From a virus, in IMG/VR virus record IMGVR_UViG_3300017751_000053, positions 1 to 40,521 of that record: a stretch of DNA of 40,521 nt. One strand, written 5' to 3'. Every line of letters begins with the position of its first letter. The first letter of the stretch is position 1. The notes beneath the pieces are model-generated. The model was given only the letters and a program-made list of their open reading frames with translations, had not been told where the DNA came from and did not search any database. The position numbers and the translations under genes are program-made. Shown here piece after piece: positions 1 to 40,521 of the stretch.

Positions 1-316
1 AGATGCGGGTTTCAGAGTATGTGCTAGAGCAAAACAACCACCTATAATAGACAGCGTTAACTGTGTTAACAGCCTATTAAAGGATGCTAATGGTGTTAGT
101 AGACTGTTCTTTAATAAGGACTGTACTAGAACTATAGCCAGTATGGAACAGACAGCATGGAAAGTAGGACAATCTACTGGAATGGACAATGCTACTATAG
201 ACAAGACTAAGAACACTGAACACTTCTCAGATGGTATCCGATACATTTGTGAGTACTTATATCCTATCGGTAAAAAGAAACCCGCTATTATCCGTGATAG
301 ATCGTGGAGTTTTTAA
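1..316 (+). CDS. terL: Terminase large subunit, C-terminal fragment
   Basis: This is the last 104 codons of a gene cut by the left edge; the frame starts at base 2 and ends with TAA at 314-316. The fragment corresponds to the end of the RNase H-like nuclease domain that cuts concatemeric phage DNA during packaging. The segment around HFSDGIRYICEYLYP matches the usual end of this domain, where a conserved acidic residue follows a His and precedes an Arg-Tyr pair. A basic tail (KKKPAIIRDRSW) follows. Its place just before a portal gene is the standard order for tailed phages. The ATPase domain with its Walker motifs lies outside the window. The identity is inferred from the C-terminal pattern and the context. 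Confidence 0.8.
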   Translation, partial: DAGFRVCARAKQPPIIDSVNCVNSLLKDANGVSRLFFNKDCTRTIASMEQTAWKVGQSTGMDNATIDKTKNTEHFSDGIRYICEYLYPIGKKKPAIIRDRSWSF

Positions 317-521
317 GGGCCCTATTGTAAGATTGGGCTAACAAGTAAGTAGTTATTATTAACATGCTAATCAAATAATCAAACGATGTTTGGTAGCCCT
401 ATAATGTTATATAAATAGCCCCTTATTTGTGTTTACAGCTATAGGTCTGGGTATCCAAATACCCAACTGACAGCCAAAAATTTTTTAGAATTACTACAAA
501 CTACACCCAAGCCTAAAGCCA

Positions 522-545
522 AAAGCCCCATACTAAACGGGCTTT
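522..545 (+). terminator. Putative terminator after terminase
   Basis: AAAGCCC (522-528) pairs perfectly with GGGCTTT (539-545) across a 10-base loop. It lies about 200 bases after the terminase stop. The run of T after the stem is only three bases, so termination may be weak. Confidence 0.45.
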
Positions 546-571
546 GACTGGAGTCTTACAGCATTACGCTG

Positions 572-585
572 TGGGCCATGGGCCT
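572..585 (+). repeat. 14-bp GC-rich motif, copy 1
   Basis: TGGGCCATGGGCCT occurs here on the + strand. Its exact reverse complement is at 40385-40398, in the gene-free region at the other end of the window. Each copy therefore points in the direction of transcription of the nearest operon. It could be a binding site for a phage regulator or for the packaging or replication machinery. Confidence 0.6.
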
Positions 586-599
586 AGGGGGGTGGGGGG
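573..599 (+). other. G-quadruplex motif
   Basis: Four G-runs are present: 573-575, 580-582, 587-592 and 594-599, separated by spacers of 4, 4 and 1 bases. This fits the usual G3+N1-7 rule for a four-stranded G-quadruplex. It stands out in an AT-rich genome and overlaps the 14-bp repeat. Confidence 0.6.
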
Positions 600-652
600 T
601 AGGTCTTTATCTGCGGTATGTATACTAATAGTTGTTGAGGCTGTAGGCTTTG

Positions 653-670
653 GGGGTGCAACCCCTTTTT
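653..670 (+). terminator. Rho-independent terminator
   Basis: GGGGT (653-657) pairs with ACCCC (661-665) across a 3-base loop and is followed directly by five T (666-670). The short GC stem plus U-tract is typical of intrinsic terminators. It would stop transcripts from upstream before the portal gene, implying a separate promoter between about 670 and 804. Confidence 0.55.
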
Positions 671-804
671 AAAATTTTCAGGCTTGGCCAAACACACATA
701 GTTGTAAACAAAAATTAACTTGATCTGGTATTACGCCAATCAAAACTTTATTCAACCTGAGTAAGTCCGTGATCTGCTCTACTAATGTTTAGGAAACACA
801 CACA

Positions 805-2430
805 ATGTCAATTAAATACACAAATTCAAGCGTAGTTAAAACTACCGAACAGAAAAAAGGGCCTGGATACCCTAATGATGAGTATCTAAGCCAAGTAAAC
901 GAATGGAAAAGAAACAGAGCCGTCATCCAAGGGCCATCTTATACAAAAGATTTCGATACAGTACCAAGTTCAGATAACTTATTACTGCCTTTTAACCCTA
1001 CAATGACCCAATCTCAATACGACTTCTACAAAGCCGAAGCCGAAGTCCCAGGCGTTACATCAGAATTTTCAAAAATGATTATAGGTGGTCTATTAAGAAA
1101 ACAACCCCTATTAGAAATTAACAATGCCCCTGAGGGTGCTAAACAATGGATATTAGACGATATCGGTGGTGATAAGTCTAACTTATTATCATTTTTAGGT
1201 ACTGCTTTATGGGAAGAATTACAAACATCAAGAGCCTGGATCCAAATAGATTATCCTACTGTTGATTTAGACAGCCTAAGCCCTGAGGAGAGACGTGAGG
1301 TTAAGCCTTACCCAGTGCTACACACAGCTGAGAATATTATTAACTGGTCAACATCAACTGACATTAAAGGTCAAGTTAAGTTAGATCAACTTATAACAAG
1401 ATATTTTACTTTAGATTACGATCCTAACTCACCTTATCATCCAAAATATGTGGATAGTGTACAAGTACACAAATTAGATGAGAATGGATTATATATTATT
1501 GAGAACTTTGTTAGAAACACGTCAGATACACCAAGCTTTATTGATGGTGCTATTGATTATCAGTTTGATCAATTAACTGACGAGTGGATTAGTACAGGTC
1601 TTAATGATAACTTATTTAAGAATGGTGAGAGAATGAATTTTATTCCCTTTTACCCATTAAATGGATCTGTTGATACTGTAGATCCGATGATGACTCCTAT
1701 TGTGAATAGAGAAATAGCGTTATACAATAAAATAAGTAGACGAAACCACTTATTATATTTATCTGCTACCTATACACCAGTAGTTAAGTCTGATTCATTA
1801 ACAGAAGCTGAAAAGAACGATCTTGTTAAACAAGGTCTTGGTACTTGGATGTTTGTTAATAAGGATGACACAGTTGAGACATTACAAACGCCTACAGACG
1901 CTTTAAAAGATATGGAATCTGCTATTAAGAATGGATATGACGAATTAACTAGAATTGGTGTTAAGATGTTAAGCCTAGAGCCGAACAACTCCGATCAATC
2001 TGGTGTAGCCCTATCGTTACGTAACGCATCTCAAAATGCAGCACTTGCTACATTAAATGCTAAAGTATCTGAGGCTATGAAAAAGATCATTAAACATTTA
2101 GTTAACTGGAGATATGATATTGATGTCAAAGAGGCTGATATTAGATTTAATTTATCTAGTGATTTCAATCCTGCACCTCGTGGGGCTGATTGGATGAGAC
2201 TAATTACTGAATGGTATTCTGGGGGTTTAATTCCTAGATCTGCTTTCATTGAATTAGCTAAGAACAATGATGCTTTACCTACTGATTATGATGATGTTGG
2301 TGGTAAAGATGAGATATCACAAGATGATCGTATTATATCGCCAAGAGAACAATATGAATCTGAACTTAAATCATTAGAGTCCTCAAGTAAACAAGATGAA
2401 GATGAGGATGACGATGAAAAACTTAACTAA
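805..2430 (+). CDS. Portal protein (DUF4055-like)
   Basis: The portal is the dodecameric ring at one capsid vertex through which DNA is packaged and leaves. The 541-residue length fits portals. The pattern matches DUF4055-type portals: an N-terminal region with Arg/Tyr-rich stretches, a GGLLRKQP segment near residue 95, a helical region around residues 370-430 and a segment about NLSSDFNPAPRGADWMRLI near the end. The last ~25 residues are very acidic (EDEDDDEKLN), as often seen at portal C-termini. A weak AGGAAAC Shine-Dalgarno sequence lies upstream of the ATG. It sits between the terminase and the head genes, which supports the call. The DUF assignment is by pattern only. Confidence 0.75.
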   Translation: MSIKYTNSSVVKTTEQKKGPGYPNDEYLSQVNEWKRNRAVIQGPSYTKDFDTVPSSDNLLLPFNPTMTQSQYDFYKAEAEVPGVTSEFSKMIIGGLLRKQPLLEINNAPEGAKQWILDDIGGDKSNLLSFLGTALWEELQTSRAWIQIDYPTVDLDSLSPEERREVKPYPVLHTAENIINWSTSTDIKGQVKLDQLITRYFTLDYDPNSPYHPKYVDSVQVHKLDENGLYIIENFVRNTSDTPSFIDGAIDYQFDQLTDEWISTGLNDNLFKNGERMNFIPFYPLNGSVDTVDPMMTPIVNREIALYNKISRRNHLLYLSATYTPVVKSDSLTEAEKNDLVKQGLGTWMFVNKDDTVETLQTPTDALKDMESAIKNGYDELTRIGVKMLSLEPNNSDQSGVALSLRNASQNAALATLNAKVSEAMKKIIKHLVNWRYDIDVKEADIRFNLSSDFNPAPRGADWMRLITEWYSGGLIPRSAFIELAKNNDALPTDYDDVGGKDEISQDDRIISPREQYESELKSLESSSKQDEDEDDDEKLN

Positions 2431-2533
2431 GTATATAATTTTTGGGGCCCTGATAATTTATCTGGGCTCCATAACCGCATTAGCAAAAGAAAAAATTAAA
2501 CAAGATAATATTAAAATTTTAAAAACACAATAA
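2414..2533 (+). CDS. Small membrane or exported peptide (39 aa)
   Basis: A 39-residue reading frame overlaps the end of the portal gene. A GAGG Shine-Dalgarno lies 6 bases before its ATG. After MKNLTK it has one hydrophobic stretch (about residues 8-22) ending in ALA before a Lys-rich tail. This could be a membrane anchor or a signal peptide. It fills the gap before nrdA. A stem-loop (2443-2471) lies inside it, so it may instead be a non-coding attenuator. No family is recognised. Confidence 0.45.
   Translation: MKNLTKYIIFGALIIYLGSITALAKEKIKQDNIKILKTQ
2443..2471 (+). terminator. Stem-loop just after portal stop
   Basis: TGGGGCCC (2443-2450) pairs with GGGCTCCA (2464-2471), eight pairs including one G-T, around a 13-base loop. 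There is no U-tract after it. It may act as an attenuator or an mRNA-stabilising end for the portal message ahead of nrdA. Confidence 0.4.
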
Positions 2534-2545
2534 AGGATTATAAAA

Positions 2546-4300
2546 ATGATAAACAAGGACAGAGATGAATTGTTAACCGATTTTGGTAAAACAACACTTA
2601 AAGATAGGTATTTATTACCCGAAGAGGATAGTCCTCAAGAAGCTTTTATTAGAGCAGCTAAAGCCTTTTCTGACAATGATGAGATGGCTCAAAGAATTTA
2701 CGATTACGCAAGTAAACAATGGTTTATGTTTAGTACTCCAATATTATCTAATGGCGGAACTAAAAGAGGAATGCCAATTAGTTGTTTTCTTAATTATGTA
2801 GGTGATAGCCGAGAGGGGATTACTGGACACTACACTGAGAATGCATGGCTAACGTCTATAGGCGGTGGTATTGGTGGTTATTGGGGTGATATTAGATCTG
2901 ATGGTACAAACACAAGTGGTGGATCTCAATCTTCTGGTTCAATACCTTTTTTACATGTTGTTGATAGTGAAATTATGGCCTTTAGCCAAGGTAAGACAAG
3001 ACGTGGTAGTTATGCTGCCTATATGGATGTTAGTCATCCTGAGATCTTAGAATTTTTAGATATAAGAAAACCAAGTGGTGGGGATATACATAGAAAATGT
3101 TTAAATCTACATCATGGGATTAATATATCAAATGATTTTATGGAATTAGTTGAGAGATGTATATCTGAGCCTACTTATGACGATACATGGAACTTAATTG
3201 ATCCACATACAAAAGAAACTATAAGAACTGTATCTGCAAGAGATTTGTGGCAAAAGATATTAGAAAATCGAGTAGCTACTGGTGAGCCGTATGTATGTTT
3301 TATTGATCATATCAATGATGCATTGCCTGAAACACAAAAAGCCCTAGGCCTAAAAGTTAATCATAGTAATTTATGTACTGAGATAACTTTACCTACAGCC
3401 GAGGATAGAACAGCCGTGTGTTGTTTATCGTCTGTTAATTTAGAAACTTATGATGAGTGGAAAAATGATAAATTGTTTATAGGTGATCTGGTAAGATTTT
3501 TAGATAACGTATTAACGTCATTTATTGAGAATGCACCTGACAGTGTATTTAGAGCTAAGTTTTCTGCAACACAAGAGAGATCTATTGGTCTTGGTGCTAT
3601 GGGTTTTCATGCTTATTTACAAAAGTGTGGAATACCATTTGAATCAGCATTAGCTAAAGCTAAGAATTTAAATATATTTAAACATATTAAAACTGAGGCT
3701 GTGGCTGAATCTAAAAGGTTAGCTGTAAAACGTGGTGAAGCCCCTGATATGGAAGGTACTGGAATGCGTAATGCTCATTTATTAGCAATTGCACCCAATG
3801 CCTCAAGTTCTATTATCTGTGGTACTACATCACCATCTATTGAGCCTTATAGAGCAAATGCTTATGTACAAAAGACTATGAGTGGATCGTTCTTAGTTAA
3901 GAACAAACATTTAGAAAAACTATTAGAAACAAAAGGAATAAATAATGATAAAACGTGGACTTCAATACTTGCTAACCGTGGTTCGGTACTGCATATCAAA
4001 GATTTGTCAGATTACGAAAAAGATATATACAAAACTTCGATTGAAATAAACCAACAATGGGTGATTGAACATGCCTCAGATAGACAACCGTTTATTTGTC
4101 AAGGTCAATCATTAAATGTTTTTGTACCTGCTGATGTTAATATTAAAGAATTACATGATATTCATATGTTAGCATGGAAACGAAAACTAAAGACATTATA
4201 CTATTGTAGAAGTGAGGCTATTAAAAGGGCTGAACTTGTATCATTAAAAGTTGAACGAACAATAATACCTGAAGCTGATTGCTTGGCTTGTGAGGGTTAA
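2546..4300 (+). CDS. nrdA: Ribonucleotide reductase class Ia, large subunit
   Basis: It reduces ribonucleoside diphosphates to deoxy forms, supplying DNA precursors together with NrdB. Visible motifs are the catalytic N-L-C-T-E stretch (N275, C277, E279), the redox-active Cys candidates C80 (in PISCFLN) and C292/C293 (CCLSSVNL), the radical-path Tyr pair Y552-Y553 and a C-terminal CxxC (C579, C582) for re-reduction by host thioredoxin or glutaredoxin. At 584 residues it is shorter than cellular NrdA (about 760). The N-terminal ATP-cone that gives dATP feedback inhibition is absent, as in many phage enzymes. It has a weak AAAGG ribosome site and sits 22 bases before nrdB. Its position within the head genes is unusual. 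Confidence 0.95.
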   Translation: MINKDRDELLTDFGKTTLKDRYLLPEEDSPQEAFIRAAKAFSDNDEMAQRIYDYASKQWFMFSTPILSNGGTKRGMPISCFLNYVGDSREGITGHYTENAWLTSIGGGIGGYWGDIRSDGTNTSGGSQSSGSIPFLHVVDSEIMAFSQGKTRRGSYAAYMDVSHPEILEFLDIRKPSGGDIHRKCLNLHHGINISNDFMELVERCISEPTYDDTWNLIDPHTKETIRTVSARDLWQKILENRVATGEPYVCFIDHINDALPETQKALGLKVNHSNLCTEITLPTAEDRTAVCCLSSVNLETYDEWKNDKLFIGDLVRFLDNVLTSFIENAPDSVFRAKFSATQERSIGLGAMGFHAYLQKCGIPFESALAKAKNLNIFKHIKTEAVAESKRLAVKRGEAPDMEGTGMRNAHLLAIAPNASSSIICGTTSPSIEPYRANAYVQKTMSGSFLVKNKHLEKLLETKGINNDKTWTSILANRGSVLHIKDLSDYEKDIYKTSIEINQQWVIEHASDRQPFICQGQSLNVFVPADVNIKELHDIHMLAWKRKLKTLYYCRSEAIKRAELVSLKVERTIIPEADCLACEG

Positions 4301-4322
4301 TTAAAAAAAGGAAATAAAGAAT

Positions 4323-5276
4323 ATGAGTCTATTTAAGTCACGAACACATTATAAACCATTTGATTATGAATGGGCGTTTGAAGCTTACGATACGATGCAA
4401 AAAATGCATTGGTTACCAAGTGAAGTACCATTGCATGAAGACATTAGAGATTGGAATGAAAGATTAACTGATGAGGAAAAGAGTCTTATTAGTAGTATTC
4501 TTAAATTCTTTACTCAAGGTGATGTTGATATTGCTCAAGCTTACTTAGATAGATATATTCCTAAGTTTAAACCACCTGAAGTTAGAATGATGTTAAGTTC
4601 ATTTGCTAATTCTGAGGCTAATCATGCTCATAGTTACTCATTACTTAATGACACTATAGGTGAAACACAATTAACTGATTATAAGGCATTTCAAGAGTAT
4701 AAAGAGATGTCTGATAAACATGCTTACTTATTTAAATCTAAAGGTACTGGAACAGAGGGTCTTATAAGAGATATCGCTTGTTTTAGTGCTTTTGGTGAGG
4801 GTTTACAATTATTTGCATCGTTCGTTATGCTACTGAACTTTCAGAGGTTCGGCCGTATGAAGGGAATGTGCCAAATTGTAACTTGGTCTATAAGAGATGA
4901 GACTCATCATGTTGAGGGTATGATTAAATTATTCCATCAATTGATAAAAGAGAATCCTGACGTATGGACAGAAAAGTTTAAAGCTGAGATATATCAAACA
5001 GCTAGAGATATGGTTGAACTTGAAGATAAGTTTATAGATCTAGCATTTGCTAAAGGTGGTATTAGAGGTTTAAAATCAGAAGATGTTAAACAATACATAA
5101 GATATATTGCTGACAGAAGATTGTTACAACTATCATTAAAACCAAATTACAAAGTTAAAGAGAATCCTTTAAGTTGGCTTGATTGGGTTATTAATGGTGT
5201 TGAACATGCTAACTTCTTTGAAAGTAGAGCAACCGAATATAATAAAGGTACTTTAACTGGAAGTTTGTGGGGTTAG
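4323..5276 (+). CDS. nrdB: Ribonucleotide reductase class Ia, small subunit
   Basis: This is the di-iron subunit that makes the Tyr radical used by NrdA. Metal ligands are visible in the standard spacing: D67, E98 and H101 (NSEANHAHSY), E159 (FGEG) and E193 with H196 (RDETHH). Y105, seven residues after E98, matches the radical Tyr (E. coli Y122 follows E115 by seven). The 317-residue length is slightly short for NrdB. The C-terminus ends in LTGSLWG, the part expected to dock to NrdA. A clear AAAGGAAA Shine-Dalgarno precedes the ATG. With nrdA it forms a two-gene cassette. Confidence 0.95.
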   Translation: MSLFKSRTHYKPFDYEWAFEAYDTMQKMHWLPSEVPLHEDIRDWNERLTDEEKSLISSILKFFTQGDVDIAQAYLDRYIPKFKPPEVRMMLSSFANSEANHAHSYSLLNDTIGETQLTDYKAFQEYKEMSDKHAYLFKSKGTGTEGLIRDIACFSAFGEGLQLFASFVMLLNFQRFGRMKGMCQIVTWSIRDETHHVEGMIKLFHQLIKENPDVWTEKFKAEIYQTARDMVELEDKFIDLAFAKGGIRGLKSEDVKQYIRYIADRRLLQLSLKPNYKVKENPLSWLDWVINGVEHANFFESRATEYNKGTLTGSLWG

Positions 5277-5277
5277 T

Positions 5278-5496
5278 ATGGAATTCATGTTAATATTATA
5301 TGTCTGTGCAAGTACATCAACTATGTGCTCACCCGCTATGGAGTCTGAGGTGAGATATAAAGATCTATATGATTGTTTAAAAGATGGTTATAAAAAATCT
5401 ATTGTTCAAATGGAAAAGGTAGGTAGAGATAACACTAATAATTTAGGTATATCTGTTAAGTTTGAATGTAAAAAGGATAAAAGCGAGGAGGCTTAA
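5278..5496 (+). CDS. Small Cys-containing, probably exported protein
   Basis: A 72-residue protein starts one base after the nrdB stop. The N-terminus is hydrophobic (LILYVCAST), suggesting a short signal or anchor. Four Cys follow at C10, C17, C33 (in DCLK) and C64 (in FEC). Its final base overlaps the next start. The layout of a hydrophobic start, a Cys-Leu-Lys and an aromatic-x-Cys near the end resembles the 70-residue product at 31639-31851. Small phage proteins of this sort are common in marine phages, with unknown role. Confidence 0.6.
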   Translation: MEFMLILYVCASTSTMCSPAMESEVRYKDLYDCLKDGYKKSIVQMEKVGRDNTNNLGISVKFECKKDKSEEA

Positions 5497-5735
5497 TGGC
5501 AAAGTATCAAGGTCGAACTGTAAAGCTTAATAAACCAATGCAAGGTGATGTTAAAAAGTTTAAGGTGTTTGTAAAGAATGCAAACGGTAATGTAGTAAAA
5601 GTTAACTTTGGTCAAAAGGGTGTTAAGATTAGAAAATCTAATCCTAAAGCCCGTGCTAGTTTTAGAGCAAGACATAAGTGTGCTACACCAGGGCCTAAAA
5701 CAAAAGCGAGATATTGGTCTTGCAGAAAGTGGTAA
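5496..5735 (+). CDS. Small basic protein with ARHKC and YWSC motifs
   Basis: A 79-residue strongly basic protein has a good GAGGAGG ribosome site. It contains a central beta-like region (KFKVFVKNANGNVVKVNFG), then PKARASFRARHKC and a C-terminal YWSCRKW. This is a recurrent small-protein family in marine phages, including T4-like cyanophages, and looks like DUF5872, though that assignment is from memory. The two Cys could bind a metal. Its place among head genes suggests a DNA- or capsid-associated role, which is an inference only. Confidence 0.7.
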   Translation: MAKYQGRTVKLNKPMQGDVKKFKVFVKNANGNVVKVNFGQKGVKIRKSNPKARASFRARHKCATPGPKTKARYWSCRKW

Positions 5736-5741
5736 TTTATT

Positions 5742-5837
5742 ATGGCTTATAAAAAGAAAAAATATAAAGGTAAGGCTTGTTGGAAGGGTTACCGTAGAGG
5801 TAAAGGTAACAGCTGTATCAAAATGAAAAGAGGATAA
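5742..5837 (+). CDS. Tiny basic protein with CWKGY motif (31 aa)
   Basis: A 31-residue frame is made mostly of Lys, Arg and Gly with the motif CWKGYRRGKGNSC. A similar CWKGY...NC pattern recurs in small proteins of marine phages. It follows the previous gene by 6 bases and precedes another Lys-rich frame. No function is known; the charge suggests binding to nucleic acid. Confidence 0.5.
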   Translation: MAYKKKKYKGKACWKGYRRGKGNSCIKMKRG

Positions 5838-5849
5838 GGAGATGGTAAG

Positions 5850-5945
5850 ATGTTGTTGCGAGGTAAGAAAAGTAAGAAGAACGAGGATGAATATAAGACG
5901 AAAAAGAAAAAGTCTAAGAAGAAAGTAAAATATAAAAGGAAATAA
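5850..5945 (+). CDS. Tiny Lys-rich protein (31 aa)
   Basis: Start ATG 5850 has an AAGGAG ribosome site 8 bases upstream. About half of the residues are Lys (for example KTKKKKSKKKVKYKRK). An earlier ATG at 5842 in another frame gives a 28-residue Cys/Arg peptide but would overlap the ribosome site, so the later start is preferred. It may be a DNA-condensing peptide or chance coding in an A-rich stretch. Confidence 0.4.
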   Translation: MLLRGKKSKKNEDEYKTKKKKSKKKVKYKRK

Positions 5946-5947
5946 AA

Positions 5948-6157
5948 ATGATTGAAGATAAAGTAATTACAATAAACGATAAAGAATATAAAGAGAGTGA
6001 ACTATCACCTACCGTTAAACATAATTTAGCAATATTAGGTGATTGTAATAATAAAAAGATACTAGCTAGTTTAGATGTTGCTAAAAACGATATCTTAATT
6101 GCTGAATATTCTAAAAGAATTAACGATGAGTTAGATCAACTCAAAGATAAAAAGTAA
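5948..6157 (+). CDS. Small DUF6447-like protein
   Basis: A 69-residue protein has the pattern of DUF6447: a short beta segment (KVITINDKEYKESELSP), then a helix predicted to form a coiled coil, containing ILGDCNNKKI and ending in a charged KDKK tail. This family is widespread in marine phages and its role is unknown. It has an AAAGGAAA ribosome site and sits 9 bases before the MuF gene. The family call rests on pattern recall. Confidence 0.65.
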   Translation: MIEDKVITINDKEYKESELSPTVKHNLAILGDCNNKKILASLDVAKNDILIAEYSKRINDELDQLKDKK

Positions 6158-6166
6158 AAGGAATAA

Positions 6167-8365
6167 ATGAGTATAAACGATGATATATTATCTAGAGAGC
6201 TGAAAAACCGTGCTCTTTTAAGTCTTTACGAAAAGAAACTAGATACCGATTTAACAAAAGTCATGTCATCCCATAAAAAACGATTAGTTAACTCTGCTTT
6301 AAAGAATGGTAATAAAAGTGTAAACGCTTTAAACCGTGCTTTAACTTTAGAGACTAGAAAAACTTATCGTAAGATATACAGAAATGGAATTTCAGAATTA
6401 AAAGCTTTGGCTAATACTAGTTCTAAGTTCCATAACAATACTTTAAAACAAAGCTTAGGTAAAGTTTATAGAAGTAAAGTGTATACTGGGTTGAAAGTTA
6501 ATGATTTAATTATTAATTCAGCAGGAACATATTCTCAACAAATTGCATCTATCAGTTTAACACAACAGAGAAGAATTAAGGATGTTGTGAAAAAAGGTAT
6601 GATAGAAAACTTAGCTGTTAATAAGATTGCTAAGAATGTAGGTAATTCAATTGATTTACCCACTGCTCAATTAAAAACTTTATCTAGAACTGCTATAACT
6701 GAAACATCAAGTAATATATCTAATGCAACTTACAAGTTGAATGAAGATGTTATTGATGGTTATCAGTATGTAGCAACTTTAGACTCAAGAACTTCTTTAA
6801 TTTGTGGAAGATTAGACGGTAAGGTTTTCAGATTAGATGATAATAGAGGTGTTAGACCGCCACAACATTTTAACTGTAGATCTACAACTGTTCCTATTGT
6901 TAAATCTTATGAGGATATAAGAAACACAAAAAGTTCTAGAATTAGTAAAAGAAGATTACAAAGAATTTCTGGTAGTAAGAGAGCATCTTTTAATGGTCAA
7001 GTTCCTAGTAAAACTAACTTTGAACAATTTTTAGCTACTCAAGATGATGATTTTAAATTAGCTATATTAGGTAATAAACGTAGAGTTGAAATATTTAATA
7101 CTGGTAAATTAAAGTTTACACAATTTAGTACAAAAGATGGTCAATTAGTATCAGTAGGTAGATTAGAAGAATTACTTAATGGTGTTAAAGTCAAACCTGT
7201 TGTTAGAACACCTACAAGAGCATCTACTAAAACTAAAGTTGTTAGTAGTGATCAACCTTTATTTGGTGAGACTAATAAAAGAGAATTAAGAATGCTAGAG
7301 ATGGCTTTTGGTACTACAGAAGATACTTATACAAAGCTTATACAATCTATACCCGCACCAGGACAGGTATTGTTCTCAGGCGGTGCTAAGTATAACCGTA
7401 AAAAGGGTAAATACATAAGAGGTTTACCAAGAACAGAAGAGAACATTGAGTGGTTTGATTCAGTAAACTTTGGTTCTAAAGGTGGTTACTCAGATTTAAA
7501 CATACAATTAACTGCTGCTCATGAATATGCTCATAGAATTGATTATAGAGTTTTAGAAAACTTAATAAAAGATGATGAGAAATTTAAAAAACTTATTAAA
7601 GGTTTTTCTACTGATAAATTTGTTAGATCACAAAAAAGTCAGTTAGGTGTACCTAATGCAATACAAGTAAAACTTAAAAGCTTAGATGGTTATGATAATA
7701 ATGTATTTCAACCATCAACATTTTCAGAGATTGCTGTAGATGAGATAGCTAAAGATTATAATGCTTTAAGATTAGATGTTGGTACAAGAAGAGCTAGTAC
7801 TCTTAATGCTAGTAGAAAGGCTCAAAGAGGTTTAAAGGATGCTGTTAAGAATCCTACTGATAGAGCTGAGGTTAGTAAATACTATGCTGACTTAACTAAA
7901 AAAGAGAAAAGTCTACCAGGTATAAGTGATGATGATCTTTACTATTATTTACAAGAGAATAGAAAAGAGAATTCTATATTTGCACCACCAACGGCTGAAG
8001 ATCTTTATATATTTAAAAAGAAAATAAATGATAGAATGATGGTAAATACTCCAGGTCAAAAAGGTTATGATCTTGATTTTAATTTAACATTTAATGATTA
8101 TACAGGTGCTATTTCTAGAAATGAAATAGGATATGGTCATGATTTATCATACTATTTAGATCGTAAAAAACTTGGTTATCTTGATGATGGGACTCCGCTT
8201 TCGGATACTATGGTTAAGGAATCTTATGCTGAGTATGTTGCAACAATGAAACACCCTGATATCAAGATTAGAAAAGTTGAGATTGCATTAATGAAACATT
8301 ATGCACCGAATACAACTAAGGCTTATGATACAATAATGGAAAGGTTAGGTGAGATATATGATTAA
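6167..8365 (+). CDS. MuF head morphogenesis protein fused to HExxH zincin-like domain
   Basis: This 732-residue protein has two parts. The first (about 1-250) is a Mu gpF/SPP1 gp7-like minor head protein: a long helical N-terminus, then RTAITETSSNISNATY (174-189), CGRLDGKVF (213-221) and PPQHFNCRST (231-240). Such proteins bind the portal inside the head and can enter the host with DNA. After a basic linker, residues about 365-732 hold a second domain with TAAHEYAHRID, an HExxH zinc site at 452-456. A downstream ESYAEYVA segment (685-692) could supply the third zinc ligand, as in lethal-factor-type metalloproteases. The protein is far longer than a plain MuF protein. MuF polymorphic toxins with zincin ends are known, and this architecture fits them. 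Activity is inferred. Confidence 0.75.
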   Translation: MSINDDILSRELKNRALLSLYEKKLDTDLTKVMSSHKKRLVNSALKNGNKSVNALNRALTLETRKTYRKIYRNGISELKALANTSSKFHNNTLKQSLGKVYRSKVYTGLKVNDLIINSAGTYSQQIASISLTQQRRIKDVVKKGMIENLAVNKIAKNVGNSIDLPTAQLKTLSRTAITETSSNISNATYKLNEDVIDGYQYVATLDSRTSLICGRLDGKVFRLDDNRGVRPPQHFNCRSTTVPIVKSYEDIRNTKSSRISKRRLQRISGSKRASFNGQVPSKTNFEQFLATQDDDFKLAILGNKRRVEIFNTGKLKFTQFSTKDGQLVSVGRLEELLNGVKVKPVVRTPTRASTKTKVVSSDQPLFGETNKRELRMLEMAFGTTEDTYTKLIQSIPAPGQVLFSGGAKYNRKKGKYIRGLPRTEENIEWFDSVNFGSKGGYSDLNIQLTAAHEYAHRIDYRVLENLIKDDEKFKKLIKGFSTDKFVRSQKSQLGVPNAIQVKLKSLDGYDNNVFQPSTFSEIAVDEIAKDYNALRLDVGTRRASTLNASRKAQRGLKDAVKNPTDRAEVSKYYADLTKKEKSLPGISDDDLYYYLQENRKENSIFAPPTAEDLYIFKKKINDRMMVNTPGQKGYDLDFNLTFNDYTGAISRNEIGYGHDLSYYLDRKKLGYLDDGTPLSDTMVKESYAEYVATMKHPDIKIRKVEIALMKHYAPNTTKAYDTIMERLGEIYD

Positions 8366-8612
8366 TAAAAACAGTCCTTTTATACTGAATGAATATATCA
8401 CTGAAAGTGAAAGACTTATTAAAAGTTATTTGAAAATAAATAAATTAGAAAAATTTCATTTTGATAGGTTTCATATAAGTCGTTCTTTACAATTTATAAA
8501 ACGGTTAGTTGAAATATTAACTAACTGCGTTAATGAAAAAAGAGAAATGACTAAAAAGGAAAGAGAAGAATTTTACCCCGTTGATGAAGATATGGATGTG
8601 GTAGATATATAA
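8358..8612 (+). CDS. Hypothetical 84-aa protein overlapping MuF-zincin gene
   Basis: The chosen ATG overlaps the end of the MuF gene by 8 bases and has AGGTGAG 4 bases upstream; a GTG at 8349 would add three residues but has no clear ribosome site. The protein looks helical, with basic and aromatic residues in the middle (KFHFDRFHISRSLQF) and an acidic end (DEDMDVVDI). No family is recognised. Its tight coupling to the MuF-zincin gene makes a partner role (chaperone or immunity) possible, but nothing in its sequence proves it. Confidence 0.6.
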   Translation: MINKNSPFILNEYITESERLIKSYLKINKLEKFHFDRFHISRSLQFIKRLVEILTNCVNEKREMTKKEREEFYPVDEDMDVVDI

Positions 8613-8686
8613 AAAGAATTTATATTTGTTTATAAGTATAGATTCATTAATAAATATAACAAGGGCCGTGTCCCAAGGAGAAGATA

Positions 8687-9340
8687 ATGAGTGAAGAAAT
8701 AAAAGTACAAGAAGACACTAAAGTCGAGGAAACTAAAGTTGATAATACAGATATTAAGAGTCTGGTTGATGCTGAGGTTGCTAAAGCTATTAAAAATATT
8801 AAAACTAATTTAGATAATGCATACAGTGAAAGAGATAATGCTCTTGCTGCTGTTGCTGAGGCTAAAAGTGAAAAGCAAAAAGCTGAGATAGAAGCCTTAG
8901 AAAAACAAGGTAAACACTCAGAAGTTATGCAAATGAAAATAGCTGAGATGAGTGCAAAGCTTGAGACTTATGAACAAAAGAACACAGAATTAAGCAGAGA
9001 TAACGCTGTGCGTTCTCAACTTAACTCTTTAAATTTCAAATCTGATAAAGCAGCTAAAATGGCTTATCAAGATATCGTAGGAAATTTAAAGAAGGATGCT
9101 ACTGGAAATTGGGTACATGAAAATGGCCTAAGTATTAATGATGCTGTGTCATCATATGCTAAAGACGATAATAATGCGTTTTTATTCTCAGTTAAAGCAA
9201 ATGCGGGTACGGGTATTAACCCTGCTAAACCCGCTTCAGGAAACAATCCTGTCAAATCTATAAAAGAGATGTCAACTGACGAACTACTTGCTAATATTGA
9301 AAAGGGTAACGTTAAAGTTGACGGAGACTGGGCTGAATAA
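8687..9340 (+). CDS. Capsid scaffolding protein (GP20-like)
   Basis: A 217-residue acidic protein has a long predicted coiled coil (about 30-105, rich in Ala, Glu, Lys), a globular part (about 110-165) and a Gly/Asn/Pro linker leading to a helical C-terminus (KEMSTDELLANIEKG). This matches phage scaffolds such as the minor capsid GP20 family, which guide capsid assembly through the C-terminus. It lies directly before the capsid gene and has a strong AAGGAG site. No protease motif is visible. Confidence 0.8.
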   Translation: MSEEIKVQEDTKVEETKVDNTDIKSLVDAEVAKAIKNIKTNLDNAYSERDNALAAVAEAKSEKQKAEIEALEKQGKHSEVMQMKIAEMSAKLETYEQKNTELSRDNAVRSQLNSLNFKSDKAAKMAYQDIVGNLKKDATGNWVHENGLSINDAVSSYAKDDNNAFLFSVKANAGTGINPAKPASGNNPVKSIKEMSTDELLANIEKGNVKVDGDWAE

Positions 9341-9364
9341 GCTTAATCTTTTATAATAATAACC

Positions 9365-9380
9365 GAGGCAATAATGCCTC
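9365..9380 (+). other. Hairpin before capsid gene
   Basis: GAGGCA (9365-9370) pairs with TGCCTC (9375-9380) around ATAA. There is no U-tract. It lies 24 bases before the capsid ATG and may protect or process the mRNA 5' end so that capsid is made in larger amounts. Confidence 0.5.
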
Positions 9381-9404
9381 AATAATAATAAAAGGAAAAA
9401 ACAA

Positions 9405-10466
9405 ATGACTGTAACAAGTTCAAATTTTAATAACATTGCTAAGGCAATTTCTGCTTACGCTCAAGCTGAAAGAACTGATGCTGCGTTATTAACTTCAACT
9501 GCTTTAGTTGGTTCTGACGCTAGAATTACTGATTCAGGTGAAAATTACACAGGTACACTAAGATGGTTAGATTTTGCTGATCCATCAACTTCTTACAAAC
9601 AATCAGAGACTATTACTGATGCTAACATTAACTTAATGTCTGCTTCAAACAAGTCTGCGGTTTATGTAAAAAACATTGATCACGTTGGTGCTCAAGAAGC
9701 TTCAATTCAAAAACTAGTATCTAAAGTAGATGGTTTATCTTACTTAGGTTCTCAATTCGCTGCTGTAAGAGCAAGAAGAGAAGACCTACAATTAAGATCT
9801 ATCTTAAATGGTGTTTCTGATAAAATTTGGGGTGCTACTGCTATTGGTGCTTCTGATTCAGAGGCTGTTGTAGGATCTTTTGGTTACTACACTGGTTCAG
9901 ATTCAGGATCAAACCCTGCAGCGTTATTTGCAACTGAAACAAATGCTAATAAAAGATCTGCTTTCTTCGATAAACTATTTGATGCAATGACTGCAATCAA
10001 AGGTGAATACGAAGAGCCTTTTTACTACCTAGTAGTTGACACTGCTACATACAACATTATGAGAAAACAAAACGTTCTTGATGTTGCACCTGTAGTTGAT
10101 GGTAACTTTAGTTTTAATACTGTTATGGGTGGTAAAATTAGATTAGTTATTAACAACCAAGTACTAACTGCTAACATGCCTTCAGGCTTAAAGGTTTCTT
10201 ACCTTGCTAAACCTGCTGCATTTCATTATAGCGAAATCGGACAAGTTAACCCAACTGCTGTTGACAGAAACGAACTAGCTGGTAATGGTGGTGGTGCTGT
10301 TACTATCCTATCAAGATGGGGTAATATCATGCATCCTAAAGGTTTCTCGTGGGCGGGATCTGCAACTGCATACCCTGCAAACATTGACCTAGCTGATGGT
10401 GCTTCATGGACTGTTCATGCTACTAACGTTAACCAAATGGGTATATTCCCTATATTCCACGGTTAA
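9405..10466 (+). CDS. Major capsid protein
   Basis: A 353-residue protein directly follows the scaffold gene, the standard place for the major capsid protein, which forms the icosahedral shell. Segments such as KNIDHVGAQEASIQKLVSKV and FFDKLFDAMTAIKGEYEEPF suit an HK97-type shell subunit. The C-terminal SRWGNIMHPKGFSW resembles the end of other capsid proteins. Codon use here is richer in C-ending codons (TAC, AAC, TTC) than its neighbours, consistent with high expression. The AAAGGAAAA ribosome site is strong. The identity comes from size, order and composition, not a catalytic motif. Confidence 0.8.
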   Translation: MTVTSSNFNNIAKAISAYAQAERTDAALLTSTALVGSDARITDSGENYTGTLRWLDFADPSTSYKQSETITDANINLMSASNKSAVYVKNIDHVGAQEASIQKLVSKVDGLSYLGSQFAAVRARREDLQLRSILNGVSDKIWGATAIGASDSEAVVGSFGYYTGSDSGSNPAALFATETNANKRSAFFDKLFDAMTAIKGEYEEPFYYLVVDTATYNIMRKQNVLDVAPVVDGNFSFNTVMGGKIRLVINNQVLTANMPSGLKVSYLAKPAAFHYSEIGQVNPTAVDRNELAGNGGGAVTILSRWGNIMHPKGFSWAGSATAYPANIDLADGASWTVHATNVNQMGIFPIFHG

Positions 10467-10497
10467 TTATTATAACTATTAGATACGGAGAAATATA

Positions 10498-11040
10498 ATG
10501 GCTTTACAAAAAGGAACTAATTCATTTGTTAGTGTATCAGAATCTGATGAATATTTTGAAAATAGATTGAACTCAGAAAACTGGTTTGCTAATGATGCGT
10601 TAGTAGAACAAGCTTTAGTAACAGCCACTGGAATTCTCGATGACATGGATTGGGGTGGAACGGCCACGCCTACTGCCTCATATCCTTTATCGTGGCCTAG
10701 AGATATTACATACTATGATAATAAATCAGGCTACTTTACAGATTTAGAAGATGATAGATCTACTATTTCTGAAGGTACTATTCCAGGAGATATCAAAAAG
10801 GCTACTTTTGAGTTAGCACTTCATTTATTAAACAATATGAAGACACAAGAGAGTAATGCTTCAGGTGAAAACAAAGTTAAAGATTTAACTGTTGGTGCGG
10901 TAAGATTAATATTCGACATAAACAGTGGAGTTAAAAACTTTAAAGAATTACCTGATAATATTATTAATTTGTGTAATATATATTTAAATGAAGTATCGTT
11001 AACTCAATCACGTGGTGTTCGAGTTAGTGGAGGTGCTTAA
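10498..11040 (+). CDS. Head-tail adaptor (DnaT-like fold family)
   Basis: A 180-residue protein has the pattern of the phage family often named DnaT-like ssDNA-binding: NSFVSVSESDEYFENRL at the start, EQALVTATGILDDMDWGG and YPLSWPRD in the middle. In phage genomes this family sits right after the capsid gene and most likely forms the adaptor ring between the portal and the neck, so the DNA-binding name is probably misleading. Its stop overlaps the next start by one base. Confidence 0.65.
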   Translation: MALQKGTNSFVSVSESDEYFENRLNSENWFANDALVEQALVTATGILDDMDWGGTATPTASYPLSWPRDITYYDNKSGYFTDLEDDRSTISEGTIPGDIKKATFELALHLLNNMKTQESNASGENKVKDLTVGAVRLIFDINSGVKNFKELPDNIINLCNIYLNEVSLTQSRGVRVSGGA

Positions 11041-11396
11041 TGAGTTTTAAAACACTTATAAATAGTAACGTCACTAATGCATTTTCATTGGTTGGGGATC
11101 TAGCTACTGATGTACAGTTTACTAATATAACCGTTACTGGTTATGACTTTGGTAATCAAACTGTTAATTCAACAACTATATCTCCTATTACCATCAAAGG
11201 TATTATAACTAAAAGTTATAGAACTAATGATGAAAAGCCGAGAATAAATGCTGATATAATATTAAAATCTTCTGATATTGATTCTAAGGTTATTGACAAT
11301 TATGATTCTGTCATATTTGGCGGTAACACTTATTCAATTAATAAATATGAGGATAATGGTTTTATTATAAATATAGAAGTAGGAAGGGAAAGTTAA
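11040..11396 (+). CDS. Putative head closure (stopper) protein
   Basis: A 118-residue protein is mostly beta (FTNITVTGYDFGNQTV, SPITIKGIITKSY, DSVIFGGNTYSINKYE). Size, strand-rich composition and position (second after capsid) suit a head-closure protein of the neck. The segment 'VIFGGNTYSI' resembles the small beta-barrel seen in stopper proteins. The assignment is mainly by gene order. Confidence 0.5.
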   Translation: MSFKTLINSNVTNAFSLVGDLATDVQFTNITVTGYDFGNQTVNSTTISPITIKGIITKSYRTNDEKPRINADIILKSSDIDSKVIDNYDSVIFGGNTYSINKYEDNGFIINIEVGRES

Positions 11397-11397
11397 C

Positions 11398-11796
11398 ATG
11401 GCAACAATATCACAACTATTAACGTCTGTTGAGAATCTTTTCACAACTACAGAATGGACATCGCATAATATAAAAGCATTTCCCGCAAACTACCAAGGCG
11501 AATTAAACGCTGATGAGTGGGTTCGGGTTAGTGTATTGCCTTTTTCTTCAGAGTTAGTTTTTAACACTGATGTATCTGCTAACGGTCAAGTGGTTTGTCA
11601 AATTTTTGTACCCTCGGGTGCAGGAATGAAACGTGCTTACGAGATCGCTGATATATTAAAAAACTTACTAGATCGGAAAGAAATTTCTGGGTATCTGCAA
11701 ACAACTAATAGCTTTATAACTACAATTGGGGTTGACGCTAAGGATTCAAGTTTATTTAACGTGAATTATACTGTCAATTTCATTTCAATTAACTAA
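11398..11796 (+). CDS. Tail terminator / tail completion protein
   Basis: A 132-residue protein starts one base after the previous stop. WVRVSVLPFSSE and QIFVPSGAGMKRAYEIADILKNLLD (residues about 72-96) match the tail terminator family (lambda gpU-like, DUF4128-like), which caps the tail tube and joins it to the head. It lies just before the tail tube gene, as expected. Confidence 0.65.
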   Translation: MATISQLLTSVENLFTTTEWTSHNIKAFPANYQGELNADEWVRVSVLPFSSELVFNTDVSANGQVVCQIFVPSGAGMKRAYEIADILKNLLDRKEISGYLQTTNSFITTIGVDAKDSSLFNVNYTVNFISIN

Positions 11797-11818
11797 TACA
11801 ATATAAGGAAAAAATACA

Positions 11819-12316
11819 ATGGCTCTAATAAGTAATATAGGTGCAGGTATTTTTACAACTTTGAAATTCAAAGCTGATTCAACTTACACATTACCTACAG
11901 ATGACTCTACTCACCAGACTTTCATATCTGGAAGTGGAGACTTCAATGGTTCTACAGAAGTAACTTCAATCAGGGAATTCCCAAGTTTTGGTAAACCCGC
12001 TAATATCGTTAACGTTCCTCAGTACGGACAATCAGTTTCTAGTCAAATTCAAGGACAAGCTGATGCCCCTACTATGGAATTCACAGTCAACTATGTACCA
12101 AGTGTACACGGTGCTATCCAAGCCCTAGTTCAAGACGGCAATCAATACGTTTTTCAGATTGATGTTAAGAACGCAGAGACTGGTGATAACGGTGCATTTT
12201 ACGTAAAAGGTTCTTTTGCTTCATTTGAAGTGACTCCTAGTTTAACTGATTCAAATCAGGCTACTATAACTATGAGTACTGCAGGTGACTACAAAGGCCC
12301 GTTTGCTGACGCATAA
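11819..12316 (+). CDS. Major tail (tube) protein
   Basis: A 165-residue beta-rich protein has Gly/Ser/Thr-rich segments (FISGSGDFNGSTEVTSI, VPQYGQSVSSQIQGQADAP) and a FEVTPSLTDSNQATITMS end typical of tail tube subunits. Hexamer rings of this protein form the tail tube. It sits between the tail terminator and the tail chaperone genes. Its codons are relatively rich in C-ending forms, consistent with strong expression. A hairpin follows at 12331-12354. Confidence 0.75.
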   Translation: MALISNIGAGIFTTLKFKADSTYTLPTDDSTHQTFISGSGDFNGSTEVTSIREFPSFGKPANIVNVPQYGQSVSSQIQGQADAPTMEFTVNYVPSVHGAIQALVQDGNQYVFQIDVKNAETGDNGAFYVKGSFASFEVTPSLTDSNQATITMSTAGDYKGPFADA

Positions 12317-12330
12317 TAAATAAAATTTTA

Positions 12331-12354
12331 TGGTGGGGATTAATCTCCCCATCA
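12331..12354 (+). terminator. Strong hairpin after tail tube gene
   Basis: TGGTGGGGA (12331-12339) pairs with TCCCCATCA (12346-12354), nine pairs with one G-T, around TTAATC. A T/A-rich stretch follows but no uninterrupted U-run. It probably reduces read-through or stabilises the message, lowering chaperone output relative to the tail tube. Confidence 0.55.
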
Positions 12355-12379
12355 TATTAATTTAATATAGGATAATAAA

Positions 12380-12682
12380 ATGGATAATAATAATAAACCA
12401 TTTAATAAGTTTTACGTTTTAAGAATAACGTCATTACATATTAAAAAGGCTATAGATACTTCTATTCGTAAAACATACGATAGAATGAAAGATGTACAAG
12501 ATAAAGCCGAAGTCTTTGAAACACTTGACGTGTTACATAAGGTAAGAAAACTTATGGAAGATTTTGAAAGTAACAATAAACATTTATATAAAAAACCTGA
12601 AGAAGTTAAAGAACAGGTTAATGTTGAACAACATGTTGAAGATAAAACATTTGAGAATGAAATAAATAATAAGGATAAATAA
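12380..12682 (+). CDS. Hypothetical 100-aa charged protein
   Basis: The N-terminal two thirds are helical and basic (HIKKAIDTSIRKTYDRMKDV) and the end is acidic and Asn/Glu-rich. No family is recognised. It lies between the tail tube gene and the frameshifted chaperone gene, one base ahead of the latter, so it may assist tail assembly. Confidence 0.6.
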   Translation: MDNNNKPFNKFYVLRITSLHIKKAIDTSIRKTYDRMKDVQDKAEVFETLDVLHKVRKLMEDFESNNKHLYKKPEEVKEQVNVEQHVEDKTFENEINNKDK

Positions 12683-12683
12683 T

Positions 12684-12998
12684 ATGAAACACATAAAACT
12701 ACTTGATATAACTAAAAAGGTTACATTTTTAAAACAAGAAGTTGAGATAAGACAATTAACAGTTAAGGGTGTAAGAGAATTACAAACAGTTCTAGATAAG
12801 TCTAAAGATGATCTATCTGGTTTATCAACACTTAGTGCTATATTTAAAGCAACTGTAGTTGGTGCTGAGGATATGAAAGATAAAGACTTTGAAAACTTTC
12901 CTATACAAGCACTTACGGAATTATCAAATGATATTCTAGTTTACAATGGCTTAGGTGCTAAAGATGATAAAGGTGATAAGTTGGGGAAGACGAGTTAG
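12684..12998 (+). CDS. Tail assembly chaperone, short product
   Basis: A 104-residue protein in the position of lambda gpG. Its N-terminal beta part (KKVTFLKQEVEIRQLTVKGVREL) and helical rest (IQALTELSNDILVYNGL) match tail assembly chaperones of siphoviruses. The stop codon at 12996-12998 can be avoided by -1 frameshifting at about 12983-12989, giving a longer product with the next frame. Chaperones of this type bind the tape measure and recruit tube subunits. Confidence 0.75.
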   Translation: MKHIKLLDITKKVTFLKQEVEIRQLTVKGVRELQTVLDKSKDDLSGLSTLSAIFKATVVGAEDMKDKDFENFPIQALTELSNDILVYNGLGAKDDKGDKLGKTS

Positions 12999-13294
12999 TA
13001 GAATATGAAATGGCTTTCCAATTAGGTATAAGTTTAAGCGATTTACATGCTATGCCATTTAAAGAATATAATGGTTGGCATAAGTATTTCCAAGAACGAC
13101 CTTACGGTTGGCGAGATGATCATAGATCTGCTATAATTGCACAAACTACTTATCAAGGTACTAAACCTTTAAATGTTAAAGAATTATTTCCATCTTTAAA
13201 ATTATTACAAGATAGTGATGCCGTACAGGCTAATAAAAATAAAGCAGGCTTCGAATCTTTGAAGTCTATGGTAAATAAAAAATCTAAAACATAA
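12980..13294 (+). CDS. Tail assembly chaperone, -1 frame extension (gpT-like)
   Basis: This frame opens right after a stop at 12977-12979 and reads GEDELVEYEMAFQLGISLSD, a classic gpT-type beginning that follows the short product without a gap. An internal ATG occurs at 13010, but it lacks a ribosome site and lies inside the conserved segment. The best reading is that the frame is translated only as a fusion after -1 slippage, giving about 203 residues in total from 12684. Typical motifs are HAMPFKEYNGWHKYF and ERPYGWRDDHRSAII. Confidence 0.75.
   Translation, partial: VGEDELVEYEMAFQLGISLSDLHAMPFKEYNGWHKYFQERPYGWRDDHRSAIIAQTTYQGTKPLNVKELFPSLKLLQDSDAVQANKNKAGFESLKSMVNKKSKT
12983..12989 (+). 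promoter_or_regulatory. Probable -1 ribosomal slippery site
   Basis: GGGGAAG spans the only overlap where both frames are open (12980-12998). In the zero frame the codons are TTG GGG AAG. Slipping back one base keeps a GGG codon in the P site and gives GTT GGG GAA GAC, which leads into the gpT-like frame. It resembles the slippery sites of other tail chaperone genes, though it is not the canonical X-XXY-YYZ with perfect A-site pairing. Confidence 0.6.
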
Positions 13295-13295
13295 T

Positions 13296-13322
13296 AGATA
13301 TGGCGGATAAAACCGCCTATCT
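13296..13322 (+). other. Hairpin after tail chaperone gene
   Basis: AGATA-T-GGCGG (13296-13306) pairs with CCGCCTATCT (13313-13322), ten pairs with one bulged T, around ATAAAA. There is no U-tract. It sits between the chaperone stop and the ribosome site of the next gene, like other hairpins in this genome. Confidence 0.55.
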
Positions 13323-13336
13323 CTTAAGGAGTATAT

Positions 13337-13498
13337 ATGAGAGATACTAAAAAACTTGAGGCATATACAAAAGCCTCTCAAAAGAATTTAAAAGAAAAAG
13401 ATTTATTTAAGAATCTTAAAAAAGAAGTGAACATTGGTGGTAATGGTACACAAAAATATACAATTAAAAAGGGTATTAATAAAGGTAAAGTAATATGA
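13337..13498 (+). CDS. Small Lys-rich hypothetical protein (53 aa)
   Basis: A 53-residue basic protein has an AAGGAG ribosome site. It reads MRDTKKLEAYTKASQKNL at the start and QKYTIKKGINKGKVI at the end. Its stop overlaps the next ATG (ATGA). No family is recognised; translational coupling to the neck-like gene suggests it is real. Confidence 0.6.
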   Translation: MRDTKKLEAYTKASQKNLKEKDLFKNLKKEVNIGGNGTQKYTIKKGINKGKVI

Positions 13499-13878
13499 CA
13501 ATAACTGTAGTTAATTTAAAATCATCTATGGCTACTCTTCAAGATGATATTGATGGTGCGATTGAAAAACAATTAAGGGCTAAGGCTTTAAAAGCATTTG
13601 CTGATGTTAAATTAATGACACCTGTTGATACAGGTCAAGCAAGAAACTCTTGGTATATTGGATATACTGAAACTTATTTTGACGGTGAGATAGGTAGTAC
13701 ATCAAATATAACTATACTTACACCTAAAGATAAACCACAAGAAATTATTGTAACTAATGGTGTTACTTATATTCAATTTCTTAATAATGGGCATTCAAAA
13801 CAAGCACCGATGAAATTTATAGAGAGTGCTTTTAAAAAGTACTTTGATTCCGTTGAAGTTGAAGTAACTAACGGATAA
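13495..13878 (+). CDS. Neck / tail completion protein (HK97 gp10-like)
   Basis: A 127-residue protein contains LMTPVDTGQARNSWYIG (residues 39-55) and VTYIQFLNNGHSKQAPMKFI (about 84-103). These are hallmarks of the HK97 gp10 / minor tail protein Z family, which acts at the head-tail junction or in tail completion. Such genes usually lie between the head stopper and the tail terminator. Here it lies between the tail chaperone and the tape measure gene. Confidence 0.7.
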   Translation: MTITVVNLKSSMATLQDDIDGAIEKQLRAKALKAFADVKLMTPVDTGQARNSWYIGYTETYFDGEIGSTSNITILTPKDKPQEIIVTNGVTYIQFLNNGHSKQAPMKFIESAFKKYFDSVEVEVTNG

Positions 13879-13898
13879 ACAAATTAACCGAAAATAAT

Positions 13899-13914
13899 AC
13901 ACAACTAATTGTGT
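13899..13914 (+). other. Hairpin before tape measure gene
   Basis: ACACAA (13899-13904) pairs with TTGTGT (13909-13914) around CTAA in the 55-base gap before the tape measure ATG. It lacks a U-run and GC strength, so it is more likely an mRNA processing or stability element than a terminator. Confidence 0.4.
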
Positions 13915-13933
13915 TTAATAAATAGGATTAGAC

Positions 13934-16111
13934 ATGGCTGTAAAGCTAAACGTACACGCTAACGTTACTGGACAGCAACAGTTGGCAAAATTAAACATTG
14001 GATTAAAAAGTTTAGGAACTCAAGCTTTAATTGCTAAAAGAAAATTAGCAGCCTTAGAAGCGGGTGCAGCAAGATCGAGAGCAACAATGGCGGGATTAGG
14101 TACTGCTTTAAAAGTTGGTGTTGTTGCAGGTTTTGCGGCTGCGGGTTTTGCTGCCGCTTCATTTGTTAAAGGAACAATAGAGGCAGGAAACTTAGTTGAA
14201 AAATCAAGAATTCAATTTAATGCATTCTTTGGAGATGTAAAACAAGGTGGGGAAGCATTTCAGATATTAAATGATTATGCATCTACAGTTCCATTTACAT
14301 TAGATAAAATTATTTCAGGTGGTACTGCACTAGCAGCAATTTCAGATGGCCCTTTAGAGTTAGGTAAGAATTTAGAATTGGTAGGTAACTTGGCTGCAAC
14401 AGCAAATATATCTTTTCAAGATGCTGCACTACAATATCAAAGAGTAGCTTCAGCAGGTGTTGCCGCTGCCGATTTATTAAGAGATAAAGGTGTTAGTGGA
14501 CTATTAGGTTTTACAGCGGGTGCTAAATATTCAGTAGATGAATCTGTTAAAATATTTGAAGAAGCATTTTTAGATGGTGGAAAATTTAGTAAAGTTGCTA
14601 ATGACTTAGCAGGTACATTATCAGGTAATGTATCTATGGTTGAGGATTTTTACTTCAAAATTAAGGCTGCGGCTGCTCAACCATTGTTTGAAGGTTTATC
14701 ACAACAAGTAAAAGAATTAGTTGGTGATTTTAAAAAGAATGATGCACAATTAAAAGCACTGGGTGTAAGAATAGGTAAAAGCCTTGCTTCAGGATTTAAA
14801 AAATTAGGAGAGTTTATTAGGTTCCTTGTTGAAAATTTTGAAAACCTTGTAACTATTATTAAAATATTTATAGGTTTAAAAGTAATAGGTTTTGTAGGTA
14901 ATTTTGCTAGTCAAATAGCATTGTTAGCTACAAATATGAAACTTGCAGGCGGTGCTGCTATGGGTTTAAATGTTGCGTTAAGAGCAAACCCTATTGGATT
15001 AATAGTAACAGCCGTTCAAGGATTAACGTTAGCTATATTTTATTTTAAAGATGAAATTATGGCGGTTGGTTCATACCTTAAAGATATTTTCACACCTGCT
15101 TTAAACAGATTAAGAGTAGGTATAAAGCAATTTGGTACTGACGCTGATGAAACTAATCTTGATGTATTTGAACAAGATCTTGAAAAAATTAGAGAAGAAG
15201 TTGAAGGTTTAACAGCAAGTTATGTAGGTCTTACTAAAGCACAAAAAGACGCTTTTGCAGGTAGGCTTAAAGACCCAAGTAGAGGTACACAGAGAAAAAC
15301 TACTTTAGGTGAGAAACAGGCTTTTGGGGGTAAACTTGAGGATCCTAGTAAAGTTCTTGCTGATGAAAAGGCTGCTAAGTTAAAAGATTTTCTTGCTGAA
15401 CAATCTAGAAATAAGAAAATAGAATTTGATAAGATTGTAAGAGAAGCTGAGAAAAAACATGAGTCGGAACGATTGGCTCAAGTAAAAACTTATAGAGAAG
15501 CTTTAGCGGGAGTTGGTATTGAATCTCAGGGTGTTGCTGATACAATTTCTACAACTTGGATTGATGGATTAAGACAAGGTAACTCTTTATTAGAAATTAC
15601 TAAGAACAGTTTTAAAAACGTATTAAAAAGTATTGCTGAAACTTTATTAAAGAAAAGTATTGAGTATGGTGTTGAATTATTATTTCAAGCGTTACTTGGT
15701 GATAAAATTTCAAAAGAAAAAGCTATTACAAAAGAAAAGAATAAACAACTTGCTGCAACTGCTGCTATGGCTGTCTTAAATATTGCGACAGGCGGAACTG
15801 CGGGTGCTGTAAGTAATGGTGTTAATTTTTTTGGTATGAATAAAGGTGGTGTTGTACCAGGTGGTGCACCATACACAGATAGAATACCTACAATGCTAAC
15901 GCCTGGCGAAGTTGTTATACCTAGAGGTAAGGCTAACAATGGGTCAACGGGTAATAGTACAAATGTAACTAATATTAATATATCTGGTAACGTGGATCAA
16001 AGATCTATAGATCAGATTAAGGCTGTTATATCATCATCATCTTCAGAAGTTGGTGGTGCTAATAAGTCTTATCAATCAAACACACAAGGTGTTAGAGGGA
16101 GAAATAAATAA
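13934..16111 (+). CDS. Tail tape measure protein
   Basis: A 725-residue protein runs through the tail lumen and sets tail length. It has an N-terminal helical, Ala-rich part with a hydrophobic stretch near 60-80 (VGVVAGFAAAGFAAASF), two more hydrophobic stretches near 305-335 and 355-375, and long charged helices (about 400-530). The C-terminus contains NKGGVVPGGAPYTDRIPTML followed by PGEVVIPR, typical of tape measures. At about 1.5 angstrom per residue the tail would be roughly 110 nm (inference). It is the longest gene between chaperone and tail tip, and its stop overlaps the next start. Confidence 0.9.
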   Translation: MAVKLNVHANVTGQQQLAKLNIGLKSLGTQALIAKRKLAALEAGAARSRATMAGLGTALKVGVVAGFAAAGFAAASFVKGTIEAGNLVEKSRIQFNAFFGDVKQGGEAFQILNDYASTVPFTLDKIISGGTALAAISDGPLELGKNLELVGNLAATANISFQDAALQYQRVASAGVAAADLLRDKGVSGLLGFTAGAKYSVDESVKIFEEAFLDGGKFSKVANDLAGTLSGNVSMVEDFYFKIKAAAAQPLFEGLSQQVKELVGDFKKNDAQLKALGVRIGKSLASGFKKLGEFIRFLVENFENLVTIIKIFIGLKVIGFVGNFASQIALLATNMKLAGGAAMGLNVALRANPIGLIVTAVQGLTLAIFYFKDEIMAVGSYLKDIFTPALNRLRVGIKQFGTDADETNLDVFEQDLEKIREEVEGLTASYVGLTKAQKDAFAGRLKDPSRGTQRKTTLGEKQAFGGKLEDPSKVLADEKAAKLKDFLAEQSRNKKIEFDKIVREAEKKHESERLAQVKTYREALAGVGIESQGVADTISTTWIDGLRQGNSLLEITKNSFKNVLKSIAETLLKKSIEYGVELLFQALLGDKISKEKAITKEKNKQLAATAAMAVLNIATGGTAGAVSNGVNFFGMNKGGVVPGGAPYTDRIPTMLTPGEVVIPRGKANNGSTGNSTNVTNINISGNVDQRSIDQIKAVISSSSSEVGGANKSYQSNTQGVRGRNK

Positions 16112-18204
16112 TGGCTGATAGTGCAATTTTTAAATATGCAAATGACATAACTATGAATAGATCAGCATCTTCTGCAAGATCTGTTACAACTGGTGGTTAT
16201 GGTAGAACACATAGATTAGGCCCAAGTCTTTTATCAATAGATGCTAATTTACCAATACTTTCTGAGGAACAGTTTTTAGAAGTAGAAAATGAATTATTAA
16301 ATATTGAAGATGGTATTCAATTTTTAGAAGTAAACCCTAGTAGTAACAATGGTAATAATATTATAAGTAATAAAGCTATACCTTTAAAATCTGGAGAGAC
16401 AGAAATTAAAGTTATGAGAACAAGTTATACAACTTTAAGAGAATTAGTATTAGTTAATTTACAACCAAACACACAAAAAATATTTAAAGTTGGTGATATG
16501 GTACAGTTTAGTAACGCACCAAAAGTATATCAGATATTTAAACCTATAGGTCAAACTGGTGGTTATTTTAATACTAGTAATGCAGGTACAGTAACAGTAA
16601 GATTATCTTCACCTATAGTATCAAATGTAGGTATTAATTCTAGTTCAGTTTCTACTGGGCCTCTTGTTAAAGTACAAGTAGTTAACGGAACTTCTACAGA
16701 TCTTGAAATTGTAGAATACGATTATACTTATAGTACTTCTACTGTAGATAAATTACAAGACGGTTTAATTACATTTAAAAATCTTGATGGTTCAACTTAT
16801 CAATATGCTGATGGTACATATGCTAGACATTTTATTTATAGAAGTTTAAGTTCACATGTAAGTTTACAAAACACTTTAAACAGTTCTATTGCGGGTAATC
16901 ACACACAAGGTACAGATATTGAAGATGAAATAAATAATAAATTAGGTGAATTATTAGAAACTGTAGAAGCAGGTGGTATTTCAAGTGGTGATGTAATGAG
17001 ATTTAAATTTAAAGTACCAAATGTTAGAGTTGAATACACAGTACCTTTATATTCAAATAGAACTTATTCTTTTGATAATGTAAATGTAACACAAGCTTTA
17101 ACTAACCCCTCGGTTGATGGTAAAATTAAATTTAAAAATACTGATGGATCTTATGTAAAATTCAGTGACGGTACAGATGCTGAAATAATTATTCCTAAAG
17201 CAAATCAAACTGTAACTGAAATATATAATTACTTAAATGGTATTAGTGTTACAGGTAATGGTTCAACTCATAAAATTAAAACAGAAAATATTTTAGTAGA
17301 TGTAACGGTTCAAAGTGCACCCGAAATTTGGGGTGAAACAACTTTAAATCATTCAGGTATGATTCAATTTAAGTTTGGCCCTGAACATAATCCTGCGGAA
17401 ATAGAATTTACACCTACAGGATCAATTCCTACAGCATATAATGAATTTACAGTAACTGGAGATAAATTATTCACAATAAACGCTAATGAGTTTACAATAC
17501 AAGACGCAAAAGTAACTTATGCAGTAGGTGAATATATACAAACTTTAAATAATTCTATAAGTCAAACTACTACAACAAAAAGAATTGATGGTGTTAGTGT
17601 ATCTGAAAATTTAACTACATTAACATTATGTTCAAATGCCGAAGGTGCTCACATAGCTGTAAACAATTTTGCTATTGCTGATGTATCAAGAACTGCAGGA
17701 ACGTATACAAATATTAATGGTACAAGTTCAGGTTCAGGTACTGTTGGTACATTTGATATTACTGTTGATGCTAATGGTGATGTTACAGATGTTACTATTG
17801 TTACAACTGGTTCTAATCATACTGTTGGTGATACAATTACTATTTTAGATAGTAACTTAGGTAATGGTGGTGCTGTTGATTTTACAATGGATATACAAAC
17901 AATAGATATTAATACAGGTGCTGCATTTAATACAAATAGTGGATGGAATGCAAATAGTTCTAGTAATATATATGATGTTTTAAAACATAAAAATTCTGCA
18001 AATCAAACATCTACTGGTTTTATGAAACCATTAGGTATAGTAACAGCGGGTACTCTTTATACAGGTACTTATGCGGTTAAAATGGGTAATGATATTAATA
18101 TAAAATTAATGTTAACCAAGAAACCTGCTGTAACTATTGTACCTAAAGATGAAGAACAAAATTTATATGTATATGGCAAATTTGAATTTCAGGAGGTGTT
18201 ATAA
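16111..18204 (+). CDS. Minor tail protein with internal repeats
   Basis: A 697-residue protein follows the tape measure gene, where distal tail components lie. The N-terminus (MADSAIFKYANDITMNRS, GGYGRTHRLG) looks like a distal tail docking part. The rest is beta-rich. Two similar segments are visible: QDGLITFKNLDGSTYQYADG (residues 216-235) and VDGKIKFKNTDGSYVKFSDG (335-354). A Gly/Thr-rich region (about 530-590) resembles adhesion-type repeats. It is therefore probably a distal tail or baseplate-like protein with carbohydrate-binding or structural modules. The exact family is not recognised. Confidence 0.55.
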   Translation: MADSAIFKYANDITMNRSASSARSVTTGGYGRTHRLGPSLLSIDANLPILSEEQFLEVENELLNIEDGIQFLEVNPSSNNGNNIISNKAIPLKSGETEIKVMRTSYTTLRELVLVNLQPNTQKIFKVGDMVQFSNAPKVYQIFKPIGQTGGYFNTSNAGTVTVRLSSPIVSNVGINSSSVSTGPLVKVQVVNGTSTDLEIVEYDYTYSTSTVDKLQDGLITFKNLDGSTYQYADGTYARHFIYRSLSSHVSLQNTLNSSIAGNHTQGTDIEDEINNKLGELLETVEAGGISSGDVMRFKFKVPNVRVEYTVPLYSNRTYSFDNVNVTQALTNPSVDGKIKFKNTDGSYVKFSDGTDAEIIIPKANQTVTEIYNYLNGISVTGNGSTHKIKTENILVDVTVQSAPEIWGETTLNHSGMIQFKFGPEHNPAEIEFTPTGSIPTAYNEFTVTGDKLFTINANEFTIQDAKVTYAVGEYIQTLNNSISQTTTTKRIDGVSVSENLTTLTLCSNAEGAHIAVNNFAIADVSRTAGTYTNINGTSSGSGTVGTFDITVDANGDVTDVTIVTTGSNHTVGDTITILDSNLGNGGAVDFTMDIQTIDINTGAAFNTNSGWNANSSSNIYDVLKHKNSANQTSTGFMKPLGIVTAGTLYTGTYAVKMGNDINIKLMLTKKPAVTIVPKDEEQNLYVYGKFEFQEVL

Positions 18205-18809
18205 TGTCTAGAAATTTAATAAATCAACATACTGACGCAACTGGTGGTTATCCAGTACAATTTATTATTATTCAACCTGATGAAAACACAAAGAATAATT
18301 TATGTTTAAATACATCTTATAGAAAATTAAAAGTATATCATAATAGTATTAACACATTAACTTATCCCGCTTCAGGTGTTTTAAATTTAACAGCTGTTGA
18401 AGAAACTAAAGATGTTAAAACAAATCAAATAACTGTTGAGTTAAATGGTTTACCAAACAGTGTTATACCTATTTTAAAAAGATATAATGGTATTGGTGGT
18501 ATTGTAACTATATATCAAGGTTGGGTAGACGATCAAGATGCCGAGTTAGATGAAGACAATCCTGTTACAGGTACTTATATAAAGTGGAAGGGTGTTATAC
18601 AATCACACGCTGTATCAGAAGAAAATCAAGAGTTTGGTAAAATTAAAGTTAATTTAGAATGTAAAAATATATTATCAACAATATTGGGAACTAAGAACGG
18701 AAGATTTACGTCAGACAGTTCATTTAAAAGAACTTCTTCAGGTGATAGATCTATGGAGTTTGTTGCTGCAATGGCGTTATTTAACCCAATGTTTGGTAAA
18801 GAAAATTAA
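18204..18809 (+). CDS. Minor tail protein, hub-like
   Basis: A 201-residue protein overlaps the previous stop by one base. It contains KVNLECKNILSTILGTKNGR and DRSMEFVAAMALFNPMFGKE, resembling the small hub-type tail proteins (DUF2163-like, lambda gpL region) that sit between the distal tail and tip proteins. IYQGWVDDQDAELDEDNPVTGTYIKWKG is consistent with a beta-barrel hub domain. The assignment is by position and weak pattern. Confidence 0.5.
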   Translation: MSRNLINQHTDATGGYPVQFIIIQPDENTKNNLCLNTSYRKLKVYHNSINTLTYPASGVLNLTAVEETKDVKTNQITVELNGLPNSVIPILKRYNGIGGIVTIYQGWVDDQDAELDEDNPVTGTYIKWKGVIQSHAVSEENQEFGKIKVNLECKNILSTILGTKNGRFTSDSSFKRTSSGDRSMEFVAAMALFNPMFGKEN

Positions 18810-18820
18810 GGATATTAAAA

Positions 18821-19273
18821 ATGAATATTAGAATAGCTAGTAAAGAGATAATAGAGCCTGGTAAAAAGGCTTTGATAAGTGCATCAAAAGAATTTGATCA
18901 AGAATTTAAAGTTAGAGGTTTAGTTGTTACTGAACAATACTATGAATCTTTAATAAACATGTGTTTAGACAGAGGTGTTATTGTAGTTGCCGAAGAGGAT
19001 AATAAAATTATTGGTTCTATAATGGCAATAAATAATCCGAATATATTTTCTGCTTTAAATGAACTTGTAACAATAGTTACTTGGGTTCATCCAGATAAAA
19101 GAAATAGTTCAGCATTTCATAGAATGTTTAAGTTATACGAAAAACATTTTACTAAACTAAAACAAGAAAACAAAATAGATAGAGTTTTAATGGCTAAATT
19201 AACAAATAGAACAAATGTTAATTATGAGAAATTAGGATTTAAATTAATAGAAAGAACTTATGAACGGAGATAA
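18821..19273 (+). CDS. GNAT-type N-acetyltransferase in tail module
   Basis: A 150-residue protein has the GNAT layout: a central strand with VIVVAEEDNKIIGSIMAINN (about 54-73), a strand VTIVTWVHPDKRNSSAFHRM (about 84-103) in place of the acetyl-CoA pyrophosphate loop, and a late NRTNVNYEKLGFKLIERTY (about 128-146). The loop is degenerate relative to the usual RxxGxG/A. It lies between the hub-like gene and the tail tip gene, where many siphoviruses carry an NlpC/P60 peptidase. The target is unknown; it could modify a tail protein or a host protein. Confidence 0.7.
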   Translation: MNIRIASKEIIEPGKKALISASKEFDQEFKVRGLVVTEQYYESLINMCLDRGVIVVAEEDNKIIGSIMAINNPNIFSALNELVTIVTWVHPDKRNSSAFHRMFKLYEKHFTKLKQENKIDRVLMAKLTNRTNVNYEKLGFKLIERTYERR

Positions 19274-19276
19274 ACT

Positions 19277-22200
19277 ATGGCTGTAGCACCTATTATAACT
19301 GCAATTACGGCACAGACCTTACAAGGCATGATATTAAGGTTTGCCTTATCGTTAGCTATTAGTTACATAACACAAAAGTTATTTGGCCCTGATCAACCCT
19401 CAGGAGGGGGTGAGCAAGCTGATCCTGGTGTTAAGCAAAGAGTTCCAACAGATCCTGCAAATAAATTACCTGTTATATATGGTGAGGACAAAATACATGG
19501 TTCAATTATATTTGCTGATATCAGTAGTGACAATCAGACAATGGCTTTTATAATTGCATTATGTGAAGGCCCAATTGATTCTATTAATACAGTACATTGG
19601 GATGATTATTATTTAACACTAAACGGTCAAGGGACAGTTACAAATGCAACACACCCAGACGGTAGTAGTGATGATTGGTTAAATGGTAATTTAAGAATTG
19701 TTAAATACCCACATGGTGGTCGTTGTACTGAGATGGAATCTTTTAGTACAAAATGGGCTAGTGGTGCTTCGAATAGAACTATGCCTGATGTTGCTTATGC
19801 TTATTGTGAATTAAAATATGATAGAGAAAATAACGTAACAGGTTTAACAACTAAATTAGGTTTTGAGGTTAAAGGTAAATTAATTAGAACTATTGCAAAT
19901 AATAATAAATTTAGTGGTGGTTTTACACCTGCTAAGGCAACTCTTAGATCACAATTATTATATCCTGATTCATTTGGTGAGACTGTAAAATTTAGTGACT
20001 TTACAGGAAATCAAGTTGGCCCTTGGGTTAGAAGTTATCTAGGAGGTTTTTCTTATTCTTTTGAAGATAGTCATAAATTAGTAAGAACGAATGGTACATA
20101 TACTATTGTAGATTTAGGGCCTGCTTCAGATCCTAACGCACCTGAGGATATTGATGATTATTTAACTAATGGAGTAACACCTACAGGCCAAGGCTCAGGG
20201 GCAGTAATAGAATTTGATTTTGTAGATATTAATGAACAACATATTAATAATCATGGTAGTAGTTTCCCAAGACATCAATTATGGCAACCCGTATCTTACA
20301 CAGATCCTACTACAGGAGTTGTAACACCTGATGATGGTAGAAGATTAATTAACGGATTAAATATTAAAAGTTGGGGTAATAATTATTCAGGTTCAACGAG
20401 TGATAACGATGTAGGTAGTGAAGAAACAAGAGTTTGGTTACTATATAATTGGACAGATATTGCAGGAGTAAATCATCAAGATATGTGGGGTTTAACTACG
20501 TTTGCACTTACACCAACAGGTGGTTCTTATACAAATTGGACTGAAGGACAATATGCTGAGAGGGCTTTTGGTATACTTGGTCAAAGTGCTTTAAACGGAA
20601 GTCATAATTTTGTAGATGCAGCACCTATTACAAAATGGGGTGGTAGAAGATTTAGAGAATCAGAATATACAGATTATGATGGAGTAACATCGACATATAC
20701 ATATAATTCTCACCAACAATATTACACAGCACAAGTACCTGCTAGTATATTAAGTTATGGTTTTGGTACGTATTCAAATAACCCTGCTGAATGTTTAGCT
20801 GATTATTTAACTAATCAAGTTTATGGTTGTGGTTTATCTATTAGTGATAGTGATTTAGATTTAGAAACATTTTATAATCATAAACAATTTTGTGATGCGT
20901 TAGTTACACATAATGACCCTGATGGTAATTCAGTAACAAGTAAACGATACGAATGTAATGGTCATATTAATACTAGTGATGAAAAAGATTTAAATATATC
21001 TGATATAATAAGTAACTCTCAATCTGTATTTAGTTATACTTTAGGTGAGTTTCAAATGATAACAGATGCTATAGGTTCTAATAAAGGTAGGTTTGATGAA
21101 AAAAATATTTATGGTGATATATCCGTTTTAAATGACGGATTTAATTCTAACTTAAATGAACTTACTTTAAAATATAAATCCAAACAAGACAACTATCAAG
21201 ATGATCAAGTATTTTTAGATTATACTACTAAGTATTTTAATGAGCCAGTGTTATCAAAAGATTTAAATCTTAAATTTATTAATAGTAATGTACAGGCACA
21301 AAGACTTGGTGCTGTATTTTTAAATAAAACAAGAAGTTCAAAAATCATATCTTTTAAAACAGATACTACTGCTTTTAATTTACAAGTTAATGATGTTATT
21401 ACTGTAGAAGATACATACTATAATTTTGATGAGGCTAGACAATTATTCTTTAATGTAACTTCTCATAATCAAAATAATGGTAATAGTGCATCTAATGCTA
21501 AGGCACAATATAAACTTAGAGATTATACTGAACAGAAAGATGTTTTATGTTTTGATGGTACACCAATGGTAATTACAATGCCTTATAATGTTGCAACTAA
21601 TGCACAATTAAAAGTATTTTGGCATGAATGTATACATGGATTATTTGAAGATGTTTCAGAAACTTTAACTTCTGATGAGATTAGAGCAAATAATAAACTA
21701 GGTGAATTTATAAGTTTAGTAGAAGACAACCCTACTTTTGTAGGCCCTAATAATAATAATCAAGGTGGTGGTTTTATATTACATATCACACCTGCGGGTA
21801 GATACGATAATTATGGTACTTATAAACAAATTTCTTTATTTACTATTAATCATATAGCTAATGTTACTAGTGTATCAACAGGAACATTTAGTAATGGTGA
21901 TACTAATGGTAAAGAGTTTAAAATTAATAGTATATCTGAAACTGAATTAAAAGGCGGTTTACAGGGTTATTATATAACTGCACAAGAATATAATACTGAA
22001 GATTATACTGTTGCTACAATAACAGCAAGAGCCCAGTACCCTAGTATAAATGCAACTAAAGGATATTCTAGTGTTGATGATGCAACTGGATTAATTATCA
22101 ATGCTTCATACCCTAATGCTAGTATACCTAATATTGAATTAGGATTTACAATACCTAATCAAGCTAATGTTGAAAATGCTGAGGTTTATTTTTCAGAAGG

Positions 22201-22870
22201 ATTAACAGGTACTAAATATTTTACAGGTGCATTCCAAGCACCAACAGGTACTTATGCACCGAATACGGTTCAAACTTATCCTATACAAAATATACCAACA
22301 ACTGCTGATTTATATTTATATGTAAAACTTTCAAATAGTTTTTCAAGAAGTGATTATTCTACACCTGTAAACTTTGGTGCATGGAGTCCCGCTAATGCTT
22401 CTACTAATGTTGGTTCAGGTTCAGTAAGTCAAAACTCAATTCAAAATAATGCTGTTGGTCAAAACCAAATACAAAACAATGCTGTTGGATCTAATCAATT
22501 AGCACAAGTTGTAGACTTTACTGGTAAGACGGTTACATTACCCGCTGATGCTGTTAAAGCACATACAGGTATTTGGGACAATACAATTAAAACTGCTGAC
22601 TTTACTGTAACTAATCAAGCTTATTGGCTAGGTTATTTTATAGATACAACAAGTAATACGGTAACAATAACTTTACCCGCTTCACCAGATGATGGTGATA
22701 TAATTAAAATAATAGATGTTGGTGCTAATGCATCAACTAATAATATTATTATAGATGGTAATTCAAAAAATATACAAGGTTCTAGTAGTAACTATAATAT
22801 AAGTACTAATAGAACTGGTACGGAGTTTATATTCTTAACTGGTAACGGTTGGATATTAACTAATAATTAA
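19277..22870 (+). CDS. Tail tip / host attachment protein (lambda J-like)
   Basis: A 1197-residue protein in the position of lambda gpJ. The N-terminus has a hydrophobic segment (LRFALSLAISYITQKLFG), then VPTDPANKLPVIYGEDKIHGSI, typical of tip proteins, and a long beta-rich hub region. Repeats of QNSIQNNAVGQNQIQNNAVGSNQL-type (about residues 1055-1080) precede a final ~92-residue domain (1106-1197) ending GNGWILTNN. That domain has close relatives at the ends of the fibres at 23394 and 27048, so it is a shared adhesion or assembly module. The protein probably forms the central tip that contacts the host. Confidence 0.8.
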   Translation: MAVAPIITAITAQTLQGMILRFALSLAISYITQKLFGPDQPSGGGEQADPGVKQRVPTDPANKLPVIYGEDKIHGSIIFADISSDNQTMAFIIALCEGPIDSINTVHWDDYYLTLNGQGTVTNATHPDGSSDDWLNGNLRIVKYPHGGRCTEMESFSTKWASGASNRTMPDVAYAYCELKYDRENNVTGLTTKLGFEVKGKLIRTIANNNKFSGGFTPAKATLRSQLLYPDSFGETVKFSDFTGNQVGPWVRSYLGGFSYSFEDSHKLVRTNGTYTIVDLGPASDPNAPEDIDDYLTNGVTPTGQGSGAVIEFDFVDINEQHINNHGSSFPRHQLWQPVSYTDPTTGVVTPDDGRRLINGLNIKSWGNNYSGSTSDNDVGSEETRVWLLYNWTDIAGVNHQDMWGLTTFALTPTGGSYTNWTEGQYAERAFGILGQSALNGSHNFVDAAPITKWGGRRFRESEYTDYDGVTSTYTYNSHQQYYTAQVPASILSYGFGTYSNNPAECLADYLTNQVYGCGLSISDSDLDLETFYNHKQFCDALVTHNDPDGNSVTSKRYECNGHINTSDEKDLNISDIISNSQSVFSYTLGEFQMITDAIGSNKGRFDEKNIYGDISVLNDGFNSNLNELTLKYKSKQDNYQDDQVFLDYTTKYFNEPVLSKDLNLKFINSNVQAQRLGAVFLNKTRSSKIISFKTDTTAFNLQVNDVITVEDTYYNFDEARQLFFNVTSHNQNNGNSASNAKAQYKLRDYTEQKDVLCFDGTPMVITMPYNVATNAQLKVFWHECIHGLFEDVSETLTSDEIRANNKLGEFISLVEDNPTFVGPNNNNQGGGFILHITPAGRYDNYGTYKQISLFTINHIANVTSVSTGTFSNGDTNGKEFKINSISETELKGGLQGYYITAQEYNTEDYTVATITARAQYPSINATKGYSSVDDATGLIINASYPNASIPNIELGFTIPNQANVENAEVYFSEGLTGTKYFTGAFQAPTGTYAPNTVQTYPIQNIPTTADLYLYVKLSNSFSRSDYSTPVNFGAWSPANASTNVGSGSVSQNSIQNNAVGQNQIQNNAVGSNQLAQVVDFTGKTVTLPADAVKAHTGIWDNTIKTADFTVTNQAYWLGYFIDTTSNTVTITLPASPDDGDIIKIIDVGANASTNNIIIDGNSKNIQGSSSNYNISTNRTGTEFIFLTGNGWILTNN

Positions 22871-22878
22871 CACGAATG

Positions 22879-22900
22879 ATATATAGCTATAGTTATATAT
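22879..22900 (+). other. AT-rich hairpin after tip gene
   Basis: ATATATAGC (22879-22887) pairs with GTTATATAT (22892-22900), nine pairs with one G-T, around TATA, in the gap between the tip and the next gene. It fits the pattern of intergenic hairpins in this genome. Confidence 0.4.
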
Positions 22901-22928
22901 TAAACTCATAACCCTATTGGAGACAAAA

Positions 22929-23384
22929 ATGAGAATATCAAATATTAAACACTTCTTAGGCGGTGCTGATCAAGTTATCGCTAGAGAAGTTTTACAAGGC
23001 AATCAATTCCTTTTAAATGTTAGTGGAGATGAAAACATTGATTATTCAGATTCAGCTACAGTATTTACCTTAGCAACAGAATTGTTCGAGGCAAATGTAA
23101 CTGAAGCTAGAAGTAGTATAACAATTAATTCATTAACTAAAAATAATAATGCTAGTGTTCAAACATATACAAAAGCACAATTAATTAGAAACGCAACTCA
23201 AGGATCTTTTGATCTTATGGTACCTAGTACTTTATTATCAGACTTTAATAATGGTGGACATGTATTTAGTGCATCGCCTGATACTGCGAGTCCTTATATT
23301 GTTGCTACTAAATTACAATGGACAGTTGGTGAAGAAATTAAATCAATAAGATTCTTATTTGTAATAAGATATCAACCACAATAA
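22929..23384 (+). CDS. Hypothetical tail-associated protein (151 aa)
   Basis: ATG 22929 is preferred over an upstream in-frame TTG because GGAG lies 7 bases before it. The protein is beta-rich (ATQGSFDLMVPSTLL, SIRFLFVIRYQPQ) and contains no known motif. It lies between the tip and the collagen-stalk fibre genes, so it may be a small baseplate or fibre-anchor protein. Confidence 0.55.
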   Translation: MRISNIKHFLGGADQVIAREVLQGNQFLLNVSGDENIDYSDSATVFTLATELFEANVTEARSSITINSLTKNNNASVQTYTKAQLIRNATQGSFDLMVPSTLLSDFNNGGHVFSASPDTASPYIVATKLQWTVGEEIKSIRFLFVIRYQPQ

Positions 23385-23393
23385 GGAATTGAA

Positions 23394-26300
23394 ATGACAA
23401 TAAAAATTACAGACAATAATAAAATAAATCTTACTGTAGGTACAAATAGACCTGGTGCTCAAGGTGCAACTGGCCCTACTGGTGCTCAAGGTGCTCAAGG
23501 TATACAAGGTATAAAAGGTGATACTGGTGCTACTGGCCCACAAGGCCCAAGTGGTTCTACAGGATCAAAAGGTGATACTGGTTCTACTGGTGCTCAAGGG
23601 CCTCAAGGGACTACAGGTTCACAAGGTTTAAAAGGTGATATAGGTAATACTGGCCCTCAAGGTGCAATAGGTTTAACTGGCCCTCAAGGTGTTGCAGGAA
23701 CTGCGGGATCTCAAGGCCCAACAGGTTCAACTGGTGCTACTGGCCCTCAAGGCCCAACTGGTTTAACTGGTGCTGCAGGTGCTTCTTTTGATATTGACTC
23801 TTACTCTACAACAACTTCTATAGATAATGCTGACTTATTATTTTTATCTAGAAATAGTTCAGGTGATGAATTTAAAATTAGTTTAACTGATTTAAATACT
23901 AAAATTGAAAGTTTAATTAGCCCCGCTTTACAAAGTTATACTGATACTCAAGTTGCAAATTTAATTAATGGTGCACCTGGTACTTTAGATACTTTAGAAG
24001 AATTAGCTACAGCATTAAATGATAATGCTAACTTTGCTACTAATCTAACTAATGTAGTTAATACTAAATTAAACATTTCTGATTTTAATACATCATGGGA
24101 TACAAGATTCAGTACTAAAACTACAAACAATGTACCTGAGGGTTTATCTAATTTATACTACACAACATCAAGAGCAAATACAGATATAGATGCTAGAATA
24201 ACACAACCATATATTAACGCATTAAATATTAATGCTGATAAATTAGATGGTTACCATGCTAGTTCATTTATACAAACTGGTACTTTAGCTGCTGTAGCGT
24301 CAAGTGGTGCTTATGGTGACTTAAATGGTGTACCTGTTTATCATACTGTTGCACAAACTGGTGACTATAATGATTTAATTAATGTACCTATAGGTATAAC
24401 TTATTATAGAAACGCTGATGTAGATGATCATTTAAATTTATCAACAGCTGCTACTAATCAAATTTTATCTTGGAATGGTACTGATTATGACTGGGTTACA
24501 AACACTGGCGGTGGCGGTGGTGGTTCAGGTTTTAGTGGTAATTATAATGACTTAACAAATAAACCTAGTTTGTTCGATGGTAACTATAATAGTTTATCTA
24601 ATCAGCCAACTTTATTTGACGGTAATTATAATACTTTAACTAATAAGCCTACTTTATTTGATGGTAATTATAATACTTTAACTAATAAACCTACAATACC
24701 TAATCAATTAACTGCAGGAACAAACGTAACTATCACTAATGATGTTATTGATGTTGACTCAGTTGCTTTAACAAGTGTAAGAACAGCTACAAGTGAATCT
24801 GCTCAATTAGCATTATCATTACAAGAGGGTGATGTTGTTGTTAGAACTGATCTTAATGAATCTTATATGCATAATGGTGGTAGTGCAGGAACTATGTCGG
24901 ACTACACATTATTAGCAACACCTACAAATGCTGTATTAAGTGTAGTAGGTCAAACAGGTTCTATTAGTGCAACACAAATTAAAACTGCATATGAAGCTGA
25001 ATCTAATACAAATGCTTTTACAGATGCTAATGTAACTACTTTAAGTACTGCATTACAAGCAAATGATATAGCAGGTTTAACTGATGATCAAACTGGTGCT
25101 GAAATTAAAACTGCATATGAAGCTGAATCTAATACAAATGCTTTTACAGATGCTGAGAAAACTAAACTAACTGGTATTGAAACTTCTGCTGATGTAACAG
25201 ATACAGCTAACGTTGTTGCTGCATTAACAGCGGGTGCTAATATTACTATTGCTAATGATGGTACAATTGCATCTACTGCTAGTTCAAGTTCAATGACTGA
25301 TGCTGAAGTTAAAACTGCTTATGAAAATAATGCTGATACCAATTCTTTAACAGATGCTAATTTAGCTAAGTTAAATGCTATTGAATCTTTAGCTGATGTT
25401 ACTGACACAACTAATGTTGTATCTGCTTTAACTGCGGGTAATAATATTACTATTAGTGCTTCTGGAGAGATTGCTTCTACAGCTACTAGTGGTGGCCCGT
25501 CAGTATCAAGTGGTGCAATTGTTGGTACTAATTTAGTATTAACTAAATCTGATGCTTCAACAGTTAGTATTGATGCTTCTACTTTAATCAATCCTGTTGG
25601 AATGGTTTCAGGAAGTAACCAATGGTATATATCATACGGCACTAATGCTGATGATCCAGTTGGTGTTTCAACAATGACTAGTACAGTATGGGGCCAAGGG
25701 CCTTTTTATTGGGGTGAGGAATTAGTAAGAGGATCTGAATATAACTTTAATATGATAACTGATCGACAGTTTAGATTAGGTATTTGGGATGGTGCTCAAG
25801 CTGCTACTGCATATAATGCTGGTCAAATAACTTCTACAAACTGGAATACAGTATTTGATTTTAGAGATGGTACTGGAACATTTGTAGATAGTACAAACAC
25901 AGATGTAGCTTCTTTTCAATCAGGTTCAAGTTATTCAGTTGCAAACAATGCACCTTTATCTCTTAGATTTTTAAGTGATGGTCATTTAGAATTAATAGAT
26001 AGAAGTGGTGGTAATGAATTTACAATTGCTAAAACAATTACTCCATTATCTGTAGATTCTTTTAAAGTACAATTTGGTGGTTGGTCTAATGCTACATTTC
26101 CTAATGGTGCTATAACTAATACTAACTTTATCTGGGAAATTGCACACGACTTTGATCTTTCAGAAGATGGTGTTAAAAATGGTGTTGAAAATCATACAGT
26201 TATTAAAAGTGGTATATCTATATCTCCAGGTGAGCAAATAAATATTAATTTAAATTTAGTGGCTCGAGGAGATTATTTTGGAACTAATTATACAAACAAT

Positions 26301-27020
26301 AGTTCGGCTGTTACAAATGCAGATACTTTACTAGTAAATAGATTTCAATATCAAACTAATGAAAGTATTATTGGCCCTGATTATAATTTCAATACTTCAG
26401 CAGCGGGTTCACCAAGTAGTTCTAACGATGGTTACTTTACTGCGGGTGGTGGAACTATACCCTCATATAGAAGAATAGGTGTTAATAATCCAGTAGGTAT
26501 GATTAGTCTTAGATATTATGCTGATCATAGTATTCAAATTTGGTCTGAAGTTGAAAATGAGTTAATAGCTACTGCTCAAGCTAATGGTAGTGGTGCTCCT
26601 ATACATCTATTTCATGGTATTAGAAATGATGGTGGAACTGGTAGAACTTATGCACAAATACCAACTATATCTAAATCGAATATAGCTAGTACTTCTGGTT
26701 CAAGTGGTTCAGGTGGAATGATAATAGATCTTGCGACTAAGGTTTCAAGCTTTAGTATTGCAACATCTACAGACTTTAATGCATATCTAGTAGACACAAC
26801 AAATAGTACTATAACTGCTACATTACCTGCTTCGCCTAGTAATGGACAAAGAGTAAAAATAATAGATATAGGTAATAATCTATCTACTAATAATTTAACA
26901 ATAAATAGAAATAATAATACAATACAAGGGGATGCAAGTGATTTAACTGTAGCTTTAAATAGAGCCACTGTTGAATTATTATTTGTAACTACTTATGGTT
27001 GGGTATTAACCGAAAAATAA
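23394..27020 (+). CDS. Long tail fibre with collagen-like stalk
   Basis: A 1208-residue protein. Residues 21-131 are 37 unbroken Gly-X-Y triplets (for example [10 protein letters not shown]), which form a collagen-like trimeric stalk. Next come a fibre motif also found in the neighbouring fibre ([16 protein letters not shown]), three full 14-residue repeats ([14 protein letters not shown] and variants, 24570-24695), long repeats containing [17 protein letters not shown] (near 24976-25154) and Ser/Thr-rich linkers. A globular part with [18 protein letters not shown] precedes a final ~92-residue domain (1117-1208) shared with the tip protein and the second fibre. It is probably a trimeric side or tip fibre that binds the host surface. 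Confidence 0.85.
23454..23786 (+). repeat. Collagen-like Gly-X-Y repeat tract
   Basis: 37 consecutive Gly-X-Y triplets are encoded, rich in GPQ, GPT, GST and GAQ. The DNA is visibly repetitive but imperfect, with synonymous differences between triplets. Confidence 0.85.
24570..24695 (+). repeat. Three 42-bp tandem repeats in fibre gene
   Basis: Units at 24570-24611, 24612-24653 and 24654-24695 each code for a 14-residue block ([14 protein letters not shown] and close variants). A degenerate unit precedes them (about 24534-24569). They are in frame, so the number can change without breaking the protein. Confidence 0.75.
24976..25154 (+). repeat. 53-bp perfect direct repeat in fibre gene
   Basis: Positions 24976-25028 and 25102-25154 are identical and 126 bases (42 codons) apart, coding for [17 protein letters not shown] twice. 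A third degenerate copy lies near 25308. In-frame recombination between copies would change fibre length. Confidence 0.75.
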
Positions 27021-27047
27021 TTAATTAATTAAAAGGAAATAAATAAA

Positions 27048-28220
27048 ATGTCGACTTATAATACTATAAGATACGGGCACTTGGCAACAAGTGCTCAGGG
27101 AACAAAAGCTGATTCAGCTTTACAATCTGTATCTGAGAGTGATGTTACAGCCCATCAATCGGCTTTAGCAATTGCTGAATCTCAAGTTACAGGTTTAACT
27201 GCTGCGTTAGCTGCTAAGGTTGCTACTTCAGCTTTAGCTACTGTTGCTACAACTGGTGCTTACAGTGATTTAACTGGTGCACCAACTAACATCTCAACTT
27301 TTACTAATGATTCAAGTTATGCAACTACTACAGATGTATCAACTGCAATCAATAACTTAGTTGGATCTGCTCCAGGGACTTTAGATACTCTAGAAGAAAT
27401 TGCTACTGCAATTAATGATGATGCTGCTGTATATGATACTTTAAATGCTGCAATCACAAATAAATTAGCATCTTCTGCTGTATCTACATTTGGTTTAACT
27501 CTAGTTGATGACGCTGATGCTGCAACTGCAAGAACTACTTTAGGTTTAGGCACTGCTGCAACTACTGCTGCTTCTGCTTATGCTACTGCTGCTCAAGGTG
27601 CTTTAGCTGCTAGTGCTTTACAATCTGAAACATCACACGCTGATGTTGTTGTAGATGGTGACTTTAGTTCAGCGGGTCTTATGACTACTAATGGATCTGG
27701 AACTTACTCTATTACTGCTACAAGTACTTTTGCTACAAGTGCACAAGGTGCTAAGGCTGATTCAGCTTTACAATCCGCTGCAATTAGCAATATGGTTGAG
27801 ACTACTGATAGTATTGATGTACTTTCAGATGTTGATACTACAACTGCTGCACCAAGTAATGGACAAATTCTTATTTGGAATGGTTCAAACTGGGTTCCTG
27901 GTAATCCTACTTCTGCAGGTTTAGCATTTGATTCAGGAATTAAAACTGCTTCGTTTTCTGCTGCAATAAATACAGGTTACTTTGTTAATACTTCTGGTGG
28001 AGTTTTAACTGTAACTTTACCATCATCCCCAAGTGTTGGTGATGAAGTTCATGTTATTGATTCATCTAATTCAGCTGCAACTAATAATATTACTATTGGA
28101 AGAAATGGTAATCCTATTGCAAGTTCAGCTTCTGATTTAACTGTAGCCGTTAATGGTGCTGCATTTAGATTAATCTATTCTGGAAGTTCTACTTTCGGAT
28201 GGGTATTAATGAACAAATAA
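27048..28220 (+). CDS. Second tail fibre
   Basis: A 390-residue fibre rich in Ala, Ser and Thr. It has ATSAQGTKADSALQSV and ATSAQGAKADSALQSA repeats, the motif [16 protein letters not shown] (near the first fibre's version), and an Ala-rich helical middle suited to a trimeric coiled coil. Residues about 300-390 are a copy of the C-terminal domain of the tip and first fibre (TVTLPSSPSVGD, FGWVLMNK). The N-terminus MSTYNTIRYGHLATSAQ could be the attachment to the tail. Ribosome site AAAGGAAA. Confidence 0.8.
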   Translation: MSTYNTIRYGHLATSAQGTKADSALQSVSESDVTAHQSALAIAESQVTGLTAALAAKVATSALATVATTGAYSDLTGAPTNISTFTNDSSYATTTDVSTAINNLVGSAPGTLDTLEEIATAINDDAAVYDTLNAAITNKLASSAVSTFGLTLVDDADAATARTTLGLGTAATTAASAYATAAQGALAASALQSETSHADVVVDGDFSSAGLMTTNGSGTYSITATSTFATSAQGAKADSALQSAAISNMVETTDSIDVLSDVDTTTAAPSNGQILIWNGSNWVPGNPTSAGLAFDSGIKTASFSAAINTGYFVNTSGGVLTVTLPSSPSVGDEVHVIDSSNSAATNNITIGRNGNPIASSASDLTVAVNGAAFRLIYSGSSTFGWVLMNK

Positions 28221-28233
28221 TAATACTATTTAT

Positions 28234-28262
28234 GTGGCTCATATATTAATTATATGGGCCAC
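28234..28262 (+). terminator. Strong hairpin after second fibre
   Basis: GTGGCTCATATA (28234-28245) pairs with TATATGGGCCAC (28251-28262), twelve pairs with one T-G, around TTAAT. It is followed by TTATAAAC, not a U-run. It separates the two fibre genes from the beta-roll fibre gene and could end or protect the message. Confidence 0.55.
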
Positions 28263-28285
28263 TTATAAACAAGAAAGAATTTTAA

Positions 28286-29920
28286 ATGTCACAATATATA
28301 CAATTAAAATTACCCTTAGCTGTAATTAAAGAAACTGACAGTATTGGTAAATTAAATGATGTAAATATTTTTACAGCCCTTGATGGAGAGAAAAATATTC
28401 ATATAGGTGCTAATCATAGCACAACAGGAACAGATGATAGTGGTAGTAATGTATCAATTGGTGATTCATCTTTAGGATCACTTACTGATGGTGAAAATAA
28501 TATTGGTATTGGTCAAGGTGCAATTACAGATCTTACTACAGGTGATAACAACGTTGCCTTAGGTAAAGAAGCTTTATTTAGTATGACTACTCAAAGTTCA
28601 ACTATTGGTATTGGTTACCAAGCAGGTAAAACTAATACTAAATCTCATAATGTATTTTTAGGTTATACTGCAGGTAGAGATACTTCTACTGGTGGTGATA
28701 ATATTGTAATTGGTAGTCAAGCATTAAGACAAAATATTACTGGTCAACAAAACGTTGCTATAGGTAGATCAACAATGCTGAACTCAACTAGTAGTGGTAA
28801 TACAGCTATTGGTCATAATGCATTATTTACACAAACAGCAGCTTCAGGTAATACTGCTATAGGTGCAAGTGCTATGTCAAATTTAGCTAGTAGTGGTTAT
28901 AATAATACGGCTATTGGTGGTAGTGCAGGTCAACAATTAACTAGTGGTTATAATAATAGTTTTGTTGGTGCAGGTGCTCAACCTAGTTCAGCTTCAGTTA
29001 ATAATGAAATTACAATTGGTAATGCTGATGTTACTTCTTTAAGGATCCCTGGATTAAGTTCAAGTGCTTCAACTAATGATGTATTAACATATGATGGATC
29101 TAAAATTGTACTTGCTACACCTAGTGTACCTACAATTGCACTTAATGATTTATCTGACTGTTTCCATGAAGGTAACAGTATAGGTATAGGTACTGATGCA
29201 TTAAGAGACGAAGCTACTAATGGTGTAAGAAATACTGCTATTGGAAATAGAGCATTAGTAAATCATACTACTGGTGATGACAACGTAGCATTAGGTTATG
29301 ATTCAGGGTTAATGCTTGATGGTGATCATAATAGAAATACTTTTATTGGTGCTTTCGCAGCCATGTCAAGGAATAGTGGTGATGATAATACTGCTGTTGG
29401 ATATAAATCTCAAGGTGGCTCTACTGCTAGTGGTGATAATAATACAAGTTTAGGTTCAAATGCTTTATATGGTTTACAAGGTGGTCACTCAAATGTTGCT
29501 ATAGGTAAAGATGCAGGAGATTCTATAAATTCTGGTTTTCAAAATACCATGATAGGTATGGATGCGGGTGAAACAATAACTAATGGAGATAATAATAGCT
29601 GTATAGGTTATAATGCTCAAGCAAGTGCTTCAACTGTAAATAATGAAATAACTTTAGGTGATACTAATGTTACTGTATTAAGAACTAATGGTTCTATAAT
29701 GCCGTTCACTGATAATGCTCAAGACTTAGGTTCTACAAGTTTACAATGGCAAAACATTTATACTGGTGACTTACACTTATCTAATGAAAGACACAAAGAA
29801 GGTAACTCTGTTGATGGGACTACTGGTAATTGGACAATTCAAGAGGGTGCTGAGGATCTATTTATTATTAACAACAAAAATGGTAAAAAGTTTAAATTTT
29901 GCCTAAAGGAGATTGAATAA
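28286..29920 (+). CDS. Beta-roll adhesin-like tail fibre (YadA-head-like repeats)
   Basis: A 544-residue protein is built from 12-22-residue repeats with cores such as NNVALGKEAL, NNIGIGQGA, GNTAIGHNAL and NNTAIGGSAG. These follow the xNxAIGxxA pattern of the YadA/Hep-Hag trimeric adhesin head, a left-handed beta-roll. Two repeat blocks (about 55-245 and 300-450) are separated by a linker. The C-terminus (DNAQDLGSTSLQWQNIYTGD, then GNWTIQEGAEDLFIINNKNG) looks like a fibre end without an intramolecular S74 chaperone. It probably forms a trimeric receptor-binding fibre. Its stop overlaps the next start. Confidence 0.75.
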   Translation: MSQYIQLKLPLAVIKETDSIGKLNDVNIFTALDGEKNIHIGANHSTTGTDDSGSNVSIGDSSLGSLTDGENNIGIGQGAITDLTTGDNNVALGKEALFSMTTQSSTIGIGYQAGKTNTKSHNVFLGYTAGRDTSTGGDNIVIGSQALRQNITGQQNVAIGRSTMLNSTSSGNTAIGHNALFTQTAASGNTAIGASAMSNLASSGYNNTAIGGSAGQQLTSGYNNSFVGAGAQPSSASVNNEITIGNADVTSLRIPGLSSSASTNDVLTYDGSKIVLATPSVPTIALNDLSDCFHEGNSIGIGTDALRDEATNGVRNTAIGNRALVNHTTGDDNVALGYDSGLMLDGDHNRNTFIGAFAAMSRNSGDDNTAVGYKSQGGSTASGDNNTSLGSNALYGLQGGHSNVAIGKDAGDSINSGFQNTMIGMDAGETITNGDNNSCIGYNAQASASTVNNEITLGDTNVTVLRTNGSIMPFTDNAQDLGSTSLQWQNIYTGDLHLSNERHKEGNSVDGTTGNWTIQEGAEDLFIINNKNGKKFKFCLKEIE

Positions 29921-30474
29921 TGGCTTTATATGTAAGTGGTACGGAACTATCAGGTGGTGGCGGTGGGCTACACACACTAGTAAATACTTATGACGCAGCG
30001 GGGATTAGTGCAGATATAGATATGGATATGGATTTTAGTTCATATGATAAATTTAGAGTTCTTATTACTGATCTCTATTCTAGCAGTGCTAGTAAAATTG
30101 TGTTCAGATGTAAAAATGCTAGTAATCAACTAAACTATTTAAATAGTGGTTCATATAGTGCTATGGGTAGAAAACACGCTGCAGGATCAGGTGGTACAGA
30201 AGTTCATGCTATAACAGCTTTTGAATCTGAAGAAGCACATAAACATAATAATTATGACTTTATTTGTAGTTATGAAAATAATTCTTTTCAAGCTTATGGT
30301 AAGCATTTAATGGAATTAGGTGGTCTTACGACAAGTTCAGTAACATATAGTACTTATGAAGACTTTTCTTATGGGGATAGGCTTAGTACTATATCAAATG
30401 TTAATAAACTTATATTATATAATTACGGTATTACATGGACTGCGGGTACAATTAAAATTTACGGTTTAGGATAA
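29920..30474 (+). CDS. Small tail-fibre associated protein (receptor-binding type)
   Basis: A 184-residue protein begins MALYVSGTELSGGGGGLHTL and ends TAGTIKIYGLG. The mostly beta composition, with DFSSYDKFRVLITDLY in the first half, suits a jelly-roll binding domain such as those that finish marine phage tail proteins. It overlaps the preceding fibre gene by one base. It may be the exchangeable receptor-binding tip. No catalytic residues are apparent. Confidence 0.55.
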   Translation: MALYVSGTELSGGGGGLHTLVNTYDAAGISADIDMDMDFSSYDKFRVLITDLYSSSASKIVFRCKNASNQLNYLNSGSYSAMGRKHAAGSGGTEVHAITAFESEEAHKHNNYDFICSYENNSFQAYGKHLMELGGLTTSSVTYSTYEDFSYGDRLSTISNVNKLILYNYGITWTAGTIKIYGLG

Positions 30475-30486
30475 GGAGATAATAAT

Positions 30487-30867
30487 ATGTGGTTAAGTGC
30501 AATTAAGTTAGCAGTAAATGCAGGATCAAAAATTTATGCTAATAAACAAAGAACAAAAATGGCTATGTCAGATGCACAATTAATGCATGCATCTAAAATG
30601 GCTAGAGGTGAAGAACAATACCAAGGAAAATTATTAGAGGCAAGGCAATCGGATTGGAAGGATGAGGCGGTTCTCATAATTTTAAGTTTGCCAATAGCAA
30701 TTTTGGCTTGGGCAGTTGTGTCGGATGACCCAACAGCTATGGATAAAGTAAAATTATTTTTTGATATGTTTGCTACACTCCCTAGTTGGTTTACTAATTT
30801 ATGGATTCTAGTAGTAGCATCTATTTATGGTATTAAGGGGACACAAATATTTAAAGGTAAAAAATAA
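30487..30867 (+). CDS. Holin-like membrane protein
   Basis: A 126-residue protein has an N-terminal helical part and two hydrophobic segments (EAVLIILSLPIAILAWAVV, about 61-79, and WFTNLWILVVASIYGIKG, about 101-118). The spacing, the WKDE before the first segment and the short basic C-terminus resemble the 3TM holin family used by gene-transfer agents and marine phages. Holins form membrane holes at lysis. It is coupled to the next gene by a one-base overlap. Confidence 0.6.
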   Translation: MWLSAIKLAVNAGSKIYANKQRTKMAMSDAQLMHASKMARGEEQYQGKLLEARQSDWKDEAVLIILSLPIAILAWAVVSDDPTAMDKVKLFFDMFATLPSWFTNLWILVVASIYGIKGTQIFKGKK

Positions 30868-31061
30868 TGGCTAAGAATTCAGCACATCAAAGAATAGATG
30901 ATCATGAAAAATTATGCAGAATAATGCAGAATCAAACTAATAAAAAAATAGATGATTTAAAAGCACAAATGCAAAGAAATGAAAAGGCTGTACTTGGTAT
31001 GATTGGAATGGTTGTACTCGGAATGGGTACAATTATAATGGAATTATTTGGGAGAATATAA
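30867..31061 (+). CDS. Small membrane protein, XhlA-like
   Basis: A 64-residue protein has a soluble helical N-terminus (HQRIDDHEKLCRIMQNQTNK) and one C-terminal membrane segment (AVLGMIGMVVLGMGTIIMEL). This arrangement is like XhlA-type lysis proteins. It overlaps the holin-like gene and fits a lysis cassette. Confidence 0.6.
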   Translation: MAKNSAHQRIDDHEKLCRIMQNQTNKKIDDLKAQMQRNEKAVLGMIGMVVLGMGTIIMELFGRI

Positions 31062-31063
31062 TA

Positions 31064-31198
31064 ATGGATAAAATAATATATAATTTATTTGGTGCTATTG
31101 ATAATACAATATCAAAAATAGAAACTTACTCGATTAAGTTAACTGAATGGTGTTGGCAATCAAGAGTTAAAATATTAAAAAAGAAAAGAAAAAAATAA
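31064..31198 (+). CDS. Small hypothetical protein (44 aa)
   Basis: A 44-residue frame begins MDKIIYNLFGAIDNTISKIE and ends in a basic Lys/Arg tail (KILKKKRKK). It starts two bases after the previous stop. It may be a peripheral membrane or nucleic-acid-binding peptide. Family unknown. The placement between overlapping small membrane genes argues that it is expressed. Confidence 0.5.
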   Translation: MDKIIYNLFGAIDNTISKIETYSIKLTEWCWQSRVKILKKKRKK

Positions 31199-31209
31199 TG
31201 GAGACGCAA

Positions 31210-31284
31210 ATGGACTATAGATTTACAGCTATATTAATAGTGATGCTATGTTTACTTGCTTTATTTGGAGGGCCTAGAGTATGA
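31210..31284 (+). CDS. Tiny membrane peptide (24 aa)
   Basis: ATG 31210 has GGAG 6 bases upstream, and the stop overlaps the next ATG (ATGA). The product, MDYRFTAILIVMLCLLALFGG plus three residues, is one hydrophobic helix. It could be a small lysis or membrane peptide. Confidence 0.45.
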   Translation: MDYRFTAILIVMLCLLALFGGPRV

Positions 31285-31649
31285 AAGTATCTGAAAACAC
31301 TTCAGTAGCAATGCCTATCAAGAATATGATTGGATTAATCGTAGGTGTTTCTATGGGGATTCTTGCCTATACTGAATTAACTGCAAGGCTTACAAGTTTG
31401 GAAACTTCAAGAGAGTTATTTGAAAATGATCTGTTAAAGAAAAGTGAACAAGTTCCTACAGATCAGGAACAACATTTTTTAATTGAGGATTTATATAAAA
31501 CGGTTGAGAAGATGGAAGAAACTCAAGAAATGAATATGACTAATAAAGTTAATATAGAATTTTTAAGAGAACAACTAGATAAAGCTTTAGAAGACATTGA
31601 GCATCTAAAAGATAAGGTAAGGGAAAACGGTAAAAGTTATGGTAACTGA
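31281..31649 (+). CDS. Membrane-anchored coiled-coil protein
   Basis: A 122-residue protein has one membrane segment near the N-terminus (MIGLIVGVSMGILAYTEL, about 16-33), followed by a long charged coiled coil. The topology (short anchor, long helix outside) is like an inner-membrane spanin, but no matching outer lipoprotein is obvious. A spanin role is a guess. The gene lies at the end of the late block with other small membrane genes. Confidence 0.55.
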   Translation: MKVSENTSVAMPIKNMIGLIVGVSMGILAYTELTARLTSLETSRELFENDLLKKSEQVPTDQEQHFLIEDLYKTVEKMEETQEMNMTNKVNIEFLREQLDKALEDIEHLKDKVRENGKSYGN

Positions 31650-31851
31650 GATGGTAATAGCCTTGTTAATGATCGTTAATGGGGAAATAAAAGAACACAG
31701 GATTCAGGATTCAATGGGTCTGTGTTTAAAACATGCACGTATAGCTAAACGTGATGCAAAAGAACATATAAAGTATCAGTGTATAAAGAGTATGGCTGAG
31801 ACAGAAATATATTTAAATGAAAAATCTATTGTAAAATTAATTTTAAAATAA
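31639..31851 (+). CDS. Small Cys-containing protein, possibly exported
   Basis: A 70-residue protein overlaps the previous gene by 11 bases. The hydrophobic start (MVIALLMIV) may be a signal or anchor; then come NGEIKEHRIQDSMGLCLK and IKYQCIK. Its layout resembles the 72-residue product at 5278. It is the last rightward gene before the two-way terminator. Function unknown. Confidence 0.55.
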   Translation: MVTEMVIALLMIVNGEIKEHRIQDSMGLCLKHARIAKRDAKEHIKYQCIKSMAETEIYLNEKSIVKLILK

Positions 31852-31860
31852 GAATATGTA

Positions 31861-31878
31861 GGGGGTTTAAAAGCCCCC
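31861..31878. terminator. Bidirectional terminator between convergent blocks
   Basis: GGGGG (31861-31865) pairs with CCCCC (31874-31878); inner T-A/G pairs extend the stem. A TTACATTTTATTT stretch follows on the + strand. It lies exactly between the last rightward and the last leftward gene, so it probably stops transcription from both sides. Confidence 0.7.
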
Positions 31879-31885
31879 TTACATT

Positions 31886-32131
31886 TTATTTAAAATACTT
31901 TTTTAATATTTCTAACTGATCATTATACTTAGCTATAATATCTAATTCTTTTTCTATTGTTTCAATAATATCAGGGTGTTCAGCTACTGCTACAGTCTTA
32001 GTTAATATAATTTCTACATTAGCCTTATGCTTTGCAATAATTCCCTCAGCATGTTTCTTAACTGCATCAATCAATGTGTTTCTCATTTTTTCTTCCTTTT
32101 CTATTTCATCAAAAATTTCACTATTAGTCAT
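31886..32131 (-). CDS. Hypothetical 81-aa helical protein
   Basis: The ATG at 32131 is chosen because AAAGGA lies close upstream; a longer TTG start would span that site. The protein is helical and charged (DEIEKEEKMRNTLIDAVKKH, ELDIIAKYNDQLEILKKYFK), likely a coiled coil. It is the last gene of the leftward block. No family is recognised. Confidence 0.6.
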   Translation of the reverse strand: MTNSEIFDEIEKEEKMRNTLIDAVKKHAEGIIAKHKANVEIILTKTVAVAEHPDIIETIEKELDIIAKYNDQLEILKKYFK

Positions 32132-32200
32132 ATATCCTTTCAAAATTATGTGAGCCTTTTAAACAGGTTGCTCAGCTGCTTCGGTTTTCTAATACTGATG

Positions 32201-32222
32201 TAGACTGAGAGAGGATAGTCTA
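32201..32222. other. Hairpin in gap after helicase gene
   Basis: TAGACT (32201-32206) pairs with AGTCTA (32217-32222) in the 176-base gap (32132-32307) between the primase-helicase gene and the last leftward gene. No coding frame was seen in this gap. It may be a processing site or part of a small RNA; support is weak. Confidence 0.3.
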
Positions 32223-32307
32223 TTTATCATCCTTGTATCATTGTCTGTTAACTGTTTGCCTTATCAGGTCTTACATACAATTATTAACTTCTAACCGAAA
32301 CTGGTAA

Positions 32308-33939
32308 TTACACTTCTTCAAAGGCTAAATTACTTTCACTATAATTCAGTCTTCCAGACGATAAATTATACCTTGCTTCTCCGCACGGGCCTGTATCTCC
32401 AGAAAACCTTGACTTCAAGACTGCAAATTTTACAATATTTCTATCAGATTTTTCAGATGCCATCATGTTTCTAGCAAAACCAATTATATCAAAACTTATC
32501 TGCTTGATGCTTCCAGATCCTTTAATAGAATCTAGATTAGGCATAATACCCTCTTCAAAACTCTTACCCTCACCCGAACTTTTTCTCAAGTGCGATATTA
32601 AAGTTAAATGAATGTTATAACGTTTTGTAATCTTTAATAAAGATGACATAACTTTATCAACTGCTTCATTGCCTGTTGCACCATCAACACCCTCACTTAC
32701 AGCGATTGTGATATGGTCAAGAATTAAATATTGACAACCTAAGGCTGCTAAGTATTCAATCCTATCTAACAAAGAAGTATCAGCTACAGATCCTTGGTGG
32801 TCTAAGAGAATTAATCTCTCATCGCCAAATACCTTTTCATAACCTTTACGTGCTTCGTCTTCTGTAACATCCTCAGGCATTCTAATATTTTTATTAATAG
32901 CCATACCTATAAGTTTAGTAGCAGTATCACCAATAGATTCCTCTAATGATATTAATCCTACCTTAGATTCAGTTTTATCTAATAAGTTTAATATTGTTTC
33001 TTTAACAACAGTAGACTTTCCAGATCCTGTACCAGATGTAAATAAAGTAATCTCACCTAATCTCATACCAAACAACTTATCATTTATACCTTTTAAACAA
33101 TTAGGATAAGGAACAGACTGAACTGTAGATCTCTCTTTAAATGCATCCCATATCTTTTCACCACTAACAAAGTTGTCAGGTTTATAGACCTTAGCACCCC
33201 AAATATTAGATAGGTAAGTATCAGATTGTTCTTTACATAAAGCATCGTTAGCATCTTTATAAACACTATTAACTATATGGGCTTTACCAGGCTTTATAAC
33301 ATGGGCGACATCATTAGCAGAAGCAACACCAGGCTCATCATTATCAAATGCTAAAAATACTTTATCGTATTTATTAACAAAATCTAAATTAGAAGCAATA
33401 TTACGTCTAGCTGATTGAGCACCATTAACAATTGATACAACATCAAACTTGGCTTTGGCTTTAGTCAACATCTCAAGTAAAGATAGACAATCTATTTCAC
33501 CCTCAGTAATAACTAAATTTCTATACTTACCACAATTAGTCTGATTAAATAATTCAGGAACTTCAGCCTTACCAACAACTCTAAAGTCTTTAGTAGCTAC
33601 AATTCTTTTCTTATAAGCTTTAACTTTTTTATTAATTGTGATTGGATAGTAATGACTAATAATATTTCTATCTTGATCGTACTCAACCTTAACACCAGAA
33701 TTGTATAATACTTGTTTAGATATACCTCTAAAGCTATCAACAGGTAATGATTCAATCTCATCCAGACTTAAATTACTCTGAACAACATCAAAAACAACTT
33801 CCGTATCTTGTGTATCCTTGGCTTGTGTTTTCTTACAAGAAAAACAAAAAGCGGATCCGTCACTATAAACTGCATTAGCATCACTGCTACCACAACTTTC
33901 ACAACTTGTATGTTTTATAAAGTTGGTGTTCTTACCCAT
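32308..33939 (-). CDS. Primase-helicase (T7 gp4-like)
   Basis: A 543-residue protein unwinds DNA at the fork and makes primers. It has a zinc-binding start (C13, C16, C32, C35), a Toprim primase core with ITEGEID (E146) and FDNDEPG (D199, D201), and a RecA-like helicase with Walker A GTGSGKST (303-310) and Walker B-like YLILDHIT. This is the domain order and length of T7 gp4. It belongs to a T7-like replication set with the polymerase and exonuclease genes. Confidence 0.93.
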   Translation of the reverse strand: MGKNTNFIKHTSCESCGSSDANAVYSDGSAFCFSCKKTQAKDTQDTEVVFDVVQSNLSLDEIESLPVDSFRGISKQVLYNSGVKVEYDQDRNIISHYYPITINKKVKAYKKRIVATKDFRVVGKAEVPELFNQTNCGKYRNLVITEGEIDCLSLLEMLTKAKAKFDVVSIVNGAQSARRNIASNLDFVNKYDKVFLAFDNDEPGVASANDVAHVIKPGKAHIVNSVYKDANDALCKEQSDTYLSNIWGAKVYKPDNFVSGEKIWDAFKERSTVQSVPYPNCLKGINDKLFGMRLGEITLFTSGTGSGKSTVVKETILNLLDKTESKVGLISLEESIGDTATKLIGMAINKNIRMPEDVTEDEARKGYEKVFGDERLILLDHQGSVADTSLLDRIEYLAALGCQYLILDHITIAVSEGVDGATGNEAVDKVMSSLLKITKRYNIHLTLISHLRKSSGEGKSFEEGIMPNLDSIKGSGSIKQISFDIIGFARNMMASEKSDRNIVKFAVLKSRFSGDTGPCGEARYNLSSGRLNYSESNLAFEEV

Positions 33940-33950
33940 ATTATACCTCT

Positions 33951-34325
33951 CTATGTTATATTATTATATCTCTTATCAATCCATTTACTGAAACGAATTA
34001 AATCTTCGCCACTTGCATTACTCATCATTTTATTAGCTAACGAACATACAAACTCTACATTACCTTTAATGTAACCTTTTCTAGGATCTTTACGATCTAG
34101 TGTAGGGCTGTAATTATCGCCACCTAAAAGACCTTGGCTAGGTTTCATTACATAACCTAGTATAGGACATCTACTGTCTTTAGGATAAATAGATTTTAAA
34201 TATTCTAAATCTAAATCAAAGTTTAATTTATTTTTCTTAACACGGTCTTTGCAATGATTAAATGATCTACTGCAAATACCTTTAACTGATCTGTAATATT
34301 TCAGTTTACTTTCACGTTTACACAT
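33951..34325 (-). CDS. HNH / endonuclease VII-like nuclease
   Basis: A 124-residue protein has Cys-rich N-terminal parts (C2, C18, C25), CPILGY (C53) and PTLDRKDPRKGYIKGNVEFV (74-93) followed by LANKM. This matches HNH/endonuclease VII-like enzymes, which cut branched DNA or resolve recombination intermediates. In T7-like replication sets such a nuclease lies near the exonuclease and helicase genes. It overlaps the exonuclease gene. Confidence 0.7.
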   Translation of the reverse strand: MCKRESKLKYYRSVKGICSRSFNHCKDRVKKNKLNFDLDLEYLKSIYPKDSRCPILGYVMKPSQGLLGGDNYSPTLDRKDPRKGYIKGNVEFVCSLANKMMSNASGEDLIRFSKWIDKRYNNIT

Positions 34326-35052
34326 TTTTTATAAACCTTTCCCAGTATTCTATATTCCAATCAGAATTATCTTTATAATCTTTAATTAAATAAAGCATCT
34401 TACCCATTACATTTAATCTATTGATATAATCTTCAGGATGATGTTTTTTATATAATCTAATTACAGATTCAAATTGTTTAGTTAATGTTTTACCTTTTAA
34501 TAACTTATCAGCCTTTACAATACCTACACCTTTTAAACCAGGTATATTATCAACAGTATCTCCTGTTAAAAGTTGTGTATTAAAAAACGAACAAGCATCA
34601 AATCTAGATATTGCTTTAACGTGCTTATGCATCATATTATAAAACAAACCACCTATAATCATCCAATCCTTATCAACAGTAATTAAAACATATAGTTGTC
34701 CTTTATTTAAATACTTAGTAGCCTCAACAGAAGCAGTATCGTCAGCCTCATAACCCTCTTTACTAACTGGTTTATATTCTTGTAAAACATAATCTTTACA
34801 CTCTTTAAAGTTAACAGGTTTTTCTTTTCTCTTACCTTTATAGATTAAAATATCTTGTTTAATATCTCTTCTAAAATTTCCACGTGCAGATACATGTAAT
34901 GAATATTTATCACATTGTATTTCATCTTTTACACTTTGGTATATTTCATCAAATGTAGTCTTAACATTTAAATTATCCTTTAAGGCTTTATGACATGCCC
35001 TGTATATCAATACATCACCGTCAATTATCCCTATCATATTGTTTTTATTCAT
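34318..35052 (-). CDS. 5'-3' exonuclease (T7 gp6-like, FEN family)
   Basis: A 244-residue nuclease has the FEN/PIN-type acidic residues: IIDGDVL (D11, D13), GYEADDTAS (helical acidic cluster), LITVDKDW and GDTVDNIPGLKGVG (helix-hairpin-helix start). It removes primers and degrades DNA during replication or host DNA breakdown. It overlaps the nuclease gene and lies between it and the polymerase gene. Confidence 0.9.
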   Translation of the reverse strand: MNKNNMIGIIDGDVLIYRACHKALKDNLNVKTTFDEIYQSVKDEIQCDKYSLHVSARGNFRRDIKQDILIYKGKRKEKPVNFKECKDYVLQEYKPVSKEGYEADDTASVEATKYLNKGQLYVLITVDKDWMIIGGLFYNMMHKHVKAISRFDACSFFNTQLLTGDTVDNIPGLKGVGIVKADKLLKGKTLTKQFESVIRLYKKHHPEDYINRLNVMGKMLYLIKDYKDNSDWNIEYWERFIKNV

Positions 35053-35109
35053 TATTTTTGATCTTTCTATAATTTTGTTGGGTTAACGTTTTACCGCTAA
35101 CCCATTTAA

Positions 35110-36939
35110 CTAGTGAGTATCAAGCCACGAATTTCCGTGTTTGGCATCCCCACCCATTTGAATATTAAGTTCTAGTTTTTTAGTAATATAATCACCAAAA
35201 GAATAACTTAATATTTCTTTAACTCGTTCAACGTTCTCAGGTTTAGTCTGTACTTGAACTTCATCATGAATCAAACCTAATATATCTACATCTAAGTTTT
35301 CATCTTTAAACATTTTAAAAGCATTAACTACAGCAGTCTTAACTGTAATAGCCTCAAAACATTGTAGTAAATAGTTTAAACATTTAAAACTAGACTCAGC
35401 GTAGATACGTCTACCGTCAAGCCCTGGAATAAAACCTAAACCATCTTTATTCTTAGTTGTGTAGAAAAATCTATTCAACTTCTCGACAAGTTCTTTAAGA
35501 CCTGGTAGGGCTTTATAAAGTTTGTTTTTAACTTCTTTACCCTTATCTGCATCTTCAACACCTGTAACCATTTTGCCAAGCTTGAGGGCACCTGCACCAA
35601 ATACTGTAGCGTAGAGCAATCCCTTGGCTAAAGGCCTTGAGACTCCAACAGTATCAGCATTGTGTTGATGGATATCACCATTTAAAACATGATCATTAAC
35701 TTCTTTATTATTTAAGTAATGACATAATGCTCTAATTTGGTTACCCGAACTATCACACCCAACCATAACTTTATTATCATCAGCGATAAATAAAGATCGC
35801 ATCTCTTTACCAAAAAATGCATTTGAGTTAGGTACGTTAACAACTTTACTGTGTCTTTGTCTTGACGTAGGTGTACCAAGATTAAAAGCCTCAACATAAA
35901 CTCTATCATTGTTAAGTTCAGCTAACTCTATCCAACCTCTAATAACAGAGTGTCTAGATCTTAACTGATAATATTTTAAAACCTTTTGTCCAATATCACC
36001 TTTAATAGTATGTAACGTATCAGGAGTTATCTTTGGCTCGCCTCCAGGAGTATACATGCTTGGAGTCCATCCCGCATCAATTAACATACCTCTAACCATA
36101 TCCATGTTACCTAAATTTGCTTCAGTCATTTTAAATCTTTGAAACGTTTTCTTAGGATCCCACTTATCAGTATCAGTTTGTTTTATTTCAGTACCTAAAA
36201 ATTCAGATAACATTCTAGCACTCACTGCACTAAATCTACCATCTTGTAGGTACTTTGCTTTTTTAGGTTCCTTATCAATTAAAACTTTTCTAGGTTTTAA
36301 TGTAGGGTTAATCTCATCTTCAATAACTTTCATCTCAGCAGTTAATTGTTCATAGAATTTTTTGGCTTTGGGCGTATCAAAATTCCATTTAGTAGTAACT
36401 TGTCTTGCACATATCTCAGCAATAGCATGTTCAGTTCTTAATGCCTGTTGAAAGTTAGGTCTATTAGCAATTAAAGTTTGAGCTTCATTAACTACATATT
36501 TATAGACCTTGGCCGTCAAATTAATATCCTGAATTCCATAAATTTTCATAGCCTCAGAATAATGATCAAAAGACGGTGAATCACCTTTAGCATCTTTTAG
36601 TATCTTACCAAAATTAGCTAAAGAGTGTTTACCCTCACGTCTAAAATTATTCATTTGAGAAATAATCATAGTGTCTACAAGTTTAACATTATCCTTAGGT
36701 TTCCAATTTTTTAAGGTCAACAAAACTGGTAGGTCATACGCAATTAAATTATGCCCTATAATAGAATCGAACTTATCTAAGTAAGGTGTTAAATCTTTTA
36801 AGGGTTCAGATTTTTCATCATGATCAGAAAAAGTTTTAACCTCATTCGTAACTGGATCTTTAGTTATTGCTAACCATATTGTGTCTACTGTATCAAGTAG
36901 GCCATTGGTTTCCAAATCGAGGAAAACTTTTTTAGTCAT
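35110..36939 (-). CDS. DNA polymerase, family A (T7-like, with 3'-5' exonuclease)
   Basis: A 609-residue polymerase. Proofreading motifs: Exo I FLDLETNG (D8, E10), Exo II IGHNLIAYD (N64, D69), Exo III YGIQD (Y134, D138). Polymerase motifs: motif A GCDSSGNQIR (D396), motif B RPLAKGLLYATVFGAG (R435, K439, Y443), motif C LIHDEV (H558, D559, E560). Y443 aligns with T7 Y526 (Pol I F762). The usual motif A Glu (T7 E480, Pol I E710, the steric gate) is Gln here (Q401, codon CAA at 35737-35739). Shorter than T7 (704 aa), it may lack the thioredoxin-binding loop. It copies the phage genome. Confidence 0.95.
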   Translation of the reverse strand: MTKKVFLDLETNGLLDTVDTIWLAITKDPVTNEVKTFSDHDEKSEPLKDLTPYLDKFDSIIGHNLIAYDLPVLLTLKNWKPKDNVKLVDTMIISQMNNFRREGKHSLANFGKILKDAKGDSPSFDHYSEAMKIYGIQDINLTAKVYKYVVNEAQTLIANRPNFQQALRTEHAIAEICARQVTTKWNFDTPKAKKFYEQLTAEMKVIEDEINPTLKPRKVLIDKEPKKAKYLQDGRFSAVSARMLSEFLGTEIKQTDTDKWDPKKTFQRFKMTEANLGNMDMVRGMLIDAGWTPSMYTPGGEPKITPDTLHTIKGDIGQKVLKYYQLRSRHSVIRGWIELAELNNDRVYVEAFNLGTPTSRQRHSKVVNVPNSNAFFGKEMRSLFIADDNKVMVGCDSSGNQIRALCHYLNNKEVNDHVLNGDIHQHNADTVGVSRPLAKGLLYATVFGAGALKLGKMVTGVEDADKGKEVKNKLYKALPGLKELVEKLNRFFYTTKNKDGLGFIPGLDGRRIYAESSFKCLNYLLQCFEAITVKTAVVNAFKMFKDENLDVDILGLIHDEVQVQTKPENVERVKEILSYSFGDYITKKLELNIQMGGDAKHGNSWLDTH

Positions 36940-36949
36940 TTTATATCCT

Positions 36950-37651
36950 TTATAATTTATTATTAATTCTTTTATCGGCTATATCAAAATATTCTTTGTT
37001 TGATTCTATTCCAATAAAATTTCTATTAGTATTATTACAAGCAACACCCGTACTTCCGCTACCCATTGTAAAGTCTAAGACAGTGTCATTTTCATTAGTA
37101 TAAGTTTTAATTAAATATTCTAATAAGGCTACTGGCTTTTGGGTTGGGTGTAATTTATTTTTATCAGAAGCAAATTCAATAACAGTTTTAGGATATCTAA
37201 AACCATTATTTTCTGTAACAACAGAAACTTGATCGCCATAATTTGAACTAGGTCTACCTGATTTTATTTTATAAGGCTTACCTTGTGTCATTTGAGGATT
37301 ATACTTATGTGGTTTTAAACTAAACACACAAATATCTTCATGATTTTTTAATGGGTATTTCTTAGCATTAAGATGTCCCGTACCTTGGGGTTTCATCCAT
37401 ATCCAATTATACTTAAACATATTAAGATTGCTTGAAACTAAAACAGAAGTAAAAGGGTTTTGAGAAAATATTACTGACGCAGTATTATCTTTTGAAACCC
37501 TTTTTAATTCTACCCACATTTTATCTAATGGAATAATACTATCCCATTTATTTCTTGTAGTACCATAAGGCGGATCTGTAAGTATTAAATCAACACTATT
37601 AGATTCTAATGTTGGTAATACTTTTAAACAATCATCGTTTATGATTTTCAT
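36950..37651 (-). CDS. Adenine-N6-type DNA methyltransferase
   Basis: A 233-residue enzyme has DPPY (26-29) early and the SAM-binding loop DFTMGSGSTG (193-202) late. This motif order is the beta class. It should methylate adenine (N6; DPPY is usual for that, cytosine N4 less likely) in a specific site, with no restriction enzyme nearby. It probably protects phage DNA from host nucleases. Its start overlaps the dNMP kinase stop by 4 bases. Confidence 0.85.
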   Translation of the reverse strand: MKIINDDCLKVLPTLESNSVDLILTDPPYGTTRNKWDSIIPLDKMWVELKRVSKDNTASVIFSQNPFTSVLVSSNLNMFKYNWIWMKPQGTGHLNAKKYPLKNHEDICVFSLKPHKYNPQMTQGKPYKIKSGRPSSNYGDQVSVVTENNGFRYPKTVIEFASDKNKLHPTQKPVALLEYLIKTYTNENDTVLDFTMGSGSTGVACNNTNRNFIGIESNKEYFDIADKRINNKL

Positions 37652-38181
37652 ACTATCCTGTCTTTTAAGAAATTATAAAACTTAGCCTGTAAAGCTTCCC
37701 TAGTACCATCATTATTAAAACCATAACTAAAAGCATGATTATCTAATGCGTGTTCAGATTCATGGCTATCTCCATTACAATCAGGTCTTTTAACGCAAAC
37801 AACAAAACCATGTTTTTCAATCATTTTAATTTCATTAGGGAATCTTACATCAGTTATAACAACATGTTCTTTACAGTTTTCATATTGCTTTTCTAATATT
37901 CTAACCCAAACATCTTCATGTAAATTTTCTCTAAAAGCCATACCAACTTTTTGTAATATTTCTCTTGAAGATAAATTAAACCAATCAGGTAAAGGTAGTT
38001 CTCTAAGTTCTCTTTCACCATCAGTACCAGATAAAATTGCTTTATCTATTCCAAAAGTAGTATGTGTTAAATCTTTTATAGGTTGAGCAAAACTCATCTT
38101 ACGCCAACCAAATGTATTAGTTAACACCTCACCTAATGTGTCTTTTCCCGACCCCTTGTATCCGCAAATCCCAATAATCAT
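37648..38181 (-). CDS. Deoxynucleoside monophosphate kinase
   Basis: A 177-residue kinase has a P-loop GYKGSGKDT (7-15) at the start, RKMSFAQPIKDLTHTTFG and VVITDVRFPNEIKMIEKHGF. These match phage dNMP kinases (T4 gp1-like), which turn dNMPs into dNDPs. With RNR it feeds DNA synthesis. It overlaps the genes on both sides by 4 bases, so it is translationally coupled. Confidence 0.85.
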   Translation of the reverse strand: MIIGICGYKGSGKDTLGEVLTNTFGWRKMSFAQPIKDLTHTTFGIDKAILSGTDGERELRELPLPDWFNLSSREILQKVGMAFRENLHEDVWVRILEKQYENCKEHVVITDVRFPNEIKMIEKHGFVVCVKRPDCNGDSHESEHALDNHAFSYGFNNDGTREALQAKFYNFLKDRIV

Positions 38182-38405
38182 AAATTTTTTATCCTTTGTA
38201 ATTTTAATTTTGTTTTTCTATTTGAAAAAATAGTTCTCCATATCCAAGAACGTACCATTGATATTATTGTAAATATTATTGCTATATTAAAACTTTCCCA
38301 AACAGTAGGGTGTAAATCAAAAAACGGAAATATTAATAATTGAATTAATGTAGATAATATTAATCCACTACCTACATCAATAAATGTCTCAAATAAATTT
38401 CTCAT
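38178..38405 (-). CDS. Small two-helix membrane protein (DUF7220-like)
   Basis: A 75-residue protein has FETFIDVGSGLILSTLIQ, then LLIFPFFDLHPTVWESFNIA and IIFTIISMVRSWIWRTIF. Two membrane segments and the ET...RSWxxR pattern match a small family common in phages, which I recall as DUF7220. Function is unknown. It sits between the dNMP kinase and the Mom-like genes. Confidence 0.65.
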   Translation of the reverse strand: MRNLFETFIDVGSGLILSTLIQLLIFPFFDLHPTVWESFNIAIIFTIISMVRSWIWRTIFSNRKTKLKLQRIKNL

Positions 38406-38408
38406 GTA

Positions 38409-39035
38409 TTATACTTTCATTTTAATTTCTTCGTTACTTTTAGGATATCCCATTAACGGATATTTTAAATCTTTTAACAATTGCTTCTTATCTTTTTTAT
38501 TAGCAATTATATAAATATATCTATGCTTTTGGGGTCTATCAACTTCATGAAACTTATCAGTATTCTCTTTACGATATTTTAAAGAATATTGTTCACAAAC
38601 AGTTTTACTATGTTTATTAGATCCTATTTCTCTCCACTCTTTTCTTTTAGTGGATAAGCCTGAATATAAAAAGTTAGTAGCCTGATAAATATAACCTGTA
38701 TGGTTTTGACTAGTATCAGCATAAGAAATTAAGATACTTGGTTGTGGTAACATTTTAATTGTTCTACCCACTAAAAAACTAGCCTCATTCTTTTTATTAT
38801 TTTTTAATACTAATCTATTTAACTCAATAACTTTTTTTCTATGATCAACACCCGCAACACCTTTACAAAGTGGTTGAGAGGGTGGCGATCCGTAAGTGAC
38901 AACACCAACTAATTCATTTTCATAAAATAAACCATAAGCGTAAGTAATGCTTGGCATTCTTTTCGCATAGTGAATATCTAAAATAAAAGGTTTAGTATCG
39001 TTATAGGTTATTTGTTTTACTGAATATCCAATCAT
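38409..39035 (-). CDS. Mom-like DNA modification protein
   Basis: A 208-residue protein has the pattern of phage Mu Mom relatives: HYAKRMPSITYAYGLF, VGVVTYGSPPS, VIELNRLVL, EASFLVGRTIKML and ISYADTSQNHTGYIYQATNF, then FLYSG. Mom is a GNAT-like protein that adds a group to adenine N6 in DNA, which blocks many restriction enzymes. In this window the gene lies near an adenine-type methylase and a dNMP kinase. Whether it is active as in Mu is not shown. Start overlaps the upstream gene by 4 bases. Confidence 0.75.
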   Translation of the reverse strand: MIGYSVKQITYNDTKPFILDIHYAKRMPSITYAYGLFYENELVGVVTYGSPPSQPLCKGVAGVDHRKKVIELNRLVLKNNKKNEASFLVGRTIKMLPQPSILISYADTSQNHTGYIYQATNFLYSGLSTKRKEWREIGSNKHSKTVCEQYSLKYRKENTDKFHEVDRPQKHRYIYIIANKKDKKQLLKDLKYPLMGYPKSNEEIKMKV

Positions 39036-39328
39036 TGAATTGTCTCAAAAGAATCTATTGTGTAAAGATAATTACATGCAAAGTAAGGTCTTAATTCCTG
39101 AGCAATATTCTCATCTTCCATAATCATTTCTTTTTCATCTCTGCTTAAAATAGTTAAATCTAAAATCTGTCCAACTTTAATAACCAAATCTATTTTATCA
39201 GTTTCAGAATTCATTAAACCAATCTGCTTACCCTCAACATCTATATAATATCCTTTAAGAGCATTTTTCTTTTTACCATCTTTAATCTTTTTTATAATCT
39301 CAGGCGATACATTAAAACAATGAAACAT
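39032..39328 (-). CDS. Hypothetical 98-aa protein upstream of Mom-like gene
   Basis: The protein is MFHCFNVSPEIIKKIKDGKK at the start, with a beta-rich middle (IDLVIKVGQILDLTILS). No family is recognised. Its ATGA overlap with the Mom-like gene suggests joint expression, so it could be a cofactor of DNA modification. Mu encodes a translational activator (Com) upstream of mom, but I see no Zn-finger pattern here that would equate the two. Confidence 0.6.
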   Translation of the reverse strand: MFHCFNVSPEIIKKIKDGKKKNALKGYYIDVEGKQIGLMNSETDKIDLVIKVGQILDLTILSRDEKEMIMEDENIAQELRPYFACNYLYTIDSFETIQ

Positions 39329-39392
39329 TTAAAATCCTTTTAGTTAATTAAATTGATGAGCCCGTTAGGGCCCACCAAAAGTTTATTATTAA

Positions 39393-39860
39393 TTAGATAA
39401 CGTCTTTATCAGAATCAATAGCCTCGAAAGCTAAACTTTCGCCACCTTGATATTCTTTTAATTCAGTTACCTGTAAAGCTAAAAGCTGAGTTGAAATTCC
39501 CGTTTTGCCCATATACTCATAAGGTTTCAAGCGTACTTGAGCATTGCCGATCGAGCCATTCCCTATACTAGTTGTGTTAGTAATCGGCTGAAGTTGCTTA
39601 TCAACTACAGCAGGTGGCTTAGTTGAATTCTTACCATCCGCATCAAGATAAATCTTTTTCTTAAGCGTAGTAGAATAAACAACTTTACCATCTTCCTCTA
39701 AAGGCTTAACGTTGATTCCCGCTTTTTTCCAAGCCTCGGCATCAACCTTATTATCAGTCTTAACAGTACAACTATACTGAGGTGTCTTCTTATCAAATCC
39801 TTGATCAGGATTCATCGGGTCAAATTTAACCCAACTTATACTTACATTATTAAGTAGCAT
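39393..39860 (-). CDS. Single-stranded DNA-binding protein
   Basis: A 155-residue protein with a beta-rich OB-like composition: VSISWVKFDPMNPDQGFD, AVVDKQLQPITNTTSIGNGS, then VRLKPYEYMGKTGISTQLLA and QVTELKEYQGG. This is the phage SSB-type (T7 gp2.5 / DUF2815-like) pattern, with an acidic end (FEAIDSDKDVI) that would bind replication partners. Codons are more C-ending than in its neighbours, consistent with high expression. Ribosome site AAAGGAAAA. Confidence 0.75.
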   Translation of the reverse strand: MLLNNVSISWVKFDPMNPDQGFDKKTPQYSCTVKTDNKVDAEAWKKAGINVKPLEEDGKVVYSTTLKKKIYLDADGKNSTKPPAVVDKQLQPITNTTSIGNGSIGNAQVRLKPYEYMGKTGISTQLLALQVTELKEYQGGESLAFEAIDSDKDVI

Positions 39861-39897
39861 ATTATTTTCCTTTTATTGTTATTTGCAAACAACAGAC

Positions 39898-40029
39898 TTA
39901 GGATCGACCTTGTCTATTGTATTTCTTATTGTGTTGTAACTTTTTACTTTTACTAGGACTCTTGGAATGAACTCCAGGTCGCTTAGTTCTTTTAGCACGT
40001 TCAAAAGCCGTGTCTTTTTTCTTAGCCAT
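39898..40029 (-). CDS. Small basic RPGVHSK protein (43 aa)
   Basis: A 43-residue protein starts MAKKKDTAFERAKRTKRPGV and contains RPGVHSKSPSKSKK and NKKYNRQG. Similar RPGVHSK/RPGVHAK short proteins are common in marine T7-like phages. A good AAAGGAAA ribosome site precedes it. The charge suggests nucleic acid binding; the role is unknown. Confidence 0.65.
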   Translation of the reverse strand: MAKKKDTAFERAKRTKRPGVHSKSPSKSKKLQHNKKYNRQGRS

Positions 40030-40153
40030 CTATTTCCTTTTTCGGTAAACAAATATCATTATCCCCAGTTCCGCAACTTATACAAATTTTCTCATCGTGG
40101 TTAGCCCACTCATCATATTTTGTGTCATCATTGCATTGTGAACACTTTTCCAT
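40022..40153 (-). CDS. Small Zn-ribbon-like protein (43 aa)
   Basis: The ATG at 40153 has GAGG 5 bases upstream; upstream in-frame ATGs (for example at 40186) have no ribosome site. The protein has CSQC near the start and CISC near residues 24-27, the two halves of a zinc ribbon. It is the first gene of the leftward block and could be a DNA- or RNA-polymerase-binding regulator (inference). It overlaps the next gene by 8 bases. Confidence 0.6.
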   Translation of the reverse strand: MEKCSQCNDDTKYDEWANHDEKICISCGTGDNDICLPKKEIDG

Positions 40154-40253
40154 AAAAACCTCGTATGATTTATCTTTATCCCCCATTAGAGTGAGCCCAA
40201 CTAGAGGAGGAGATTTAGTTAGGCTCAAAAACAAATACATGTTCTCTGTAGGA

Positions 40254-40332
40254 GGGTGTTTCTTAATTCAACTAATAAGTGTGTTTAAAATAGCCCCAGA
40301 AATCCCAGGGGATATGCATTCAAGAAACACCC
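40254..40332. repeat. 11-bp inverted repeat with inner hairpin
   Basis: GGGTGTTTCTT (40254-40264) is the exact reverse complement of AAGAAACACCC (40322-40332). An inner CCCC (40294-40297) faces GGGG (40308-40311). The pieces can form a large stem-loop or cruciform in the leader of the leftward operon. It may be an operator pair or an RNA structure. Confidence 0.7.
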
Positions 40333-40347
40333 CCTAGCAGAAGAATC

Positions 40348-40361
40348 AAAAAAAAAAAAAA
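40348..40361. repeat. A14 homopolymer tract
   Basis: Fourteen consecutive A on the + strand (T on the - strand). It follows the inverted repeat in the wrong orientation to be a U-tract of a leftward terminator. It may bend DNA or help open it; length may be affected by sequencing error. Confidence 0.8.
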
Positions 40362-40384
40362 GACTCCCTAAGGCCATTGGCTAA

Positions 40385-40398
40385 AGGCCCATGGCCCA
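40385..40398 (-). repeat. 14-bp GC-rich motif, copy 2
   Basis: AGGCCCATGGCCCA is the exact reverse complement of the copy at 572-585. Read on the - strand it is the same TGGGCCATGGGCCT, now pointing along the leftward operon. Confidence 0.6.
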
Positions 40399-40419
40399 AG
40401 TATATCCTTAATAAATAAC

Positions 40420-40485
40420 CTAATAGATCCACTAATAGATCCATTAATTAATTATATAGGTAAATCCATCAATAATCTAATAGAT
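40420..40485. repeat. Three CTAATAGAT repeats (iteron-like)
   Basis: CTAATAGAT occurs at 40420-40428, 40432-40440 and 40477-40485. The first two are followed by CCA and are 12 bases apart, about one helical turn. The surroundings are almost pure A/T. This resembles an initiator-binding iteron array or operator set. Confidence 0.5.
40451..40456 (-). promoter_or_regulatory. Possible -10 box for leftward operon
   Basis: The - strand reads TATAAT here, with TAGATT 17 bases upstream as a poor -35 match. It lies within the repeat array and would give a leader of about 290 bases before the first gene. AT-richness makes chance matches likely. Confidence 0.3.
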
Positions 40486-40503
40486 AGCCTTTAGAATAAG
40501 GCT
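40486..40503. other. Hairpin near right edge
   Basis: AGCCTT (40486-40491) pairs with AAGGCT (40498-40503) around TAGAAT, followed by GAGGGCTTTT. It could be a weak terminator or part of the control region; the window ends 18 bases later. Confidence 0.35.
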
Positions 40504-40521
40504 GAGGGCTTTTAAAGTTTC

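What the first reader, a model, noticed from the sequence alone, without database searches (positions are those of the whole stretch)
6167..8365. Head protein fused to a zinc-protease-like domain (candidate injected effector)
The MuF head domain (about 1-250) is followed by some 370 extra residues with HEYAH at 452-456 and a downstream ESYAEYVA segment that could give the third zinc ligand. MuF proteins can travel into the host with the DNA. MuF proteins with toxin ends, including lethal-factor-like zincins, are known from temperate phages. Here the fusion is in a phage that looks lytic, so the domain may act on the host at infection rather than in bacterial competition.
Basis: partly seen in the sequence, partly recalled or inferred. 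Interest (0 to 1): 0.75.

Follow-up and report, generated by a model that had tools for sequence, protein, structure and literature searches.

The report
Swappable protease on phage head protein
A marine phage (closest isolate infects SAR11) makes a minor head protein whose tail end is a predicted zinc protease; that end is exchanged between near-identical phages as a ready-made unit together with a small partner gene, as in known toxin-plus-antidote cassettes, but in phages with no recognisable integrase.

Summary
ORF 6167-8365 (732 aa) is a MuF head protein with a C-terminal domain holding HEYAH (452-456) and a conserved ESYAEYVA (E685). AlphaFold2 folds residues 346-732 confidently (pLDDT 87.5). 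Ten positions, including the HExxH residues, are invariant in 30 homologues.

The surroundings matter more than the domain. The MuF stem (1-340) is 86-100% identical among relatives, including Pelagibacter phage Kolga, yet what follows is one of four zincin families (A-D) or nothing. The exchanged block runs from about 7190 to 8612, so it always includes the small ORF overlapping the MuF stop. Small ORF and zincin family change together, even across two very different stem lineages. Short MuFs lack both. The window is 99.65% identical to contig L021 over 6,041 bp, up to the block, where another cassette begins.

Best reading: a virion-carried, probably ejected zinc peptidase with a cognate immunity or inhibitor protein, i.e. 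a MuF polymorphic effector cassette. MuF toxins are described as restricted to temperate phages; no integrase or resolvase was found here or in complete Kolga. A-type membership in M34 (lethal factor) is not supported. Ejection, target and immunity are inferred. New variant of a known kind.

The parts
6167..8365 (+). MuF head protein with C-terminal zincin-type domain (732 aa)
6167..7189 (+). conserved MuF stem, residues 1-341
   Evidence: 86-100% identical among 12 loci; homology to other-cassette relatives ends at 7174-7199
7190..7246 (+). basic, proline-rich linker; first 15 residues of the folded segment (346-360) have pLDDT below 50
7247..8362 (+). zincin-type domain, family A
   Evidence: AF2 pLDDT 87.5 / pTM 0.89 for residues 346-732; alignment A3
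7520..7534 (+). HEYAH motif, residues 452-456
8219..8242 (+). ESYAEYVA, residues 685-692; E685 is the third zinc-ligand candidate
8358..8612 (+). small partner ORF (84 aa), overlaps the MuF stop; putative immunity or inhibitor protein
   Evidence: co-varies with the zincin family
7190..8612 (+). exchangeable cassette: zincin domain plus partner ORF
   Evidence: blastn edges in 13 of 15 comparisons with other-cassette or A2 relatives at about 7174-7199 and 8603-8615; the two cassette-less loci resume at 8545; L021 and L009/L036 comparisons

Best explanation
The gene encodes a minor head protein made of a constant MuF stem (incorporation near the portal), a flexible linker and a zinc-dependent peptidase. 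The stem puts one or a few copies of the peptidase into the virion. It is delivered with the DNA and cleaves a host (or rival-phage) protein. The overlapping small gene makes a protein that binds and restrains its own peptidase during late expression, and possibly when sibling phages superinfect. Peptidase and partner travel together by recombination between phages as one cassette, so closely related phages carry different, matched pairs. Shown here: architecture, conserved zincin motif, confident fold prediction, cassette boundaries, co-exchange with the small ORF, purifying selection, dispensability. Inferred: zinc binding and peptidase activity, packaging and ejection, the target, and the immunity role.
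For: MuF stem within the portal/scaffold/capsid module. HExxH in every cassette long enough to be read. Four zincin families on both of two diverged sets of stems; 15 of 15 cross-lineage small-ORF matches at E<=1e-3 fall in the same zincin family. All 86 complete cassette loci with enough downstream sequence have the small ORF; all 48 complete short-MuF loci lack it (some contigs are counted twice). Sharp edges near 7190 and 8612. Window vs L021 99.65% over 6,041 bp, then a different cassette. At least 11 cassette changes on the stem tree. Cassettes younger than stems in several pairs, e.g. pS 0.080 vs 0.292. Same zincin family plus a small ORF in Streptococcus prophage MuF proteins. MuF-RNA polymerase fusions suggest that this kind of stem carries enzymes.
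Against: No experiment; no virion proteomics found. No significant PDB fold match for family A. All readable cassettes are zincins, whereas classical MuF toxins are mostly nucleases, so a specific peptidase task rather than generic toxicity may be meant. The small ORF has no known relative.
Confidence: 0.62

Rival explanations
1. Head-assembly protease: the zincin cleaves scaffold or capsid protein during maturation, tethered by MuF, and the small ORF regulates it.
For: It sits in the head module beside the scaffold gene; no other head protease was recognised among the head-module genes scanned; a weak PHROG link of the MuF part to phrog_595, 'head maturation protease'.
Against: 48 complete relatives lack the domain and the small ORF but keep the scaffold gene; four different zincin families serve nearly identical scaffold and capsid genes.
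Confidence: 0.1
2. Host-takeover effector: the ejected zincin degrades a host defence or regulatory protein at infection, and the small ORF only keeps it silent in the producing cell; exchange reflects an arms race with host targets rather than phage-phage conflict.
For: All cassettes are peptidases; polyvalent phage proteins delivered with DNA often contain zincins (PMC5512222); raised dN/dS in the zincin.
Against: The same evidence fits phage-phage conflict; a matched partner for every family is more than simple silencing needs.
Confidence: 0.35
3. Self-processing domain: the zincin releases the MuF stem or itself during entry and has no other substrate.
For: Long flexible linker; releasing metallopeptidases are known in polymorphic toxins (PMC3482391).
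Against: The protein ends with the zincin, so there is no further toxin to release; four families with matched partners are not needed for self-cleavage.
Confidence: 0.08
4. Decaying or non-functional passenger domain without enzymatic role.
For: Two Kolga-like loci have lost it.
Against: HExxH invariant, dN/dS below 1 in domain and partner, confident fold, repeated gain by exchange.
Confidence: 0.04

Closest known systems
MuF polymorphic toxins (Jamet et al. 2017, PMC5576092)
   Same: MuF N-terminus in the packaging module, variable C-terminus, small ORF after the gene (89.4% there); 20% of the 191 toxins there carry a metallopeptidase domain; Streptococcus prophage MuF proteins share this zincin family.
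   Different: Those are reported only in temperate phages, and more than half are nucleases. Here no integrase or resolvase is found, all readable cassettes are zincins, and the domain/partner cassette is caught being exchanged between near-identical phages.
Pelagibacter phages Kolga EXVC016S and Aegir EXVC013S
   Same: 87% identical stem, same gene order; MuF with a B-type zincin and a small ORF overlapping its stop.
   Different: Different zincin and partner; the gene is annotated only as a putative head morphogenesis protein.
Lethal-factor-type zincins (M34, Pfam ATLF), Peptidase_Mx1, M90/MtfA
   Same: HExxH followed by a downstream E-aromatic-A block; cassette B reaches sub-threshold Pfam matches, and its model ranks an MtfA-like hydrolase and lethal factor first.
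   Different: Window domain A is below every cut-off and has about 229 residues, mostly helical, between HExxH and E685.
Bxa/Bsi prophage ADP-ribosyltransferase toxin (PMC11699363)
   Same: Phage-encoded toxin with a protein that physically blocks it.
   Different: Different enzyme and N-terminal domain; tested experimentally.

Membership tests
MuF polymorphic toxins | N-terminal MuF domain in the head/packaging module | tested here: met
   PF04233; portal and scaffold neighbours
MuF polymorphic toxins | constant N-terminus with exchangeable C-terminal domains | tested here: met
MuF polymorphic toxins | C-terminal domain recognised as a known toxin family | tested here: not met
   A: none in Pfam or NCBIfam; B: sub-threshold only
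MuF polymorphic toxins | small ORF (cognate immunity candidate) immediately downstream | tested here: met
   position and co-variation met; neutralisation itself not tested
MuF polymorphic toxins | carried by temperate phages (reported association) | tested here: inconclusive
   no PF00589 or PF00239 in the window, Kolga (complete) and 5 relatives; no PF00589 in 12 other contigs; most contigs are fragments and lifestyle is unknown
MuF polymorphic toxins | toxicity to bacteria and delivery | not testable with these tools
   needs experiments
M34 / ATLF (lethal factor) | HExxH plus conserved downstream Glu | tested here: met
M34 / ATLF (lethal factor) | profile score above the Pfam cut-off | tested here: not met
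   no ATLF hit for A; B 19.9 bits against 27.4
M34 / ATLF (lethal factor) | same fold | tested here: inconclusive
   A: best PDB E 1.0; B: lethal factor probability up to 0.90 with E 0.049-0.085 for the best three entries
zincin/gluzincin metallopeptidases in general | conserved HExxH on a helix and a conserved Glu on a later helix | tested here: met
zincin/gluzincin metallopeptidases in general | metal binding and ligand geometry | not testable with these tools
   model coordinates not available; no assay
head maturation proteases | constant companion of the capsid/scaffold set | tested here: not met
   48 complete loci without it, next to the same type of scaffold gene

The most novel reading that the evidence does not exclude
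Non-integrating marine phages carry matched peptidase/antidote cassettes in the virion that decide the outcome when phages meet in one cell: an infected cell is protected against sibling virions by the small protein, while the delivered peptidase harms non-kin phages or the cells they occupy. Rare types gain, which keeps many cassettes in circulation.
Probability: 0.22. Interest if true: 0.85.

Novelty: new variant of a known kind. Interest (0 to 1): 0.64.

Why it matters
MuF toxins were reported as restricted to temperate phages and explained through lysogen competition or the lysis-lysogeny choice. The same toxin/immunity architecture in phages without a detectable integrase, exchanged repeatedly among near-identical genomes, asks for another selective reason, such as phage-phage competition or a proteolytic arms race with the host. 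The matched pairs are small, defined and directly testable, and an isolate (Kolga, on SAR11) exists.

Tried and rejected
phmmer of the full protein and of the C-terminus against PDB: nothing useful. Pfam and NCBIfam on domain A: nothing. tblastn of domain A against phages: no match. Genome-contig scan with A3: no relative. Foldseek of A against PDB: no match; against viral models: one unnamed protein at E 2.3e-5 and a siphovirus minor capsid protein at probability 0.77. A first clustering of C-termini merged all types because the second lineage's stem tail was included; trimmed to the core it gave four clean families. A and B: only 19 residues around HExxH align by profile; A and D share 66 C-terminal columns at probability 97. 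Maturation protease considered and rejected (see rivals). Literature search for MuF in pelagiphages found nothing relevant.

Full report
Observation. The reading frame 6167-8365 is intact, 732 aa. Residues 136-241 match the Pfam MuF domain at E 1.8e-14 and residues 26-341 the head-morphogenesis family phrog_241; phrog_4728 (head morphogenesis) aligns over residues 16-727, so the whole architecture is not unseen. HEYAH lies at 452-456 and ESYAEYVA begins at 685. Portal (805-2430), scaffold (8687-9340) and major head protein (9405-10466) surround it, so the gene sits in the head module. The window is an IMG/VR virus record of 40,521 bases.

Relatives. The closest annotated phages are Pelagibacter phages Kolga and Aegir, 87.3% identical over residues 1-346 and unrelated by BLAST after that. 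Kolga's own C-terminus also holds an HExxH. In viral contigs the stem is 86-100% identical among 12 loci, but the C-terminus is one of several types or missing. Trimmed to the part around and after HExxH, 63 unique cassettes form the same four families at linkage thresholds of 45 and 60 bits: A 31, B 17, D 11, C 4. The window is family A. Every cassette long enough to be read contains HExxH; none was seen that lacked it. Each family occurs both on Kolga-like stems and on other MuF stems. In a second stem lineage, complete loci either carry such a cassette (28) or are short MuF proteins of about 257-298 aa (46).

Partner gene. Directly after or overlapping the MuF stop lies a small ORF, in the window 8358-8612 (84 aa from ATG, with AGGTGAG before it). 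It is present in all 86 complete cassette loci with enough downstream sequence (three others, L008, L032 and L079, end within about 30-90 bases of the MuF gene) and absent from all 48 complete short-MuF loci (some contigs are counted in two sets). Its sequence follows the zincin family: at E<=1e-3 the best cross-lineage match of a small ORF was of the same zincin family in 15 of 15 cases; at E<=0.1 it was 17 of 21, and 16 of 2000 label permutations reached that. The four weak mismatches are short B-type ORFs.

Exchange. Against relatives with another cassette, nucleotide homology to the window stops at 7174-7199 and resumes at 8603-8615, the end of the small ORF; with L023 (family C) the flanks are 94.7% and 98.2% identical. 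Window bases 1166-7206 are 99.65% identical to L021, which then continues into an A2 cassette (about 29% identical by protein). L009 (A2) and L036 (D) are 98.7% and 98.3% identical on the two sides of unrelated cassettes. The stem tree needs at least 11 cassette changes, and the window groups with L003 and L021 at 100/97. In several same-type pairs the cassette has fewer synonymous differences than the stem (L002/L045 0.107 vs 0.356; L009/L030 0.080 vs 0.292), so cassettes move between stems. The two Kolga-like loci without a cassette keep the last bases of an A-like small ORF, so they look like deletions. dN/dS is below 1 for domain and small ORF (0.22-0.66 and 0.08-0.79) but mostly higher than for the stem (0.11-0.32).

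Structure. AlphaFold2 on 30 aligned homologues gives pLDDT 87.5 and pTM 0.89 for residues 346-732, with HExxH in helix 98-121 and E685 in helix 335-349 of the model; the first 15 residues are poorly defined. No PDB entry matches significantly; among viral models one unnamed protein matches at E 2.3e-5 and a siphovirus minor capsid protein at probability 0.77. The B-type model (pLDDT 80.5) ranks an MtfA-like hydrolase, lethal factor and M1 aminopeptidases first, all HExxH gluzincins, none below E 0.001. Pfam gives sub-threshold Mx1, ATLF and M90 matches for B. Hence 'zincin-type' is well supported for A by motif, conservation and helix placement, while membership in M34 is not.

Lifestyle. No phage integrase (PF00589) or resolvase (PF00239) in the window, the complete Kolga genome or five Kolga-like contigs, and no PF00589 in 12 further contigs; the controls rang. 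[quoted passage not shown]

Comparison. Jamet et al. (PMC5576092) define MuF toxins: MuF stem, variable toxin end, small ORF after it; 20% of 191 have a metallopeptidase domain; [quoted passage not shown] Streptococcus phages Javan202 and Javan351 carry the same zincin family (family-D core HMM E 1.1e-12 and 1.5e-11) with a 71- or 85-aa ORF following. The window system therefore works like, and is related to, the MuF metallopeptidase toxins. It differs in the phages that carry it, in using only zincins, and in the recent, repeated exchange seen here. Because the toxin-domain test failed for A and toxicity is untested, it is filed as a variant, not as a proven member.

Mechanism. Shown: architecture, conserved motif, boundaries, co-exchange, selection, dispensability. 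Inferred from the SPP1 gp7 and MuF literature: incorporation at the portal and delivery with DNA. Inferred: peptidase activity, target, and immunity role of the small ORF. The all-zincin content favours a defined proteolytic task; the matched partner and rapid exchange favour conflict with other phages or with varying host proteins. I could not separate these two.

Noticed in passing
L056 975-5420 (also L055, L057, L058): Distant MuF proteins (31% identical stem), about 1480-1507 aa where complete, whose C-terminal part in L056 matches DNA-dependent RNA polymerase PF00940 above cut-off (E 3.6e-7): an apparent MuF-RNA polymerase fusion, which suggests delivery of a polymerase with the DNA.
   Followed up: partly
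window 2546-5276: Ribonucleotide reductase large and small subunit genes sit between portal and MuF in the head module; the same order is seen in Kolga.
   Followed up: no
window 38412-39035 (-): Mom-like DNA modification protein (phrog_1384, E 9.3e-57) near a DNA methyltransferase (36953-37651): possible unusual base modification against host restriction.
   Followed up: no
L026 6024-6100, L015 1138-1210: Kolga-like loci with a short MuF (344 aa) keep the tail of an A-type small ORF: apparent cassette deletion.
   Followed up: yes
window 8613-8680: About 70-base intergenic stretch after the cassette is nearly identical in L026 and may be the right-hand recombination anchor.
   Followed up: no
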